Shown piece by piece: positions 1 through 64,000 of a stretch of DNA of 64,000 bases. The position numbers and the translations under genes are program-made. Source of the stretch: a bacterium (GTDB taxonomy: Bacteria; Bdellovibrionota_C; UBA2361; SZUA-149; JAEUWB01). The notes beneath the pieces were generated by a model. The model saw only the letters and a list, made by a program, of their open reading frames with translations, was not told the DNA's origin and did not search any database. The DNA lies in the NCBI GenBank assembly GCA_016786595.1, contig JAEUWB010000053.1:62001-126000 (forward strand), in the 5' to 3' direction. Position 1 is the first letter of the stretch. The number at the start of each line of letters is the position of its first letter.

Positions 1-1
1 A

Positions 2-739
2 ATCCTGCTCTATGATTTAGCGAAAAACAAACAAACTCTTGCAACTACGACACTGTTGATATTTTCCGGTATCTGCTGTGGATTTAAACCACACTATGCT
101 CTACTAGCACTACTAATCGCTCAGCAGCGACACTCCCTTTCCCTAGCTCTTAAAATATTGCTCGGATATTTATCGATCACACTTTTCGTCACATTTTTCT
201 TATCGCCAAATTGGATTTATGAATGGCTACAAAGCTTAAAGCTTTTCACTGCAGAACCCAAAAACCCTTTGTTTCAAGCGGTGTTTGATCCTAAAATTAT
301 GTTCACATTTGCTCAGGTAACGCGTGATCTATTCGGCTATTTACCTGCACTCAGAATTTCTAATGCATTTAGTAGTCTTGGCCTACTAATTCTAGTAACT
401 CAATTATTTCGAAATTCAAGAACTCCCCCAGCATGGCTAATATTTCTAAGCACATACTGGCTCTTTTCTCCGTATTTAAATTACTACGAAGATCTTGTCT
501 TAGTGATCCCACTTGTGATGATCTTACGCGATCAACTCGCTAGCCGCAGGCTCTCGATTTGCTTACTTTTTCTGCTAAGTATCGTGCTGAATTATCAAAT
601 TTTCGCTTTATTAATAGCCCAGCAAGGAATCTATCTCGCAAAAGTCATCTATTTACTAACATGTTGTTGGATATTTTCCTCAACAACTGACGAGATCGAA
701 GCAAGTAAGCTTGCCCCAGATCCATCGAGAATCTCCTGA
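2..739 (+). CDS. Membrane glycosyltransferase-like protein, GT87/DUF2029 type, 5' end outside window
   Basis: The frame is open from base 2, so the start lies before the window; about 245 C-terminal residues are seen. They form alternating hydrophobic helices and short polar loops, with a Lys-Pro-His loop after the second helix (FKPHYALLAL). This resembles the KP-containing loop of DUF2029/GT87 polyprenyl-phosphate-dependent mannosyltransferases. A role in transferring sugars from a lipid-linked donor at the inner membrane is inferred. The last 91 bp overlap the 3' end of truB on the other strand. The N-terminal catalytic Asp of the family cannot be checked, so the family call is moderate and other GT-C or O-antigen membrane proteins remain possible. 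Confidence 0.6.
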   Translation: MLLYDLAKNKQTLATTTLLIFSGICCGFKPHYALLALLIAQQRHSLSLALKILLGYLSITLFVTFFLSPNWIYEWLQSLKLFTAEPKNPLFQAVFDPKIMFTFAQVTRDLFGYLPALRISNAFSSLGLLILVTQLFRNSRTPPAWLIFLSTYWLFSPYLNYYEDLVLVIPLVMILRDQLASRRLSICLLFLLSIVLNYQIFALLIAQQGIYLAKVIYLLTCCWIFSSTTDEIEASKLAPDPSRIS

Positions 740-1383
740 AAAGATTTTGCTGCAACTGTCGTGTAAGGGCCAATCTGCTCACGTCTGATAGTTAGGGCAT
801 GCGCTACTGTTCCAAGTGCATTTCCCACTTCCTCAGCAAGCGAACGAACGTAGGTTCCGTGCGAACAGACTAGCGCATATGAAAGTGTGACTTGATCAAC
901 AAATCCCAAGTCAAGTTGGAATATTTCTATTTGTTTAGGCTCAAGCTTGACCACCTCACCTCGCCGAGCCAAGTCATAGGCGCGCTGACCATTAATTTTT
1001 TTTGCCGAAAACTGCGGAGGCATCTGCAAGCGCTTACCTAACAACTTCTGCGCTACATTTAAAAGCGTAGCACTCGATAGATCTTTGGGGATTTCAGCAC
1101 TCTCAACAACTTCCCCAGATGCATCGCCTGTATTAGTTTTAACACCAAGCTTAAATTTCCCTGTATAAGTCTTAGGCAAAGTCATAAAGCTGTCTTGTAG
1201 CTTTGTAGCTTTACCGATCAGCACAATCAGCAGCCCCGTAGCATCAGGGTCTAGTGTCCCTGCATGGCCGACTTTAATATTCTTTTGCTTCAGTTCACGT
1301 CGCAAAATACCGCGAATTTTAGCGACTACCCCAAAGGAAGTAATTCCAGCTGGCTTATCAATCAATAAGATTCCAGAAATCAT
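649..1383 (-). CDS. truB: tRNA pseudouridine(55) synthase TruB
   Basis: Converts U55 in the T-loop of tRNAs to pseudouridine. The N-terminus LLIDKPAGITSF and the signature GHAGTLDPDATG (residues 39-50) are diagnostic; Asp45 is the expected catalytic nucleophile. A YVRSLAEEVG motif follows near residue 180. At 244 residues it is shorter than the roughly 310-residue E. coli enzyme and seems to lack a C-terminal PUA domain, as in short TruB forms. It is the last gene of the rimP-nusA-ylxR-infB-rbfA-nrnA-truB run, 6 bp after nrnA, and its 3' end overlaps the convergent membrane protein gene by 91 bp. Confidence 0.95.
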   Translation of the reverse strand: MISGILLIDKPAGITSFGVVAKIRGILRRELKQKNIKVGHAGTLDPDATGLLIVLIGKATKLQDSFMTLPKTYTGKFKLGVKTNTGDASGEVVESAEIPKDLSSATLLNVAQKLLGKRLQMPPQFSAKKINGQRAYDLARRGEVVKLEPKQIEIFQLDLGFVDQVTLSYALVCSHGTYVRSLAEEVGNALGTVAHALTIRREQIGPYTTVAAKSFQEILDGSGASLLASISSVVEENIQQHVSK

Positions 1384-1389
1384 TAAAGG

Positions 1390-2382
1390 TTATTTATACT
1401 CTTTGATCGCCTTTAAGAGTCCGGCTTCGATTTGCTCTAATGAGCCGCGCATTTTGCAACCAGCAGCAGCAGGATGTCCGCCTCCGCCGAATTGACCGGC
1501 GATTTTATTGACATCAATGTCTTCACGCTTAGAACGCAAACTTGCCTTCCATAAAAACCCCGGCGCTTGAGACGGATCCTCAGACGACATTTCACGGATT
1601 AAAACCGCAACTTGAACGCCACTAATAGACCTAAGTTCGTCAATAATCCCATCTGTATCTTCAGGGATACAACCAGTCTCCGCTAAGTCTTTTAGCGTTA
1701 GACTAACATAGGCAGTCTGATCTAGGCGCTTGACCTTACTCAGTGCACGTGCACGTAATTTAAACACTCGCTCGGGAACATCAAAATAAAGTCGCTCAGA
1801 AATTGCATTCGGACTAGCCCCAAATGCTACTAATTGACTGGCATGAATATATGTCTCCGGCTTGGTATTACTATAGCGGAATGATCCTGTATCATCCATC
1901 ACGCCAGCAAGTAATGCAGTCGCAATCTCCGAGCTCAAGGGGTAAACACCAAGAGTTTCAGCAAGAGATAAAATGATTTCTGAAGTTGAAGCAAACTCTG
2001 CATCAATGAAATTTTCCTTCGCCCAGCCTGAATTTGAAGCATGATGATCAATACAAATATTATTAGCGATTGAATCAAAATATTTTTGGTCTGTTACAGC
2101 TAGGCGTTTTACACTTGCAGTATCGGTGATAATTGCTAGGTCGACTGCCGTTCTGGGCAAAGTGTAAATTCCCTCAATTCCTGCAACAATAAATTCAAGC
2201 TTTTGCGGTAATTTCTCAGGGAAATGTAAATATGCGTTTTTCCCAGCTGCCTTGAGAATGCGCGTTAAGCCCGCGCTACTGCCTACCGCATCAGCATCCG
2301 GCATCAGATGACTTAACACTAGAATTGTATTTGCCTGTTGAATTCGTGAGCAAATTTCTGCGAGCGTTAAGGTTATAGACAT
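1390..2382 (-). CDS. nrnA: DHH-DHHA1 phosphoesterase, NrnA-like nanoRNase/pAp phosphatase
   Basis: Predicted cytoplasmic Mn-dependent phosphoesterase that degrades short oligoribonucleotides (nanoRNA) and, in characterised NrnA proteins, dephosphorylates pAp. The DHH domain shows metal-ligand motifs SHLMPDADAVGS (residues 24-35, His25, Asp29, Asp31) and CIDHHAS near residue 110. The DHHA1 substrate-binding domain ends with GGGGHPAAAG at about residues 299-308. The 330-residue length is typical. It lies 6 bp from both rbfA and truB, a common place for this family in bacterial translation operons. Choosing NrnA over other DHH proteins rests on length and context. Confidence 0.9.
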   Translation of the reverse strand: MSITLTLAEICSRIQQANTILVLSHLMPDADAVGSSAGLTRILKAAGKNAYLHFPEKLPQKLEFIVAGIEGIYTLPRTAVDLAIITDTASVKRLAVTDQKYFDSIANNICIDHHASNSGWAKENFIDAEFASTSEIILSLAETLGVYPLSSEIATALLAGVMDDTGSFRYSNTKPETYIHASQLVAFGASPNAISERLYFDVPERVFKLRARALSKVKRLDQTAYVSLTLKDLAETGCIPEDTDGIIDELRSISGVQVAVLIREMSSEDPSQAPGFLWKASLRSKREDIDVNKIAGQFGGGGHPAAAGCKMRGSLEQIEAGLLKAIKEYK

Positions 2383-2388
2383 ATAAGC

Positions 2389-2760
2389 TTAGCGTTTGTC
2401 ACCAGAAACGCGATCTAATAAGAGATCCATTTTTTCAGCAGCTGCAGGTGTTGGGTCAAATTGGAAATATATTTCAGGTGTATAGCGTAAATGCAACTCC
2501 TTACCCAATCGATAGCGTAGCTGGCCCTTAATGGCCTCAAGCTGTAACTCAATGTCGCGCTGTTCAGCTTCAGTAATACAGCCATTGATTGCGCCTAATG
2601 GTAACGCACTCCAGAAAACCCTAGCGCCACGTAAATCTTGAGACATTTTCACAGCTTGAATCGACACCAATTCCAGACCAGGCTGTCCAATTGAGCGCAA
2701 CTCAGAACTCAAACAAGCAAACACTAACTCTTGCACACGTTGTTTACGAAAAGTTGCCAT
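2389..2760 (-). CDS. rbfA: Ribosome-binding factor RbfA
   Basis: A 123-residue single KH-fold protein that binds the 30S subunit and helps maturation of the 5' end of 16S rRNA. The N-terminus (FRKQRVQELVFACLSSELR) matches the opening helix of RbfA, and the C-terminal LGKELHLRYTPEIYFQFDPT is the family's characteristic strand. It sits between infB (19 bp upstream) and nrnA (6 bp downstream), the standard order. Length and context agree well. Confidence 0.95.
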   Translation of the reverse strand: MATFRKQRVQELVFACLSSELRSIGQPGLELVSIQAVKMSQDLRGARVFWSALPLGAINGCITEAEQRDIELQLEAIKGQLRYRLGKELHLRYTPEIYFQFDPTPAAAEKMDLLLDRVSGDKR

Positions 2761-2779
2761 AAGACCTCAATACAATCGC

Positions 2780-5377
2780 CTAAACTGCGCGGATCTCTTC
2801 GATTTTAAATATTTCTAAAATATCGCCAGCTTTAATATCTTGATAGCCCTCAATCCCGATACCGCACTCATAGCCACTTTGAACTTCCCTGACGTCATCC
2901 TTAAAGCGTCTCAAGCTCGACATCTTGCCTTCATATAGAACACGATTGTCGCGTAATAAGCGTACAGAAGCTCCACGCTCGACCGAGCCATCTACAACAT
3001 AAGATCCGGCAACAAGTCCAATCTTTGGAACTTTAAATGTTTGACGCACTTCGACGCGACCTAATGTCTTTTCACGAAGCGTCGGAGCAAGCATTCCTCT
3101 AGCAGCCTTCTCTACTGACTCGACTAATTCATAGATCACTCGATAGAACTGCACTTCAACAGAGAAATTCTCGGCCAATTCACGTGCACGTGAGTCAAAC
3201 CCAATATTAAAACCAAGAATCACAGCGCCAGAGGCATGCGCGAGTTGCACGTCGGTCTCAGTAATTCCACCGACTCCGCCATGCACAACTTTAATACTAA
3301 CTTCCTGATTTCCGGCTTTAAGCACTGATTCCTTGACAGCCTCAAGCGAACCTTGAACGTCAGCTTTAATCACAAGCGCCAATGTCTTAGTCTCACCTTG
3401 CTTAACCATTTCCGAGAATGCTTCCAAACTCAGTGGTTTACCTGCTCGTTCAGCCAGCTCTTGAATACGCAATTTGCGCGAACGCGAAGCAGCAAAGGCA
3501 CGAGCCTGGGATTCTGATTCCATCACATAGAATTCATCTCCGGCAAGCGGAGTTCCAGATGCACCTAAAACCTCAGCAGCCATGCCAGGGCCAATTTCCT
3601 TAATCTGCTCACCGTTATCTGAGACAAGTGCACGAACACGCCCCGTCAATGAGCCCGCGAGGAAGTAATCCCCTTTCTTCAGTGTTCCGTTTTGCACAAG
3701 CACAGTCATCACTGGTCCACGACCACGATCAAGTGCAGATTCAATCACTGTTCCAAAGGCCGAACGATTCGGATTAGCTTTAAGTTCAAGAATATCTGCT
3801 TGCAGATATAGATTTTCAAGTAATTCTTTAATTCCGACTTTAGTTTTCGCAGAAACCTGACAAAAAATTGTCTGTCCGCCCCATTCTTCAGGGATTAATC
3901 CATGCTCGGAAAGCTGGGTTTTAATTCTGTCGAGATTAGCGCCTTCCTTATCGATCTTATTCACCGCAACAAGAATCGGCACTTCAGCTGCCTTAGCATG
4001 ATTAATCGCTTCCACAGTTTGCGGCATGACTCCGTCATCCGCAGCAACAACCAACACCACTACGTCTGTAACCTTAGCTCCGCGACTACGCATTGCAGTA
4101 AATGCCGCGTGACCAGGAGTATCTAGAAAAGTTACTGAACCACCTTTGGCAAGATTCACGGTATACGCGCCAATATGCTGGGTAATTCCGCCAGCTTCAC
4201 GCGCTGCTACGCTCGTTTGACGAATTGCATCAAGTAGCGATGTCTTACCATGGTCTACGTGACCCATCACCGTAACAATCGGGGGACGCAGTTTAAGATC
4301 ATCCGGCGTATCTTCAGCTTTTAGCTGCCCAAGTAGTTCCTCTTCTTCATTACCAGTGTTAACCGTGGCGTAACCAAACTCCGCAGCAAGAATTGTCGCC
4401 GTATCGTAATCAATTAATTGATTGATTGTCGCCATTACTCCAAGATTCATTAAAGTCTTAACTACATCTCCGACTTTAACGCTCATCTGGCGTGCCAATT
4501 CACCAACTGAAATTTCGTGATCGATCTTCAGAGCTTTTTTGACTTGTGTGGTCTTCAGAACATCGTCGGCCAGGCCTTCCTGATGTTCGTCACCTCTTTT
4601 ATCCTTCTTTTTACGCCCTCTCCAACCATCACGCTCAGTTGAACTATAGTCGACTAATTCGTCTTTCTTTAAAATCTGCTTACGGCGCTTTTTTGCCTTC
4701 TCTTCAAAATCATCTGACTCCGTAACAACTTTCTTTCTACCAGGAGCGCTCTTTGTTGCCTTGGCTTCAGTTGCAGTGGTAGCAGTTCTACCTTCTGGGC
4801 GCGTGACAACCAGTTGTCTCGGTAATTCAATTTTGCCGAGAACCTTAGGAGTTCTTACGTCGTGACGCTTGCGCGCATCAATCATACGCTCAGAACGTGC
4901 TTCAGCGGTCTCACCAGGAATTTCTTGAAATTCCTCAACAGCACTTGGAACGACAGAAACTTCTTCAAAAACAGCCTGGTCGATAGGATCAGAAACTTGC
5001 TCAACCTGCGTATCGTCAGCGTTAGCTAGAGCGGTTTGCGCTTCGTCGTGCTGTGTTTGAATATGTTCTAATGCTGCCTGCTGAGCGGCCTCTTCTTGTG
5101 CGATTTCTTCGTCAGATTTCTTACGTCTGCGGACAATATTACCGACACGTCTTTCGACAGCAGTGCCAGCGTCTGTTTTAATTTCACGAACTGATTCATT
5201 ATTCACACCCATGGTGCGGCGAATCACAGAGCGACGAATTTTATCGGCTTCATCTTCATTGATCGTACTTGAGTGCGAAGCTTTTTCACCAATGCCAAGT
5301 TGGATGCAAAGGTCCAACACAGCCTTATTCTCAAGGCCGAGCTCCTTTGCTAGCTCATAAACTCTAATTTTTGCCAT
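2780..5377 (-). CDS. infB: Translation initiation factor IF-2
   Basis: GTPase that recruits fMet-tRNA to the 30S subunit and promotes subunit joining. The 865-residue protein has an IF2_N helical domain at residues 1-55, a long charged linker rich in Glu, Lys and Arg to about 285, and a second IF2_N-like segment at 288-340. The G domain follows: G1 GHVDHGKT at 372-379, then [22 protein letters not shown] and a Ser-Ala-Lys G5 motif. Domains II, III and C2 complete the protein. The Lys/Glu-rich linker is normal for the family. The gene follows ylxR by 10 bp and is probably translationally linked to it. Confidence 0.98.
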
Positions 5378-5387
5378 ACACTTAGCC

Positions 5388-5774
5388 TTATTTCCTATCC
5401 TTTTTGCGGTGCGCCGTAATCCTCAACGCTGCTCCGCGATTAATCTTTTTTTGCTGGTCAGAGCAATCTCGTGCCACAAGCTTTTCGTATTTGGTTGCAC
5501 TTAAGATCTGCTTAAGATCTAACTCTAGCGCACGTTTTACTAAGTTACCCTTGGAGAACTCGTGTTGTACGCGCCCGCTAAAGCGTTTACTTGTCAAGCA
5601 TGAAATTTCAGGGTGACAGTAAACACCACGTCCAGTCTTAATTTTATGCAAATCCACCTCAATTGTTGTTTTGTCAGCGCTCAACACAAAACGTATCAGT
5701 TTATCTTTTTGTGTCGTCTTCCCGCACCCTAAGCAGGTACGTGCTGGTGCTGTTAAATCAACTTCTGAGCTAAT
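5388..5774 (-). CDS. ylxR: YlxR family (DUF448) RNA-binding protein with probable AUU start
   Basis: Small basic protein of the nusA-infB intergenic slot; YlxR proteins are thought to bind RNA or modulate transcription. The essential N-terminal motif TCLGCGKTTQKDKLIRFV lies upstream of the first ATG/GTG/TTG candidate (a TTG at 5687), so translation must begin earlier. Upstream of the motif the frame contains no ATG, GTG, TTG or CTG before an in-frame TAA at 5780-5778. Immediately after that stop come two ATT codons (5777 and 5774). A strong AGGAGG at 5787-5782 lies 7 nt from the second. I therefore place the start at the AUU at 5774, giving about 128 residues. The central GRGVYCHPEISC motif is also family-typical. 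Only the start codon is unusual. Confidence 0.85.
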   Translation of the reverse strand: MSSEVDLTAPARTCLGCGKTTQKDKLIRFVLSADKTTIEVDLHKIKTGRGVYCHPEISCLTSKRFSGRVQHEFSKGNLVKRALELDLKQILSATKYEKLVARDCSDQQKKINRGAALRITAHRKKDRK

Positions 5775-5806
5775 AATTTATCCTCCTCATCCCAAAAAAC
5801 GTCGAA

Positions 5807-7279
5807 TTAAAGGCTTTTCACATCAAATTTCAGAAACGAATCGGTTGCCTGTTGAACCATTTTGATCTGATCCTGATCTAATCCAGTTACTGAAACTAAA
5901 TCATCCTCGCTCATTTCGGTGAGCTTCTGGATGGTATTAATCTCGTTACTTAACAAGGCAGTACGGATTTCAATTGGTAAAGCCAATTGGTCGATATCCG
6001 AAATCTGCAAGTCATCGAGATCTTCACCGGATTCAGCAGCCGCTTGTGCAACGAGCTTTTTAGACTCTTCCCAGATTAGTTTAACGCGATCCGCATCAAG
6101 CCCTTCGATGGCAGAGAGCTCTTCAAAAGGAGCCTGCGCAACTTCACGAATTGAACGGAAGCCCTCTTGGAAAAGTAGCTCTGCTTCGCCAAAACCAATA
6201 CCAGTGATTGACTGTAATGAATCACGTGCACGCTTAGTCTCTTCTTCAGCAACTGACTCACTGCGCACATCAATACGCCAGCCAGTTAGCTTAGAAGCTA
6301 GTTTCACGTTCTGACCACCGCGGCCGATTGCCAAAGAAAGCTGATCATCAACCACAACAACTTCCATTGAATGCTCATCTTCATCGACAACAACGCGCAC
6401 AACGTCTGCTGGTGCCAAGGCCCGTGCGACAAAACTCGGGGCATCTGGCGTCCAGGTAACAATATCGATTCGTTCCCCGCGTAATTCAGAAACAACAGCT
6501 TGCACGCGCGATCCTTTGATTCCCACGCAAGCACCAACTGGGTCCACATTTGGATCGTTTGAATATACGGCAACTTTGGCACGCTCCCCCGGCTCACGAG
6601 CTACGCTTTTCAATTCAACAATGCTTTCAGCAATTTCTGGAACTTCAATTTCAAAAAGCTTCCGCATGAAGTCTGGGTGACTACGGGTAAGAATCACTTG
6701 CGGCCCGCGTGCTTCGGCATCAATATCTAAAATCATGGCACGAATGCGATCACCTTGGCGGTAGCGTTCGCGCTGAATTTGTTCACGTGAAGGTAGAACT
6801 GCATCCGTCTTACCAAGGTTAACAATGGTATTGCCGCGCTCAAAACGCTGCACAATACCATTTACAACCTCGCCCTTACGACCTTTATATTCATCAAAAA
6901 TCACGTCACGTTCTGCGTCACGAAGTTTTTGAATGATTACTTGCTTCGCAGTCTGCGCTGCAATACGACCAAGCTCCTCAGAGTTAAGCTTACGACCAAG
7001 CTCATCGCCTACTTCACAGTCGGGGTCATAATCACGACGCGCATCGGCAAAACTAACTTGCGTTGCATCGTCCTTAACGTCATCTACGACGGTGCGAAAT
7101 TCAAGCACCTCAATCTCACCTGTTTCCTCGTTATAACTTGCTTCAAGATTGCGGTTATGACCGAAGTGCTTTTTCGCCGCGCTGAGCACAGCCGACTCCA
7201 GCGCCTCCACCAAGACCTTCTTGTCAATTCCCTTGTCGCGACTTACCTGGTTAATCACAGGTTCTAAATCAAAACGCAT
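5807..7279 (-). CDS. nusA: Transcription termination/antitermination protein NusA
   Basis: Binds RNA polymerase and nascent RNA to modulate pausing, termination and antitermination. The N-terminal polymerase-binding domain starts MRFDLEPVINQVSRDKGID. An S1 domain follows (KGEVVNGIVQRFERGNTIV), then two KH domains (including VGACVGIKGSRVQAVVSEL and LAIGRGGQNVKLASKL). Two helix-hairpin-helix acidic repeats close the C-terminus. The start at 7279 is chosen because AGGAGAG ends 5 nt upstream; the longer reading frame from 7309 adds ten residues foreign to the family. Length about 490 residues is usual for proteobacterial NusA with C-terminal repeats. It lies between rimP and ylxR. Confidence 0.97.
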   Translation of the reverse strand: MRFDLEPVINQVSRDKGIDKKVLVEALESAVLSAAKKHFGHNRNLEASYNEETGEIEVLEFRTVVDDVKDDATQVSFADARRDYDPDCEVGDELGRKLNSEELGRIAAQTAKQVIIQKLRDAERDVIFDEYKGRKGEVVNGIVQRFERGNTIVNLGKTDAVLPSREQIQRERYRQGDRIRAMILDIDAEARGPQVILTRSHPDFMRKLFEIEVPEIAESIVELKSVAREPGERAKVAVYSNDPNVDPVGACVGIKGSRVQAVVSELRGERIDIVTWTPDAPSFVARALAPADVVRVVVDEDEHSMEVVVVDDQLSLAIGRGGQNVKLASKLTGWRIDVRSESVAEEETKRARDSLQSITGIGFGEAELLFQEGFRSIREVAQAPFEELSAIEGLDADRVKLIWEESKKLVAQAAAESGEDLDDLQISDIDQLALPIEIRTALLSNEINTIQKLTEMSEDDLVSVTGLDQDQIKMVQQATDSFLKFDVKSL

Positions 7280-7320
7280 GTTATCTCTCCTACTAAAATT
7301 CCCAATCAAAAAGCTTCAAA

Positions 7321-7833
7321 CTAAAATTTATGCTCCACGTTGGCCCGCTTAACGGCAATAAACGGAATTTCGATCGATTGTCCCTGAGGTTCGCTGGCAA
7401 CGATAATGAGTCGATCCGTAACTCGCTCAAGCATTCCAAGTGCAGCACCAGCCGGTTGATTTTCACTTGCAGCATAGACCACGCGAATTCGCTTACCTTG
7501 TGCTTCAGAAAAATGAGTCTGTAAGCGCAAAGTCCGATTAACGCCAGGCGATGAAACTTCAATTTCAGCTTCTGGCGAAAGTCCGTATTTAGATCCAGAA
7601 ACTGTGGCAAAGTCCATTAAGCGTCGACAGACCCGACTACAATCCCCACTGGTAACGCCAGATTCAGTGCTTGCATTATTTTCACCGTCAGTCTCAGGGC
7701 TTTGATTTTTAGTAATAAATACCCGTAGCCCGCCACGCTGAGCACGTTCAATATCGTAAACTGATAAACCCTCATCTTGCACTATTGCTGCAAGTTCAGT
7801 CCAAAGCAGATCCTGTGTATCGACAAATGCCAT
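7321..7833 (-). CDS. rimP: Ribosome maturation factor RimP
   Basis: A 170-residue 30S assembly factor. The N-terminal domain shows SVYDIERAQRGGLRVFI, followed by an Asn/Glu/Ser-rich insert at about residues 43-62 that is longer than usual. The family signature EVSSPGVNRTL is at about residues 91-101, and an Sm-like C-terminal domain follows. It is the first gene of the nusA-infB operon, so its upstream region should carry the operon promoter. Confidence 0.95.
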   Translation of the reverse strand: MAFVDTQDLLWTELAAIVQDEGLSVYDIERAQRGGLRVFITKNQSPETDGENNASTESGVTSGDCSRVCRRLMDFATVSGSKYGLSPEAEIEVSSPGVNRTLRLQTHFSEAQGKRIRVVYAASENQPAGAALGMLERVTDRLIIVASEPQGQSIEIPFIAVKRANVEHKF

Positions 7834-8130
7834 TTTCTAGCAATCACTCTAAATTCAAATAATACCCTCCCGTCTTGTCAATTGTTTGGAGCAAACAACT
7901 GACATTCAAGAGACTCAAATCTTTTGAGCACTTGATTGAAGACTTTTATCGCAAGAATTGTCGATAAAACGTCCCATAAGGAAGGAGGCAAATACTATTA
8001 ATTCGCCTTAAGTGGCACATAAATAACACCCAAATGCTGAAGAATCAAGGCTTTAGAGCAAAAGATATCTTGGCAATAAGACCTGAAATTACAATTGGTT
8101 ATCAATCTGTAGCTAGAACTAAATGAAAGG
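7834..8130. other. Intergenic region upstream of rimP; one further inverted repeat
   Basis: No coding frame of interest is visible. Besides the palindrome at 7878-7902 there is an inverted repeat at 7941-7973 with core TTTTATCG and CGATAAAA separated by 10 nt. An AGGAGG-like string near 7982 is followed only by a five-codon frame. The segment probably holds the operon leader and promoter; nothing else can be supported. Confidence 0.4.
7876..7902 (-). promoter_or_regulatory. Possible rimP operon promoter with overlapping palindrome
   Basis: On the minus strand a TTGACA hexamer (7881-7876) lies about 45 bp before the rimP start, with only a weak -10 candidate (TTGAAT) 17 bp further on. The TTGACA overlaps an imperfect inverted repeat at 7878-7902 whose core is TTGTTTG-GAG-CAAACAA. 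This fits a promoter with an operator over the -35 box, but a weak -10 makes it tentative. Confidence 0.3.
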
Positions 8131-8172
8131 AACCCCTGGAGCGAATTTTAAAACTTACTCGCCACAGGGGTT
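8131..8172 (-). terminator. Hairpin after the collagen-like gene, possible terminator
   Basis: AACCCCTG (8131-8138) pairs with CAGGGGTT (8165-8172), and GCGA pairs with TCGC inside, giving a 12-bp interrupted stem with a 14-nt loop. On the minus strand the stem is followed by CCTTTCATTT, a poor but U-containing tract. It lies 22 bp after the stop of the 8195 gene. Confidence 0.5.
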
Positions 8173-8194
8173 AATAGAAATAGCCCAAAAACTG

Positions 8195-9442
<1,248 letters not shown>

Positions 9443-9527
9443 TTATAGGTAAAAATGTCGCTAAATAATCGAATAAAACAGTTATAGAAACATTTCTCAG
9501 CAAAGAAATGTTAGAATTGTGAGCTTT

Positions 9528-10013
9528 CTAATATTCCGCAACAAAGCATACGCTAGAGACTTCATACTCGCGCACTCCACTTGGAAGATTGACAGCAACT
9601 ACGTCATCTTTTCTTTTCCCAATTAGCGCGCGCGCTAGCGGGGAAAGATATGATATCAAGCCCTTATCGGCATTGGCTTCATCTTCGCCAACAATTGTGA
9701 CTTTACGCTTAGCATCACTTTCCAGATCCAACAGTTCAACTGTTGCCCCAAAGACTACTGTAGTTCCGCTTAATTTTGAGATCTCCACAACCATCGCTGT
9801 GCCCAAACGAGACTCGAGTTGCCTGATCCGCGCTTCGAGCATACCTTGATGTTCTTTGGCCGCATCGTACTCAGCGTTTTCTGACAAATCACCATGCGCC
9901 CGCGCTTCAGCAATTGCTTGTGAGGCTTTGGGGCGTTCGACTGATTTCAAACGTTGTAATTCTTCTTGCAGAAATTTATGGCTGCGTGAAGTCATTGGTG
10001 TTTTATCGGACAT
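9528..10013 (-). CDS. greA: Transcription elongation factor GreA
   Basis: Rescues backtracked RNA polymerase by stimulating transcript cleavage. The 161-residue protein has the N-terminal coiled coil with the acidic tip (ARAHGDLSENAEYDAAKE, residues about 37-54, including the conserved Asp and Glu). The C-terminal FKBP-like domain ends in SPLARALIGKRKDDVVAV. It starts 17 bp after carB and is the last gene of the pyr-car operon; this link with carB is familiar from Geobacter-type genomes. A terminator was not identified downstream. Confidence 0.96.
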   Translation of the reverse strand: MSDKTPMTSRSHKFLQEELQRLKSVERPKASQAIAEARAHGDLSENAEYDAAKEHQGMLEARIRQLESRLGTAMVVEISKLSGTTVVFGATVELLDLESDAKRKVTIVGEDEANADKGLISYLSPLARALIGKRKDDVVAVNLPSGVREYEVSSVCFVAEY

Positions 10014-10030
10014 AAAATCAAACTTACATT

Positions 10031-13000
10031 TTATTGTTGCATCGTCACGTACTCTTGAATTGAAAAGACTTCGTTGCTTTGCTTACTTTTGTTCATTGCG
10101 CCGGTTACTGCTGCGGCACGGTATTCCTCAATCGCCCGGATTGCAGCTTCAGCAGCAGGCAAAGTAGTGAATAAGGGAATACCGACATCAATTGATGTAA
10201 CACGAATTGATTGCGAGTCAAGTCTCGGGCTACTTCCTTCCGGAGTATTAATCACTAAGTGAATTTGCTTGGCGAGCAAGGCGTCCACAATATGCGGAGA
10301 GCCTTCAGCGACTTTATTAATTGGATCAATTTTTAAGCCACTTTCTTTAAAAAAATTAGCAGTGCCCTTTGTCGCAACAATTCTAAATCCACAATCAAGC
10401 ATTCGCCGTGCCAGTGCTAAACCATTTCGTTTGTCGGCATCTTGCAAACTAAAGAAAACGCTTTTGTTTGCTCCGAGCGGTAGTGACAATGACGCTCCTG
10501 CCTGGGCCTTTAAAATCGCTTCGCTCACCTTGGAATCAATGCCCATGACTTCTCCCGTTGAGCGCATTTCGGGTCCAAGAATTGCATCTGCGCCACGGAA
10601 TTTAATAAACGGAAACACTGATTGCTTCACAGCCACATAAGGCAGTCGTCCAATTGCCTGCGCATAATTCACAAAATGTCTAAACTTCCCGTATGCACCC
10701 GTAGCTTCAATCTGCTTTAAACTTTCACCAGCCATTACCCGTGCAGCTACTTTAGCCCAAGGGATACCCGTAACCTTAGAAACAAAAGGCACGCTGCGTG
10801 AGGCGCGTGGGTTAACCTCTAAAACATAGATTTCCTTCCCGCCAACAAGTGCGAATTGGACGTTCATTAAACCCCGCACACCTACTTCGCGAGCAAGGTT
10901 TTTTGCCGCCGTCACAATTTCTTCAACAACTTGAGTTGTAAGCGTTTGCGAAGGTAAGAAAAAAGAACTGTCTCCAGAGTGAATGCCGGCGCGTTCAATG
11001 TGCTCCATCAAGCCGCAAACTAAGACTTCATCCTGATCAGCAACGGCATCAACATCAATTTCAATCGCATTCTCGAGAAAACGGTCCAGTAGCACCGGCC
11101 TGTCAAAAGACACTTCTACACTCTCTCTAAAGTAGCGTGAAAGCTCTTCGTCCGAGTATAAAATCATCATCGCCCGACCACCAAGCACGTATGAAGGACG
11201 AACCAGCAGCGGATAGCCAATTTTTTTTGCAACTTTCAATGCACCTTCAATCGTCGTTGCAGTCCCACTTGCAGCTTGCCGCAGCTTCAAACGCTCAAGC
11301 AGCGCACTAAATTCTTCTCGATCTTCAGCTAATTCAATTGCCGTTGGCGATGTTCCGATCACAGGCACCCCGAGCTCCTCTAACTGTAGAGAAAGTCGTA
11401 GCGGCGTTTGACCACCATATTGAACAATTACCCCGGTTGGCTTTTCGCGTTCGACAATTTCAATCACGTCTTCCAGAGTCAGAGGTTCAAAGTAGAGCCG
11501 ATCAGCCGTGTCGTAATCAGTTGATACAGTTTCCGGGTTACAATTAACCATAATGGTTTCATAACCAGCTTCCTTCAAGGCCATCACCGCATGCACGCAA
11601 CAAAAATCAAATTCCAAGCCTTGGCCGATACGATTCGGCCCACCGCCTAGAATCACAATTTTTTTGCGGTTTGTCGGTGGAGCATCTGATTGCTGGTCAT
11701 AGCATGAATAAAAATACGGCGTATTTGACGCAAATTCAGCAGCACAGGTGTCGACTACTTTAAAAGCAGGACGAATCTCGCGAGAATGTCTTTCTGCTCG
11801 CACTTGAGATTCTGCCGACCCTGTTAAGGTCGCAATTCGCTTATCACTTGTGCCTAGGCTCTTTAGCTGCCTAAGCGTTTGATTGTCGATCTCTCTCAAT
11901 TTTTTACCGCGCACTAAAGCTTCGGCTTGCACGATTTTTTCCATCTCGCGCAAGAACCACTGGTCGTAAGCGGTCGCCGCGCTTACTTCGACTACGCTCG
12001 CACCAAGTTCAAGTGCACGCGCAATTTGAAACATGCGTCGCGGATTTAGCGTCGCAGCTGCACTCAGTGCTTCTTTGACTGTAGTAAGTTGCGACTCAGG
12101 GCCACCTAGTAAACCCGTTCGCCCAGTCTCAAGCGATCGACAAGCTTTCTGCAGCGCCTCAGGATAAGTTCTACCCATGGCCATAACTTCACCGACTGAT
12201 TTCATTTGCGTGCCTAAAGTTTGGTCTGCGCCACGAAATTTTTCAAAATCAAATCGTGGTATTTTAACCACGACATAGTCAATACTCGGCTCAAAGCATG
12301 CTGGAGTCTTTTTTGTAATATCGTTGGGAAGCTCATCGAGTCGATACCCGACAGCAAGCTTGGCAGCAATTTTTGCGATGGGAAATCCTGTAGCTTTAGA
12401 AGCAAGCGCCGAGCTTCTAGAAACCCGTGGATTAAGTTCAATCACAATCACTCTGCCAGTCTCCGGGTGCACTGCAAATTGCACGTTCGAACCACCAGTA
12501 TCCACCCCAATTTTATTCATCAACTTCAGCGAACCATCGCGCAAACGTTGATACTCCTTATCGGTAAGTGTCTGCACCGGGGCAACTGTAATTGAGTCTC
12601 CAGTATGCAGCCCCATTGGGTCGACGTTTTCAATCGAACAAATAATCACACCGTTTCCGGCATTATCGCGCATGATCTCTAATTCAAATTCTTTCCAACC
12701 TAGTAGGGACTCTTCCAGTAAAAGCTCTTTAACTGGACTTGCTTCAAATCCGCGGCGTAGCTTTTCATCGAATTCTGCAGCCGTATAAACAATCCCTCCA
12801 CCACTACCGCCAAGCGTGCGTGAAGGTCGGATCACAAATGGATAGCCCAGCTCCCGGACAGCAGTATGAGCTTCGTCCATATTTCGCACGAGATAACTAC
12901 GTGCATTCTCAAGTCCACAAGCAATCACTGCTTCTTTAAATTTCTCACGATCTTCAGCCATTTTAATGGCTTTTGTTTTTGCACCAATTAACTCAATTCT

Positions 13001-13333
13001 ATACTCTTCGAGTATCCCTGCCTCTTCAAGTTCTAAGGTCAGGTTCAATGCAGTTTGGCCGCCAATTGTCGGCAAAATCACATCAGGTCGCTCACGCTCA
13101 ATGATTTTACGCACACTCTCTACCGTCAAGGGTTCAATATATGTGCGGTCAGCAAACTGCGGGTCAGTCATAATCGTGGCTGGATTTGAATTAACCAGAA
13201 CCACGCGGTAACCTTCTTCTTTCAAGGCCTTAAGTGCCTGAGTCCCTGAATAATCAAACTCACAAGCTTGACCAATTACAATTGGCCCCGACCCGATAAC
13301 TAAAATTGTTTTAATATCTTCTCTACGTGGCAT
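10031..13333 (-). CDS. carB: Carbamoyl-phosphate synthase large subunit
   Basis: Makes carbamoyl phosphate from bicarbonate, ammonia (channelled from CarA) and two ATP. The 1100-residue protein has the two homologous halves. The first begins [22 protein letters not shown], with [12 protein letters not shown]. The second begins near residue 565 with [23 protein letters not shown]-grasp motifs ([15 protein letters not shown] and [14 protein letters not shown]) occur in both halves. A C-terminal MGS-type allosteric domain ([17 protein letters not shown] onward) is followed by an extra 40-residue tail. The gene lies 10 bp after carA and before greA. Confidence 0.98.
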
Positions 13334-13343
13334 ATTTTACTTC

Positions 13344-14498
13344 TTAATTTGTAACCATTTGATAAAAGCGTTTAAATAAATATTGGGCATCATGTGGCCC
13401 CGGTGAAGATTCAGGGTGGTACTGAATGGAAAATGCCTTGGCGTCAGGCACATCAAAGCCCTCAACAGTGCCGTCATTTAAATTGATGTGCGAAACTCTG
13501 GCATCCTTCCGTAAGCCCTCTTCTGTAGTAGCAAAGCCGTGATTCTGGACAGTAATTTCCACCTTCTTTGTGACTTCGTCCCGCACAGGATGGTTACCAC
13601 CGCGATGTCCAAATTTAAGCTTAAAAGTTTTAACACCCAGAGCTTGTCCTAAAATCTGATGCCCTAGACAAATTCCAAAAATTGGTTTTTTGCCGAGAAA
13701 GTCCTGGGTTAGTTTTACGATATTACCGAGTGTTGCTGGATCTCCAGGGCCATTAGATAAAAAGATGGCATCTGGATTCAAGGCCTTAATTTGCGCAGTG
13801 TCCGCGTGAGCCGGCACGACCGTCACACGGAATCCGTGCGTGACGAGTAATCGCAGAATGTTAAACTTAATCCCGCAGTCAACGGCCACAACATGGGGGC
13901 GCTGACTTGCTTCAGTCGCAGAAATACTTGGATATCCCGATCCTAACTCCCAAACACCTTGACGCCACTCATAAATCTCATTCGTAGTGACTTCGTCAAT
14001 CAAGTTCATGCCTTCCATTGCAGGACAAGCCTTGGCACGGTCAATCACGTCCGACACGTTTTGCTCCCCGTGGGCAATTACACCCATCTGTGAACCGTGC
14101 GTGCGCAGATGCAGCACTAAGGCCCGCGTGTCGATTCCAGAAATCCCGAGAACATTATTTGTCTGCAAATAATCTTGTAAGCTTTGCTTGGCTCGAAAAT
14201 TTGAGAGGTGCTCGCTAAATTCCCGGACAATTAGTCCCGCAACTTGCACACGTTTGGATTCAATGTCTTCTGGGTTAACACCAACGTTGCCAATATGTGG
14301 GTAGGTAAAAGTCAACATCTGGCGATAATAAGACGGGTCAGTTAAAATTTCCTGATAACCTGTGATTGAAGTGTTAAAAACAACTTCGCCCCAAGTGCTG
14401 CGATCGGAATTCGTTTTTGCCGATGCCGACCCCCCGATGGCAGAACCTTCGAAAACTGTTCCATCAGCCAGTGCTAGAATTGCACGCTCCTTTTTCAT
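13344..14498 (-). CDS. carA: Carbamoyl-phosphate synthase small (glutaminase) subunit
   Basis: Hydrolyses glutamine and passes ammonia to CarB. The N-terminal CPSase domain begins ERAILALADGTVFEGSAIG and contains GEVVFNTSITGYQEILTDPSY. The class I glutamine amidotransferase domain carries the nucleophile in FGICLGHQILGQ and the His-Glu pair in QYHPESSPGPHD. All three triad residues are present in the 384-residue protein. It begins 2 bp after the stop of pyrC and 10 bp before carB, so the subunits are co-expressed. Confidence 0.98.
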   Translation of the reverse strand: MKKERAILALADGTVFEGSAIGGSASAKTNSDRSTWGEVVFNTSITGYQEILTDPSYYRQMLTFTYPHIGNVGVNPEDIESKRVQVAGLIVREFSEHLSNFRAKQSLQDYLQTNNVLGISGIDTRALVLHLRTHGSQMGVIAHGEQNVSDVIDRAKACPAMEGMNLIDEVTTNEIYEWRQGVWELGSGYPSISATEASQRPHVVAVDCGIKFNILRLLVTHGFRVTVVPAHADTAQIKALNPDAIFLSNGPGDPATLGNIVKLTQDFLGKKPIFGICLGHQILGQALGVKTFKLKFGHRGGNHPVRDEVTKKVEITVQNHGFATTEEGLRKDARVSHINLNDGTVEGFDVPDAKAFSIQYHPESSPGPHDAQYLFKRFYQMVTN

Positions 14499-14500
14499 TC

Positions 14501-15811
14501 TTAACTTTTTAACTCCTCGATACTAAATACTGTTTTGCCTGCTAAAATTGTGCGCACTGCTACGCCGGTCAGCGGCTGGCCAATAAAAGGTGAGTTTTTA
14601 CTCTTCGAGCGAATCATTTCTGGAGTAAGCTCGTAAGATCTCTTCTCATCAATTAAAGTAAGATCGGCGATTTTCCCTACTGCAAGATTCCCCAGCGGCA
14701 GGCGAAACATTTCTGCGGGCTTACTGGTTAATGCTTCAATTGCACGGTGCAAAGTTAATTTTCCTTCGCGCACCTTGGCCAAAGTTAGCGGCAAAGTTGT
14801 CTGTAGACCTAAGATCCCAAAGCTTGCTTCACTAAAAGGCTTGCGTTTGGAATCTAAATCGTGTGGCGCATGATCACTGGCAATACAGTCTAACACCCCC
14901 GCAGCAAGTCCAGCCATTACGCCCTCGACGTCAGCTTGCGAGCGTAGCGGCATACTCATCTTGGCATTGACATTAAAATTATCTACTGCCGATTCATTCA
15001 GCGTAAAGTAATGACACGCAGTCTCTGCCGTAATATTGATACCATCTTCTTTAGCGCGCTTAATTAAGGTCACGGCCCGAGCCGTGCTTACATGGCAAAC
15101 GTGAAGCCGTGTGCCTGTCAAGCGACAAAGCTCAATGTCTCGAGAAATCATGACATCTTCAGACGCCCCAGGCATGCCCCTGAGTCCAAGTTGCACACTT
15201 AAAGCCGATTCATTCATGGAAAAGCCATCGGAAAGTGTTTTGTCTTCCTCGTGGCAGGTAAAAACCGCATCAAACATTCTGCCGTAGTCCAGCGCGCGAC
15301 GCATCACACCTGCACTCATTACGGGCTTGCCGTCGTCAGAAAAAGCAACGCAGCCAGCCTCCAGGAGCTCTCCATAAGGCGCAAGCTTTTCGCCTTGAGA
15401 CCCTAGCGTAATTGCTCCAATCGGATAAACTCGACACAGCCCTGATTGAGCGGCTTGCTTTAACATGTATTGAGTAATTTCCGGCGCGTCGTTAATTGGA
15501 TCGGTATTTGGCATCGGGCAAATTGCCGTAAAGCCACCGGCAACTGCCGCCTGCGAACCCGTATGAATCGTTTCTTTCCATTCAAATCCGGGCTCACGTA
15601 AATGCACATGAATATCAATTAATCCAGGCGTGACGAGTAAACCCTTGGCCTCAATCGTTTCAGTTGCTTTTGTTTGTGGAATCTTACCTGGCGCATCAAC
15701 AGCCGCAATTTTTCCATTCTCAATTAAGAGGTCAAAAGCGCCGTCGCGATTATTTGCAGGATCAATTAAATGACCCCCTGTAATTAAAATTGCTTGATTC
15801 GTGTTTGTCAT
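14501..15811 (-). CDS. pyrC: Dihydroorotase, class I
   Basis: Cyclises carbamoyl aspartate to dihydroorotate. This 436-residue amidohydrolase has the metal-binding HVHLREPG motif (His68, His70), CHVSTARA, and the catalytic Asp in IASDHAPHD. The class I (allantoinase-like) type is clear from length and from linkage to pyrB. The start overlaps the pyrB stop by 4 bp (ATGA type), and the stop is 2 bp from carA, indicating tight translational coupling. In several bacteria a class I PyrC forms a complex with PyrB. Confidence 0.97.
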   Translation of the reverse strand: MTNTNQAILITGGHLIDPANNRDGAFDLLIENGKIAAVDAPGKIPQTKATETIEAKGLLVTPGLIDIHVHLREPGFEWKETIHTGSQAAVAGGFTAICPMPNTDPINDAPEITQYMLKQAAQSGLCRVYPIGAITLGSQGEKLAPYGELLEAGCVAFSDDGKPVMSAGVMRRALDYGRMFDAVFTCHEEDKTLSDGFSMNESALSVQLGLRGMPGASEDVMISRDIELCRLTGTRLHVCHVSTARAVTLIKRAKEDGINITAETACHYFTLNESAVDNFNVNAKMSMPLRSQADVEGVMAGLAAGVLDCIASDHAPHDLDSKRKPFSEASFGILGLQTTLPLTLAKVREGKLTLHRAIEALTSKPAEMFRLPLGNLAVGKIADLTLIDEKRSYELTPEMIRSKSKNSPFIGQPLTGVAVRTILAGKTVFSIEELKS

Positions 15812-16773
15812 GCCGGCAACTCCAGAGATGATTCCAACCCACGTTTATGTTCCCACCACTGCGCCAGTAAAAAGAGAATCGCCATGCGCGTAGAAACACC
15901 GTTTTCAACTTGATCAGAGATTTTTGAACGCGGTCCATCGATAACTTCAGAAGTTAGTTCTAAACCGCGCATGTATGGACCAGGCGCAAGCACTACAGCT
16001 TGCGGACAATGGCGCGCTAAAAGTTTCTCGCTCAGGCAAAAATACTTGGCATATTCGTCTGAGGACGGAATAAATGCCTCATTTAGATATTCCAGTTTGA
16101 TGCGTAAGGACATTACCGCATCGGCACCTTCAAGTGCTGTCGGTAAATCATAACAAACTTTCACACCTAGTTCTTGAAACTCTCGCGGAACAAGTGTCGG
16201 CGGACCAACCAGCACAACTTCATTCCCCAGCGCGCGGTGCATAAAAATATTCGAACGTCCGACTCGCCCACGTAGCACGTCACCGACGATTACAAGCTTA
16301 AGTTTATCGATCCGGCCCAGGCTCTGCTTAATTGTCAGTGCATCAAGGATTGCCTGCGTCGGGTGTTCATGTAAACCATCGCCCGCGTTTACAATCGAAA
16401 CGCCCTTCAGCAATTGAGCGAGAAAGTGCGGGGCTCCGCTTTCGGGATGGCGCATCACAATAATGTCAGGGTTCATTGCTTCAAGCGTGCGTGCTGTATC
16501 GAGCAAGGTTTCCCCTTTCGTTACGCTACTTGATTGTGCGGCAATATTTACCGCATCGGCACTTAGGCGTTTTGCGGCAATTTCGAAACTGGTGCGCGTG
16601 CGCGTAGAAACTTCGTAAAATAAATTAACGACAGTTTTTCCGCGTAGTGTCGGGACTTTTTTGACTGAACGGCGATTAATATCGACAAATTTTTCTGCCG
16701 TTTCGACGAAATAGTGAATCTGCTCGCGCGTGAGCCCTTTGATCCCGAGTAGATTTGGTCCGATTCCTTCCAT
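15808..16773 (-). CDS. pyrB: Aspartate carbamoyltransferase catalytic subunit
   Basis: Condenses carbamoyl phosphate with aspartate. The 321-residue protein has the carbamoyl-phosphate loop STRTRTSFE (residues 56-64), HPTQAILD near residue 138, and an aspartate-binding C-terminal domain (LAPGPYMRG). No pyrI regulatory subunit gene is nearby, so regulation may rest on PyrR. It follows pyrR by 13 bp and overlaps pyrC by 4 bp. Confidence 0.97.
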   Translation of the reverse strand: MEGIGPNLLGIKGLTREQIHYFVETAEKFVDINRRSVKKVPTLRGKTVVNLFYEVSTRTRTSFEIAAKRLSADAVNIAAQSSSVTKGETLLDTARTLEAMNPDIIVMRHPESGAPHFLAQLLKGVSIVNAGDGLHEHPTQAILDALTIKQSLGRIDKLKLVIVGDVLRGRVGRSNIFMHRALGNEVVLVGPPTLVPREFQELGVKVCYDLPTALEGADAVMSLRIKLEYLNEAFIPSSDEYAKYFCLSEKLLARHCPQAVVLAPGPYMRGLELTSEVIDGPRSKISDQVENGVSTRMAILFLLAQWWEHKRGLESSLELPA

Positions 16774-16786
16774 GGTTCTTACCTAA

Positions 16787-17410
16787 TTAACTTGCAGAAC
16801 TCTTACGTGGCTTAATATAAACAGCATCTTCACCGCCATCCGATTCGGCGAGTGAGACTTGGACAATATCCGAGCGTGATGTCGGAATGTTTTTTCCCAC
16901 ATAGTCTGGCCGGATCGGAAGCTCTCTGTGTCCACGATCACATAAGACCGCAAGCTGCACCGCTTTTGGGCGACCAAAGTCGATAATCGCATCCAGGCCA
17001 GCACGCACAGTGCGCCCAGTGTAGAGCACGTCATCAACGAGGATAATCACCATTTTTTCCACGTTAAAGGGCAAATCTGTTGCTTGGACAAGCGGGTTAT
17101 CTGTCGTGCGCCAGAGGTCATCACGATAAAGCGCAATGTCAACGACCCCAAATGGGATTTCTACACCTTCGATTTCTTTAATTTTATCCTTAATCCTTCG
17201 CGCTAAATGCTCACCGCGCGTGCGAATTCCCACAATCGCGACATTCTTTGCGCCAGAATTCTTCTCGATAATTTCATGGGCGATACGACTGATGGAACGG
17301 CGAATTTGATCGGCATCAAGCACTAAACGGGGAGTATCGTTTGTTGTAGAATTTTGATTATCGCCAGTTTTATTAGCAGCTTTCCCGGCAGCCGGGTCTT
17401 GACTAGACAT
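16787..17410 (-). CDS. pyrR: Pyrimidine operon regulator / uracil phosphoribosyltransferase PyrR
   Basis: PyrR proteins bind pyr mRNA in response to UMP or UTP and often have weak UPRTase activity. The PRPP-binding motif [14 protein letters not shown] is at residues 121-134. The RNA-binding and active-site surroundings ([21 protein letters not shown]) match the family. The protein is 207 residues with a Ser/Asn/Gly-rich, low-complexity N-terminal extension of about 27 residues; family members are near 180. The start at 17410 is supported by AAGGAGT 5 nt upstream. It heads the pyrR-pyrB-pyrC-carA-carB-greA operon. Confidence 0.95.
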
Positions 17411-17423
17411 TTTAAACTCCTTC

Positions 17424-17440
17424 TAGGTCTCTCGTACCTA
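17424..17440 (-). promoter_or_regulatory. Hairpin touching the pyrR ribosome-binding site, candidate PyrR target
   Basis: On the minus strand the RNA reads TAGGT, loop ACGAGAG, ACCTA, with the 3' arm ending one base before the AAGGAGT ribosome-binding site of pyrR. The purine-rich GAGAG loop recalls the GAGAGG-type loops bound by PyrR in Bacillus. The stem is short and no attenuator is visible. A translational control mode, as reported for mycobacterial PyrR, would fit the location. Confidence 0.35.
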
Positions 17441-17531
17441 ATTAAAGTAGTATTTATAAAAAACTTACTTGGTTGCGCCTGGGTTATTTGTGGTCGACCT
17501 AGGCTGGGCCAAAACTTCTAGATTATTACCA

Positions 17532-17554
17532 CACTTGCTTAAAGCAGGCAAGTG
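17532..17554 (+). promoter_or_regulatory. Stem-loop in the pyrE leader
   Basis: CACTTGC (17532-17538) pairs perfectly with GCAAGTG (17548-17554) around a 9-nt loop, 32 bp before the pyrE start. It has no downstream U-tract, so it is not an intrinsic terminator as it stands. It may be an operator or an mRNA structure; the sequence alone cannot decide. Confidence 0.35.
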
Positions 17555-17586
17555 CTGCATCTTAACAGCCGTAAATATCAAAGAAA

Positions 17587-18240
17587 ATGAACCAACACTC
17601 TGAGACAATTATTCAAGAAGCATTGCGACTTGGTGCAATTAAGTTAAGCACCACAAAGCCGTTTCGCTGGACTTCTGGATTTCAGATGCCAATTTATTGC
17701 GACAACCGCAAGCTCCTGCGCAGTCATCAGGCGCGTGCTGCCATTATCGCTGGATTTTCTGAAATCATTAACAAGCAGCAACTCAAGCCGGATGTGATTG
17801 GCGGAATTGCAACTGCCGGCATCCCTCATGCGGCAATTCTTGCGCATGCTTTAAACCAACCAATGGCATACGTACGGGCAAAAGCAAAAGAACACGGCCT
17901 GGGTAACCGTATCGAAGGCGAAATCAATGCTAGTGAGAATGTGATTTTGATTGAAGATGTAATTTCAACAGGAGGAAGCTCACTTAGTGCGGTAGAAGCT
18001 GTGCGTGAAGTCAGGGCGAAGTGCGGAACAGTGCTGAGTATCTTCAGTTATGATTTTCCCGAGGCGCTAAATGCATTTCGCGAAAAATCTTGCGCCTTAC
18101 ATGCAATTTACACCTATCACGACCTTGTAGCATATGCAGTGGCGACAAATTACGTTTCCGCTAAAGACGGTGAGAGTTTAAACGAGTGGCGGGAAAACCC
18201 TTACACCTGGGGTGAAAAGCATGGCTTTCCAAAGTCTTAA
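17587..18240 (+). CDS. pyrE: Orotate phosphoribosyltransferase
   Basis: Joins orotate and PRPP to give OMP. The 217-residue protein has the PRPP motif LIEDVISTGG at 121-130 and YVRAKAKEHGLGNRIEG, matching the orotate/PRPP loop (KxxKxHG) of PyrE. It is divergent from pyrR across 176 bp. pyrF, for the last step to UMP, was not found in this window. The ribosome-binding site is weak (AAAGAAA). A 181-bp gap with no convincing gene separates it from pyrD. Confidence 0.95.
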   Translation: MNQHSETIIQEALRLGAIKLSTTKPFRWTSGFQMPIYCDNRKLLRSHQARAAIIAGFSEIINKQQLKPDVIGGIATAGIPHAAILAHALNQPMAYVRAKAKEHGLGNRIEGEINASENVILIEDVISTGGSSLSAVEAVREVRAKCGTVLSIFSYDFPEALNAFREKSCALHAIYTYHDLVAYAVATNYVSAKDGESLNEWRENPYTWGEKHGFPKS

Positions 18241-18421
18241 TCATCACATCGGCAGACAGTTGTTGTCATTGAACTTGGGCTTGAACTTATACTTCCCCTT
18301 CCCTGCATCCCTCCCGGCTACTGACTTGCATGAGCAAATTTCAGAGCGAAACAGAGACATTAAGTTGAAGTTCCAGTGCAAGCTTAAGCTGCAAAGTAGT
18401 AAAGTGCATTATTAGGATTCT

Positions 18422-19504
18422 ATGCTCTATAATCTAGTCCGACCGATTCTCTTCTCGATTGACGCCGAGCGGGCGCACTACCTTGCGACTAATAACGCAA
18501 ACCGCATCTTAAAAGTTCCTGGCCTAAAGACACTTGCTAAATGTTGCTACAAATATGAGTCCCCTAAGTTAGAAATTGAGCTCTTCAACAAAAAGTTTAG
18601 TAACCCTTTTGGCATCGCCGCTGGCTTTGACAAGAATGCAAACTGCCTTGAGCTTGTTGCCGCACTCGGGTTTGGCTTCATGGAGATTGGCTCGGTTAGT
18701 GCCCTGCCTGCGCTTGGAAATCCTAAGCCACGCTTATTTCGTCTACTCGACGATCAAGCGCTGATTAACCGCATGGGACTAAATAATGACGGGGCTGAAG
18801 TTATTGCTCGTCGCTTAAAGAGCAAGACTTTACCCGGTCAATTTATTTTAGGCATCAATACAGTTAAGACAAATGATCCAAACATTCTCGAAGATAAAGC
18901 GATTTCCGATTTTACTACTGCAGTCAGAGTTTTAGCGCCGCAGGCTGACTTTATTGTGCTCAATGTGAGCTGTCCAAATTCCGGCGATGGGCGCACATTT
19001 GAAGATGCCAATGCCTTGCGCTTACTTTTACAGGCAATGCAAGATGTACGTGGCCAAACGCCACTACTGGTAAAACTTTCTTCAGATTTAACAGATAGTG
19101 CGCTGGTTGCGGCACTGGAAACGTGTGAAGCGATGAATGTCGATGGCTACGTTTTAATCAATACAACAATCAGCCGTGATGGCTTAAAAACTTCGCAGCA
19201 TCAGCTTGAGGCAATTGGACGCGGCGGTCTAAGCGGAGCGCCACTTTTTGAACGTGTGAAGAAAACGATTTCTCTGACCTACAAAACCATTGCCGGCAAG
19301 AAACCAATTATTGGCGTTGGCGGAGTCAGTTCAGCAGCAGACGCATATGCACTTTTCAAGGCGGGTGCCAGCTTAGTCGAAGTATACACTGGCTTTGTTT
19401 ACAATGGACCAGGCTACGCCAAAGCGCTCAAGCGCGGGCTTGTAAAATTACTGGATCGTGACGGAGCTGGATCGATTCGAGAGATTATCGGTCGCGGGAT
19501 CTAG
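18422..19504 (+). CDS. pyrD: Dihydroorotate dehydrogenase (quinone-type, class 2) with Cys at the base position
   Basis: FMN enzyme that oxidises dihydroorotate and would pass electrons to quinone. The class 2 features are an N-terminal membrane-associating helix pair (MLYNLVRPILFSIDAERAH), AAGFDKNANCLELVAALGFG, and the PKPRLFRL and INRMGLNNDGA motifs. The active-site loop reads NVSCPNSGDG (residues 181-190), with Cys184 where E. coli PyrD has catalytic Ser175; Cys is normally the class 1 base. The C-terminal GVGGVSSAADAY motif binds the FMN phosphate. Length 360 is typical. The 3' end overlaps the convergent GT2 gene by 57 bp. Confidence 0.95.
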   Translation: MLYNLVRPILFSIDAERAHYLATNNANRILKVPGLKTLAKCCYKYESPKLEIELFNKKFSNPFGIAAGFDKNANCLELVAALGFGFMEIGSVSALPALGNPKPRLFRLLDDQALINRMGLNNDGAEVIARRLKSKTLPGQFILGINTVKTNDPNILEDKAISDFTTAVRVLAPQADFIVLNVSCPNSGDGRTFEDANALRLLLQAMQDVRGQTPLLVKLSSDLTDSALVAALETCEAMNVDGYVLINTTISRDGLKTSQHQLEAIGRGGLSGAPLFERVKKTISLTYKTIAGKKPIIGVGGVSSAADAYALFKAGASLVEVYTGFVYNGPGYAKALKRGLVKLLDRDGAGSIREIIGRGI

Positions 19505-20260
19505 CGACAAGCGCTTACCTTCACGGGAAAATAGCTCGTAGCTCGCAAAACCTTGTTTTGCCAGAAAATACTTCCAAGACACGCCAAGGACGCCAAGACC
19601 GTAGGTAACGCTACGGCTAAAATTAATTGACGACGACTCTGGAGCGTAGAGTGTCGGACAGCTAATTTCACCAACTTTGAAGCCAAAGTACAAACTCTGC
19701 GCGAGCATTTCGTTATCAAAAACAAAGTCGTCAGAATTTTCTAGCAGAGGCAGTTCGGCTAAAACCTCGCGGCGAAATGCGCGGTAGCCGGTGTGGTATT
19801 CGGAGAATTTCTGGCTCATTAAAACGTTCTGCGCAAATGTCAGGCAGCGGTTAAAAAAGTATTTATAAAGTGGCATACCGCCGCGGAGCGCTCCTTTTCC
19901 GAGGATGCGCGAAGCGATGATTGCGTCGTATTCGCCGTAGGCGATCATCCCTGCCATGGCGACAAGTAGTTTTGGAGAATATTGATAATCAGGGTGAAGC
20001 ATAATCACAATCTCGGCATTGCGACGCAGCGCTTCGGTGTAACAGGTTTTCTGATTTCCGCCGTAACCGCGGTTAATGGGATGACGAAACGCGGGGATAC
20101 CGAGGCGTTTGGCAACGCTAAACGTTTCGTCATGGCTCGCATCATCGACAAGAATTACGTCATCGATGATGTCGCGGGGAATTTCTGAATAAGTTTTTTC
20201 TAATGTGCGCGCAGCGTTATATGCTGGAAGCACAACAGTGATACGTTTTCCATTGAGCAT
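19448..20260 (-). CDS. Family 2 glycosyltransferase, polyprenyl-phosphate glycosyltransferase-like
   Basis: A GT-A fold of the DPM/DPG-synthase type, inferred to transfer a sugar from a nucleotide donor to a lipid phosphate at the membrane. ITVVLPAYNAARTLEKTY opens the Rossmann core and ILVDDASHDET holds the nucleotide-binding Asp pair. The family-typical LHPDYQYSPKLL is near residue 91, and EYHTGYRAFRREVL carries the acceptor/catalytic segment. No transmembrane segment is obvious in 270 residues. It lies 1 bp from the zf-HC2 gene upstream and overlaps the pyrD 3' end. Confidence 0.85.
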   Translation of the reverse strand: MLNGKRITVVLPAYNAARTLEKTYSEIPRDIIDDVILVDDASHDETFSVAKRLGIPAFRHPINRGYGGNQKTCYTEALRRNAEIVIMLHPDYQYSPKLLVAMAGMIAYGEYDAIIASRILGKGALRGGMPLYKYFFNRCLTFAQNVLMSQKFSEYHTGYRAFRREVLAELPLLENSDDFVFDNEMLAQSLYFGFKVGEISCPTLYAPESSSINFSRSVTYGLGVLGVSWKYFLAKQGFASYELFSREGKRLSLDPATDNLSNRSSSVTIQ

Positions 20261-20261
20261 T

Positions 20262-20615
20262 CTATGCTCTTACCACTTTAAGGTGTGATTTTAAAGTAGC
20301 ACTAGATTTCCCTGTAGCTTCGCCATTAAATCCCGCTTTTTCCTTAAGAGCTTGGCGGAGGCGTGAGCTTACGCCGGCGGGGATTTGTTTTAAGGCCAGT
20401 TCGCGGGCAAGTAGTGAGGTAAGTTTTAAATCTTCGATTAAGTGTTTACAGTCATGACAAGCGTCTAAGTGCGCTTCAAATTTAATCTTCAGCGGGTCAA
20501 TCATTTCCCCATCAAGGTAGAGGCTGGATAGATCTTCAACGTCTCGGCAAGTAAGAACAAAGGAGCTAACTATGCTAGTTGCTGATGTATTTGGCTTTTG
20601 TGTTGTGCTTTCCAT
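20262..20615 (-). CDS. Putative zinc-finger (zf-HC2) anti-sigma-like protein
   Basis: A soluble protein of about 117 residues with the HC2 arrangement: Cys in LTCRDVEDLSSLYLDGEM, then His and two Cys in FEAHLDACHDCKHL. In anti-sigma factors this domain binds an ECF sigma factor and zinc. No transmembrane helix follows, so it would act in the cytoplasm. No sigma factor gene adjoins it; the target is unknown. I prefer the ATG at 20615 over a GTG at 20633, because the GGAG there is too far inside the longer frame to serve it. It may be cotranscribed with the downstream GT2 gene. Confidence 0.7.
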   Translation of the reverse strand: MESTTQKPNTSATSIVSSFVLTCRDVEDLSSLYLDGEMIDPLKIKFEAHLDACHDCKHLIEDLKLTSLLARELALKQIPAGVSSRLRQALKEKAGFNGEATGKSSATLKSHLKVVRA

Positions 20616-20924
20616 ATTTTTTAGCTTCTCCACCTATGGTTTTACAGTCTTGTTGTTCTCATTGGTTTGGTTTCTTCATTTGTTTAGATTACAGGCACTT
20701 AGAAAAAGATTCACAAAAACGTATAATTTGTAACAAATTGTAACTAATTCTTACTGATTAGGCCTTTATTTAATGATTACGAGCAGTTACAAAGGTGGCT
20801 GACACCATCTGCACCGATCACCATGTGCGGCCATGTGCGGCGATGCATGATACTTTTAACTATCATAGATATAAATACTTATGCTCTTTAGTCATCAACA
20901 AGATAGTGCTATAATGCCACTAAT
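20616..20924. other. AT-rich intergenic region with an exact 10-bp tandem duplication
   Basis: This 309-bp region separates a leftward and a rightward gene. It is very AT-rich at 20690-20760, fitting divergent promoters, but no clear hexamer pair was found. CCATGTGCGG is exactly duplicated at 20821-20830 and 20831-20840, preceded by a GGTGGCTGACACC near-palindrome at about 20792. No coding frame is supported. Confidence 0.4.
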
Positions 20925-21119
20925 ATGCTGAAAGAATTCAATTTTTTCAAATCTTTCGAAGCGGCTGAAGCGTCCGACCGTGCTACAAATCAATCGATGT
21001 CAGCAGCTGAGCGACTCTCAATCTTATTAAGCTTAATTGAGCAATACGGATCTATTTACTATGGCCCTGCAGAAGGATTTGAAAGAGTTTATAAAATTAC
21101 TAAACTCTCACAAAGTTAA
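20925..21119 (+). CDS. Small conserved partner protein of the nucleotidyltransferase
   Basis: A 64-residue protein with a helical N-terminal part (FFKSFEAAEASDRATNQS) and a segment SAAERLSILLSLIEQYG, ending FERVYKITKLS. From memory, this layout (aspartate/glutamate-rich head, ERL-x-ILL-x-LI core, RVYxI tail) recurs in small proteins encoded just before DUF6036/AbiEii-type nucleotidyltransferases. Its last 59 bp overlap the start of the next gene in another frame, suggesting translational coupling. It may be an antitoxin-like or accessory partner. No ribosome-binding site is strong, and function is unknown. Confidence 0.6.
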   Translation: MLKEFNFFKSFEAAEASDRATNQSMSAAERLSILLSLIEQYGSIYYGPAEGFERVYKITKLSQS

Positions 21120-21507
21120 ATATCTCATTGTTGGTGCTCATGCTGTTGCTTACCACGGGTATCCGCGCTTAACTGGCGACATCGATTTTTTTATAGAAAT
21201 CTCGAGCATTAATGCCACTAGACTCGAAGCTGTGATGAAAGATTTTGGGTTCATTGGTGAGCCTTTCACAGCTGAAAAATTCATGGAAGCACATAATGTT
21301 TTTCAGCTCGGTAGACAACCAAATAGAATCGACTTGATTACAACGATCTCTGGCGTTGCTTTCGATCAAGCTTGGTCTAGCAAAGTCAAAGCTGAACTCG
21401 ATAGTCTACCTGTATATTTTATTTCCAAAGAACTTCTGATTCAAAACAAAAAAGCATCAGGCCGCGCGAAAGATCTACTAGACGTTAAAGAACTAACATC
21501 CTCATAG
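21061..21507 (+). CDS. Nucleotidyltransferase-fold protein (AbiEii/DUF6036-like)
   Basis: A 148-residue protein with the polymerase-beta NTase core: YLIVGAHAVAYHGYPR followed by TGDIDFFIE (the Asp-x-Asp metal pair) and a third acidic residue in NRIDLIT. The C-terminal KKASGRAKDLLDVKEL is a helix-rich tail common in this group. Such proteins can be AMP-transferring toxins or nucleotidylating enzymes; the substrate cannot be read here. The ATG at 21061 is preferred to an upstream TTG at 21037. It forms a module with the 64-residue gene that overlaps it, and its stop overlaps the mgtE 3' end by 6 bp. Confidence 0.75.
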   Translation: MALQKDLKEFIKLLNSHKVKYLIVGAHAVAYHGYPRLTGDIDFFIEISSINATRLEAVMKDFGFIGEPFTAEKFMEAHNVFQLGRQPNRIDLITTISGVAFDQAWSSKVKAELDSLPVYFISKELLIQNKKASGRAKDLLDVKELTSS

Positions 21508-22884
21508 CAGCGTCCCTGACAAAATCAGCGCTGCCATCACAAAATAGATAATCAGGCCCGTTACGTCGACAAGTGTTGCCACAAAAGGCGCTGAACTAGT
21601 CGCCGGGTCAAGTTTCAGACGCTGTAAAAGAAACGGCAACATACTGCCTACAATCGTGCCAAAAGAAACTACGCCAATTAGACTAAAACAAACTGTAATA
21701 CCGAGTAAGAAGTAATGCGCCCCAAAATCATAAAGCCCCATGAATTGCCAAAGAATTACACGTAGGAAGCCAAGACTTCCTAACCAAAATCCCAGGGTCA
21801 ATCCTGAAAATAATTCGCGCCTAAACACCCGCCCCCAATCACTAAGCTTTAATTCACCGATGCCAAGTGATCTCACAATCAATGTCGCTGCCTGCGAGCC
21901 AGAATTTCCACCACTACTGATAATCAGTGGCACAAACATCGCCAGCACCACGGCTTTGGCGATTTCATCCTCAAAATGCCCCATCGCCGTCGCCGTTAAA
22001 AGTTCTCCAATAAAAAGCACAGAGAGCCAGCCCCCACGCTTCTGCACCATGGTGCGAAAGCTGACGTCAAGATACGGCTCATGCAGGGCCTGCACACCGC
22101 CAAGTTTTTGGATATCTTCTGTGGCCTCTTCTTGTAAAACGTCGACGATATCATCCACCGTCACAATACCGCGCATCCGCCCTTCGGCATCTACAACCGG
22201 AAGCGCCATCAGATCGTGTTCGGCAATCACTTGCGCAACCGTGTCCTGGTCATCTGTATCAAGTACGGTAATTACTTTCGGATGCATGACCTCGCTGACA
22301 TAGGCATCATCCCGCGCCGCAAAAAGCTCATGAAAGGAAACCACTCCGCAAAGTCGCTGCTCCGAATCAAGCACGTAAATATAATGCAGCGTTTCCAGAT
22401 TTTTCTTGGTTTGAATTCGTAAATAACGAATCGCCACATCAGTTGTAACGTCTGGACGGAGTCGCGCAAAGCGCGGACTCATTAACCCTCCGGCCGCATC
22501 TTCAGCATACGCCAAAAGTGCTCGCACTTCCGTCAAAGCAGCATCATCAAGTAGGGATTCAAGATGGGCGCGATCTTCCGCAGGAACTGTCTGAATTAAG
22601 TCGGCAACGTCATCCGGTTGCAGATAGCGCAAATAAAGTGCCGCTTCTGCATCTGACAAAAAGCGAATTAAGGTTGCCTGCTCAGTAACAGGCATATCGT
22701 TAAAAAAATCTAGTGCTTCGTATTGAGGAAGGTTACGAAATTGTCGCAAGCGGTCGACTTCTTCTAGGTCCGCCCATTGGTCGCGTAAGGTGGTAAGCTT
22801 TGATTCGAGCTGGTCAGCCTGCAGGAGCTTATTTTCTGGCTGCAGGTCCAGTATTTTCTCTTGAATTTCAACTGTTTCAGCCAT
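21502..22884 (-). CDS. mgtE: Magnesium transporter MgtE
   Basis: Homodimeric Mg2+ channel of the inner membrane. From the ATG at 22884 it is 460 residues: MgtE_N superhelical domain (LQPENK to about 150), a CBS pair (SEVMHPKVITVLDTDD, GRMRGIVTVDDIVDV), a linker plug helix, and five transmembrane helices. The pore signature IISSGGNSGSQAATLIVRSLG is present. An in-frame extension to 23046 adds about 54 residues outside the family's usual start; I do not favour it. The gene is convergent with the nucleotidyltransferase. Confidence 0.93.
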   Translation of the reverse strand: MAETVEIQEKILDLQPENKLLQADQLESKLTTLRDQWADLEEVDRLRQFRNLPQYEALDFFNDMPVTEQATLIRFLSDAEAALYLRYLQPDDVADLIQTVPAEDRAHLESLLDDAALTEVRALLAYAEDAAGGLMSPRFARLRPDVTTDVAIRYLRIQTKKNLETLHYIYVLDSEQRLCGVVSFHELFAARDDAYVSEVMHPKVITVLDTDDQDTVAQVIAEHDLMALPVVDAEGRMRGIVTVDDIVDVLQEEATEDIQKLGGVQALHEPYLDVSFRTMVQKRGGWLSVLFIGELLTATAMGHFEDEIAKAVVLAMFVPLIISSGGNSGSQAATLIVRSLGIGELKLSDWGRVFRRELFSGLTLGFWLGSLGFLRVILWQFMGLYDFGAHYFLLGITVCFSLIGVVSFGTIVGSMLPFLLQRLKLDPATSSAPFVATLVDVTGLIIYFVMAALILSGTLL

Positions 22885-23097
22885 TTTCCCTGCCCATCTA
22901 AAATCGGCCAATAAAGAGTTATGTGCAATTAGCACAAGCTGCCCAGAAATGCGAATTAAGTGTGCACTTCGTGGATGTAATTTAGTCAGACGAGATTTAG
23001 ACCTAGGGAGAATAAAGGACAAGAATGATCGGAAGTATAAGTTCAAGCCTAAGGGGAGTAAAGGGAGGAAACCTACCCTTTAAATATCGTTGGCCGC

Positions 23098-23763
23098 TCA
23101 TGACGTTTTGTAGGTCCAAAACGCCACGATGAAGCCGAAAAGCAAAGCCAAAAGTGCGGGGATCCAGAATTGTGCCTGAAAGACACTCGCCGTCAGAAAG
23201 AACGCGCAAACAGCCAATAGCTCAGCACAGGCTCGGCCGGGCAGTTTGTTCCGAAAGAAGCGAAGCATGCTACTTGCGACAAAGCCATAAGCAATCGGAA
23301 TGAGCGTGAGTGTAAACAACCACGGCCCATATCGACCGACAAATTCATTACCGAAGTGATCGATGCTCAGATAAAGCGCAATTAAACTAAGCCCGCCAAT
23401 ACACGGCAAGACCAAGTCAAAGACGGTTTCTTCTAAGTTCATTCTCTCCTGACGTGGCGTCGCTTGATGCACGAATGCAGCTAGCGGAAAGCTTGCGCAG
23501 ACAGCGCCAAGCGTAATTGCATTTGTGCCGAGCAAAGTCGCGCCCACAGTAACTCCAGAAAGCCAAGTTATTACAACCAGTATGACTTTCCATCCAGGTT
23601 GTTTACCGACTTTTAAGATCGAGCGAATGTCCCAAAGGTCACTCGTAACAGAGAGCATGGCTGCCGCAAAAACCATAAAAGCAATGTGCTTCAGGTTTGC
23701 AGCAACAAAGACTATGAGAGCGATTTGCATCGCTAAGCTGAAGGTGGTCCAACGTAGATTCAA
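23098..23763 (-). CDS. Polytopic membrane protein of unknown function
   Basis: 221 residues with about six or seven hydrophobic segments and few charges: LAMQIALIVFVAANL, MVFAAAMLSV, VILVVITWLSGVTVG, SFPLAAFV, LPCIGGLSLIALYLSI, LFTLTLIPIAYGFV and two at the C-terminus. I recognise no family. It lies 51 bp from the longer mgtE frame on the same strand and ends just before that gene's leader, so the two may be cotranscribed. Upstream lies the repeat-rich region. Confidence 0.65.
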   Translation of the reverse strand: MNLRWTTFSLAMQIALIVFVAANLKHIAFMVFAAAMLSVTSDLWDIRSILKVGKQPGWKVILVVITWLSGVTVGATLLGTNAITLGAVCASFPLAAFVHQATPRQERMNLEETVFDLVLPCIGGLSLIALYLSIDHFGNEFVGRYGPWLFTLTLIPIAYGFVASSMLRFFRNKLPGRACAELLAVCAFFLTASVFQAQFWIPALLALLFGFIVAFWTYKTS

Positions 23764-23964
23764 TTTGATTCACCATTTCTATCTGCGCAAAGGAAGAAGA
23801 GGCGCAGAGAATTAAAACCTTTCTCGAGGTAGGTTCCTTATACCCATATGGAAAATGTAACCGCGAAAGTCTATAGATTTAATAGGAAAAGTCAAGTTTC
23901 GAGGAGTTATTCTACTGCGGGCAGTTAGAGACTTATCATCCTAAGTGAAAAGCTTGCGTATCGT

Positions 23965-24067
23965 GTCATTACGAGACTGCGTAAGCAGTCGTGGCAATCT
24001 GTTAACCGATCACAACCAAACATAATCAGTGAACAGATTGCTTCGTCACGTTGTTCCTCGCAAAGAC
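23965..24067. repeat. MITE-like palindromic repeat, copy 1
   Basis: A degenerate copy of a roughly 100-bp element. The left arm begins GTCATTACGAGACTGCG and leads into GGCAATCTGTTAACC. The centre (GATCACAACCAAACATAATCAGTG) is identical to the copy at 25216. The right arm runs AACAGATTGCTTCGTC to TCGCAAAGAC. The arms are inverted copies of the GTCATTGCGA...GCAATCTG motif, which recurs widely in bacterial genomes as a dispersed palindrome. About 55 bp are identical between the two copies. Confidence 0.8.
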
Positions 24068-24125
24068 ACGAGACGCAAGCAGATTGCCGCGTTTACTACC
24101 ACGCTCTCAAAGACATGAAATTAGC

Positions 24126-24154
24126 GTCATTGCGAGCGTAGCGAAGCAATCTGT
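24126..24154 (+). repeat. Single arm of the GTCATTGCGAGC...GCAATCTG repeat
   Basis: GTCATTGCGAGCGTAGCGAA is followed by GCAATCTGT, one arm of the dispersed palindromic element seen complete at 23965 and 25216 and partial at 51188. Confidence 0.75.
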
Positions 24155-24276
24155 CCACTTAGTTTTCACCCGGAAGTAAAAAGAAAATGGGGAGAAGCAG
24201 ATATATCACAACCGTTGGTATAAAACCGCGGGGAGCAACAGCGATCTAACATCTCCCCAAGTCCGGTGAACTCCGT

Positions 24277-24600
24277 TCAGGCTCCGCTTAATGCAATTCC
24301 GTTGCGAGCCGGCCTGAAAAACACGGTAATGTCCCCAATGCAAACTCGTTTTCGGAATTCAACGCCGATCGGCATTTCTTCTCCGAGACCGTGAACACGT
24401 CTTGCAAGGCGTGTTCTTTGAGTTTGGTCGAGACCGCAAAGGAACCTAAACTGGTTCGTCGCGTTCATCGCGAGGAACGCTTCAGCAAGACGGATCTCGC
24501 GTTGGCGTTCTTGATGACGAAGTTCGCGCGCTTGCGCGCGAACGGCTGCCTGACGATGGGCTCGGCAACCAAAAGCCCGTGTTGATGCATGAGTACTCAT
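24277..24600 (-). CDS. Hypothetical GC-rich ORF in the repeat region
   Basis: A possible protein of about 107 residues from the ATG at 24600, rich in Arg, Ala and Gln in its first half (FGCRAHRQAAVRAQARELRHQ). Its second half has mixed beta-like character (VCIGDITVFFRPARNGIALS). GC content is clearly higher than in the flanks, suggesting a foreign origin or a non-coding element. A 24522-24543 palindrome (GTTCGCGCGC and GCGCGCGAAC) falls inside. No Shine-Dalgarno is visible; a 7-bp hairpin abuts the start. A GGGGAG/CTCCCC hairpin lies downstream near 24231-24260. No family is recognised, and it could be spurious. Confidence 0.35.
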   Translation of the reverse strand: MSTHASTRAFGCRAHRQAAVRAQARELRHQERQREIRLAEAFLAMNATNQFRFLCGLDQTQRTRLARRVHGLGEEMPIGVEFRKRVCIGDITVFFRPARNGIALSGA

Positions 24601-24633
24601 GGGTTGCAAAACTTAACAAAGTTCTCCAACCCA
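24600..24633 (-). promoter_or_regulatory. Two-part hairpin adjoining the start of the 24277-24600 ORF
   Basis: TGGGTTG (24600-24606) pairs with CAACCCA (24627-24633), with AACTT/AAGTT pairing inside. On the minus strand the 3' arm ends at the A of the candidate ATG. It could be a leader structure or an unrelated small palindrome. Confidence 0.3.
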
Positions 24634-24943
24634 CGAATAACAAACAATGCAAAAATTAAAAAACCAATAAAATCTACTTCTCATCCCACATGCAAATTGT
24701 TCAGAACTCCCCACTTGCTAATGGAATGATAAGTTTCTCAAACTACTCTGTATAAGAATTTCAAAGAACAACTTCGAAGCGCATCTGTAGCAAATGACAG
24801 CATGCCTTCTACCGCCTAAGCGGTCCTCCAACCATTCCTCGATGTTATGCTGAAATTACTGGGAAATGTTGCATAGCTGTTAAAACATAGGATTTTAGGG
24901 GGTGTCAAGGGCGTGGAAATGGTGAGCTGGAGATCGATTCGAC
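24634..24943. other. Non-coding stretch before the long inverted repeat
   Basis: AT-rich sequence with no credible frame. A small ACCGC-CTAA-GCGGT hairpin occurs near 24819. Nothing else is evident. Confidence 0.4.
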
Positions 24944-25188
24944 GGAGCCTGCCCTACCTTCGACCCAAGCGTTCGACCGAGGGCTCAGGCCGAGGGGAGC
25001 GGAGTCGAATGGGCTACTTTCGGCTTACCTTCAAATCGAGCGGTTCGAGCGAGAGTATTCCGAGTCGAAAGCAGGGCGGGCTTTCCAATCTACTGATTGA
25101 GTTTTCACGCATCATTGCGAGGAACAACGTGACCTATTCGACTCCGCTCCCCTCGGCCTGAGCTAGGGTCGAAGGCAGGGCAAGCTCC
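24944..25188. repeat. Long inverted repeat with about 53-bp arms
   Basis: The left arm (24944-25010) and right arm (25136-25188) are near-perfect reverse complements. Their shared core is GCTCAGGCCGAGGGGAGCGG with flanking TCGAAGG and TGCCCT blocks. The left arm carries an extra run of about 14 bp (near GCGTTCGACCGAG) that looks like a partial duplication. The 125-bp spacer has no gene. The arms are GC-rich and could form a cruciform or act as a MITE. Confidence 0.75.
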
Positions 25189-25215
25189 GCAACCTGTTCG
25201 CTTAGTTATTTAACC

Positions 25216-25311
25216 GTCATTGCGAACGCAGTGACGCAATCTGTTAACCGATCACAACCAAACATAATCAGTGAACAGATTGCTTCGTCGCTTTCAGCTC
25301 CTCGCAATGAC
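25216..25311. repeat. MITE-like palindromic repeat, copy 2
   Basis: A 96-bp element. The left arm GTCATTGCGAACGCAGTGAC leads to GCAATCTGTTAACC. A centre identical to copy 1 at 23965 follows. The right arm AACAGATTGCTTCGTCG leads to CTCGCAATGAC. The termini GTCATTGCGA and TCGCAATGAC are perfect inverted repeats. No open frame is inside, so it would be non-autonomous. Confidence 0.85.
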
Positions 25312-25390
25312 ACGAGACGCAAACAGATTGTGGCGCTTAATGTCGCAAACTAGCAGTCATATGTTGTCAGCGTTTAAACGAAAAAGTCAA

Positions 25391-25624
25391 CGTTTAAAGC
25401 CTTGATTTTGAGGAAAAGACGAGGCGCGGAAATTGCGCAGAATAAGTTACTCTGCGTTTAAACGAAAAAGTTTGAGTCAAAGACGAGGAAGAGTCAATTT
25501 TTGAGGGCCGACTTTATTAAATATAAACGAGGCTCGAAAAAATTGACTCTGACGAAGTATTTGGCCATGTCAATCGACGTTTAAAGCCTTGATTTTGAGG
25601 AAAAGACGAGGCGCGGAAATTGCG
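25391..25624 (+). repeat. 47-bp direct repeat, two copies
   Basis: The identical 47-bp block starts CGTTTAAAGCCTTGATTTTG and ends GGCGCGGAAATTGCG. It occurs at 25391-25437 and 25578-25624. An 18-bp GCGTTTAAACGAAAAAGT is also duplicated, at 25370-25387 and 25454-25471. The spacing and order suggest tandem duplication of a mobile palindromic unit. Confidence 0.85.
25491..25549. repeat. Palindrome GAGTCAATTTTT...AAAAATTGACTC
   Basis: GAGTCAATTTTTGAG (25491-25505) pairs with CTCGAAAAAATTGACTC (25533-25549), one bulge, around a 27-nt spacer. It lies between the two 47-bp repeats. Confidence 0.75.
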
Positions 25625-25705
25625 AGGATCGTAAGCATATTAAAATATGTGCGAACCGAAGCAATCTTCCGCAACGAAGTATTTTTCCAAAATCAAGGCT
25701 TTAAA
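25580..25705. repeat. Long palindrome overlapping the end of the 25701-26060 gene
   Basis: TTTAAAGCCTTGATTTTG (25580-25597) has its exact reverse complement at 25688-25705. Imperfect complementarity continues inward to a central GCATATT-A-AAATATG near 25636, so most of the 126 bp can fold. The right end supplies the stop codon of the leftward gene. Confidence 0.8.
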
Positions 25706-26060
25706 AGCAGGAAGAGGAGACCTTCCCCCCTCGGCAAAATATCCTCGCAAACAATCCGCGCTTGTTTTTCACACGCTTCATAATCGGCTCATCTTTTGCA
25801 TCAACCGCAGTAACGCGTTTTTGTTTATGACGCCCATCGCCGGAGTCATCCCAGACGAGTTCGTATACGCCAATTGAAATCACCATCATCACCAGCGATC
25901 CGCCGAAGATTAATCCGAGGAGATAGTCTCTTGATTTACGGCCTTCCCCACTGGGCAGCACTGACCCTTCTGCGCCGCCATGCACTGGCGTGGTGGCGTT
26001 CGTGCCGTTAAAGGGCAAGCTAATCGGTTTACCAGTGAGTGGATTAATAATACCAGCCAT
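25701..26060 (-). CDS. Hypothetical protein with one transmembrane segment
   Basis: About 119 residues from ATG at 26060 (MAGIINPLTGKPISLPFNG). A soluble Gly/Thr-rich head is followed by a hydrophobic helix (YLLGLIFGGSLVMMVISIGVY) and a charged cytosolic-like tail. Its C-terminal residues and stop codon lie in the palindromic repeat, so the original end may have been altered by repeat insertion. A longer frame from 26132 is less likely because it overlaps the upstream gene's 3' end. No family recognised. Confidence 0.55.
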   Translation of the reverse strand: MAGIINPLTGKPISLPFNGTNATTPVHGGAEGSVLPSGEGRKSRDYLLGLIFGGSLVMMVISIGVYELVWDDSGDGRHKQKRVTAVDAKDEPIMKRVKNKRGLFARIFCRGGKVSSSCF

Positions 26061-26116
26061 ACATAGCTTGTTATGCGCAGACGAGAGCCAAGTGTAGCAT
26101 TGAGCCAAAATCGGGC

Positions 26117-26527
26117 TTAGCCTATGCGCCAACCACTACGCTGTGAGCGCTTTTGAATACTTTCGTCGCGCCCAAGTAGTTCAGAACTTCTTTGGTAATC
26201 AGCCAGCGCGTCACGAAACGAGGTTGTCGCGCGTGATAAATATTGGTCAATAAAGTAATCGACAGTTCTTTCAGAGTAGGCCTTGGCGCGTTTGAGGTCG
26301 CGGTCAACAATTTGCGTGCGGTCACCTGCCTCAGTCAGAGTTTTTCGAATCACGCGATAAATTTCATCAACAGTCGCATCCAAGCTCCAAGATAGATCTT
26401 CAATGGCTTTATTGACTTTAGATTTGCGATTCTCGCGGAGAATAATAAAGCGTGCGACAAAGGCCGTGCGTAGGGCGATTTTTCGAGCCATTTCCGTTTG
26501 AGGGTCAGCGCCTAATCGTCGAGCCAT
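26117..26527 (-). CDS. Hypothetical helical protein
   Basis: 136 residues, rich in Arg, Lys, Asp and Glu, almost entirely predicted helix: ARKIALRTAFVARFIILREN, IEDLSWSLDATVDEIYRVI, YFIDQYLSRATTSFRDALA. No Cys motif, signal or membrane segment. I do not recognise a family. It lies between the M16 peptidase gene (111 bp upstream) and the one-TM hypothetical; shared transcription is possible. Confidence 0.6.
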   Translation of the reverse strand: MARRLGADPQTEMARKIALRTAFVARFIILRENRKSKVNKAIEDLSWSLDATVDEIYRVIRKTLTEAGDRTQIVDRDLKRAKAYSERTVDYFIDQYLSRATTSFRDALADYQRSSELLGRDESIQKRSQRSGWRIG

Positions 26528-26638
26528 AAATTACTTCTAATCCTACTAAACTTCCTGAGCTTACTGTTTATCGAAGCTACTTAGAGTTTCGACAGAATTA
26601 GCTAGAAACCTAATCGGAAAATAAGCTAGGAGAATGGA

Positions 26639-27868
26639 CTAAAGTGTCTCGCGTGGGCTCAAAGTAGCTGTATGAAATGGTTTAAATGGGTATTCCTCTA
26701 GTGCTTTATGAATGCTTGCTTTATTCACTGCAGCTAGTCTTTGAATTTCTTCTCCGACGGTGCGATACGCGGCGCGGTAAAGCCATTCATTGCCCACGGC
26801 AAAAAGCCGGCGCATTGCGCTTTCAGACGAGAGCACCATACGCGTGCGCACCTTTGTCTTGGCACGTTCAAGCTCGGCATCAGAGAAATTCACGGCCTGA
26901 CTAATGATTTTACGGGCAATCGATTCAACTTCAGCGATGCGATCTGGTTCAGCACTTGCATAGGCCATAAAAAACCCTGTGCCGTCCATTTCATTAATAT
27001 CAAAGGAAGCACTTTCGGCGAGGCCCTTATCGACTAATTGCCAATAGAATTGCGAGCCTGAATGGTCGCCAAGAATTGTCGCCAAAACGTTTAGATCGTA
27101 ACGGAATTCAGCGTTGGCACTTGGCCCTGGACCGAGCATGCAGATATGGGCCAGTTGCTGATCTTTACGCACAATCTGATTACGTGATTCAGTGGGACGA
27201 TGCTGAGGAGTGCTCCGTGCGGTTTTCTCTCCGACCCAATGTCCGCAGAGTTTTGCGGCAAGTGTGGTCAGCTCCTCCCAGTTAAAATTCCCAGAAGCTG
27301 TGAGCACGATATTTTTTGGCGAATAGCGGCGGTTAAAATACTCACGCATTTTCTCAACAGGTAGAGCACTGATACTCTCGTGGCTGCCGAGCACAGAATT
27401 TCCGGCCGGATGATCGCTAAAATATCCGCGTAGTGCCGACTCAAAGAGCACATGCGTTGGGCGGTCCTGATATAGGGCAATTTCTTCGAGAATGACTTTC
27501 TTTTCTGTCGAGAATTCCCCACTGTCAAGCTTGGGGCGCAGCATGTCGGACAAGATATCAAGAAGCTCGGGTAAATACTCCGGCAAGACGGCAGCATAGT
27601 AAACTGTAGATTCTTCACTCGTATAGGCATTAGCTTGCGCGCCAATTCCACCGAATGCAAAATTGATATCAATTGCGCTACGTTTGTCAGTACCTTTAAA
27701 CATCATGTGTTCAAGGAAGTGCGAGACTCCTGCAATATCTGGGGTTTCGTCACGCGCACCAGTTTTAACGAAAAAACCAAGGCCCACACTTTGTGAGGAC
27801 ATTTTCTCTTCGCCGATGATCGTCAGGCCATTACTTAGCGTTGTTTGATGAAATTTTGCTGTTTCCAT
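26639..27868 (-). CDS. M16 family zinc metallopeptidase, catalytically intact subunit
   Basis: Pitrilysin/processing-peptidase-like enzyme of about 409 residues. The inverted zinc motif HFLEHMMFKGT is at about residues 50-60, with the downstream Glu in KKVILEEIALYQDRP; together these supply the HxxEH and third Glu ligands. The C-terminal half repeats the fold without the motif (KTKVRTRMVLSSESAMRRLF). No signal peptide is evident from ATG 27868, so a cytoplasmic or unusually exported location is open. It follows a second M16 gene by 27 bp; family pairs form heterodimers of active and inactive subunits. Substrate unknown. Confidence 0.92.
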   Translation of the reverse strand: METAKFHQTTLSNGLTIIGEEKMSSQSVGLGFFVKTGARDETPDIAGVSHFLEHMMFKGTDKRSAIDINFAFGGIGAQANAYTSEESTVYYAAVLPEYLPELLDILSDMLRPKLDSGEFSTEKKVILEEIALYQDRPTHVLFESALRGYFSDHPAGNSVLGSHESISALPVEKMREYFNRRYSPKNIVLTASGNFNWEELTTLAAKLCGHWVGEKTARSTPQHRPTESRNQIVRKDQQLAHICMLGPGPSANAEFRYDLNVLATILGDHSGSQFYWQLVDKGLAESASFDINEMDGTGFFMAYASAEPDRIAEVESIARKIISQAVNFSDAELERAKTKVRTRMVLSSESAMRRLFAVGNEWLYRAAYRTVGEEIQRLAAVNKASIHKALEEYPFKPFHTATLSPRETL

Positions 27869-27895
27869 GTTCTTGTTCACTTTAATTTGGCAGAT

Positions 27896-29170
27896 TTAGT
27901 TTGGTAGTGATAATTCAACGCTTCCCAGTGTGACTAAGGTAATTGGGCTAACCGGGTAGTGGCTAGCATAATTCATCACCATCTGCAGATTAACTTTATC
28001 GATTTCGCTAGCTACTTCAGTAACTGTTCTAAGTCGTCCAAGAATCCACCAATCGTGAGCTAGTTGCGAAGCACGCGCAGAGCTTAAATCTGATTGCATT
28101 ACGAGGCGCGATTTTAAGTCAGCCTTGGAGCGCTTCACTTCATCTTCAGTGATATTAGTACTCAAGCCGCGCATTTCTTTAAGCATTACGGCAAAAGTTT
28201 CTTCAGCATGCTTATTGGTAGTGCCGGCATAGGCAAAAATCCCGGCATGTTTTGAGGTCGAGCTATGGTTTGCAGAGACACGGTAAACTAGTCCGCGCTT
28301 TTCGCGAACTTCAATAAATAACCTACCATGCATACCACCCGAAAGAATGCCCACGCCTACACGTGCAGCGTAGTATTCAGGATCATTAGCCTTAACGCTC
28401 GGTGAAGCGAAAGCGATTTGCAGTTGATTGGTGTCTTTAGGTAGATGAAAAACCTGGGAGTTTGTTGCCAGGGCTGGTGCATTAATTACCTGCTTATCAC
28501 CAGTCCAAGCGGAAAATGCCTTTTCAATCGCAGCGCAAACTGCAGGGAAATCAAATTTACCGCTCACTCCGAGCACTGCACCATGAGGACTAAACATCTT
28601 TCGATGATGTGTTTTTAAAGCCTCTGAAGTAATTGCCTTAATTCCGGCTTCAGTTCCGCGCGAAAGACGTCCGTATGGAGCTGGATAAAATTTCTCGTTA
28701 AGTCGGACCATCACCTTACTTGATGGTTCGTCTTCGAGGCTGAGTAATTCTTGCAAAGCAAGGGCCTTGGCATTTTCTAACTCGGCTGAGTCAAAATGCG
28801 GCTCAAGAATCATTGTAGCCATTAGAGAAAAAAGCTTTGCTAAGTTCTCCGACAATAAGGCGCCAGAAAAGACAGCAAGTTCCATGCCCGAGGACTCGCT
28901 ATGTTCGATGCCGAGGTTTTCAAATTCGGCGCTAAGTTCTTGGCTATTCCACTGTCCGGCGCCACGACTAAACATGTCGACCATCATATTAGTGATCCCT
29001 GCATAGCCCTCGGGGTCGCAGGTGCTACCAATTGGCACAAGTAGAGTCGCGGCAGCGGATTCGGCGTGTGGGATTTCTTCGGCGACGATGGTCAGGCCAT
29101 TTTTTAGGGTGTGAGAATATTGTTTTCTTGAAATTAAATTCGCGTTAGACATGGTCATAATCATAAGCAT
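27896..29170 (-). CDS. M16 family peptidase-like protein, inactive subunit
   Basis: 424 residues with the same two-domain fold (LKNGLTIVAEEIPHAESAAATLLVPIG). At the place of HxxEH it reads TNMMVDMFSRGAG, lacking His and Glu. The C-terminal half keeps the processing-peptidase motif RLFIEVREKRGLVYRVSA (substrate-binding Arg/Tyr). It therefore likely partners with the downstream active subunit, as in mitochondrial processing peptidase and Sphingomonas M16 pairs. Several in-frame Met codons lie at the start (29170 to 29152); the site is uncertain. The start is 22 bp from the divergent zinc-ribbon gene. Confidence 0.88.
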   Translation of the reverse strand: MLMIMTMSNANLISRKQYSHTLKNGLTIVAEEIPHAESAAATLLVPIGSTCDPEGYAGITNMMVDMFSRGAGQWNSQELSAEFENLGIEHSESSGMELAVFSGALLSENLAKLFSLMATMILEPHFDSAELENAKALALQELLSLEDEPSSKVMVRLNEKFYPAPYGRLSRGTEAGIKAITSEALKTHHRKMFSPHGAVLGVSGKFDFPAVCAAIEKAFSAWTGDKQVINAPALATNSQVFHLPKDTNQLQIAFASPSVKANDPEYYAARVGVGILSGGMHGRLFIEVREKRGLVYRVSANHSSTSKHAGIFAYAGTTNKHAEETFAVMLKEMRGLSTNITEDEVKRSKADLKSRLVMQSDLSSARASQLAHDWWILGRLRTVTEVASEIDKVNLQMVMNYASHYPVSPITLVTLGSVELSLPN

Positions 29171-29192
29171 GGAGTGTTAAGATCCGCAAGAA

Positions 29193-29486
29193 ATGAGTCA
29201 AAGCGTTACTTGTTTTCACTGTTCAAAATCGTTTGAGATCCCGGATGGCACGGTTGCACGTGGCGAGGAGTGCCCGCATTGTCGTGCGGACGCACGGGTT
29301 TGTAGGAATTGTAGGCACTATGACCTGAAGGCATATAACGAGTGCCGTGAGCCGCAGGCCGAGCGCATTGTCGACAAAGAAAAAAGAAACATGTGCGATT
29401 TTTTTGTGATCGGTTTGCCGGGGAGCTCGACGGGCGCTGCCAAGGCAGATGCCTTAAAAGCGCTAGATGATTTGTTTAAGAAGTAG
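29193..29486 (+). CDS. Small zinc-ribbon protein
   Basis: 97 residues with four Cys pairs or singles: CFHCSKSF, CPHC, CRNCRHYD and CRE, plus a Cys before the Phe in MCDFF. The segment RNCRHYDLKAYNECREPQAE followed by DKEKRNMCDFF is, from memory, a conserved pattern in deltaproteobacterial hypothetical proteins. It probably binds two zinc ions. Function unknown. It is divergent from the M16 pair with only 22 bp between starts, so promoters overlap the coding starts. Confidence 0.75.
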   Translation: MSQSVTCFHCSKSFEIPDGTVARGEECPHCRADARVCRNCRHYDLKAYNECREPQAERIVDKEKRNMCDFFVIGLPGSSTGAAKADALKALDDLFKK

Positions 29487-29665
29487 CCTACGCAAAATTT
29501 ACAATTTCTGAAATTTCACCTATAAACGTCTCTCATTCTTGCTCTTTGAAATCGTAAAAAAGTAGAGATTTTGTTTTCTATCTCAGTTTAGTTGCAAAGC
29601 CACGCAATCAAGCTGAGGTAGAGAGCTGTTTATTGAAGGTTTTAGCGACGAGGAAAATTCAGCCT

Positions 29666-29731
29666 CTCGAGAATTTACCCCAGAGAATTTGCTTGTAGCT
29701 AGTGAACTAGCATCAGGCAAATTCTCGAGGG
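29666..29731 (+). promoter_or_regulatory. Leader with two mutually exclusive hairpins over a ribosome-binding site
   Basis: Two left arms compete for one right arm. Arm A, CTCGAGAATTT (29666-29676), pairs exactly with AAATTCTCGAG (29719-29729). Arm B, GAGAATTTGC (29683-29692), pairs exactly with GCAAATTCTC (29717-29726) and can extend through GCTAGT/ACTAGC. The likely Shine-Dalgarno GAGGG (29727-29731) starts 7 nt from the ATG spacer and is partly paired only in structure A. This would make A an OFF and B an ON state for the 29739 gene. Confidence 0.5.
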
Positions 29732-29738
29732 TAAGAAA

Positions 29739-30620
29739 ATGATCAAACCGTACGAACTAGAACCAAAACTTAGCATTCAACGACCAGGCGAAAGGCCGTT
29801 TCGTATCCTTGTGACAGAGGAAGGGCGACGACCTGGCGAGCTTATGGCCTGGGATTTTGTCAATCGCGCACTATATGAAGCAGAGCACTCCGGTGGTAAA
29901 AAACTCGTGATTGCCACACAAACTGGTGCCACTGCATTGCCTTTCCAGGAGGCTTTGGTTGAAGCAAATAATCATGGTCAATTTCTTTTCTCAACACTCG
30001 TTGGGATGGGAATTGTGATTGATGAGTTTGCTGGTGCTGGGCTTGACACGCCGTGGGGTTATCTGAATTGGCAGATGGAAAAACTCTACAAGCCTGTTGG
30101 CATGAACCCTACAAAGATTCTTTGCCCAGGACCAGATAACTTCCTCACGCTCGATCAGACCATTGAAAGACTTGGCGGCATTGACTTTGCTTTTGGTGGC
30201 ATTGGCCTTCCTGCAAGTGCACATTATGCTTTTCACGAAACTGGTGTGCCACTTAAAACTGGCTGTCACCTAGCAACGCTTCATGAGGCGACAAAAGCTG
30301 CCAATCAAGATTACATGCCCCCTGGCATGAAAGTCCCGGACTGCGGGTATACGCTTGGAGTTGCTACTGTCGTGAGCCATGCACGTCATATCTGCATTGC
30401 TGCCGAAGGCGAGTCGAAGATTGAATCTGTTGTGCGCGCTCTCACAGGGCCAATTGCAGCTGATTGTCCACAGAGTGGGCTTAGGATCGGCTCCCCGGAT
30501 ACGATTCCAGAACTTGTTCCCTGCGAAGGAGGGACTTTGACTTATGTCATTTGTCCTCAGATCTGGGCGGCACTGGAGGGTCCACTTCTACTTGGCCAAC
30601 TTGCTCAAGCTGCGCGTTAA
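29739..30620 (+). CDS. NagB/6-phosphogluconolactonase-fold protein with altered active site
   Basis: 293 residues of the glucosamine-6-phosphate deaminase type. LVIATQTGATALPFQEAL matches the phosphate-binding loop, VIDEFAG the MDEY motif (Asp72 of E. coli NagB), and GGIDFAFGGIG the core strand. AHYAFHE matches HIAFNE (His143, Glu148), and the Lys in EGESKIESVV matches Lys208. Where NagB has Asp141-Gly before the His, this protein has Ser-Ala after a two-residue insertion (GIGLPASAH). The reaction may therefore differ. C-terminal extension has CEGG and CPQIW segments. No sugar genes adjoin it. A switch-like leader precedes it and a terminator follows, so it is monocistronic. Confidence 0.75.
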   Translation: MIKPYELEPKLSIQRPGERPFRILVTEEGRRPGELMAWDFVNRALYEAEHSGGKKLVIATQTGATALPFQEALVEANNHGQFLFSTLVGMGIVIDEFAGAGLDTPWGYLNWQMEKLYKPVGMNPTKILCPGPDNFLTLDQTIERLGGIDFAFGGIGLPASAHYAFHETGVPLKTGCHLATLHEATKAANQDYMPPGMKVPDCGYTLGVATVVSHARHICIAAEGESKIESVVRALTGPIAADCPQSGLRIGSPDTIPELVPCEGGTLTYVICPQIWAALEGPLLLGQLAQAAR

Positions 30621-30636
30621 AGTCTGACGACGAAGG

Positions 30637-30692
30637 CTCGAGAGCGGTTTTAGATCTTTCCCAGGTTTAGAAAACAGCTCTCGAGTTTATTT
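30637..30692 (+). terminator. Rho-independent terminator after the NagB-like gene
   Basis: CTCGAGAGC (30637-30645) pairs with GCTCTCGAG (30677-30685), 9 bp with a 31-nt loop, followed by TTTATTT. It lies 17 bp after the stop. The long loop lowers certainty. Confidence 0.6.
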
Positions 30693-30762
30693 AAATTATT
30701 TAGGACCTAGTTAAGGATAAGTTGCCAAATCCTCTTATCGAAGCCAGTCGAGGGGAAGCAAC

Positions 30763-32454
30763 TCACGTTGCCACGCGCTTTTTTCTCAATGATTTCCGAT
30801 GTGAGGCATTTACAAAACGATGAGCTTCGTCGCGAATACGCCCAAGCATTAATAGCCCCGGGTCATTAACGGCGAGATTTAGTTCCACTTTAACACCTGG
30901 CACAAAAACTCGGTCCCGCACCCGATATCCACTTTGACTCGACTCATAATGACTTTTAAGCGCTCGCTCCTTAGCAAGGGCAATTATCGGAAAAGTCTTT
31001 GTACAAACCTGATCACGCGCCTCAAGTGCCTTTGCTAATTGCTCCCTTCCACCATCAATCACAAGCAAGTCCGGTAATGCATTCTCAGCAACCAAGCGCG
31101 AAAGATGCCGTCGCACTACTTCATAAATCGAATCAAAATCATTCGGCTTACCTTCCTGCGCTAATTTAAAGAGTCGATAGCGCGACTTCTCAGGAATTCC
31201 ATCCTTAAACGCAACCACGGCTCCAACAGTAGACTCGCCTTGAAAATGCGCAATATCGATACACTCAATCACCCGCGGCATGCCCTCCAATCCCAGCGCC
31301 TCTCGAATCAAATTCAAACTCTGGTCAATCGCACTCGCTCGATAAGCTCGTGCATTAAAATTCTCGCGAGCGTTTTCATCAGCAAGCAAAAGAAAATCAT
31401 GCTTCTTTCCACGTTGTGGATAACTAATCTTGACCGCCCCACCCTTGCGCTCAGAAATTATTTCTCTTAAAGCGCCGACTAACTCGATCTTAAATGGTAA
31501 TAATATCTCTTCAGGATAGCTATCCGCCTGCAAATAAAACTCCGTGAGCGCAGTTGATAAAATCTCATCATCTGGCACTTGCATATTAAAAAGCTCAAAC
31601 GATTTGACATCCTGAATCCGATTCGCACGCGTGCGCAAGTTTACAATTTCGGCCTGGTCTCCTTCGCGATATATCCCCCAGGCATCAATCTCGCCTGCTA
31701 AAAATCGATCAAGCGGTCGCTCCTTTTGATAAACCTTCAGAAGTTCGATGCGGTCACGCAGCGCTGCTGCTTCTTCATAGCGAAGTTCCTCGCTCAAAAA
31801 CTCCATTTGCAGTTCAAGTCGCTGCTGGATTTCCCGAGTTTGGCCTTGAAGAATCGCCTTAGCCTCAGCCAGCCACTCAGCATAATCAGCTTTCGCAACG
31901 GCTATGCAGCACGGCCCGGCACAGCGCTTAATCTGATATTCAAGACACGGCCGCACACGATTTTTCATCACCTTATCGGAGCAGGTCCGTAGCGGCACAA
32001 CACGCTTAATTAGTTCCAACAATGTTCTCACTTCACGCGCAAACGGAAATGGTCCGAGATATTCAGCCCCGTCACGCTCGACCTTGCGCACAAGCTCAAG
32101 GCGCGGCCACTCCTGACTATGATCAATCCGCACAAGCAAATGCGCCTTATCGTCCTTAAGCCTGATGTTGTAACGCGGCTGGTAGGTGCGGACTAGATCG
32201 GCCTCAAGCACCAGTGCTTGTCTTTCGTCATGCGTAACAATCGTCTCCAAAGAATCGACTAAGCCCATCAAGAACTGAATGTTATAACGGCCATCCCCAT
32301 GCACACCGTCTTTACTCGCGAAGTAGCTACGCACACGATGAAAAAGATTTTTAGCCTTACCAATGTAAAGAACCTTGCCGGCTTGATCGCGCATTAAATA
32401 CACGCCCGGCTTTTTCGGGATTTCCTGAAGACGAATTGAAGTGACTTTAGACAC
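30763..32454 (-). CDS. uvrC: Excinuclease UvrC, apparently lacking the C-terminal HhH domain
   Basis: Nucleotide excision repair nuclease that cuts both sides of a lesion with UvrAB. The GIY-YIG domain (KKPGVYLMRDQAGKVLYIGKA) is at residues about 13-33; the Cys cluster region, UVR motif (LSEELRYEEAAALRDRIELL) and RNase H-like domain (CIDIAHFQGESTVGAVVAF, LLVIDGGREQL) follow. The protein ends IRDEAHRFVNASHRKSLRKKRVAT at 563 residues, where most UvrC proteins go on for about 50 residues with an (HhH)2 DNA-binding domain. The GTG start overlaps the ligA 3' end by 8 bp. Confidence 0.93.
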   Translation of the reverse strand: MSKVTSIRLQEIPKKPGVYLMRDQAGKVLYIGKAKNLFHRVRSYFASKDGVHGDGRYNIQFLMGLVDSLETIVTHDERQALVLEADLVRTYQPRYNIRLKDDKAHLLVRIDHSQEWPRLELVRKVERDGAEYLGPFPFAREVRTLLELIKRVVPLRTCSDKVMKNRVRPCLEYQIKRCAGPCCIAVAKADYAEWLAEAKAILQGQTREIQQRLELQMEFLSEELRYEEAAALRDRIELLKVYQKERPLDRFLAGEIDAWGIYREGDQAEIVNLRTRANRIQDVKSFELFNMQVPDDEILSTALTEFYLQADSYPEEILLPFKIELVGALREIISERKGGAVKISYPQRGKKHDFLLLADENARENFNARAYRASAIDQSLNLIREALGLEGMPRVIECIDIAHFQGESTVGAVVAFKDGIPEKSRYRLFKLAQEGKPNDFDSIYEVVRRHLSRLVAENALPDLLVIDGGREQLAKALEARDQVCTKTFPIIALAKERALKSHYESSQSGYRVRDRVFVPGVKVELNLAVNDPGLLMLGRIRDEAHRFVNASHRKSLRKKRVAT

Positions 32455-34465
32455 GAGCTAAAAACTCACTCTCGTTAATGATTTTAATCCCAAGATTCTG
32501 GGCTTTTTCGAGCTTCGACCCCGCATCACTTCCTGCAACAACTAGCGTTACGGACTTAGAAATGCTATTAGCCACGCGCCCACCTTGTGCTTCGACAAGT
32601 TGCTTTGCCTGGTCGCGACTCAGTTTTTCCAGTCCACCAGTAAAAAGTACGACTTGCCCTACAAAATTCCCAGTTTGCGCGCGTTCTACTACTTCAATCA
32701 CAACGCCCCGGGCAAGTAATTCTTCAATCAGCTCAACTTCGTTCTGATCGTGAAAAAATTGGCGAATAGAAATGGCAATTTTTGGACCGACTTCTTCAAC
32801 GCTTAATAGCTCCTCCTCGCTTGCGTGCCTAAGCTTGTCTAAGTCTTGAAAGCGATCGGCTAATAATTCTGCAGTTCGCTCTCCTACAAAACGCAGTCCT
32901 AAAGCATAGATGAATCGTGACAAACTAATGTGCTTACGCGCTTCAATCGTATCAAGTAATTGCGTTACTGATTTTTCACCCATCCGCTCAAGTTCAAGTA
33001 AACGCCCACGGTCCAGCGTGAAAAGGTCGGGGATTTTCTGCACTAGTCCTGATTCTAATAGTTGCGTAACGAGTTTGTCGCCCAGCGATTCAATGTCAAA
33101 ACCTTTTTTTGAGACAAAGTGTCGAATCCGCTCTTCAATCCGCGCTGGGCAGTGCTGATTCGGGCAAAAAACTTGAATACCAGTCTCTGTGAGTTTCACT
33201 GCGGAATTGCATTCCGGGCAATGCGTCGGATATTCGAATTTTTTTTCCTTGCCACTACGCTTTTCTGGGTAGACTTGCACAACTGCAGGGATCACGTCAC
33301 CTTGACGGCGAACCAACACAGTGTCACCGATACGAATATCTTTTCTTTCGATTTCTTCACGGTTGTGTAGCGTTGCACGCTTGACTAAAACTCCACTTAG
33401 TCTCACCGGCTCTAGCTCTGCAACCGGTGTTAAAACTCCCGTGCGACCAACTTGAATCGTAATTTCGTTTAATTTAGTAACTGCTTCACGCGGAGCAAAT
33501 TTGACGGCCACAGCCCAACGTGGGCTACGACTACGAAAACCGTACTGCTCCTGGAGACTAAAGTCTGAAATTTTCACAACAAGTCCATCAATCTCGTAAG
33601 GTAATTCGTCGCGAATTTGTTCAGTAGTTTGATAAAAGTCGATGATTTTTTGCTTTGCTGTAGTCGCAAACCAGTTATCTTGCACATTAAATCCAAGGTC
33701 TTCTAGCAAACGTTGCGCATCAATTTGAGACTTAATCGGCAATGCTTCTGAACTAAGCACCTGATAAGCGAAAAACACAAGTTCACGCTGGCGGGTAACA
33801 CTTGCATCAAGTTGTCGCAAACTCCCGGCTGCTGCGTTTCGTGCATTGGCAAACTGCGGCTCATCAGCGGCGAGGCGTCGATTATTGAGCTCTACGAAAT
33901 TTTTCGTATCGATCATGACTTCACCACGCACTTCCAGCCGTGCAATCGGTGTTCGAATAGAGTGAGGAATATTTTTGATCTGGTAAGCGTTACGCGTTAC
34001 ATTTTCACCAATTTTCCCATCGCCACGCGTGGCGGCAAGTGTTAGCTTACCCTCTTCATAGACAAGCTCTAAGCTCAAACCATCAAACTTATATTCAACG
34101 GTGTATTCAAGGTCAGTGCGCCCAAGGTCCTTTTCAGAGCGCGCAAAAAAATCATTCAGCTCCTCAACTCCAAAGGCATTGGCAAGCGAAAGCATCGGCT
34201 CGCGATGTGGCGCGGGAGAAAAAGTCTTATCAATTACGCGATGACCAACCCTGAGAGTTGGCGAATCTGGGTCTGACAGACTGGGATATTCATGCTCGAG
34301 CGCTTCAAGTTCACGAAAAAGTTTATCGTATTCAGCGTCAGAAATCGCTGGGCGGTCTTCGAGATAATAGCGGCGATTTGCTTCCTCGATTAAAGCACGT
34401 AGCTCTTTTATCCGGTTAACTATTTCCGGCTTAATATTGAGTTTGTGCTTGTTCGCTACGGTCAT
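32447..34465 (-). CDS. ligA: NAD-dependent DNA ligase LigA
   Basis: Seals nicks using NAD+. From ATG 34465 it has 672 residues: Ia domain (IEEANRRYYLEDRPAISDAEYD), adenylation domain with YKFDGLSLEL (Lys about 126), an OB fold, four-Cys zinc finger (CPECNSAV, CPNQHC), HhH repeats (LERMGEKSVTQLL, VEEVGPKIAISI) and a C-terminal BRCT domain (VLFTGGLEKLSRDQAKQLVE). All family domains are present. A TTG start at 34486 would add seven residues; either way the 5' end overlaps the GT4 gene's 3' end. It is upstream of uvrC in the same direction. Confidence 0.97.
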   Translation of the reverse strand: MTVANKHKLNIKPEIVNRIKELRALIEEANRRYYLEDRPAISDAEYDKLFRELEALEHEYPSLSDPDSPTLRVGHRVIDKTFSPAPHREPMLSLANAFGVEELNDFFARSEKDLGRTDLEYTVEYKFDGLSLELVYEEGKLTLAATRGDGKIGENVTRNAYQIKNIPHSIRTPIARLEVRGEVMIDTKNFVELNNRRLAADEPQFANARNAAAGSLRQLDASVTRQRELVFFAYQVLSSEALPIKSQIDAQRLLEDLGFNVQDNWFATTAKQKIIDFYQTTEQIRDELPYEIDGLVVKISDFSLQEQYGFRSRSPRWAVAVKFAPREAVTKLNEITIQVGRTGVLTPVAELEPVRLSGVLVKRATLHNREEIERKDIRIGDTVLVRRQGDVIPAVVQVYPEKRSGKEKKFEYPTHCPECNSAVKLTETGIQVFCPNQHCPARIEERIRHFVSKKGFDIESLGDKLVTQLLESGLVQKIPDLFTLDRGRLLELERMGEKSVTQLLDTIEARKHISLSRFIYALGLRFVGERTAELLADRFQDLDKLRHASEEELLSVEEVGPKIAISIRQFFHDQNEVELIEELLARGVVIEVVERAQTGNFVGQVVLFTGGLEKLSRDQAKQLVEAQGGRVANSISKSVTLVVAGSDAGSKLEKAQNLGIKIINESEFLARV

Positions 34466-35684
34466 CTGATTTCTGGGAAAATCCAAATTTTTCTAGTGCC
34501 TGTGAAAAACGTTCAATCACAGCTTCCCAGGCATAGACTTGTTCTACATATTTTTTACCATTTTGCCCAAGACTCTCTTGGAGCAGCGGATCTGACTTAA
34601 GCTTAGAAACTACAGCAACAAATTCGCGACTATTTGCGAAATAGAGTCCACCATTGGAATTAACTACGTGCTCACGTGGCACAACTGAGTGAGCATGCAC
34701 TAGCACGGGCACTCCAGTTAGCCAGGCTTCCATCATCACAATTGAAAACGACTCATTGAGCGAAGGCTGACAGAGCGCAAGTGCTCCTGCCATTAAATCA
34801 AGTTTTTCCTGCTCACTTACAAACCCTAAGTCAATTACACCCCCTGGAAGGCTTGGTCGAAAATGAACTTCACCAGATCCAATTAAAATTAACTCGAGAT
34901 CACTGTCTCCAGTCGTGGTGCGATATGTTTCAAAGTACTCAATTAAAAGTGGCAGATTTTTCCCCTGCTCTTTTCTACCGGAGTAAAGTAAATAAGGCTT
35001 GTCCCGCAAAAGACTCGGAGTTTTTGCACTTGGGAAGTGTCTAGGCGTAAAGCCCATACCCACGACTGCGCTTTTATCAGTAAAATGCTCCAGCGCAAAC
35101 AAACTCTGCGCAAGCTCCATTTCTCCCTGAGCATTAAAAATTAAGCCGCGCACGGCTTTAAAAAGCGCGCGGAAAACCGTCTGGTAGGCGTAGTGTTCAT
35201 CATGTAGGCACGGAATCAAAATTGACTTTTCAGGATAAATAAATGGCCCCCAAAATGAAGTCGGGAAAAGATAAGGGGCAAATAAAATCAGATCGACGTC
35301 TTTTCCGGCATTACAAATATGGGCGTATAGATCTTGAGAATTAACACTATTTGTCAGCCATTCTAATTGATCATCAACGGCAAGAATCTTCCCGGACTGC
35401 ATTTCCAGTTCATGCTTGATAAAAAGCTCTAAATTTCTCTCTGAGACCGCGAAGCGCGTAACCTTAATTCCCTCTTCAATGCTTTGCCCTGCAGGCAAAT
35501 CATTAGCCCAGGTGCGGTGGTCAATCGCGCAAGTCGTCCAAACTTCAATCTCGCTGACAAGTTCAGGATGATTTTTTAAAGCCTGCAATAACTCATAGAC
35601 TAAAGTCTCAGCCCCGCCTCCAAGGGATTTTCCATAGCGCGGAAGCACTGCGACAAGTTTATGAATTAGTGGAGAGTGGGTCAT
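34431..35684 (-). CDS. Family 4 glycosyltransferase (GT-B)
   Basis: 417 residues with the GT-B two-domain layout. VAVLPRYGKSLGGGAETLVYELLQAL is the N-terminal Gly-rich acceptor loop. YLLYSGRKEQGKNLPLLIEYFE starts the C-terminal domain. ALCQPSLNESFSIVMMEAW holds the Glu-rich donor motif (E-x7-E). A cell-envelope or exopolysaccharide role is likely but the sugar is unknown. It is 5 bp after the upstream GT gene and overlaps ligA. Confidence 0.85.
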   Translation of the reverse strand: MTHSPLIHKLVAVLPRYGKSLGGGAETLVYELLQALKNHPELVSEIEVWTTCAIDHRTWANDLPAGQSIEEGIKVTRFAVSERNLELFIKHELEMQSGKILAVDDQLEWLTNSVNSQDLYAHICNAGKDVDLILFAPYLFPTSFWGPFIYPEKSILIPCLHDEHYAYQTVFRALFKAVRGLIFNAQGEMELAQSLFALEHFTDKSAVVGMGFTPRHFPSAKTPSLLRDKPYLLYSGRKEQGKNLPLLIEYFETYRTTTGDSDLELILIGSGEVHFRPSLPGGVIDLGFVSEQEKLDLMAGALALCQPSLNESFSIVMMEAWLTGVPVLVHAHSVVPREHVVNSNGGLYFANSREFVAVVSKLKSDPLLQESLGQNGKKYVEQVYAWEAVIERFSQALEKFGFSQKSDDRSEQAQTQY

Positions 35685-35689
35685 GTTCT

Positions 35690-36853
35690 TTAAATCCAGG
35701 AAAAATCTCGAACAGTCTCAGCGTACCACAAGGACCGATCAAAACTCTCTCCAAAGACAGTTTTAATCAATTCTGCTCGTGCTGCCTGTTGTTGGCTCCG
35801 TCTTTGGTCGGCAAGTTGCGTTTGTAGTTGCGCAGTTTTTTCAAGCACACGCTCTAAATCAGCAACAACAGATTTTGTATCATGAAAAAGCTCGAGGTAG
35901 CGTTTGCCGGCTTGCTGCAAATCCTTGCGGTCAATGCGCACGTCTTGCAGCGCTTGAATCACATTTTCAACCTCTCGCACTTCAGACAAACCGAGCCGAA
36001 TCTTAAAAACAAGTTCGCGCGGTAAATCTGCGCTTGGACCAAAATCGGCGCAAAGCACTGGGACCCCTGCTGCAACTGCTGCATAGACTTCCGGGTCAAG
36101 GGAATGCCTAGTATCTAGGCAAAGCGCTGAGTAGAGTGAGAAATTTTGAATCTCGGAATAACGCTGCAACCTGTCCTTAATTAAAACAGATTTAATGACA
36201 ATTTTTGTAGCGCATGCACTAATTAGCGCTTCGATTTCGCGCTCTTCTGCTTCGCTGCGAGCAATCCAGGTGATTTCAAACTCTTGATTCGCCCCCCACT
36301 CAGACTGAAGTATATTTTCCAACGCATTTCTTAACACGTAGAAACGATTATTACGCTCAGGCAATCCACAAAGCCCTAGCCGAAAGCATTCAGTGTCGGG
36401 AAAACCTTTACTCTCAGCGACTATCCAGGGCATTGCAGTTTGGCCGATGTATCCAGTGAAACCTCTAGCGCGAATGCCGTGTGCAGCTGGGGCATTAAAT
36501 ACCATTGCTGCAGCTGAAAGTGGGACTGTGTCGATTGGAAAATCATGCACAACTAACACTCCCGGCATTACTTCAGCTTGGAAAAAGGGTGTCCAAGCTG
36601 AACCGGGATTACTTTCAATTTGATAGACAAAGGCATCGAATTTAGCTTTCAAATCAAGGTTCAATGCTTGATGCAGGATTAAAACCTTCAATCCTAAATA
36701 TGTCGCGGCTTCTCCAATGTCACAATAACTTTTATCATCAACTACAACTGTAATCTCATGGCGCTGAGCAAGCTCAGGCAGGACGCTTTGAGAATAAAGC
36801 GCCCCCTTGGAATTAGAACTTTGACCGATTGGGGAAAACCAGGCGATTTTCAT
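35690..36853 (-). CDS. Probable GT-B glycosyltransferase
   Basis: 387 residues starting MKIAWFSPIGQSSNSKGALYS, a typical GT4-like N-terminus. The C-terminal half contains a donor-site-like region (PEVYAAVAAGVPVLCADFGPSADLP) and a trailing coiled coil (VVADLERVLEKTAQLQTQLADQRRSQQQ), which is unusual. It lies 13 bp after suhB and 5 bp before the next GT, so a shared glycan pathway is likely. Family assignment is moderate; the classical E-x7-E motif is weak. Confidence 0.7.
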   Translation of the reverse strand: MKIAWFSPIGQSSNSKGALYSQSVLPELAQRHEITVVVDDKSYCDIGEAATYLGLKVLILHQALNLDLKAKFDAFVYQIESNPGSAWTPFFQAEVMPGVLVVHDFPIDTVPLSAAAMVFNAPAAHGIRARGFTGYIGQTAMPWIVAESKGFPDTECFRLGLCGLPERNNRFYVLRNALENILQSEWGANQEFEITWIARSEAEEREIEALISACATKIVIKSVLIKDRLQRYSEIQNFSLYSALCLDTRHSLDPEVYAAVAAGVPVLCADFGPSADLPRELVFKIRLGLSEVREVENVIQALQDVRIDRKDLQQAGKRYLELFHDTKSVVADLERVLEKTAQLQTQLADQRRSQQQAARAELIKTVFGESFDRSLWYAETVRDFSWI

Positions 36854-36866
36854 AAAATTCTCAAGT

Positions 36867-37697
36867 CTAGACCCTGCCCTGCGTGGCTGCGGAAATAATT
36901 AAATCTTTAAGATCTGATGCAATTTTTTGGTTGCCGATAACTAAACCGTGACTTGCTAAATCGGGAATCAAGGCTTGCTGGTCGGTTTGCCTAAGAGAGT
37001 ACTGCACGACTGCTCCTGCTTCTTTAGCAATTAGCACAGCTGCTGCAATATCCCAAGGGCTTAGCGATTCATACATCGCGTCCAAACGACCACAGGCAAC
37101 GTAACAAATATCAAGCGACGCGGCACCGAGCCGTCTTAAGTCACGGCACTTTTCAGTTACAATACCCGCAACAGGAATCGCGCGTTTACGGATTTCTCGA
37201 TTATAAGGAAACCCAGTGACAACCAAAGCACGGCTTAGTTCTTGACAATTGCCGCAGTTGATTTTTGTGCCATTCAAAAATGCCCCATTCCCTTTTACGG
37301 CATGAAACGTTTCCTGCGTGAACGGATTATGCACAAGCCCGACTTGGACCGAACCATGCAAGGCGTAAGCAATCGAAACGCCCACATCACGAAGCCCATA
37401 AGCGTAATTTGTAGTGCCATCGATCGGATCAATAATCCAAAGACCTTGGTCAGGATTAATTGCAGTCAAAGTCGCCTGCGTTTCTTCCGCTAGAATTTGG
37501 TCATCAGGAAAATGCTCTTTGATGCCCGCGATGATAATTTCTTCAGCCTTAAGGTCTGCTGTTGTCAGCAGGTTTGTCTCACTCTTAAATGATAGCTCAA
37601 AGCTTTGATTTTCACGCATTTCATGAATGACAGCACCTGCTGCCAGCGCAAGCTCATTGATTAATGCTAAAATTTGAGAAAAATCTGCTTTAGTCAC
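36867..37697 (-). CDS. suhB: Inositol monophosphatase family protein
   Basis: Mg-dependent phosphatase of about 276 residues. Metal ligands are clear: ILAEET, WIIDPIDGTTNYAYGL (the WxxDPxDGTxN motif) and LSPWDIAAAVLIAKEAGA. The start is the GTG at 37697 with AGGATGG upstream; a longer frame to 37916 runs back through the divergent gene at 37759 and has no family match there. SuhB also acts in rRNA antitermination in E. coli; which role applies here is open. It heads the suhB-GT-GT-ligA-uvrC run. Confidence 0.9.
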   Translation of the reverse strand: MTKADFSQILALINELALAAGAVIHEMRENQSFELSFKSETNLLTTADLKAEEIIIAGIKEHFPDDQILAEETQATLTAINPDQGLWIIDPIDGTTNYAYGLRDVGVSIAYALHGSVQVGLVHNPFTQETFHAVKGNGAFLNGTKINCGNCQELSRALVVTGFPYNREIRKRAIPVAGIVTEKCRDLRRLGAASLDICYVACGRLDAMYESLSPWDIAAAVLIAKEAGAVVQYSLRQTDQQALIPDLASHGLVIGNQKIASDLKDLIISAATQGRV

Positions 37698-37758
37698 GCA
37701 ACACCATCCTGATAGCGGCCGATAATATATATGTAAACTAACAAAAGGAGAAAAGCAC

Positions 37759-38358
37759 ATGGACCCTATATTTTCGAGCGTAGCTACGCCCGTGACCACG
37801 CCTACGCCGGTTCCTAGCATGAAAAATGCAGAAAAATATCCCGCACTGAGTTCAGAATTTATTTCAGGAGTTAAGACCATTTCCAAGGAATTGGGTGCAA
37901 ATCCATTGCACCTCATGGCTGCAATGAGTTTTGAAACCGGAGGTACATTTTTGCCGAACGTGAAAAATCCGGTTTCGAGTGGAACTGGCTTAATTCAGTT
38001 TATGAAAAATACGGCGATTGGACTCGGATCATCGATCGAGAAACTGCGAGAAATGACTCGCGAGGATCAGCTTCAGTACGTATTCAAGCATTTCTTACCG
38101 GCGAAGGGCAAAATTCAGACTTTAGAAGATTTATACATGCAGATTCTCTGCCCAGCTGCAGTTGGAGCATCAAAGCAAAGCGAAATCTTTAATACTGACT
38201 CAACCGGCAAGTGCGATCATTCAAGCGGCGCATATCGCAGCAATCAGGGTTTAGATCTTAATGCTGATGGTTCAATTACAAAATCTGAAGCGGTATCAAA
38301 ACTCTGGAAGCACCTCGAGCGTGTCACGGAAAAATACGGGAAATATTTTACTGAGTAA
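37759..38358 (+). CDS. Lysozyme-fold protein with an EF-hand loop
   Basis: 199 residues without a recognisable signal peptide. LSSEFISGVKTISKELGAN leads to LMAAMSFETGGTF, whose Glu matches the catalytic Glu of transglycosylase/lysozyme folds. GTGLIQFMKNTAIGLG follows and resembles the SLT GLxQF signature of phage tail-associated muramidases. Near the C-terminus DLNADGSITKSEA is a full EF-hand calcium loop. It may cleave peptidoglycan in a calcium-dependent way. AGGAG lies upstream of the ATG. The 3' end overlaps the convergent 38348 gene by 11 bp. How it leaves the cytoplasm is unclear. Confidence 0.75.
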   Translation: MDPIFSSVATPVTTPTPVPSMKNAEKYPALSSEFISGVKTISKELGANPLHLMAAMSFETGGTFLPNVKNPVSSGTGLIQFMKNTAIGLGSSIEKLREMTREDQLQYVFKHFLPAKGKIQTLEDLYMQILCPAAVGASKQSEIFNTDSTGKCDHSSGAYRSNQGLDLNADGSITKSEAVSKLWKHLERVTEKYGKYFTE

Positions 38359-39952
38359 TAATCTGCTGCCCTAGCGAAGTTAAGTAAACTTCCGACAGTG
38401 GCACCCCTTCTCTAACTGTGCGATGAATCAGCTGCCATTTACGATTCATCGGACAGTTCTTTCTGTGGCGTCTAACCACAAAGTGCGCGTGATTGGGTTT
38501 TTTAACGATCGCAAAACGCTCGTCTAAAAATGGAATAATTGAATGCCGTGAATCGCAGACTAGGACATTTATTTTGCTAGCGCCAGAAAGATGCTGAGGC
38601 ATATGCGCTAATATGCCTTGGGCTGCCTCACGATATGAGAGTGCCCAATAATCTAATTCAAATCTACGATACGCCCCAGCAATTCCCCCAACAAAGTTAT
38701 TATAATAACTATACTGATAGGGATGCAGTTTAATGATTTTGATTCCAACCTGAAGCGCAAGCACCGTGACTGAAAGTAGCGTTACTCTGTACAGAAACAT
38801 TTTTCCGGTTTGCTTTAATTTAAAAATAAAATACGCGCTACTTGCGCCACTTAACGCGGCAAGGATTAAGACTGAAAAGATAAATTGGCGATATCCTGAA
38901 TAAATAGTTGAACCCTTAATCAAAGAAATGATCACTGGACCAAATCCTGCAATTACCGCGACAATCACTGCAATCAAACTCATCGATTTGTATTCTTTGC
39001 GGTAGAGTAAAATTAAACCTTGAATCAAACCTGTCATGCTAGCGGCGAGGAATAACTCCGGAAGTTGAATCAGCAAATACTGCAATAAATAATATCTGGG
39101 AATTTGATCTGCGGCATAAAACTCACCATCGAGTAAGGTGGTTTTTTTCCACGCAGTGTAATCGCTAAATTCCATCAGCGCAGTAATTGGGTTCGTAAGC
39201 GGCGCGCTATGCGCCCAGGGCCAAGCAAAAATCATTGTTAGGTAAGCCACGGTAACTGCAGGGAGGATCAAATATAGTAAAACGTGAATCAGAACACTGC
39301 TCAACCCATACTTTTGCCTAACTTTCGTTTCGAGAGTAAAGCACCAGAAAAGCACGCCTAGAACGTATGGCAAGATTAAAAATGCCCCAACAACTCTAAT
39401 GCCAAGAGCGAGGCCGGTTACTAGTCCGAAAAGAATTACAGCTTTAGGTTTGATTTCTGGAAGAGCTTGCAAGAGTTTGAGATATAAATACAGCGACCAG
39501 ATATAGCATGTTGCAAATGGTATATCTTTTGGATTGATAAAGATTGAGCCAAAATATCCTGGGGTTAAAATAATTATTAGCGCTGCAAATATTCCTGCAC
39601 AAGGGCGGATTTGTTGATCGCTAATGAAGATTGTAGCTAATTTATAGACACCACAAATTCCGCAAAACCCAAATAACGCCCAAAGCAAATGGCGGGATTC
39701 ATGCGGCGAGAAAGGGAAAAGTCTGGTTACAACCTCACCTAGTAGGTCTGCAGCTCCTCCGTAGTAACTGGCGTAACCCATATTCTGGGCTGTTTCGTCA
39801 GCAAAGCCTGTAGCAAAGTAGTTATATATAGCCTTACCGTATTCCGATCGACGATCTTCATCTGTTGATATTCCGTAATCTTGGAAGACGGCAAAAATCA
39901 CGATCAACAACAGTATCATTCCAAAATAGATCGTAAACTTATGTGCTCGCAT
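38348..39952 (-). CDS. Polytopic membrane glycosyltransferase-like protein (GT-C/GT39-like)
   Basis: 534 residues with about ten transmembrane helices. The first external loop begins DYGISTDEDRRSEYGKAI, an Asp-Glu pair after TM1 like the catalytic acidic motif of GT39/ArnT proteins. A second loop holds GSIFINPKDIPFATCYIW. The C-terminal soluble part (about 430-534) has NVLVCDSRHSIIPFLDERF. A lipid-linked sugar donor is inferred. Function unproven; it stands alone apart from the nearby glycosyltransferases. Confidence 0.65.
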   Translation of the reverse strand: MRAHKFTIYFGMILLLIVIFAVFQDYGISTDEDRRSEYGKAIYNYFATGFADETAQNMGYASYYGGAADLLGEVVTRLFPFSPHESRHLLWALFGFCGICGVYKLATIFISDQQIRPCAGIFAALIIILTPGYFGSIFINPKDIPFATCYIWSLYLYLKLLQALPEIKPKAVILFGLVTGLALGIRVVGAFLILPYVLGVLFWCFTLETKVRQKYGLSSVLIHVLLYLILPAVTVAYLTMIFAWPWAHSAPLTNPITALMEFSDYTAWKKTTLLDGEFYAADQIPRYYLLQYLLIQLPELFLAASMTGLIQGLILLYRKEYKSMSLIAVIVAVIAGFGPVIISLIKGSTIYSGYRQFIFSVLILAALSGASSAYFIFKLKQTGKMFLYRVTLLSVTVLALQVGIKIIKLHPYQYSYYNNFVGGIAGAYRRFELDYWALSYREAAQGILAHMPQHLSGASKINVLVCDSRHSIIPFLDERFAIVKKPNHAHFVVRRHRKNCPMNRKWQLIHRTVREGVPLSEVYLTSLGQQIITQ

Positions 39953-40109
39953 CGCGACTTAAAGAGTAGGTAATATTTTGAGCTTTGTAAAAGACAAAGA
40001 ATAATCGAAATCTCTTTGGGATAACTATGAAACCTGTATTCGCAAAACAATGAAGGAGTTTTGGGTGCCTGCTTCCGGAGAAGACAAGCACCCACCGCGG
40101 AGACTTTAA

Positions 40110-40259
40110 TCAGTCGCCGTGGACCGAAGCTGCGCCATTGTCATGTGCAGGATTCGGTGGACGTTGAGCGCTGCTTCGCTTGCGCTTGGCAACGACCAAG
40201 GCAGCTGCAGCTGCAGCCACAACGGCGACGACCGAAAAGATACCCAATTTATTCTTCAT
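40110..40259 (-). CDS. 49-residue single-span membrane protein
   Basis: A short gene starting MKNKLGIFSVVAVVAAAAAA. The Ala/Val helix at residues 7-24 is followed by a Lys/Arg cluster (KRKRSS), then a polar tail ending in ASVHGD and TGA at 40112-40110. AGGAAG lies 7 nt before the ATG. The positive cluster after the helix suggests an N-out or signal-anchor peptide. A hairpin (TGGGTGC and GCACCCA arms) lies just downstream near 40053-40085 without a U-tract. No family recognised; the alternating synonymous codons for Ala argue for a real protein. Confidence 0.6.
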   Translation of the reverse strand: MKNKLGIFSVVAVVAAAAAALVVAKRKRSSAQRPPNPAHDNGAASVHGD

Positions 40260-40522
40260 CTTGTCACTTCCTATTGAGCAAACTAGCTGTGCCTAGTATT
40301 GCCCTCGACCCTTTTGTTACCCCAAAAGAGATGGGAGATATTAGCACATTAAATTACAAAGAAAAAGACTCGCTTACTTATATTTTTCTTTTAGATACCC
40401 GATCGCGGCAACTAAGTTAGGAGTTTTTCGTCGTCGCCTCAACCAAAACTTTGAGTACGCCAAGTGAGGTGGTGACCTCGTAGCAGTTTAAGATCACAAT
40501 GAAAATTCGAGCGAAGAAAGGT

Positions 40523-40599
40523 TGGTGGCCTCAGAAGGACTTGAACCTTCGACCCTCCGGTTATGAGCCGGGTGCTCTGACCAACTGAGCTATGAGGCC
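40523..40599 (-). tRNA. tRNA-Met (CAT anticodon)
   Basis: A full cloverleaf on the minus strand: acceptor GGCCTCA pairs with TGAGGCC, then A and an encoded CCA (40525-40523). TA at positions 8-9 and D-arm GCTCAGTTGGTCAGAGC follow. The anticodon stem CCGGC/ACCGG region surrounds CTCATAA. The T-arm GAAGG-TTCAAGT-CCTTC is perfect. CAT may also denote tRNA-Ile2 with lysidine, but A73 and the general arm sequences look like elongator Met. It lies about 100 bp after rpoD in the same direction. Confidence 0.95.
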
Positions 40600-40699
40600 A
40601 TGATGGGGTTTATATAATATCGTATACATCCAGCCAACTTCCTGTTTCTACCGAGATCGTTAGAAGATGTTCAACAAAAAAAGCCCTGCCGCTACCTGC

Positions 40700-42760
40700 C
40701 TACTTTTCCATGAAGTTTTTAAGTTTTTTTAGGCGACTAGGGTGCCGTAATTTACGCAGTGCTTTAGCCTCAATTTGTCGAATACGTTCACGTGTAACGT
40801 CAAAGCTCTGTCCCACTTCTTCAAGCGTGTGGTCACTCTTTTCGCCAATACCAAAACGCATTCGTAGCACCTTCTCCTCACGCGGAGTAAGTGTTCCCAA
40901 CACATGACGAGTTTGCTCCTGCAGGTTGATATTAATCACAGCATCTGATGGAGATACCGCGCGCTTATCTTCGATGAAATCTCCAAGCTGCGAATCGTTA
41001 TCTTCCCCAATTGGAGTTTCCAACGAGATCGGCTCTTTTGCGATTTTCAAGACCTTGCGAACTTTATCAACTGAGATATCCATTTTCTCGGCGATTTCCT
41101 CAGGCGTTGGTTCGCGTCCAAGCTCTTGAACAAGTTGCCGTGAAGTCCGCACGAGCTTATTAATCGTTTCGATCATATGCACAGGAATACGAATCGTACG
41201 TGCTTGATCGGCAATCGCACGCGTAATCGCTTGGCGAATCCACCAAGTTGCGTAGGTTGAGAACTTATAGCCGCGTTGATATTCAAATTTATCAACGGCT
41301 TTCATCAAGCCAATGTTACCTTCCTGAATCAGGTCGAGAAATTGTAAGCCGCGGTTTGTGTACTTCTTGGCAAGCGAAACCACCAAGCGCAAGTTAGCCT
41401 CGACCAGTTCGCGCTTGGCATTATTGACCTTGATTTCACCACGCAGCACAGTCTCAATCGAGCGTCGTAATTCATTCAGGGGCAACATGCATTCATACTC
41501 GATGCGTTGCATATTCGTGCGAACTTGATTGATTTCATCGGCAAGGTCGCGTGCTTCATTAGCTTTAAGCTTGAGGCGCCGCGTTGCACGCTTAAAAGCA
41601 AGTTGATTATTCTTATTAATCTCATCAACTGCTTCAAATAACTCAGTATCGTCACGACCAAATTCACGGCGGATGCGACTCATGCTTTTTTCGCAAGAGT
41701 CTAGGATTTCAATATAACCACGCATACGCACGATTACGCCGTCGTTTAACTTTTTAGAAAGTTGCAAATCAACAATTTTCTCCGCTCCACGGTCGCGCAG
41801 CCTGTCGTATTTTCGCTCTAGTTCGCGATAGGTTTTCGTTCCAGCTTCGGCCTTAATAAATGACTTAAAGATTTCGTCCAGGTTCTTTTTGGTTTTTTTC
41901 AGACCTTGCACATCTTTAAGGAATAGCTTTTTCTTTTCTTCGTCATCTTGCTGAATCGGAGTTGGAGCTTCTTCAACAACTTCTTCTCCATCTTCATTAA
42001 CCTGAGGTTGTTCTAACTCTTCTTCTTCCTCTTCCTCTGGCTCTTGCTCTTCTTCATCGAAGATGTCACGCATGCGTAACTCTCCGGCCTTGATGCGCTC
42101 AGCTAGTTCGAGGATATAAGAAACCGTAATTGGCGAGCGATGAATTTCACGGTCGACTTCAATCTGACCAGCTTCGATACGTTTTGCGATTTCAACCTCA
42201 CCCTCGCGCGTGAGTAGACTCACCCCACCCATTTCGCGCAGATACATGCGCACTGGGTCTGAAGTCTTTCCTACTCCAGGTGTTGCAGCTGTATCAGAAG
42301 CAAACTCGGCTTCAGGTTCGGCCACGCGTAACTGAGGATTTGCAACGAAATTCGGATCGGGTTCATCGTCGTTAACATCAACTTCAGAATCGCCTAAAAG
42401 ATCGAGTAAATCATCGACCTCTTCCCCCTCTTCAGCTTCTGCGCCAATTGCTAGAATCGGCGCAGTAGTAGAGGCCTTCTTTTGTTCTGCAAGCTTAGTG
42501 GTGGGTAATGCCTTGACCTGCCCTTCCTTGGGGAGCTTTTCCTTTTCGCGGGCATCTTTTACTTTTAGATCTTTTGTTGCTTTAGCGGGAACAAGCTTAA
42601 GAGCCTGCTTTGTTGCAGGAATTTTTTTACTGCCAGTTGATTTTTTCAAAAGCTTTTTCTCTAGTTTTTTCTGGATATTTTTCTTCAACGAAGATTTTTT
42701 CTGAGCTAATTTCTTTTTGAATTTAAGCGCAGCTTGTTTTTTCTTTGGCGGACGACCCAT
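40700..42760 (-). CDS. rpoD: RNA polymerase primary sigma factor RpoD (sigma-70)
   Basis: 686 residues. The first about 80 residues are extremely Lys-rich ([18 protein letters not shown]) and replace a recognisable region 1.1 start. Region 1.2 is [22 protein letters not shown] Glu-rich insert near 245-270 belongs to the non-conserved region. Region 2 ([36 protein letters not shown]), region 3 and region 4 ([21 protein letters not shown]) are intact. It follows dnaG by 200 bp, the usual macromolecular-synthesis order without rpsU. A TTGACA lies about 40 bp upstream of the start, but its -10 partner is unclear. Confidence 0.98.
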
Positions 42761-42960
42761 TCTTATTCTTATTCCTTAAACTACAAAACATTTGTCAAAG
42801 TTTGTGCTTGCAGCTTTGACGTGAGAGATGCTGCCAGCTTGACAAAGCAATGTTATATTAAATACGCCAAGAAGTGTGGCGTATAAGACGAGTTTTTTTA
42901 ATACTTCCAGGTAGTTATATCAAGTGCCTGTAATTGACCAGCTAAGTACCTCAAATTCCA

Positions 42961-44811
42961 CTACTTATTAATTCGCGATGATTCTTCTAGCTTTCTCCGG
43001 CTAATCAATTTCTGTTGTGCGTAATCTAAAGGGGATAAGTCTGCTTGAGTGCCCTGCGCGCGATCCGAATGAATTCTTTCTGCAAAACGCTCGATGTCAT
43101 CAAGCACCGCATTGATTCGTGCGCCACCAAGTAACAGTCTACGCCTTAATTCACGTAAGACAATCTCATCACTGATACTATGATCGCGTAAAATCATTTC
43201 GACCTTAGAAACATCACTTGCAGAATCCAGCCACGACTCAGCGTTGCCTAAACGTAATGCTAGTAGTTTGTCGAATACTGAAAGTAATCGCTCCGGAATG
43301 ATCTCGCGAATACGATTGTCTTGATCAATGCCCCAAAGCTTATCGAGCGTGCCGTGATCAAAAAGTGCCGCAAGTAAAAGCTCAAAACACAAAGCCTTAA
43401 ATTGTCTTTCAGTTGGAGTTTCTTGACGCTTCTCAACTTGGTCCTTAGCGTGGGCGGCCTCAGGCTTAGCTTCAGTAACCGAAAAAGATGAAGTAATTTC
43501 AGCTTCCAAGGAATTGAGTAGTTTTTCCAAGCGGTCATAGGACAGGTCCAAGTGCGTAGCTCCTTTCTTTAGTAAAATCTCCTGTTCAACCGGGCTTTCT
43601 ACGCGTCTAACGCGGGATACGTATTCTTCTGCAGCGCGAGTTTGGGACCCTACCCCTTGAATACCTGCAACTAATTCTGCCAGGAAAATTTCTTCAATTG
43701 GTTTGATCCGCGCGGCAAAAAGTTCTCTAATTTTTTCATAACTCTCACGCTGACAGAGGGTATCTGGGTCATCAGCTTGATCGAGAAACACCACTTGCAC
43801 GTCGAGACCAGAATTTAAGAAGAGATCAAAGCTCTTCACTGCCGCCTTACGTCCTGCCTGGTCACCATCAAAAAGTAGCGTTACGCGGTCGACAAAGCGC
43901 TTGAGCACTTTTACGTGGTCTTCTGTTAAACTCGTTCCGCAGGTTGCAACTGTGTTACTAAAGCCGCGCACCGCCATAGAAATCACATCAAAATAACCTT
44001 CGACGAGAAAGACTTCTCGAGTGTTACGCATTTCAGGTAAAGCTTTATGCAAGCCATAGAGCGCTTTACGCTTTGCATAAATTGGGCTCTCCGGTGAATT
44101 AATGTATTTCGGAGCATCGTCAGACTTAATCACTCGCCCACCGAGCGCAATGACAGCTCCATCACTTCTTGAAATCGGGAAAATTATGCGGTCGCGAAAA
44201 GCATCGTAGGCGCGTTTAGCCTCATCGCTAGTTTCAGGGCTTTTTTTACGCAGTCCAACTGTGAAAAGTAAGTCCTCAAGCTCTGCTCCTGCAACTTCTT
44301 TCGATTTAACGTGCTCACGAATAAAATCCCAGGCACGCGGAGCATAACCCAAACCAAAATTTCTGATCACGTCTACTGTGATTCCACGTCGCGTAAGGTA
44401 ATCGCGGGCTGCTGCTGCGTCGGGGCTTTTCACCAAAAACTGATAATAAACTCCAGCTGCGCTACGCATCACTTCGCGCATGGAGCCTTCTTTACGCGTG
44501 GTTTTAACTTTCTCACTTTGTTCTGGGACCGGGATATTTAAGCGCTTCGCTAGAAATCTTACAGCCTCAGCAAAGTTAAATCCTCTGGTTTCCATGACGA
44601 AGTCAAAGACTGAGCCACTTTTGCCACAACCGAAACAGTGAAAATATCCGTCTTCATCCCGCACTGAGAACGAAGGAGTTTTTTCATTATGAAATGGGCA
44701 AAGACCGGTTAAGTTTCGGCCTGAGCGCTTAAGCTGCACACGCTCGGAAATAATCTCAGCGATATTGGTGCGCTCGCGAACTTCATTAATTACGGATAGG
44801 GGGATGGCCAT
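42961..44811 (-). CDS. dnaG: DNA primase DnaG
   Basis: Makes RNA primers at the replication fork. From ATG 44811 it has 616 residues. The CHC2 zinc domain is CPFHNEKTPSFS with HCFGCG (Cys38, His41, Cys59, Cys62). The Toprim core has FLVEGYFDVISMAV and LLFDGDQAGRKAA. The C-terminal DnaB-binding helical domain is divergent. A GTG at 44850 would add 13 residues before the typical IPLSVINEVRERTNIAEII start, and I do not favour it. It precedes rpoD. Confidence 0.97.
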   Translation of the reverse strand: MAIPLSVINEVRERTNIAEIISERVQLKRSGRNLTGLCPFHNEKTPSFSVRDEDGYFHCFGCGKSGSVFDFVMETRGFNFAEAVRFLAKRLNIPVPEQSEKVKTTRKEGSMREVMRSAAGVYYQFLVKSPDAAAARDYLTRRGITVDVIRNFGLGYAPRAWDFIREHVKSKEVAGAELEDLLFTVGLRKKSPETSDEAKRAYDAFRDRIIFPISRSDGAVIALGGRVIKSDDAPKYINSPESPIYAKRKALYGLHKALPEMRNTREVFLVEGYFDVISMAVRGFSNTVATCGTSLTEDHVKVLKRFVDRVTLLFDGDQAGRKAAVKSFDLFLNSGLDVQVVFLDQADDPDTLCQRESYEKIRELFAARIKPIEEIFLAELVAGIQGVGSQTRAAEEYVSRVRRVESPVEQEILLKKGATHLDLSYDRLEKLLNSLEAEITSSFSVTEAKPEAAHAKDQVEKRQETPTERQFKALCFELLLAALFDHGTLDKLWGIDQDNRIREIIPERLLSVFDKLLALRLGNAESWLDSASDVSKVEMILRDHSISDEIVLRELRRRLLLGGARINAVLDDIERFAERIHSDRAQGTQADLSPLDYAQQKLISRRKLEESSRINK

Positions 44812-44953
44812 ACTGCTTAAAATAGTTTGTATTTTTTTAACATAGTTCACTTGCCTTGCCTACTTTTGATGATTACCTAAGGACTGAGCCAGTCAGAGAG
44901 TTGGAGCTGGACAAACTTCGCAAATAATGTGGGCAAAAGTTAGACAAATAATA

Positions 44954-45015
44954 TGCTTTTGCTTGCGGGCGAAAAGCAATTTTTATCAATCATTTACTTG
45001 AGGAGGTAAATCATT
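44954..45015 (+). promoter_or_regulatory. hsp20 leader with two stem-loops, candidate RNA thermometer
   Basis: Stem-loop 1 pairs TGCTTTT (44954-44960) with AAAAGCA (44972-44978). Stem-loop 2 pairs ATTTAC (44992-44997) with GTAAAT (45006-45011), extended by AAT/ATT across one C-C mismatch. Its 8-nt loop and closing G contain the AGGAGG ribosome-binding site (45001-45006). A weak AU hairpin around the site of a small heat-shock gene is the usual place for an RNA thermometer, although here the SD lies mostly in the loop. No CIRCE element was found. Confidence 0.4.
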
Positions 45016-45477
45016 ATGGCATCATTTTGTGACTATACACCAGCTAGCGCTAAATCACGTAGCTTATGGGGTGGAGACTTTGATCGCTTATTTTATCAAT
45101 CTTTTGGGGATATTTTGGGCAATGTCTCAAACACCTTAAAAGGTTACAACAAAGCGTTCCCAGCCGTTGAAATGCGTGACACCGGGAAGGAATTCCTCGT
45201 AACGCTTGAAGCTGCTGGAGTAGATCCCAAGGAGCTTGATATTGCGATCGAAGATGGTGTGCTGACTGTTAAGGGCGAGAAAAAGCACGAGCATACGGAA
45301 GAAGATAAAGGGGTATTTTACTCAGAGCGATCAGTCGGAACATTTCAGCGTAGTTTTCAACTTCCTGATTATGTCGATGCAGAGAATGTAAAAACCAAAA
45401 GTACAAATGGAGTTGTAACTCTTACTTTTGGGAAGCTCAAAGAAAAAGCTCCGAAGAAAATTCAGATTGAAGCCTAA
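45016..45477 (+). CDS. Small heat-shock protein, Hsp20/alpha-crystallin family
   Basis: ATP-independent holdase chaperone that keeps unfolding proteins soluble. The 153 residues comprise a short N-terminal arm, an alpha-crystallin domain from PAVEMRDTGKEFLVTLEAAG (about residue 54) through VGTFQRSFQLPDYVDAENV, and NGVVTLTFGKLKE near the C-terminus. The G-V-x-T-x-x motif fits the family's A-x-x-x-G-V-L. The start has a very strong AGGAGG. It is followed by a strong terminator and is monocistronic; AT-rich leader hairpins precede it. Confidence 0.95.
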   Translation: MASFCDYTPASAKSRSLWGGDFDRLFYQSFGDILGNVSNTLKGYNKAFPAVEMRDTGKEFLVTLEAAGVDPKELDIAIEDGVLTVKGEKKHEHTEEDKGVFYSERSVGTFQRSFQLPDYVDAENVKTKSTNGVVTLTFGKLKEKAPKKIQIEA

Positions 45478-45498
45478 AGCAGGAGCTAAGCGGTATTA

Positions 45499-45535
45499 CT
45501 GCCAGGAGTTTAGCAAGCTCCTGGCAGCTTTGTAA
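45499..45535 (+). terminator. Rho-independent terminator of hsp20
   Basis: CTGCCAGGAG (45499-45508) pairs exactly with CTCCTGGCAG (45518-45527), loop 9 nt, followed by CTTTGTAATTT. It lies 22 bp after the stop. Confidence 0.9.
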
Positions 45536-45540
45536 TTTAA

Positions 45541-45587
45541 TTAAAAGACAAAGGGGTTCTTGGAGTTTTTAAAACCTAGAACCCCTT
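45541..45587 (-). terminator. Rho-independent terminator of the 45610-46012 gene
   Basis: AAGGGGTTCT (45551-45560) pairs with AGAACCCCTT (45578-45587), 10 bp with a 17-nt loop. On the minus strand it is followed by TGTCTTTTAA. It stands back to back with the hsp20 terminator. Confidence 0.85.
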
Positions 45588-45609
45588 GCGCAGTGCTAGA
45601 TGCAGCGGA

Positions 45610-46012
45610 CTACATTTTGCTGAAGTGCTTAAGCGCCATCTCCAAGGGCTTGCCTGCACACTTGAAGTCTTCTGGAACAGGTGTCTCGTATTTCTGTTCC
45701 AATGTTTGCCAGCGCTCAAACCCCAGACAAAGAATAGAACTACCAACTAGCAGTCCGATACTGATCCAGAATAGAGAAACGCGAATCCACCACGGCTCAA
45801 GCCCGCGTGTCATTGCCAAGCAGAAAATCAGCATGCAAATACATCCAGAAGATAAAATTCCGATGCATGCAGCATTGACTTGCTGGTTGAGTAATTTCAT
45901 ACGCTCACACGCCACTGGAAAATATCCCAGTATAAAATCCACGAATCTAGGTGCAAGCTTATAGCCTACAACAACGCCGAGAATGATTAAGACATAATTC
46001 ATCATATCCTCC
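45610..46012 (-). CDS. Hypothetical membrane protein with three helices
   Basis: About 133 residues from ATG 46012, which has GGAGG 5 nt upstream; longer in-frame starts to 46086 lack such a site. Helices: YVLIILGVVVGYKLAP, AACIGILSSGCICMLIFCLA and VSLFWISIGLLVGSSILCLG. Cys residues cluster in the second and third helices. The tail is charged. No family recognised. It lies 54 bp after the large secreted protein gene on the same strand. Confidence 0.65.
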
Positions 46013-46139
46013 ATGATATCCGGATTTGAACCACCCTGAGGCAACTCAAACCCGAATAGCGGAGGAAAAAACCTGTTACTCTCCAAGAACTACCCAAGTA
46101 GAGCCCAATAGCATGATCCGTAATTTTTTAAAATACACC

Positions 46140-49058
46140 TTACTGGCAGACTGACTGAAGTTGCAACCAGTAACCAGGGCTTTGATTAGCCGGGCATGAA
46201 GAAGTTGGATTTCCCGTGGGCATACACAGCCCCAATCCAGAGCGGGATTTTTCAATAAATGAGAAGTAAACTTGTTCAGTAGTAGGCGCAAACATCAAAG
46301 CGCCGCAATTTAGCTGGGCACGCACTTGAGTGTTGGGCGTGATTGTCATCGCAATTAACTCATCGTTTGTTTTACTTAAATCAACAGGACGAAACTCGGG
46401 CATGAGCGCACTAACAGTTGAGCCTTTTCCACCATACATCAAACCCCATACTTTCGGGCACTGGCCAGCGTTAACTTCAGCTGTATTAAGAGCCCAGTCT
46501 TTTTTCACACCTTCTCCAAGAATGCGCACGTTAGCATAAGCAGTAATTGCCGGGAAAAAGTAATGGTCGCTTTGCGGTAAGAACATCATATCTTTAGAAA
46601 GATGCGTCAGCACTACTCCATCAGCACCGACAATGCGCCGCGTACCGCGCACCAGCGCTAGAGCATCAAGTGCTGAACCAGGAGTCATCCCATCAAAGTA
46701 AAACCCTTTAAGTCCAGCTGGAGAGAATTCGTCCCACAAGTTTTGTAAAAACTTTAGGCTTTCTTCCGCATTCTTAGTGTAAAGAAACTGCGCGCCAATG
46801 TAGAAGACTGGGTCAGGAGTTGTTTGCCCTGACACGGGAGTTGTTAAGCGCTTTAGATAGTTCTTCACGTGAACTTTTTCAGCCGGTGAAACAAGATACG
46901 GACCTTGCACATCGGCTCCTGGCTGGTATGGATTCTTACAATTCGCAGGATAGGCTGTCACCTCCGAGCAGTTTAAATAGAGTGGATTTGGTGCAATGTA
47001 ATCCTCAACCTTTGTCGCACTTGATTTACGAACATAATAGTACTGCGGCACATTTGGATTCTGTGCTCGCGCATAGCGCGACCAGTTGAGGAACACAATA
47101 TTTAAATTATTTGGCGCAGTGCGAATTTTATTTAAGTGATTAGTGATATTATTGCTGCTTCCTTCAGGTAATTTAGGATCGACGCCGAGAGAATTCTGCA
47201 AACGTTCCGCGCACTGCGCTCGCGGTGCAAGTTCACGAATCGGAAAAGCTGAAAGCACAAATAGGTCGTAAGGCTTTAAATTGTAGCGAATACTCCATAA
47301 ACCAGTTGGCCGTTTAGCGCCTTGGGGGTCGCTACTCCAGTTTCTGGGAGCATAGTTAACTTGCCAGTTATCGCGTTCAAGGGTGTCACGAAAATAATTT
47401 TCGTCATAGCGCCAGTCGCCAAAGTCGTCCGAACTCGAAGCACCACTGCCATTTGAACTATAACCCGAAGCATCGATATCATTAATTTGCTGTGGCGGGT
47501 AAATTGGCGAGAAGAAAAAACCTTCATAATTACTCAGATGCGCCTCAAAGATGGTGCCCACTTCTTGGTTAAAATAAAAATCCTTGTAACAGTTAGGACA
47601 AGTCCCATCAGCACGATTTTCTGGACTACCACTCACAGTCAGCGCTTGATTGCCAGCACGATCCCTAATTTTAGCCAAGAGTGTGCCATCCGGGCTAATT
47701 CGCAATGCGTAATGAGCATTACTTAAATACACATAATCAGTCTTTCCTGGCTTAGGCAGACTGCGGATTTTTAAGCCCAGTAAGGCTCCTGAGGTAAAAT
47801 CAATTTTAGAAATTACCCTCCCCTGACGGGTCGTAACGATACTATCTCCGGAACTTGAGCTATTGATCGTAAAGCGTAGTGTGGCAGTTTCAACGAATAA
47901 ATTTGTTGTAGTGGCAGAAAGCTCAGTGCATTTCGGAGAACTAGCTGCAATCTCCATGCCCGGATAAGAGAATTCCTGATTAACAGAACTAAATTCCCCC
48001 CCGCTTAAGCCTGTTTCAAAATTATTTGAAGGCTCAGAAAAAGTCACATCGTCAAGTAAGAAGCGGCCATGAAACCCATTCATCTCAATACTTAAGGAAA
48101 GTTTTACTGTGCTCGGGTCGCTTACTCGTGGGAAAGTAAACGAGATATTTTCATTCGCCCAAGGTCGGTTTTCGTTATAGGCATAGGCACCATCCCAGCG
48201 CTGCAGATTTACAAGTCGAATTTTTTCTGAAGCTCGCCCGGGGGTGCGCACGACTAGGAAGAAAGTTGGAAATCCACAAAATACTCCTAAGGTCTTAGCG
48301 CGGTAAGCATTGCCCTTGTGATTTGCGTAGGCAGTGGAATTATAGCAAAAAATATTTTCAAGCTTATGACGAAAAGTTAAAGTGTAGTTCGACCCAGGAC
48401 TAAAGCCGGTCGACGGAAAAGGCACTTCAACTTGACCAATTAAATTCTCCGTTTCGTATGAACCAGTATAGCTTAAGAGTGTGCCGCCGTGGCCGTCGTT
48501 TTCGAGATTATAGCCCGTTGGTCCAGCGGGAGGAACCGGTGAAGAAGTTGGTGCTGGAGCAAGATACCACAAAAATTTCTGAGCAGAACGAGTAAAACGC
48601 TCTTCAATATTCTGAATGACAGTTTTTGGACTTGAATCAGTCTCCGTGCAAACAGGCTCGCTACCTCCGCCATTGCCGTTTCCATTGCCGTTTCCATTTC
48701 CATTGCCGTTACCGTTTTCGCTTCCATTATTCTCGAACAATCTAATGCATTGTTTCTTACCAAGCTTGATTGCTTTTTTTAGAGCTTTGCGTCGATGTGA
48801 TTTTACTTTCTTGATCAGTGTTCGGTCGCTCACAAAACGTCGCTTAATTTTTGCGCCAAACTTCGATTCGCCTGGTCGAATGCGACAAACTGCTGAATAT
48901 TTAAATTTTTTAAGTGGATTGGGTGATAGCTTAATAATTTTCGTTGGAACCGACTCAGCTCTGACAAGGCCTGGATAGCTAGCAAAGAAAAAGCACGCCA
49001 TCAAAGCACTTAGTCTAAGCAAACGTTGAAACTTCAATAAAACTTGGAAAATAACCAC
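46140..49058 (-). CDS. Large secreted protein with Asn-Gly repeat linker, possible glycoside-hydrolase-like
   Basis: 972 residues with a signal peptide (to about residue 34, LVRA). A Lys/Arg-rich N-terminal segment with Cys residues (KSHRRKALKKAIKLGKKQC) follows, then an Asn-Gly linker (about 114-131, ten repeats). A galactose-binding-like beta region follows (ETGLSGGEFSSVNQEFSYPG). The C-terminal part is TIM-barrel-like: LKGFYFDGMTPGSALDAL (Asp motif), RRIVGADGVVLTHLSKD and WGLMYGGKGSTVSALMPEF. The Phe-Tyr-Phe-Asp-Gly strand end is suggestive of GH catalytic acids, but no family is recognised. It appears exported, perhaps for polysaccharide breakdown. Confidence 0.6.
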   Translation of the reverse strand: MVIFQVLLKFQRLLRLSALMACFFFASYPGLVRAESVPTKIIKLSPNPLKKFKYSAVCRIRPGESKFGAKIKRRFVSDRTLIKKVKSHRRKALKKAIKLGKKQCIRLFENNGSENGNGNGNGNGNGNGNGGGSEPVCTETDSSPKTVIQNIEERFTRSAQKFLWYLAPAPTSSPVPPAGPTGYNLENDGHGGTLLSYTGSYETENLIGQVEVPFPSTGFSPGSNYTLTFRHKLENIFCYNSTAYANHKGNAYRAKTLGVFCGFPTFFLVVRTPGRASEKIRLVNLQRWDGAYAYNENRPWANENISFTFPRVSDPSTVKLSLSIEMNGFHGRFLLDDVTFSEPSNNFETGLSGGEFSSVNQEFSYPGMEIAASSPKCTELSATTTNLFVETATLRFTINSSSSGDSIVTTRQGRVISKIDFTSGALLGLKIRSLPKPGKTDYVYLSNAHYALRISPDGTLLAKIRDRAGNQALTVSGSPENRADGTCPNCYKDFYFNQEVGTIFEAHLSNYEGFFFSPIYPPQQINDIDASGYSSNGSGASSSDDFGDWRYDENYFRDTLERDNWQVNYAPRNWSSDPQGAKRPTGLWSIRYNLKPYDLFVLSAFPIRELAPRAQCAERLQNSLGVDPKLPEGSSNNITNHLNKIRTAPNNLNIVFLNWSRYARAQNPNVPQYYYVRKSSATKVEDYIAPNPLYLNCSEVTAYPANCKNPYQPGADVQGPYLVSPAEKVHVKNYLKRLTTPVSGQTTPDPVFYIGAQFLYTKNAEESLKFLQNLWDEFSPAGLKGFYFDGMTPGSALDALALVRGTRRIVGADGVVLTHLSKDMMFLPQSDHYFFPAITAYANVRILGEGVKKDWALNTAEVNAGQCPKVWGLMYGGKGSTVSALMPEFRPVDLSKTNDELIAMTITPNTQVRAQLNCGALMFAPTTEQVYFSFIEKSRSGLGLCMPTGNPTSSCPANQSPGYWLQLQSVCQ

Positions 49059-49154
49059 TATAAAACCTATACCTATTCACATATCCGGAGATTTGCGTTA
49101 GGTGATCCAACAATAAAGCAATTATTTTCCTTAATCTTTCTTGAGGGTTAAACC

Positions 49155-49955
49155 ATGACAGATAGAAAATCTTCTTCAGAGCAGCTTAATCAGAAGATCG
49201 TGCTTATCACCGGCGCATCGAGTGGCATTGGAGCTGCAACAGCACGGGTTTGCGCTGCAGCTGGGGCAAAGCTAGTTATCTGCGCGCGTAGGCTAGAACC
49301 ACTAAAAACACTAGCAGCTGAACTAGCAAACGAGTTTGACACTAAAACCCATTATTTCCAGCTTGATGTCCGTGACAAACAAGCTGTGAAGCAAGCACTC
49401 GACTCACTACCTCAAGAATTTTCCCGGATTGACTGTTTAATAAATAATGCTGGCCTGGCTCGTGGAGCAGTAACTTACGACAAATACCCCGAAGAAGCTT
49501 TTGAAGAAATGGTTGACACAAATATTAAGGGCCTACTCTATGTCACGCACGCGGTTTTGCCAGGAATGGTAGCGCGCAACTCCGGCTATATTGTAAATCT
49601 TGGATCAATTGCTGGACGCGAGGCCTACCGCCTTGGTTCAGTTTATTGTGGAACAAAAGCATTTGTAAAAATGTTTACCGAAGGGTTAATTAGCGACTTA
49701 GTTGAAACCAAGCTAAGAGTTACTTGTATTGACCCAGGCAGAGTTGAAACTGAATTTAGTCTCGTGCGCTATTCAGGGGACAAGCAAAGGGCAGATCAGG
49801 TCTACAAAAACTCAACGCCACTCAAGGCCGAAGACATTGCAGAGCTGATTTTGTTTACAATCACTCGTCCAGATCACGTAAATATTAGTAATCTACTGGT
49901 CATGCCAACTGACCAGGCAAGTGTCGCTCTCGATGCGCGGAACGTAAAAGCATAG
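49155..49955 (+). CDS. Short-chain dehydrogenase/reductase
   Basis: 266 residues. The NAD(P) motif VLITGASSGIGAATA is at about residues 16-30, with NNAGLARG near 96-103. The catalytic Ser and YxxxK are in NLGSIAGREAYRLGSVYCGTKAFVK. C-terminal PGRVETEFSLVRYSGD follows. It looks like the YdfG-type (3-hydroxy acid / serine dehydrogenase) subgroup of classical SDRs. The arginine of CARR in the second strand suggests NADP. It starts a rightward set before tatB with 67 bp between. Confidence 0.85.
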   Translation: MTDRKSSSEQLNQKIVLITGASSGIGAATARVCAAAGAKLVICARRLEPLKTLAAELANEFDTKTHYFQLDVRDKQAVKQALDSLPQEFSRIDCLINNAGLARGAVTYDKYPEEAFEEMVDTNIKGLLYVTHAVLPGMVARNSGYIVNLGSIAGREAYRLGSVYCGTKAFVKMFTEGLISDLVETKLRVTCIDPGRVETEFSLVRYSGDKQRADQVYKNSTPLKAEDIAELILFTITRPDHVNISNLLVMPTDQASVALDARNVKA

Positions 49956-50022
49956 TTAGAGTTAAGGCTATAAATGAAATGTTCTTGCCAATAATCAGCG
50001 CTCGAGCGAAGCTATTCTTAAG

Positions 50023-50367
50023 ATGTTTGGACTTGGCTTTTCAGAAATTATCGTAATCCTGATTGTTGCACTTTTAGTGCTGGGACCCGATCAGCTGCCC
50101 ACTGTCGCAGTCAAGCTTGGGCGCTTCCTTGCCGGCCTGCAACGTTCTTTTGAAGACATGAAAAAGGATCTTAAGCTTGATGAGCTCGAACGCGAGATTC
50201 GATCTGCGGCTGTTGACTTGAAACGCATGGATAGTGGCGTGAGAACTCAAATTAGAGAGATTGTTTCTGTCGAGAATACCCCACACGAATCAGCGCAAGA
50301 ACCAGCACAAAAAACCGAAACTCCAGCACGGGATACTACGCAAAAAACTACGGAGCAGGAGTCATGA
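50023..50367 (+). CDS. tatB: Twin-arginine translocase subunit TatB
   Basis: 114 residues. MFGLGFSEIIVILIVALLVLGPDQLP is the single membrane helix followed by the hinge GPxxLP, typical of TatA/TatB. The amphipathic helix (VKLGRFLAGLQRSFEDMKKDL) and a charged tail rich in Gln, Thr and Pro follow. The Phe-Ser-Glu motif at residues 6-8 and linkage to tatC favour TatB over TatA. It overlaps tatC by ATGA. A tatA gene is not in this window. Confidence 0.88.
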   Translation: MFGLGFSEIIVILIVALLVLGPDQLPTVAVKLGRFLAGLQRSFEDMKKDLKLDELEREIRSAAVDLKRMDSGVRTQIREIVSVENTPHESAQEPAQKTETPARDTTQKTTEQES

Positions 50368-51092
50368 GTGCCGAGAAAGTCATGCCGCTTACTGGACACT
50401 TGGCAGAGCTGCGTACGCGACTGTTTCATATTATCGGCGGATTGGTAGTTGCAACGCTGATTTTAGTAAACTTCACTGCAGACTTGTTTCAAATCTTGAC
50501 TTATCCACTCTTAGTCACAAAAAAGCCTTTTGAGTTGATTGGCACAGGGCCTGCCGATGCCTTTATGGTGAAATTGACGTTAGCGATTGCAGGCGGTGTT
50601 TTACTTTCCCTGCCCTACACCTTTTATCAGCTTTGGCTCTTTATTGCACCGGGACTCCATGAAAAGGAAAAAAAATTTGTAGTCCCCTTTGTTACGGCAA
50701 CAAGCATTTGCTTTTTTCTTGGCGTTGCTTTTGCTTTCTTTATCGCCTTCCCTTACGCCTTTGACTACTTTGGCGCAGAGTATCAATCGATTGCAGTACA
50801 ACCTTCCATTCGCATTAACGAATATTTAACTTTCGTAATTAGACTTTTACTTGTTTTTGGAACGATCTTCGAATTGCCAGTTATTTGCTATTGCCTTGCG
50901 CGACTTGGGCTAATCAGTTCAGAGTTTTTAATCAAGCATTTACGTATTGCAATTGTGTTGATTTTTATTCTTGCTGCCGTTTTAACCCCACCCGACGTGG
51001 TCTCGCAGCTTCTAATGGCAGCTCCGCTGTGTGTGATTTATGCGCTTTGCATCTGGATCGCCAAACGCTTTCAGCGCACACCACGGGTCTAG
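50364..51092 (+). CDS. tatC: Twin-arginine translocase subunit TatC
   Basis: 242 residues with six helices. The cytoplasmic N-terminus LTGHLAELRTRLFHIIGG contains the conserved LxELRxR motif, and FPYAFDYFG carries the F-P periplasmic motif before TM3. It forms the receptor for twin-arginine signal peptides. ATGA overlap with tatB shows translational coupling. Downstream lies a repeat-bearing gap of about 270 bp. Confidence 0.96.
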   Translation: MSAEKVMPLTGHLAELRTRLFHIIGGLVVATLILVNFTADLFQILTYPLLVTKKPFELIGTGPADAFMVKLTLAIAGGVLLSLPYTFYQLWLFIAPGLHEKEKKFVVPFVTATSICFFLGVAFAFFIAFPYAFDYFGAEYQSIAVQPSIRINEYLTFVIRLLLVFGTIFELPVICYCLARLGLISSEFLIKHLRIAIVLIFILAAVLTPPDVVSQLLMAAPLCVIYALCIWIAKRFQRTPRV

Positions 51093-51138
51093 GGCAAGAA
51101 AATTCCGCTTAAGGATGGCAATCAAGTTAGCGTTTCGA

Positions 51139-51217
51139 GTCATTGCAAACCTACGCAATCAAGTATGGCAATCTGCTTGCGTTTCGAGTCATTGCGAGCG
51201 GAGCGAAGCAATCTGTT
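51139..51217 (+). repeat. Tandem partial copies of the GTCATTGCGA repeat
   Basis: GTCATTGCAAAC...GCAATCTGC (51139-51175) and GTCATTGCGAGCGGAGCGAAG...ATCTGTT (51188-51217) are one-armed copies of the element seen at 23965, 24126 and 25216. Each is preceded by GCGTTTCGA. A 7-bp TCCGGCG duplication lies near 51268. No gene is present from 51093 to 51362. Confidence 0.75.
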
Positions 51218-51362
51218 AACTGATAAGTGATATTTTCTCGTGCTCGGTGAATAGATTGCGGAACTTGTCCGGCGTCCGGCGTAGTCGACAAAGCTGCATA
51301 GGGGAAAGAAATGATCAATGAGCCACGAGCAGACTTAGAGGTCGGGCTTAATCAGAGTTTAC

Positions 51363-52061
51363 CTAATCTAAGTCGCGGAAAGGCATGAGGACACGAGCGC
51401 CGAGAGCGCGGGAGCCGGCGAGGACGAAGGTATTTTCTGTTTTATCTTCTATCTGAAATACGCGAGCTTGAAGAATGCTGCCACTGGCGCTGAGGACTTC
51501 GATTGTATGAACCCCTGGAGTGACGATAATTGATTCACTTTGAGCGCCGTAGCTGGTTGCGGTAGTGGCGGTTGTTCCTGAGCGAAGTACAATTGCAGCT
51601 TGGCCGGGAATAGCGTTAATCACTTTTAGAGCGGCGCTACCTGCAGCAAGTGGCGAAGAGGGTTCGGTGAAAACGTGAGCGGCGAAGGAAGAGCGGCTAT
51701 CATCGCCTGAGACAACGACAGTTGTTTCGAGATCTTTTTCGAGGGTAGCAGTCAGATCGAGTTTAGAGAGTCCGCGTGAAAACACTGACTCGATTGAGAA
51801 TGCCTGAGGGCCTGATTGTGCGCTAGAAAAGAAGTTTTCGATGCCGAAAGTTGAAGTCTGGAAGTCCTTTCCAGCGGAAGTTAGGACTAGTGGAGCTGAG
51901 TCGAAGGAAGCGTTAATCAGACGGATTCCGGTCCCGCGAGTGCGTGAGAGCTTAGTTGAGCCTGAATTTGAGTTTCCTGAGCCAGTGTCTCCTCCTCCAC
52001 CTGAGCAGGCAGAGATTAGAAGAGAAACTAAGATTAATCCGAGTACATTTTGCTTAACCAT
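51363..52061 (-). CDS. DUF4397-domain lipoprotein
   Basis: 232 residues. A lipobox (LVSLLISAC, Cys19) follows a short hydrophobic signal. A Gly/Ser/Asn linker comes next, then a beta-sandwich domain opening RLINASFDSAPLVLTSAG and with a second repeat, LKVINAIPGQAAIVLRSG. The RxxNAxPDxxxxxL pattern is the DUF4397 hallmark. Outer-membrane or periplasmic anchoring is expected; function unknown. Convergent with tatC across the repeat-bearing gap. Confidence 0.8.
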   Translation of the reverse strand: MVKQNVLGLILVSLLISACSGGGGDTGSGNSNSGSTKLSRTRGTGIRLINASFDSAPLVLTSAGKDFQTSTFGIENFFSSAQSGPQAFSIESVFSRGLSKLDLTATLEKDLETTVVVSGDDSRSSFAAHVFTEPSSPLAAGSAALKVINAIPGQAAIVLRSGTTATTATSYGAQSESIIVTPGVHTIEVLSASGSILQARVFQIEDKTENTFVLAGSRALGARVLMPFRDLD

Positions 52062-52195
52062 CTAGGCGCTCCATTTTTAATGCTATCTAGCTGATATCAC
52101 AGCTTGTTATTGAAATCTAACCTGCTTGATTCCAGGGGAAAGTTAAAGTTTTTCAGTGTTTTTGCCGTTTTACAATAGAGCTACGAGAATCTCGT

Positions 52196-52876
52196 ATGGA
52201 ATCAAAAAAGCAGACGATCTTAATAGTTGAAGACAGTAAGTCGCAGCGTGCGATTATTCGTCAAGCCTTTTTCGAGGAAAATTGCGAATTAATATTTTGC
52301 GCTGATGGCAAACGTGCTCAAGGAATTTATCTTTCACATCGTCCTGATCTTGTGATGCTTGATGTCGAATTGCCGGGGCAGAGTGGTTTTGATTTGTGTC
52401 GTTGGATTAAGCAACAGACTGCCGAAGAGTTTGTGCCGGTGATGATGTTGACTGTGCGTGATGAAGTTGAAGATAAGGTTTACGGCTTAGAGTCAGGGGC
52501 GGATGAGTATTTAACTAAACCCTTTGCTTTTGCTGAGTTAAACGCGCGCGTAAAAGCTCTGCTACGGATTCGTAACCTCACAAAAGAGCTAAAGCAGACC
52601 CAAATCTCGTTGAAACTTGCAGAGCAGCAGCTTTTCCGGGTGCAGCTTGCCGCCGGGGCTGCACATGAACTGGGGCAACCGTTAACGGTGATTCAAATCC
52701 ATAGTGGGCTGTTAAAAAACTATGCAAACTCAGAGAAAATTCAAACCGTCGCGCAAACAATTGAGCAGAATTGTCGCATCATGAAGCAGACACTGGAAAA
52801 GTTACTACGCTTGAGAGAATTTAAGTCCGAAAAATATATTGGTGTAGATTCAATTACAAAAATAGAATCTGATTAG
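52196..52876 (+). CDS. Response-regulator receiver fused to a HisKA domain, no ATPase domain
   Basis: 226 residues. The REC domain (1-125) has ILIVEDSKSQR, phosphoacceptor Asp56 in VMLDVELP, Thr in MLTVRDEVE and Lys108 in YLTKPFAF. A coiled coil (about 125-148) leads to a DHp/HisKA helix with AAHELGQPLT, His157. After the second helix the protein ends at 226 with no HATPase_c motifs (no N, G1, G2 boxes), and the downstream genes are on the other strand. It is thus a phosphotransfer-like hybrid remnant or a true partner of an unlinked kinase. Confidence 0.85.
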   Translation: MESKKQTILIVEDSKSQRAIIRQAFFEENCELIFCADGKRAQGIYLSHRPDLVMLDVELPGQSGFDLCRWIKQQTAEEFVPVMMLTVRDEVEDKVYGLESGADEYLTKPFAFAELNARVKALLRIRNLTKELKQTQISLKLAEQQLFRVQLAAGAAHELGQPLTVIQIHSGLLKNYANSEKIQTVAQTIEQNCRIMKQTLEKLLRLREFKSEKYIGVDSITKIESD

Positions 52877-52935
52877 GGAAGTTCTAATTAAGTTCGAAGT
52901 TCAGTCCAGTTCGAGGAACAAGAATTGGGAGCGCA

Positions 52936-53586
52936 CTAAACGTGTTTCTCGCGACTGCGATAGACAGTAAGTAGCGCCATAACGCGGCGCACATATTCCT
53001 GAGTTTCAGGATAAGGTGGAATGCTGCGGCGATAGTCATCCACCGCGCCTTCGCCAGCGTTATATGCAGCGGCAGCAAGCTTGTGATTCCAGTCATAGCG
53101 GTCAAGTAAGAATCTTAGGTATTGCACGCCACCTTTCACATTTGCCTCTGGATTATAGGCGTTTTTCACGCCAAAACGCTTGGCGGTTCCTGGCATAAGC
53201 TGCATGAGACCCATCGCGCCCTTGGGGGATTTAGCTTTAGGATTAAAATTTGATTCAGCATGGACAACAGCTTTAACAAAAGCTGGATCAAGCGCATGGG
53301 CTAAAGCGGTGCGAGAAATCATGTCGTCGTATTCGGATTTTTTTGCTGCGATTTTAAAACTTCGGGGGGAACTATAGGCCCAGCCTTTGTAACTCGAGAA
53401 AGAGCCTACGCTAGGCTTAAAAACATCGAACTTGACGCCTTCTTTTGGAGCTTTTGTTGTAAAAGTAATGACGCCGCGCTTGCCCTTAATGACGTACAAG
53501 GGTGAAGCCATGGCCTGGCCTACCAAAAATGAGGTGCAAAAGAGGGAAAAGAAAGCTAATTTTTTTCGTAGCATATAGACTATCAC
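52936..53586 (-). CDS. Soluble lytic transglycosylase (SLT domain)
   Basis: 216 residues with a signal peptide from MLRKKLAFFSLF (ATG 53574 possible; GTG at 53586 gives the longer frame). DUF4124-like SPLYVIKGKRGVITFT is at the mature N-terminus. The SLT domain has catalytic Glu in VVHAESNFNPKAKSPKGAMG, then LMQLMPGTAKRFG and AAYNAGEGAVDDY. Cleaves peptidoglycan glycan strands non-hydrolytically in the periplasm. Convergent with the REC-HisKA gene and divergent from nadB. Confidence 0.93.
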   Translation of the reverse strand: MIVYMLRKKLAFFSLFCTSFLVGQAMASPLYVIKGKRGVITFTTKAPKEGVKFDVFKPSVGSFSSYKGWAYSSPRSFKIAAKKSEYDDMISRTALAHALDPAFVKAVVHAESNFNPKAKSPKGAMGLMQLMPGTAKRFGVKNAYNPEANVKGGVQYLRFLLDRYDWNHKLAAAAYNAGEGAVDDYRRSIPPYPETQEYVRRVMALLTVYRSREKHV

Positions 53587-53678
53587 TTTTGATGTCAGTT
53601 TGTAGCAGTTCGTTTCCGTAGTTTCATTAGTAGATTCGATATTTCTATTTTACCTTAGTTTGTTGCATATTGTGAAGC

Positions 53679-55253
53679 GTGAATAATCAAGATTTCTTAG
53701 TAATTGGTTCGGGCATTGCAGGGCTATTTTTCGCTTATAAAATAGCACCTTACGGCAGTGTGACAATTTTAGCCAAGGATGAGCCCTACCAAAATAATAC
53801 TTTTTACGCCCAAGGCGGAATTGCCAGTGTAGCTCTTGGGAGCGATTCGTTTGAGAGTCATATTCAGGATACCTTACTTGCCGGAGCAGGAATCTGCAAA
53901 GAAAGTGTAGTGCGAAACGTTGTAACTGAAGGCCCTGACGCAATTAATGAATTGATTGCGCTTGGGGTTGGTTTTGATCGCGACAAGTCAAGTGGCGAGT
54001 ATAGCCTGGGCAAAGAGGGCGGTCACTCTGAGCGTAGAATTTTTCACGCAAAGGATCAAACGGGAGCCGAGATACATCGTGCTCTTTATGATCACGTAAA
54101 AAATTTACCAAACGTAAAAATTCTTTCGCATCATCTTTCGATTGATTTAATTACCAAAAAGAATCAAGTTTCTGGCGCTTACGTGCTCAACAAAAAAACT
54201 CGCGAAATCCAGCCATTTTCTGCGCGTGTCACTATTCTTGCCACGGGCGGTGCGGGGAAAGTTTATCTCTACACTTCTAACCCAGATGTCGCTACTGGTG
54301 ATGGGATTGCCATGGCCTTTCGCGCCGGTGCGAAAATCGCCAATATGGAATTTTTCCAATTCCATCCGACTTGCCTTTATCATCCACTGGCCAAGTCCTT
54401 TCTGATTACCGAGGCAATGCGTGGTGAAGGCGCGGTTTTGAAAAATTCTGCAGGTGAACGCTTCATGCAAAATTATGACCCGCGGGCTGAGCTTGCTTCG
54501 CGTGACATTGTGGCACGTTCGATCGACGCCGAGATGAAGCGCACTGGTGCTGATTGCGTTTATTTGGATATCTCACATCGTGACAGCGAATTCATCAAGA
54601 CCCACTTCCCTTTTATCTATCAACGCTGTCTAAGTTTTGGAATCGATCTCACTAAACAGGCAATTCCTGTAGTTCCAGCAGCGCATTATACTTGTGGTGG
54701 AGTAGTTGTCGATGAATATGGAGCAACAAGCCTGCCCGGACTTTACGCGCTGGGGGAAGTTGCAGCAACTGGACTACACGGCGCAAATCGTTTAGCTTCA
54801 AATTCACTCCTTGAAGCGGTCGTCTACGCAAAGCGCGCCACACAAGATATCACTCAGAAGCTCGCAAATTTTCCTGCACCAGAAGCACTAAAAGGCTGGG
54901 ATCATCTCGACACAGCCATTAGCGAAGAGGAAGTAATTGTCAGCTATCTTTGGGATGAACTTCGACGACTAATGTGGAACTTAGTCGGAATTGTTAGAAG
55001 CAATCGGCGTTTAAAGCTTGCGCTCAGACGTATTCTCGAAATAAAGAATGAAACTAAAGATTATTATTGGAAGTATCGAGTCGAGCCGGACCTGATTGAG
55101 TTACGTAATCTTGTTAACGTTGCAGAACTGGTAGTTCGTTCGGCATTAATCCGCAAAGAAAGTCGCGGACTGCACTACAACTTAGATTATCCACAAACTG
55201 ATGATCAAAACTGGAAAAAGGATACGCTCATATGCAAAACAGATTTAGTTTGA
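53679..55253 (+). CDS. nadB: L-aspartate oxidase
   Basis: FAD enzyme that oxidises L-aspartate to iminoaspartate, the first step of NAD biosynthesis. 524 residues. The dinucleotide fold is FLVIGSGIAGLFFAYKIAP. NTFYAQGGIASV, EGGHSERRIFHAKDQTG and HPTCLYHP hold substrate loops, and HYTCGGVVVDEYGATSL and SLLEAVVYAKRA lie toward the C-terminus. The GTG at 53679 is chosen. No nadA or nadC in the window. Overlaps the following lipoprotein gene by 22 bp. Confidence 0.95.
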   Translation: MNNQDFLVIGSGIAGLFFAYKIAPYGSVTILAKDEPYQNNTFYAQGGIASVALGSDSFESHIQDTLLAGAGICKESVVRNVVTEGPDAINELIALGVGFDRDKSSGEYSLGKEGGHSERRIFHAKDQTGAEIHRALYDHVKNLPNVKILSHHLSIDLITKKNQVSGAYVLNKKTREIQPFSARVTILATGGAGKVYLYTSNPDVATGDGIAMAFRAGAKIANMEFFQFHPTCLYHPLAKSFLITEAMRGEGAVLKNSAGERFMQNYDPRAELASRDIVARSIDAEMKRTGADCVYLDISHRDSEFIKTHFPFIYQRCLSFGIDLTKQAIPVVPAAHYTCGGVVVDEYGATSLPGLYALGEVAATGLHGANRLASNSLLEAVVYAKRATQDITQKLANFPAPEALKGWDHLDTAISEEEVIVSYLWDELRRLMWNLVGIVRSNRRLKLALRRILEIKNETKDYYWKYRVEPDLIELRNLVNVAELVVRSALIRKESRGLHYNLDYPQTDDQNWKKDTLICKTDLV

Positions 55254-55777
55254 TCTGGATTTTATTTATTTTTACAAGCTGTTCTCCCAGCACAGATCTC
55301 ACTTCAATTCAATCCGAGGTAAACTCTGCTCAAGATTCAGCGCAGACTGAAATTGAAGTCTTCATGGCACGGGGTTACATGGGTGGTTCGAATTATGAAA
55401 AACTTCATTTGAAAAACGGCATCCTCTGGGCAGAGTGTGGAGAAATTGATCGTAAAAAAGTTGAAACTGCTCCAGCCGAAGAAACTATCGTGAAACTTAC
55501 TGCTTCAAACAGTGCTGAGGCGGCTACGCAAACTGCTGCACTTTGGGGCTTTAAAGACTCGTTTCAAACATTTCCGCAAGCTGGTTCAGCTTTTTCATTT
55601 ACTGGGCCAGGGATACTCGAGGTTAAAAATTTAACAGCGAACTCTTCATTTAAAACCTCTGTCGACTCAGTTGCAAACGAAGACTTTAAAGCCTCAAAGC
55701 CACTGCTGCGCTTGATTAACATCCTACGTAGGGAAGCAAAGCTTAACTGCACAAGTAAGTCATTCTACGGACTCTAA
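55232..55777 (+). CDS. Hypothetical lipoprotein
   Basis: 181 residues with the lipobox IFTSC (Cys17) after a short hydrophobic stretch. The mature protein is mostly beta-like and has two Cys (one in LWAECGEID, another in KLNCTSKS). No family recognised. Its start lies inside the 3' end of nadB, which implies translational coupling, and the M50 gene follows by 9 bp. Confidence 0.65.
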   Translation: MQNRFSLIWILFIFTSCSPSTDLTSIQSEVNSAQDSAQTEIEVFMARGYMGGSNYEKLHLKNGILWAECGEIDRKKVETAPAEETIVKLTASNSAEAATQTAALWGFKDSFQTFPQAGSAFSFTGPGILEVKNLTANSSFKTSVDSVANEDFKASKPLLRLINILRREAKLNCTSKSFYGL

Positions 55778-55786
55778 AGAATTCAG

Positions 55787-56425
55787 ATGGATCACTCAGA
55801 CTATTCGCAAACGCTTTTATATTTTGCACGTTTTTTTGCGCTCTATATTGCTGTAGTTCCTCACGAAGTTGCGCATGGCTGGGCAGCGCTAAAGCTTGGA
55901 GATCCGACCGCAAAGTCGCTTGGGCGACTAACATTAAACCCAATCCCGCATATCGATTTTTTTATGACAATTCTTTTGCCGGGAATGTTAGCTCTATCTG
56001 GCTCTCCGGTAATTTTTGGCGGCGCTAAGCCAGTTCCCGTCAACCCCCTCTACTTCAAAAAGCCGCGACAAGGCATGTGTCTTGTCGCAGCAGCCGGGCC
56101 AATCACAAATTTTCTAATTGCGCTCATTTGTTTCGCTTTACTCTATACAGGGATTTTTTCGCTGCAATCCGAAGCAGCATTAGTTACAATTATTGTGCTC
56201 TTTACAAATGTTGTTTTGGGAACGTTTAATCTTTTTCCAATTCCACCCTTAGATGGTGGTCGCATTGCAGTTGGACTTTTACCAAAACCAGTCGCACGCG
56301 CCTTAGCGCGGCTTGAACCCTATGGTTTTTTTATTATCTTTGGGTTACTGGCAATTGGTGCTTTTGATGCGGTCATTAAAGAAGTGCTCAAGGCAACCAG
56401 CTGGATTCTTTCACAATCGATATAA
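55787..56425 (+). CDS. Site-2 protease family (M50) membrane metalloprotease
   Basis: 212 residues. HEVAHGWAALKLGD supplies the HExxH zinc motif in the first helix; PIPPLDGGRIAVGLLP supplies the third Asp ligand. GPITNFLIALICFALL matches the GxxxN helix. No PDZ domain is present, so it is the short SREBP S2P/SpoIVFB-like type. The substrate cannot be predicted. Downstream is a strong bidirectional terminator. Confidence 0.9.
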   Translation: MDHSDYSQTLLYFARFFALYIAVVPHEVAHGWAALKLGDPTAKSLGRLTLNPIPHIDFFMTILLPGMLALSGSPVIFGGAKPVPVNPLYFKKPRQGMCLVAAAGPITNFLIALICFALLYTGIFSLQSEAALVTIIVLFTNVVLGTFNLFPIPPLDGGRIAVGLLPKPVARALARLEPYGFFIIFGLLAIGAFDAVIKEVLKATSWILSQSI

Positions 56426-56430
56426 AAACA

Positions 56431-56462
56431 AAGGCGCTTTTATCTTACGACAAAAGCGCCTT
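56431..56462. terminator. Bidirectional rho-independent terminator
   Basis: AAGGCGCTTTT (56431-56441) and AAAAGCGCCTT (56452-56462) form a perfect 11-bp stem with a 10-nt loop. It lies between two convergent genes (M50 and collagen-like) and can serve both; its A/T pairs supply the U-run. Confidence 0.85.
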
Positions 56463-56499
56463 CATCAGTAGTTAGTTATTACAATATGTGTTTATTCTA

Positions 56500-57258
56500 T
56501 TATAGGTCCGCCGGTGCATCACACTTAACAGCCCAGCGCACGCGTGGCCCCGCTTCCTCGTACTCTCCATATGTAACAAAGCTTAATGCATAGCCAGATG
56601 CATAGAACAATTCAGTTGTTCCTGAACAACTAGATTCGTCTGCACCGATAGAACATAAATGATACGGCTCAGTAGGTTCGCTTTGATAACTTGGCAATGA
56701 ATTGATATAAAAATCAACATATTCATCTTCCCCAAGTGAGTGAGAAACCTCAATAGTATAAGAAACTTCAGAACAGGAATTTAACGTACTATTAGAAACT
56801 GAATGGCTATCGAACCAAATCACACCTTGGCCGATATCATCGATCGCCCAAGCTTCAGGGGTATCTGAAGATAAACTATTACTTCCAGTCCCACCTTGGA
56901 AATAATCTAGCGAATTTCCGGGAATACCTTGTTCTCCTTGTAGTCCTTGCTCTCCCTGTGCTCCCGTTGCGCCGGTGGCTCCCGTTGCACCAACTGCCCC
57001 ATCAGCGCCTGTTGCCCCGGTGGCCCCTGTTGCACCAACTGCCCCGGTAGCGCCTGTTGCCCCGGTGGCTCCTGTTACTCCTGCAGGCACAGAAATTAGC
57101 CTCTCGCCTTTTTTACAGGACGTTGTTGATCGGTAGTATACAGTACTGCCGCCTCGCTTAACGCAAAGTACGTCAGCCTGCGCTTCAGTTGAATATGTCC
57201 AAATTAGAGCGGAGCTTAAAACTCCGTAGACTAGTGGTAAAATTTGACTTCTTGTCAT
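56500..57258 (-). CDS. Secreted collagen-like protein, second locus
   Basis: About 252 residues from ATG 57258 (GGAG 8 nt upstream; longer starts at 57264 and 57276 have poorer spacing). Signal peptide to about residue 28. Then a module [25 protein letters not shown], closely related to the module in the 8195 protein. About 18 Gly-X-Y triplets follow (GAT repeats changing to [13 protein letters not shown]). The C-terminal domain has several Cys. A trimeric surface or secreted fibre is inferred. Rightward M50 gene converges on it. Confidence 0.8.
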
Positions 57259-57374
57259 GATCATCGCTCCATCCATAAAGAGTTGATAAAAAGCACGCTA
57301 GCAAAGATCCCACGGATAGTTTATCTGTGCAATTGGCAAAATCAAACTTAAAGTAATAAGAAATTTGCAGTGCT

Positions 57375-57890
57375 TCACGCTTGGGCGGCTAATTGCTGAT
57401 GCCCCAAATTATACACCAGATAGATAGCTGCTGAAAAAAGCAAATCGCCCAACAAAGCTACTCCGTAAAAAGGCAGTGCCATTGTGTAACAGCTTACCAG
57501 TCCAGTTAGTGTTCTGGGATAAATTCCTGAAGTCAAAAAAACTGCAAAGTTAGACAGCGCAAAAAATAACGTTGAGGCAGTGAAGGTATATATTCCAACG
57601 GATTGGATTGATTCATGTTTTAAGTATTTCAGCCCGAGAATAGCAATCAGTGCATAACAACCATAGATAAAGGGCATGAGTTCATGAGCACCCACGATTA
57701 GATCAGAGAGAAACATGCCTGCCACGAGAGCCGCGATTAAACGCGAAGGTGATTTAATCAAGACACTTCCCCAGAGGGCCAGCGCTAAAACTGGAGTTAG
57801 ATTTGGTGGGTGTGGGATTACGCGCCAAACAAAAATTGTGGCTACAACGAGTAAAAAATATTTGAGTTCTTGTTTAGATTTCTGCTTCAT
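57375..57890 (-). CDS. DUF6580-type membrane protein
   Basis: 171 residues with about five helices. RVIPHPPNLTPVLALALWGSV, with the PHPPN motif after TM1, is the hallmark I associate with DUF6580. AGMFLSDLIVGAHELMPFIYG follows. Some relatives resemble ECF transporter substrate-binding (S) components; that is inference. It begins upstream of the collagen-like gene on the same strand, with 98 bp between. Confidence 0.75.
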   Translation of the reverse strand: MKQKSKQELKYFLLVVATIFVWRVIPHPPNLTPVLALALWGSVLIKSPSRLIAALVAGMFLSDLIVGAHELMPFIYGCYALIAILGLKYLKHESIQSVGIYTFTASTLFFALSNFAVFLTSGIYPRTLTGLVSCYTMALPFYGVALLGDLLFSAAIYLVYNLGHQQLAAQA

Positions 57891-58132
57891 AGGACCTTTT
57901 TAGTCCAAATTAGTGAAAAACTACAACGGTTTTAGTTCATACGGCTGAAATTATTACGAAATCGGGCAAATTTAGCTGTTGTCCAGCGTGTCGCACCTGG
58001 CTATCATAGCAAAAACGTCATCCGGGACGACGTGGATGTATCTTCTACAGAATGTCTGGAGATCTTTCGACTCGTAACTAAAATAATGCATGGGGCAAAA
58101 CTCGTTAAAGATCACAATGCTAATAGGACACT

Positions 58133-58978
58133 ATGAAAACAAAATTTCTACTAACAACATCACTGACATTATTGGCTTCATCCACACTTGCTGCGCCGGT
58201 AGATTTCGGCGGTTGGGGTGAAAGAATCAAAGGCGCTGGTGATAAGATTCCTCCGCAGTGCACTTTCGATGTGCCCCGTGGAGCTAAGGCACCGTTTTCT
58301 GTAACTTGGTATTGTCAGGATAATTTTACTAAGGATCCTGATATTACGACTGAGGTGTATTTAAAGAAAAAAACTGAATCAGATTTCAAAATGGTTTATC
58401 GTGCAATGGGATTTCCAGCGGCGTTTGGCGTTGGGGCTGACACCCTAGGAGTTACGGCTGAAGGAGAATTTACAGACGGCCTACCTGCAAGTTTTCGTTT
58501 TGTGGCCATTGACCGTTCAGGGAACCGCACAATTTCTCAAGAAATTCAAGTTACTTCTGAAGATCTCTCGGTTTCTAGCTGTTCGATGGAATTAACCACT
58601 GCAGGAACGGAAGCCACAGAAGAAGGTGAGACCGGAATTCCAGAATCAACACTGAGCATAGATTCAACCAGCGTTACAACAAGTTTTGGAACTACGGGGG
58701 GAATTCAATTTAAAACAGTGGCTGCGGTTGAGGCTTCAACTTGCGATATTGAATCGCTCTGCGGAGATGGGACTGAGCCAACAAGTGTAAGTTTTAGCTG
58801 TGACGTTTCGGGCACAAGTTCACTAACTGGCACATGTTCCGTAAGTCCTGGAGCTGAAGCTGTGACGGTGACGGGAACATCAACTTCAGAAGGTGGAAAT
58901 GTTTCAGCGCTTGAGCTCACTGGTGAGACAGAAGTTGACGGTCAAGCTGCAACGTTAAGCATTAACTGCTCGAAATAG
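58133..58978 (+). CDS. Secreted hypothetical protein with Ser/Thr/Glu-rich tail
   Basis: 281 residues. Signal peptide MKTKFLLTTSLTLLASSTLA. The N-terminal domain (PPQCTFDVPRGAKAPFSVTW, with a YCQDN Cys) looks immunoglobulin- or FN3-like (RFVAIDRSGNRTISQEIQV is a typical FN3 ending). The second half is low-complexity Thr, Ser, Glu and Gly with six Cys. No family recognised. It stands alone with about 240 bp upstream. Confidence 0.7.
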   Translation: MKTKFLLTTSLTLLASSTLAAPVDFGGWGERIKGAGDKIPPQCTFDVPRGAKAPFSVTWYCQDNFTKDPDITTEVYLKKKTESDFKMVYRAMGFPAAFGVGADTLGVTAEGEFTDGLPASFRFVAIDRSGNRTISQEIQVTSEDLSVSSCSMELTTAGTEATEEGETGIPESTLSIDSTSVTTSFGTTGGIQFKTVAAVEASTCDIESLCGDGTEPTSVSFSCDVSGTSSLTGTCSVSPGAEAVTVTGTSTSEGGNVSALELTGETEVDGQAATLSINCSK

Positions 58979-59143
58979 TTTCGTAGGTAGTCTGATTGTA
59001 GCCGCGGAAAAAGCTGATGCGAATCTAAACACGCCTGCCTGAGGAATTTCTAAACCTTTTTTGAGGATGAGATGCTGGCGGAAAGACCAAGGTCATTTCC
59101 GCCACATCCATGTGTATTAGTCGAGCTCTCCGTGCTCAACTTT
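58979..59143. other. Intergenic hairpin GGCGGAAA/TTTCCGCC
   Basis: An 8-bp perfect stem (59077-59084 with 59096-59103) sits between convergent genes. There is no clear U-tract on the minus strand after it, so it is only a possible terminator for the 59144 gene. Confidence 0.4.
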
Positions 59144-59479
59144 TTAGCTTGAAAGACGCAGCAGAATATCCTTTCCGTAAAAGATCCCTTGCAAAGTCTC
59201 ATAGGGAACATCCCAGGGGAGTTCCCTTTTGACATGAGAATAATTGCTGGTTCGCACTGGCTCATTCTCATCGGCAAGGCGCCAGAGGGCATTTTGGGCT
59301 GAATTTCCTGTGGCTTTCTTGGCCTTAGGAAATTGATCCTTGCCGAAAAGCCAGAACCAGCCAATTTCAAGCCAGCGAAGAAACTTCGGCAGTTTCCCCT
59401 CTGTTAGCACGACACGGGCCTCGAAGCTGCAGCTTGCAGCATTTTGGCCAGACGACGAAACGATTACCATTTGCTTCAT
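59144..59479 (-). CDS. Hypothetical protein
   Basis: 111 residues with a Trp-rich middle (KFLRWLEIGWFWLFGKD) and a compact C-terminal part (ELPWDVPYETLQGIFYGKDILL). The composition and absence of low-complexity sequence suggest a real protein. No motif recognised. The start MKQMVIVSSSGQNAAS has no strong ribosome-binding site. A CACCAG/CTGGTG hairpin lies just upstream (59494-59508). Confidence 0.6.
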   Translation of the reverse strand: MKQMVIVSSSGQNAASCSFEARVVLTEGKLPKFLRWLEIGWFWLFGKDQFPKAKKATGNSAQNALWRLADENEPVRTSNYSHVKRELPWDVPYETLQGIFYGKDILLRLSS

Positions 59480-59912
59480 GCTTCACCATCCGCCACCAGT
59501 CCCTGGTGACTTAAAACGCAAAAAACCGTTGATTCCTCAGGTCAAAGCGTTACGGGCAGTAAATCAGAATTCTTGACTAAATGTCAACGAATTGCGACGC
59601 AAATAGGTACGTAGTCCTGAGCTCATAGAATTACTTCAACTTCTCAAAATACTGACTTGAGAAACAGTTTCTATTTTCAAAAATTCACAAAAAGACATGT
59701 ATTCTAAACTACTTACGAAACTCCTTTATCCTAACGGCCGTAGGTACGGGGTCGGCCGTAGGTACGGGGTGGTCGGCCGTAGGTACGGGGTTACTTTTAA
59801 ATCAACACAACATATAGCTCCCTTGCCAGCATATACATTTCGCAATGCACTTTTTTATGGACTCACTCAATCAATATCCATAGAATTTAGCATAAAATTA
59901 CAAGGAAAGCGT
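59480..59912. other. Intergenic region with small palindromes and three 16-bp repeats
   Basis: No credible gene. It holds a CACCAG/CTGGTG hairpin at 59494-59508, a TTCTCAA/TTGAGAA hairpin at 59641-59663, and three 16-bp repeats at 59736-59790. A promoter for the 59913 gene should lie in 59795-59905 but no pair of hexamers stands out. Confidence 0.4.
59736..59790 (+). repeat. Three direct copies of GGCCGTAGGTACGGGG
   Basis: Copies at 59736-59751, 59754-59769 and 59775-59790 are identical. Spacing between starts is 18 and 21 bp. The last copy ends 122 bp before the ATG of the thioredoxin-like gene. They are GC-rich in an AT-rich surround and may be a regulator-binding array. Confidence 0.85.
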
Positions 59913-60947
59913 ATGAGTATAAAAAAATTCCTGGCTGTCATCAGTACATTCCTAGCAAGCACCTCCATTGCTGCTCCAATTCCGCAACCAGATAAAAATA
60001 ATCTGCTGTGGAACACCGACCTAGACCAGGCAAAATACGTGTCCGCAAAAGAAGCCAAGCCCATTTTGTCGCTCAGGCTATTAGGTAATTTCACAGAAGA
60101 ACTCAGCTGCGCCAATAGCCGAGTGTTTAAAACACTACTCTACCCCGACCCTGCGATACAAAAATTACTCCGCGAAAAATTTATCCTGCACTGGAGTTCC
60201 GAGCGCGCAGTCCCAAAAGTAACAATCGATTTTGGCGACGGACGAAAAATCAAAACAACCGTTACTGGCAACAGCATTCACTACATTCTTAACGAAAACG
60301 GCCAGGTACTGGACGCTTTACCCGGCGTATACGCCCCTCGAGTGTTTGAATCAAAGTTGCAAAAGATAATTTTTGCCTATTCGAAAAATAAGACCGCGGT
60401 CGACCACAAAACTACAATCACCGCCATTCAACAAGAACTTGGGCAGGCTCTACCAATCATCGAAAATTATTTCGGCTTGTCACTGAATAACTTGCAACCC
60501 GATCGCCTCGCCGCTAACGCCTCAAATTTGGCCTTAACGAAAGCAGTCATGCAAACAAATACCCTAAAGTCGCTGGGCCTAGCCGACTCACGGCAATCTA
60601 CGATAAATGATTTTCGAGCCGAGCTTTTACCTTTAGTGGGGTCTGTTGACGTCAATCTTTCCCCAGAAACGACAGCGCTAATTACAAAAATGCATGCTGG
60701 CAACCCTGAAGATTTGGCCGCGCAAATCGAATACCTCAAGCAGTCTCTCAAAATCGATACGTTTCTAAATCAATTTCTCAGGGCTCGAATTCACTCTTGG
60801 CTGCAAAATGGTCAACCCTCAGACCTTAGTAGTCTCAACGAAAGGGTCTATAAGGAATTATTTCTAACACCAAAAGATGACCAGTGGCTTGGCCTGTATA
60901 ATCCAAGGATTTTTACGGGGTTATCCAATGGTGGAATAATTAAGTAA
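59913..60947 (+). CDS. Secreted thioredoxin-fold protein
   Basis: About 344 residues from ATG 59913 (AAGGAAAG upstream); an in-frame extension to 59697 crosses the repeats and is not favoured. Signal peptide MSIKKFLAVISTFLASTSIAAP. The thioredoxin-like part has PILSLRLLGNFTEELSCANSR (single Cys rather than CxxC), KFILHWSSERAVPKVTIDFGDG and IHYILNENGQVLDALPGVY. These motifs recall secreted thioredoxin-like proteins common in Planctomycetes and some deltaproteobacteria. The helical C-terminal domain is unassigned. Without CxxC a redox role is doubtful. Confidence 0.7.
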   Translation: MSIKKFLAVISTFLASTSIAAPIPQPDKNNLLWNTDLDQAKYVSAKEAKPILSLRLLGNFTEELSCANSRVFKTLLYPDPAIQKLLREKFILHWSSERAVPKVTIDFGDGRKIKTTVTGNSIHYILNENGQVLDALPGVYAPRVFESKLQKIIFAYSKNKTAVDHKTTITAIQQELGQALPIIENYFGLSLNNLQPDRLAANASNLALTKAVMQTNTLKSLGLADSRQSTINDFRAELLPLVGSVDVNLSPETTALITKMHAGNPEDLAAQIEYLKQSLKIDTFLNQFLRARIHSWLQNGQPSDLSSLNERVYKELFLTPKDDQWLGLYNPRIFTGLSNGGIIK

Positions 60948-61014
60948 CGTACACTCAAATTACAAGCATAACAATAATTACTAAAAAATTATTTCGGGTA
61001 GATCGAGGCATTAG

Positions 61015-61054
61015 CTCTCTGATTCGCTTTTTTACGAATAAGTGAATCAGAGAG
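61015..61054. promoter_or_regulatory. Large palindrome CTCTCTGATTC...GAATCAGAGAG
   Basis: Perfect 11-bp arms (61015-61025 and 61044-61054) with a further three pairs inward. There is no U-run on either side, so it is a poor terminator. It lies between the thioredoxin-like gene and the 61189 gene and could be an operator. The rest of 60948-61188 has no gene. Confidence 0.4.
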
Positions 61055-61188
61055 AATGCAGTAGGAATTAAGGTTTTTACCTTTATCGATAATGATCACG
61101 CGTAGCAGTGTCTTGATTTTGTGAATAGAAATCCCAACGAAATCAAGAAACTGCTAACTGCGGTTAAATCCAAATAGAGGTATCAACA

Positions 61189-61692
61189 ATGACGACCACG
61201 TCCAACAACTACGCCCTACTCCGGGGCATTTCGCTTTTCGATGTCAGTCTAGCTGTATGCAGCAAAGTCCTCGACATCATCGGCATCGGCGGCTTTCCGA
61301 ATAAGCAGGCCGGCCAGCAACTGCTAGGCAACTTGATTGAGGTTGCGCATCGCAACCTTACAATTCCTGCAGAAGCGCTGGCAACAACCTGGAACCAAAG
61401 CCAGGGCAACTCGACCATGACGGTCGGCAACCCTGGGCAACCATTGATCCGGCTACAGTCTAAAGAATGCGGCTGTATAATTAGGATCCAATGCGATGTA
61501 AACGGCGCGCTCACCTTCGGAATCGACTTGATCGATCCGAAATCCGAGAACTCCGCACTCTTCGCGAAACTCTGCGAAATGTTCGGACTCGAACTTGAAC
61601 GAGCAGACCTGAGCGAAAGCAAAGGAGCCGAAGCAGAGTTCGATGGCAACTTGAGAGATTGCCAGCGCATCATGGTCGTCGTAAAAGACTGA
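61189..61692 (+). CDS. Hypothetical cytoplasmic protein
   Basis: 167 residues with mixed alpha/beta pattern: LLRGISLFDVSLAVCSKVLDI, KECGCIIRIQCDVNGALTFGID, and CQRIMVVVKD at the end. Cys are concentrated in the middle. GC content is higher than in surrounding AT-rich DNA, which suggests a different origin. AGAGG lies 8 nt upstream of the ATG. No family recognised. A bipartite terminator follows. A long antisense frame at 61209-61796 is probably its shadow. Confidence 0.6.
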   Translation: MTTTSNNYALLRGISLFDVSLAVCSKVLDIIGIGGFPNKQAGQQLLGNLIEVAHRNLTIPAEALATTWNQSQGNSTMTVGNPGQPLIRLQSKECGCIIRIQCDVNGALTFGIDLIDPKSENSALFAKLCEMFGLELERADLSESKGAEAEFDGNLRDCQRIMVVVKD

Positions 61693-61712
61693 CACCGACT
61701 CAAACAGCTGTT

Positions 61713-61755
61713 GGGGCGGTTAAAGGTTTTTACAAAACCTACTGCCCCTCTCTGT
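61713..61755 (+). terminator. Rho-independent terminator of the 61189 gene
   Basis: Outer pair GGGGC (61713-61717) with GCCCC (61744-61748), inner pair AGGTTTT (61724-61730) with AAAACCT (61734-61740), then TCTCTGTTTTG. It would end the rightward transcript before the leftward EamA gene. Confidence 0.7.
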
Positions 61756-61831
61756 TTTGCCACATTCTGCTTTAGTGACTCGTTTTCGTGAAGCAATTCC
61801 CTAAACGCTTGAACTAATATGCGACAAATGC

Positions 61832-62674
61832 TCAGTTATTCCTAGCAATCAAATAACCCCAAACAGTCACACTACCCAGCACAATCATCCCGCCGGTAAT
61901 CGCCAGGACGGATGGAACTTCCTTGTGCACAAGAAACACCCAAACCGGGCTTAAAATCGGCTCAAGTGTAGTAATCAGCACGGCATCAATTGCTCGCACC
62001 TGCTTTATCGCCTCGCAATACAAAATAAATGGGATCGAAAGTCCGAAAGAGCCGAGTAGCAAAAGGCGCGCACCCACATGTAGGTCGGAAACGCTGTTAT
62101 CTATGAAAAACGCTCCGACAATAGCAATCAGGATATTACCAAGTAATACCGTTTCATGTGGTGATTCATTCTTTTGCAACCTCAAGCAAATTGTATACCA
62201 AGCCAAGGCAAAGCCGCAGATTATCCCACAGATATTTCCAATCAACCGTCCCCCGTCTAAGCGATCCATGAAAAATAGCGATGTTCCGAACAAGACAATT
62301 GCTCCGAGTAGATAGTCGCGCAGCTTTAAATATTCTCCTAAATATCTGCCGCCAAATAGCGCCAAAAAAACTGGCGCAGTGCACTGGAGTAAAACTGCAT
62401 TAGCAGTTGTTGTCATGTAATTTGCGGTAATAAAACAGCTGATATTTAACGCATACGCCACAGCGCCAAAGATCTGCGCCTTTGACCAGTTAAAGCTGAG
62501 TTTCCGTCTTGCAAAAATACGTAGATAGAGTGCCTGAACAACAACTGCAATCATACTTGCGATTCCGGCAATTCCAAGTGGATGGAGTGGCAACCCTTTG
62601 ACAAACACACCAATCACGCTCCACATTAGAGCTGCGATAATAAGTTGCAAGACTGGAAATGCGGCTGAAGGCAT
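61832..62674 (-). CDS. EamA/DMT-family transporter
   Basis: 280 residues with ten helices in two EamA repeats. The first starts LQLIIAALMWSVIGVFVKGLPL; TTTANAVLLQCTAPVFLALFGG is the conserved helix 4-5 region. The second repeat ends EPILSPVWVFLVHKEVPS. It likely exports a small metabolite or amino acid across the inner membrane; the substrate cannot be told. It is upstream of the frameshifted small gene in the same direction. Confidence 0.88.
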   Translation of the reverse strand: MPSAAFPVLQLIIAALMWSVIGVFVKGLPLHPLGIAGIASMIAVVVQALYLRIFARRKLSFNWSKAQIFGAVAYALNISCFITANYMTTTANAVLLQCTAPVFLALFGGRYLGEYLKLRDYLLGAIVLFGTSLFFMDRLDGGRLIGNICGIICGFALAWYTICLRLQKNESPHETVLLGNILIAIVGAFFIDNSVSDLHVGARLLLLGSFGLSIPFILYCEAIKQVRAIDAVLITTLEPILSPVWVFLVHKEVPSVLAITGGMIVLGSVTVWGYLIARNN

Positions 62675-62793
62675 CTTGAATTCTTAACATCGTCTGCGGA
62701 GATAAGCTATCTCTGATAGTTGTTCTTTGCCGACAAAAAAGGGAGAGGGTGCTCTTGGCATAACAACCTAAGAAGAAACCTCTCCATCAATGC

Positions 62794-63080
62794 TTATGAA
62801 ATCTTAAAAACGAGCGCTTTCTTCGCTACCCCTACAAGGATGCCCTTCGCATTGCGTTCGACAAGCACTGGGCTGTCGGTCTGAATTTGCAGATGTCCAT
62901 TGTGCAATTCAATTGTGACCGAATGGCCATGCATATGTTTTGTAGTTTTTCCTTCTGACGCTACGACCTTTATAGGCGGCTTATTTATTGCCAGAGCCCC
63001 GTCTTTGACAAGGTTGAATGTAAATGTCCATGCTTACCAAGCTGGACTGCAAGAGTGATCCCATTTTTCGTGTGTGGCAT
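62794..63080 (-). pseudogene. Frameshifted small gene of unknown function
   Basis: A strong GGAGG lies 7 nt from ATG 63080, whose frame reads MPHTKNGITLAVQLGK and soon stops at 62985. From about 63030 the -1/+2 frame is open to TAA at 62794 and looks coding: WTFTFNLVKDGALAINKP, then KTTKHMHGHSVTIELHNG and KKALVFKIS. Joining the frames gives about 95 residues with a beta-rich, His-containing middle. No homopolymer marks the shift site. A single indel (mutation or sequencing error) or programmed frameshifting is possible. Confidence 0.5.
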
Positions 63081-63100
63081 TAATTATCCTCCATGCGCAC

Positions 63101-63137
63101 AAGTTGTGCCTAGAAACAATATCTCTAGGCACAACTT
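63101..63137 (-). promoter_or_regulatory. Perfect 14-bp stem-loop just before the small frameshifted gene
   Basis: AAGTTGTGCCTAGA (63101-63114) and TCTAGGCACAACTT (63124-63137) pair fully around a 9-nt loop. On the minus strand the 3' arm is about 8 nt from the GGAGG site. It may stabilise the mRNA or act as an operator shared with the rightward 63231 gene. Confidence 0.5.
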
Positions 63138-63230
63138 AGCGAAGGACAAATGAGCAAAATAAAACCTGTTAACCCTCTCTACCCAGAAATTTAAATAGCA
63201 GCATAGACATTACGATTCAAGAGGAGTATT

Positions 63231-63758
63231 ATGCGATTAGCAGAAGAAGAGAGTCTGATGAATCAAAAAGTCTCAAATTTAGTTTCGCGACTAGATCATT
63301 TAAGCCGCCGCGCCTCGCTTGGCGAGCTTGGCCAGTTACTCGCTTCTGAAAACATCACGCTACATGACATCAGCGATTACTACATTTTTAATGATATCCA
63401 CTATCAAAGAAACAAAGTCTCAGGATCAGAGTGGTATGACCTCTACGTAATGTGCTGGAAACCAGGACAAAACTCTGCAATTCATGATCATTTAGGATCG
63501 AGCTGCGCCTTTAAGATCTTGCAGGGCATGGCAACAGAATATCTCTATGAATGTGTCGACTGCGAGCATAACTACGTCCAGCAGGCAGGAATTCAAACTT
63601 ATAGCCCTGGCTTAGTTTGTGAGGCTCAAGATGGGGATATCCATAAAATCGTGAACGGCAGCACAATTGAGCCATTAGTCACCATGCACCTTTACTCCCC
63701 ACCACTTACAATGAACGTCTATGAACCTGCTCCTCAAAAAGTAGTGGTCAATTCTTAA
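63231..63758 (+). CDS. Cysteine dioxygenase
   Basis: Non-haem iron cupin that oxidises L-cysteine to cysteine sulfinate. 175 residues. Iron ligands: His85 and His87 in AIHDHLGSSC, and His138 in GDIHKIVN. Tyr58-x-Arg60-Asn61 (YQRN) matches the substrate-binding Arg of animal CDO. Cys92 and Tyr155 (MHLYSPP, with His153) occupy the positions of the Cys93-Tyr157 crosslinked cofactor; many bacterial CDOs are reported to have Gly at the Cys position. GAGGAG lies upstream of ATG 63231; a second ATG at residue 10 is also possible. The YeiH-like gene follows by 21 bp. Confidence 0.92.
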   Translation: MRLAEEESLMNQKVSNLVSRLDHLSRRASLGELGQLLASENITLHDISDYYIFNDIHYQRNKVSGSEWYDLYVMCWKPGQNSAIHDHLGSSCAFKILQGMATEYLYECVDCEHNYVQQAGIQTYSPGLVCEAQDGDIHKIVNGSTIEPLVTMHLYSPPLTMNVYEPAPQKVVVNS

Positions 63759-63779
63759 ACTTTTTCCTAGAACACCTTC

Positions 63780-64000
63780 ATGTTCAAGAAAGAAAATTTA
63801 CCAGGCCTACTATTATTATTTTCTACTGCATTTCTCGCCCAATATTTATCAGCACTCTACGACGTGCACGGGAAACACCCGATTGAAGCCTCAGCAGTCG
63901 CGATTGTACTAGGAATCCTAGGTCGCAATCTTCTCAGTTTACCAAAGACATTGACTCAGGGCTTAAAGTCCGGTGATGCAGCACTTGCTGCTGGGATTGT
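63780..64000 (+). CDS. YeiH/UPF0324-type putative sulfate exporter, 3' end outside window
   Basis: The first 73 residues only. MFKKENLPGLLLLFSTAFLAQYLSAL opens with a hydrophobic helix, and SAVAIVLGILGRNLLSLP matches the A-x-x-LGILLxN second helix of the UPF0324 (YeiH) family. A polar loop (KTLTQGLKSGDAALAAG) leads toward the next helix. The window ends here. Family members are proposed to export sulfite or sulfate, an inference supported by the adjoining cysteine dioxygenase. Confidence 0.7.
   Translation, partial: MFKKENLPGLLLLFSTAFLAQYLSALYDVHGKHPIEASAVAIVLGILGRNLLSLPKTLTQGLKSGDAALAAGI

Follow-up and report, generated by a model that had tools for sequence, protein, structure and literature searches.

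A putative AUU start codon for ylxR behind a strong Shine-Dalgarno site between nusA and infB

The ylxR (rnpM) gene in the 64,000-nt stretch of DNA analysed here (the window) probably uses AUU as its start codon, most likely the second of two consecutive ATT triplets that follow an in-frame stop, with a low and probably IF3-sensitive yield; judged from the sequence, the probability of this reading is roughly 0.72. The frame encodes a YlxR-family protein between nusA and infB, offers no canonical start codon that would preserve the N-terminus, and has a perfect Shine-Dalgarno (SD) hexamer at a suitable distance from the ATT, a combination that is unique among the genes sampled from this genome. 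Coordinates are positions in the window, and ylxR, nusA and infB are all located on the minus strand:

5807-7279, minus strand: nusA, the upstream neighbour, start inferred (Pfam NusA_N, KH_5, S1)
5770-5790, minus strand: mini-frame ATG AGG AGG ATA AAT TAT TAG, with a stop that overlaps ATT#2 by one base
5782-5787, minus strand: Shine-Dalgarno AGGAGG, matching the 3'-terminal anti-SD CCTCCT of this genome's 16S rRNA (locus L104)
5778-5780, minus strand: in-frame TAA, read in the sequence, that closes the ylxR frame upstream
5775-5777, minus strand: ATT#1, alternative ylxR start codon, 4 nt after AGGAGG
5772-5774, minus strand: ATT#2, proposed ylxR start codon, an in-frame near-cognate 7 nt after AGGAGG
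5685-5687, minus strand: GTG, the first canonical codon in the ylxR frame, beyond CLGC
5388-5774, minus strand: ylxR (rnpM) as read from ATT#2, 128 residues, stop included (PF04296)
2780-5377, minus strand: infB (IF2), the downstream neighbour (Pfam IF-2, GTP_EFTU, IF2_N)

The ylxR frame and its start region

The stop-to-stop frame (5388-5777, 129 residues) belongs to the YlxR family, with a score of 54.3 bits against the Pfam profile PF04296 (cut-off 26.9, E=1.2e-14); the stricter NCBIfam equivalog for RnpM, NF047356, gives 44.9 bits (E 8.9e-12), below its cut-off of 80. The location of the gene between nusA and infB is consistent with this assignment, the order nusA-ylxR-infB being the usual one. 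The nusA stop lies 32 nt from ATT#2, and the ylxR stop (5388-5390) is separated by 10 nt from the infB ATG (5377) and overlaps a TAAGG sequence. On the far side of nusA, the window encodes a 390-residue protein (8195-9367, minus strand) with a signal-peptide-like start and long collagen-like G-x-x repeats (GATGATGDT...), which are mirrored by a long open frame on the opposite strand.

On the minus strand, the ylxR start region reads ATGAGGAGGA TAA ATT ATT AGC TCA GAA GTT GAT TTA ACA GCA CCA GCA CGT ACC TGC TTA GGG TGC. From position 5790 down, ATG AGGAGG A precedes the TAA, and the triplets are those of the ylxR frame only from the TAA on. Between this TAA and the CLGC motif, the frame contains no ATG, GTG, TTG or CTG and no ATC or ATA, the only near-cognates being the two ATT codons. 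A start at GTG 5685-5687, 29 codons past ATT#2, would lose the RTCLGC motif. Any ylxR start other than these ATT codons would either lose CLGC or cross the TAA. The initial annotation had argued that the start must precede every in-frame ATG, GTG, TTG or CTG, and that only two ATT codons follow the in-frame TAA, with AGGAGG 7 nt from the second; both statements can be read directly in the sequence, and its coordinates were right to a few bases.

The 3' end of the 16S rRNA of the same genome is canonical (GGATCACCTCCTTT) and carries CCUCCU, so that AGGAGG is a full anti-SD match; the duplex formed at ATT#2 has a predicted energy of -11.5 kcal/mol. The ylxR frame lacks a canonical start that would keep its N-terminus and has a near-cognate codon at SD distance. 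We also considered control by RNA structure around the SD site and discarded it, the predicted fold being no better than that of shuffled sequences (z 0.25).

Rarity of the start site in the genome

The genome sample consisted of the window and 215 kb of other stretches (279 kb altogether, 44% GC). The two strands of this sample together contain 43 copies of AGGAGG, and therefore the chance of finding it at one of six suitable spacings is about 4.6e-4. A duplex as strong as that of ylxR was found for 8 of 231 genes when any canonical start within 30 codons was allowed, that is, for the best 3.5%, and an equally strong anti-SD duplex accompanies 0.57% of random ATT codons. Among 254 genes in the 279 kb, a mechanical rather than annotated sample obtained by greedy choice of long frames (a codon-usage filter was dropped as too strict, with 23 of 1109 frames), ylxR alone combines a near-cognate codon and a 6-nt SD site upstream of all canonical starts; the one other near-cognate case is an ATC (L129:14331) with a weak site five codons ahead. 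Gene finders usually accept only ATG, GTG and TTG, and genes with non-canonical starts are therefore truncated or missed.

An erroneous base in the assembly, or a strain-specific variant in a species that otherwise has ATG or another canonical start one substitution away, would offer another account. The source genome was assembled into 60 contigs, and a T>G change at either ATT would create an ATG under the same SD site; only 4 of the 195 single substitutions would yield a canonical start, however, and assemblies seldom contain consensus errors, which makes this an improbable explanation.

Start sites of ylxR in relatives and other phyla

For comparison we used 14 genomes of the same order, none of them from the same genus or family, in which ylxR was located with the YlxR profile and NusA anchors, given that a single-protein search had missed divergent ylxR genes. 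The start was readable in 12 order-level genomes, the source genome included, and 10 of these have an in-frame ATG, GTG or TTG ahead of the RxC motif. At the level of the order, the ATT is thus not conserved. In one other genome, G004 (loci L005, L030 and L112; L030:5524-5577), ylxR also has no ATG, GTG, TTG or CTG before RxC but only ATT codons (TAA TCA GTT GGT ATT TAC ATT GGG GTA GTT AGG AAG TGT). This case is weaker evidence because it has no SD site (-1.3 and -3.6 kcal/mol) and a single extra base, for which many positions are possible, would create a TTG start. The NusA tree places G004 with another family (support 99/97), and the source genome does not join it; given these separate branches, the non-canonical starts of the two genomes, if real, probably arose independently. 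No ylxR was found between nusA and infB of a further order member, G005 (L027/L111; L027:2000-2155).

The absence of the gene from this position in G005, together with the ylxR of G004 that has neither a canonical start nor an SD site, might be taken to mean that the gene is decaying in the source genome as well, its start having been lost and a truncated product, or none at all, being made from GTG 5687. We regard such decay as no more probable than an erroneous base because the frame is open over its full length of 128 residues with both the CLGC and GRG motifs retained, a perfect SD site persists at the right distance, and GTG 5687 has no SD site. Still less probable is initiation at ATG 5788-5790 with a subsequent +1 shift into the ylxR frame, or a surplus base after this ATG: it opens a six-codon frame that runs up to the TAG at ATT#2, there are 11 positions at which the loss of one base would bring it into the ylxR frame, and the internal AGGAGG resembles the frameshift arrangement of prfB with an SD-like element inside the frame, but the ATG has no SD site at the usual spacing, a slip of tRNA-Tyr from TAT to ATT would pair badly, no similar site is present in the relatives, and AGG is used less than any other Arg codon (166 of 3187), so that AGGAGG reads better as an SD site than as two codons. 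Each of the three alternatives seems clearly less likely than use of the AUU.

Beyond the order, approximately 23 class-level genomes have canonical ylxR starts throughout, with no non-canonical ones. Nor were non-canonical ylxR starts found in the other phyla searched, and one phylum yielded no ylxR match at all. The comparison has little power for GC-rich genomes, whose frames stay open over long distances. While sampling these phyla, we came across a different peculiarity of ylxR in an unrelated family, f37 (L168-L188, L192-L194, also L159-L165): a run of exactly nine A residues (A9) immediately follows CxxC and the remaining domain continues in the -1 frame. The A9 run with the shift is present in 19 of the 21 readable f37 genomes; the exceptions are G060 (L153/L174), with A10 and an intact frame, and one genome with A10 and another shift. 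In the rows displayed in full, the zero frame ends within 8-18 codons. The pattern suggests that transcriptional slippage or -1 frameshifting is conserved in this family, and a comparable picture is known from dnaX of Thermus. A literature search under DUF448 returned nothing relevant, and YlxR is not mentioned in the main text of PMC3711429. On a speculative note, ylxR, placed as it is between two highly expressed genes, might repeatedly be subject to deliberately inefficient decoding that holds its level down, through a weak start codon in the lineage of the source genome (perhaps independently in G004) and a slippery A9 in f37, with IF3 activity or slippage setting how much of this RNase P modulator is made; we consider this generalization doubtful.

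Possible consequences of the AUU start and comparison with known systems

If the AUU is used in vivo, the AGGAGG 7 nt upstream would bind and position the 30S subunit despite the poor codon-anticodon match, initiation at 5772-5774 would be inefficient, and little YlxR, an RNase P modulator or nucleoid-like protein, would be made in comparison with NusA and IF2, which are encoded on the same mRNA. Translation of ylxR might also influence infB, because the ylxR stop overlaps the TAAGG ahead of infB. A study of Bacillus subtilis reports that YlxR/RnpM modulates RNase P and influences about 400 genes (PMC11898665), which makes a low set level of YlxR plausible. Should the AUU reading be true, the fidelity of initiation could plausibly be linked to RNA processing via an RNase P regulator encoded in the NusA/IF2 operon.

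The initial annotation had further suggested, with reference to infC, that the AUU could tie the level of YlxR, and perhaps coupling to infB, to initiation-factor activity; such a circuit is only partly supported. In the source genome, infC begins with ATG (ATG CGC GGT CGC), as it does in the other order members examined, so that the ylxR AUU belongs to no IF3 autoregulatory pair here. The same scan did pick up non-canonical infC starts in other phyla, namely ATC and ATT directly behind GGAGG (L068/L073, G053/G057), which served as a positive control. Of the original interpretation, then, the AUU as the sole near-cognate type and the SD spacing of the second ATT are supported, whereas ATT conservation in relatives and a link to IF3 autoregulation are not. 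IF3 discriminates against AUU starts, and such discrimination would still be expected for ylxR. It has been shown experimentally for the GTC start of sigR in Streptomyces (PMC5472188), and this precedent, along with that from Staphylococcus aureus (PMC13009471), makes IF3 sensitivity of the ylxR AUU plausible.

Our literature search found no start-codon work on ylxR, and in the accessible part of the B. subtilis study, where the infB operon likewise encodes a member of the same family after nusA, an unusual start is not described (PMC11898665). Proven non-canonical starts in other genes share the make-up seen in ylxR, a strong SD site combined with a weak codon. Among known systems, infC of Escherichia coli likewise has an AUU behind a Shine-Dalgarno site in an operon of translation factors, but it is a different gene and is subject to IF3 autoregulation, a loop that is absent from the source genome. 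The Streptomyces sigR case is similar in that a non-canonical start in a gene other than infC limits the level of the product relative to its partner, and differs in that the codon is GTC rather than ATT and repression by IF3 is experimentally established (PMC5472188). In S. aureus, a strong SD site precedes the weak start codons of cvfC1 (AUU), ccpN (AUA) and infC (AUA), with extended SD sites in cvfC1 and ccpN, and reporters in poor medium indicate that the non-canonical starts give about 10% of the AUG yield (PMC13009471). Of these genes, cvfC1 resembles ylxR in encoding a small protein with a possible zinc-finger fold from an AUU behind a strong SD site, although it is the first gene of another operon and its AUU is conserved across the genus and has been demonstrated by Ribo-Ret and reporters (PMC13009471). 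By itself, the AUU start of ylxR would represent one more case of the mechanism already shown for infC, sigR, cvfC1 and ccpN.
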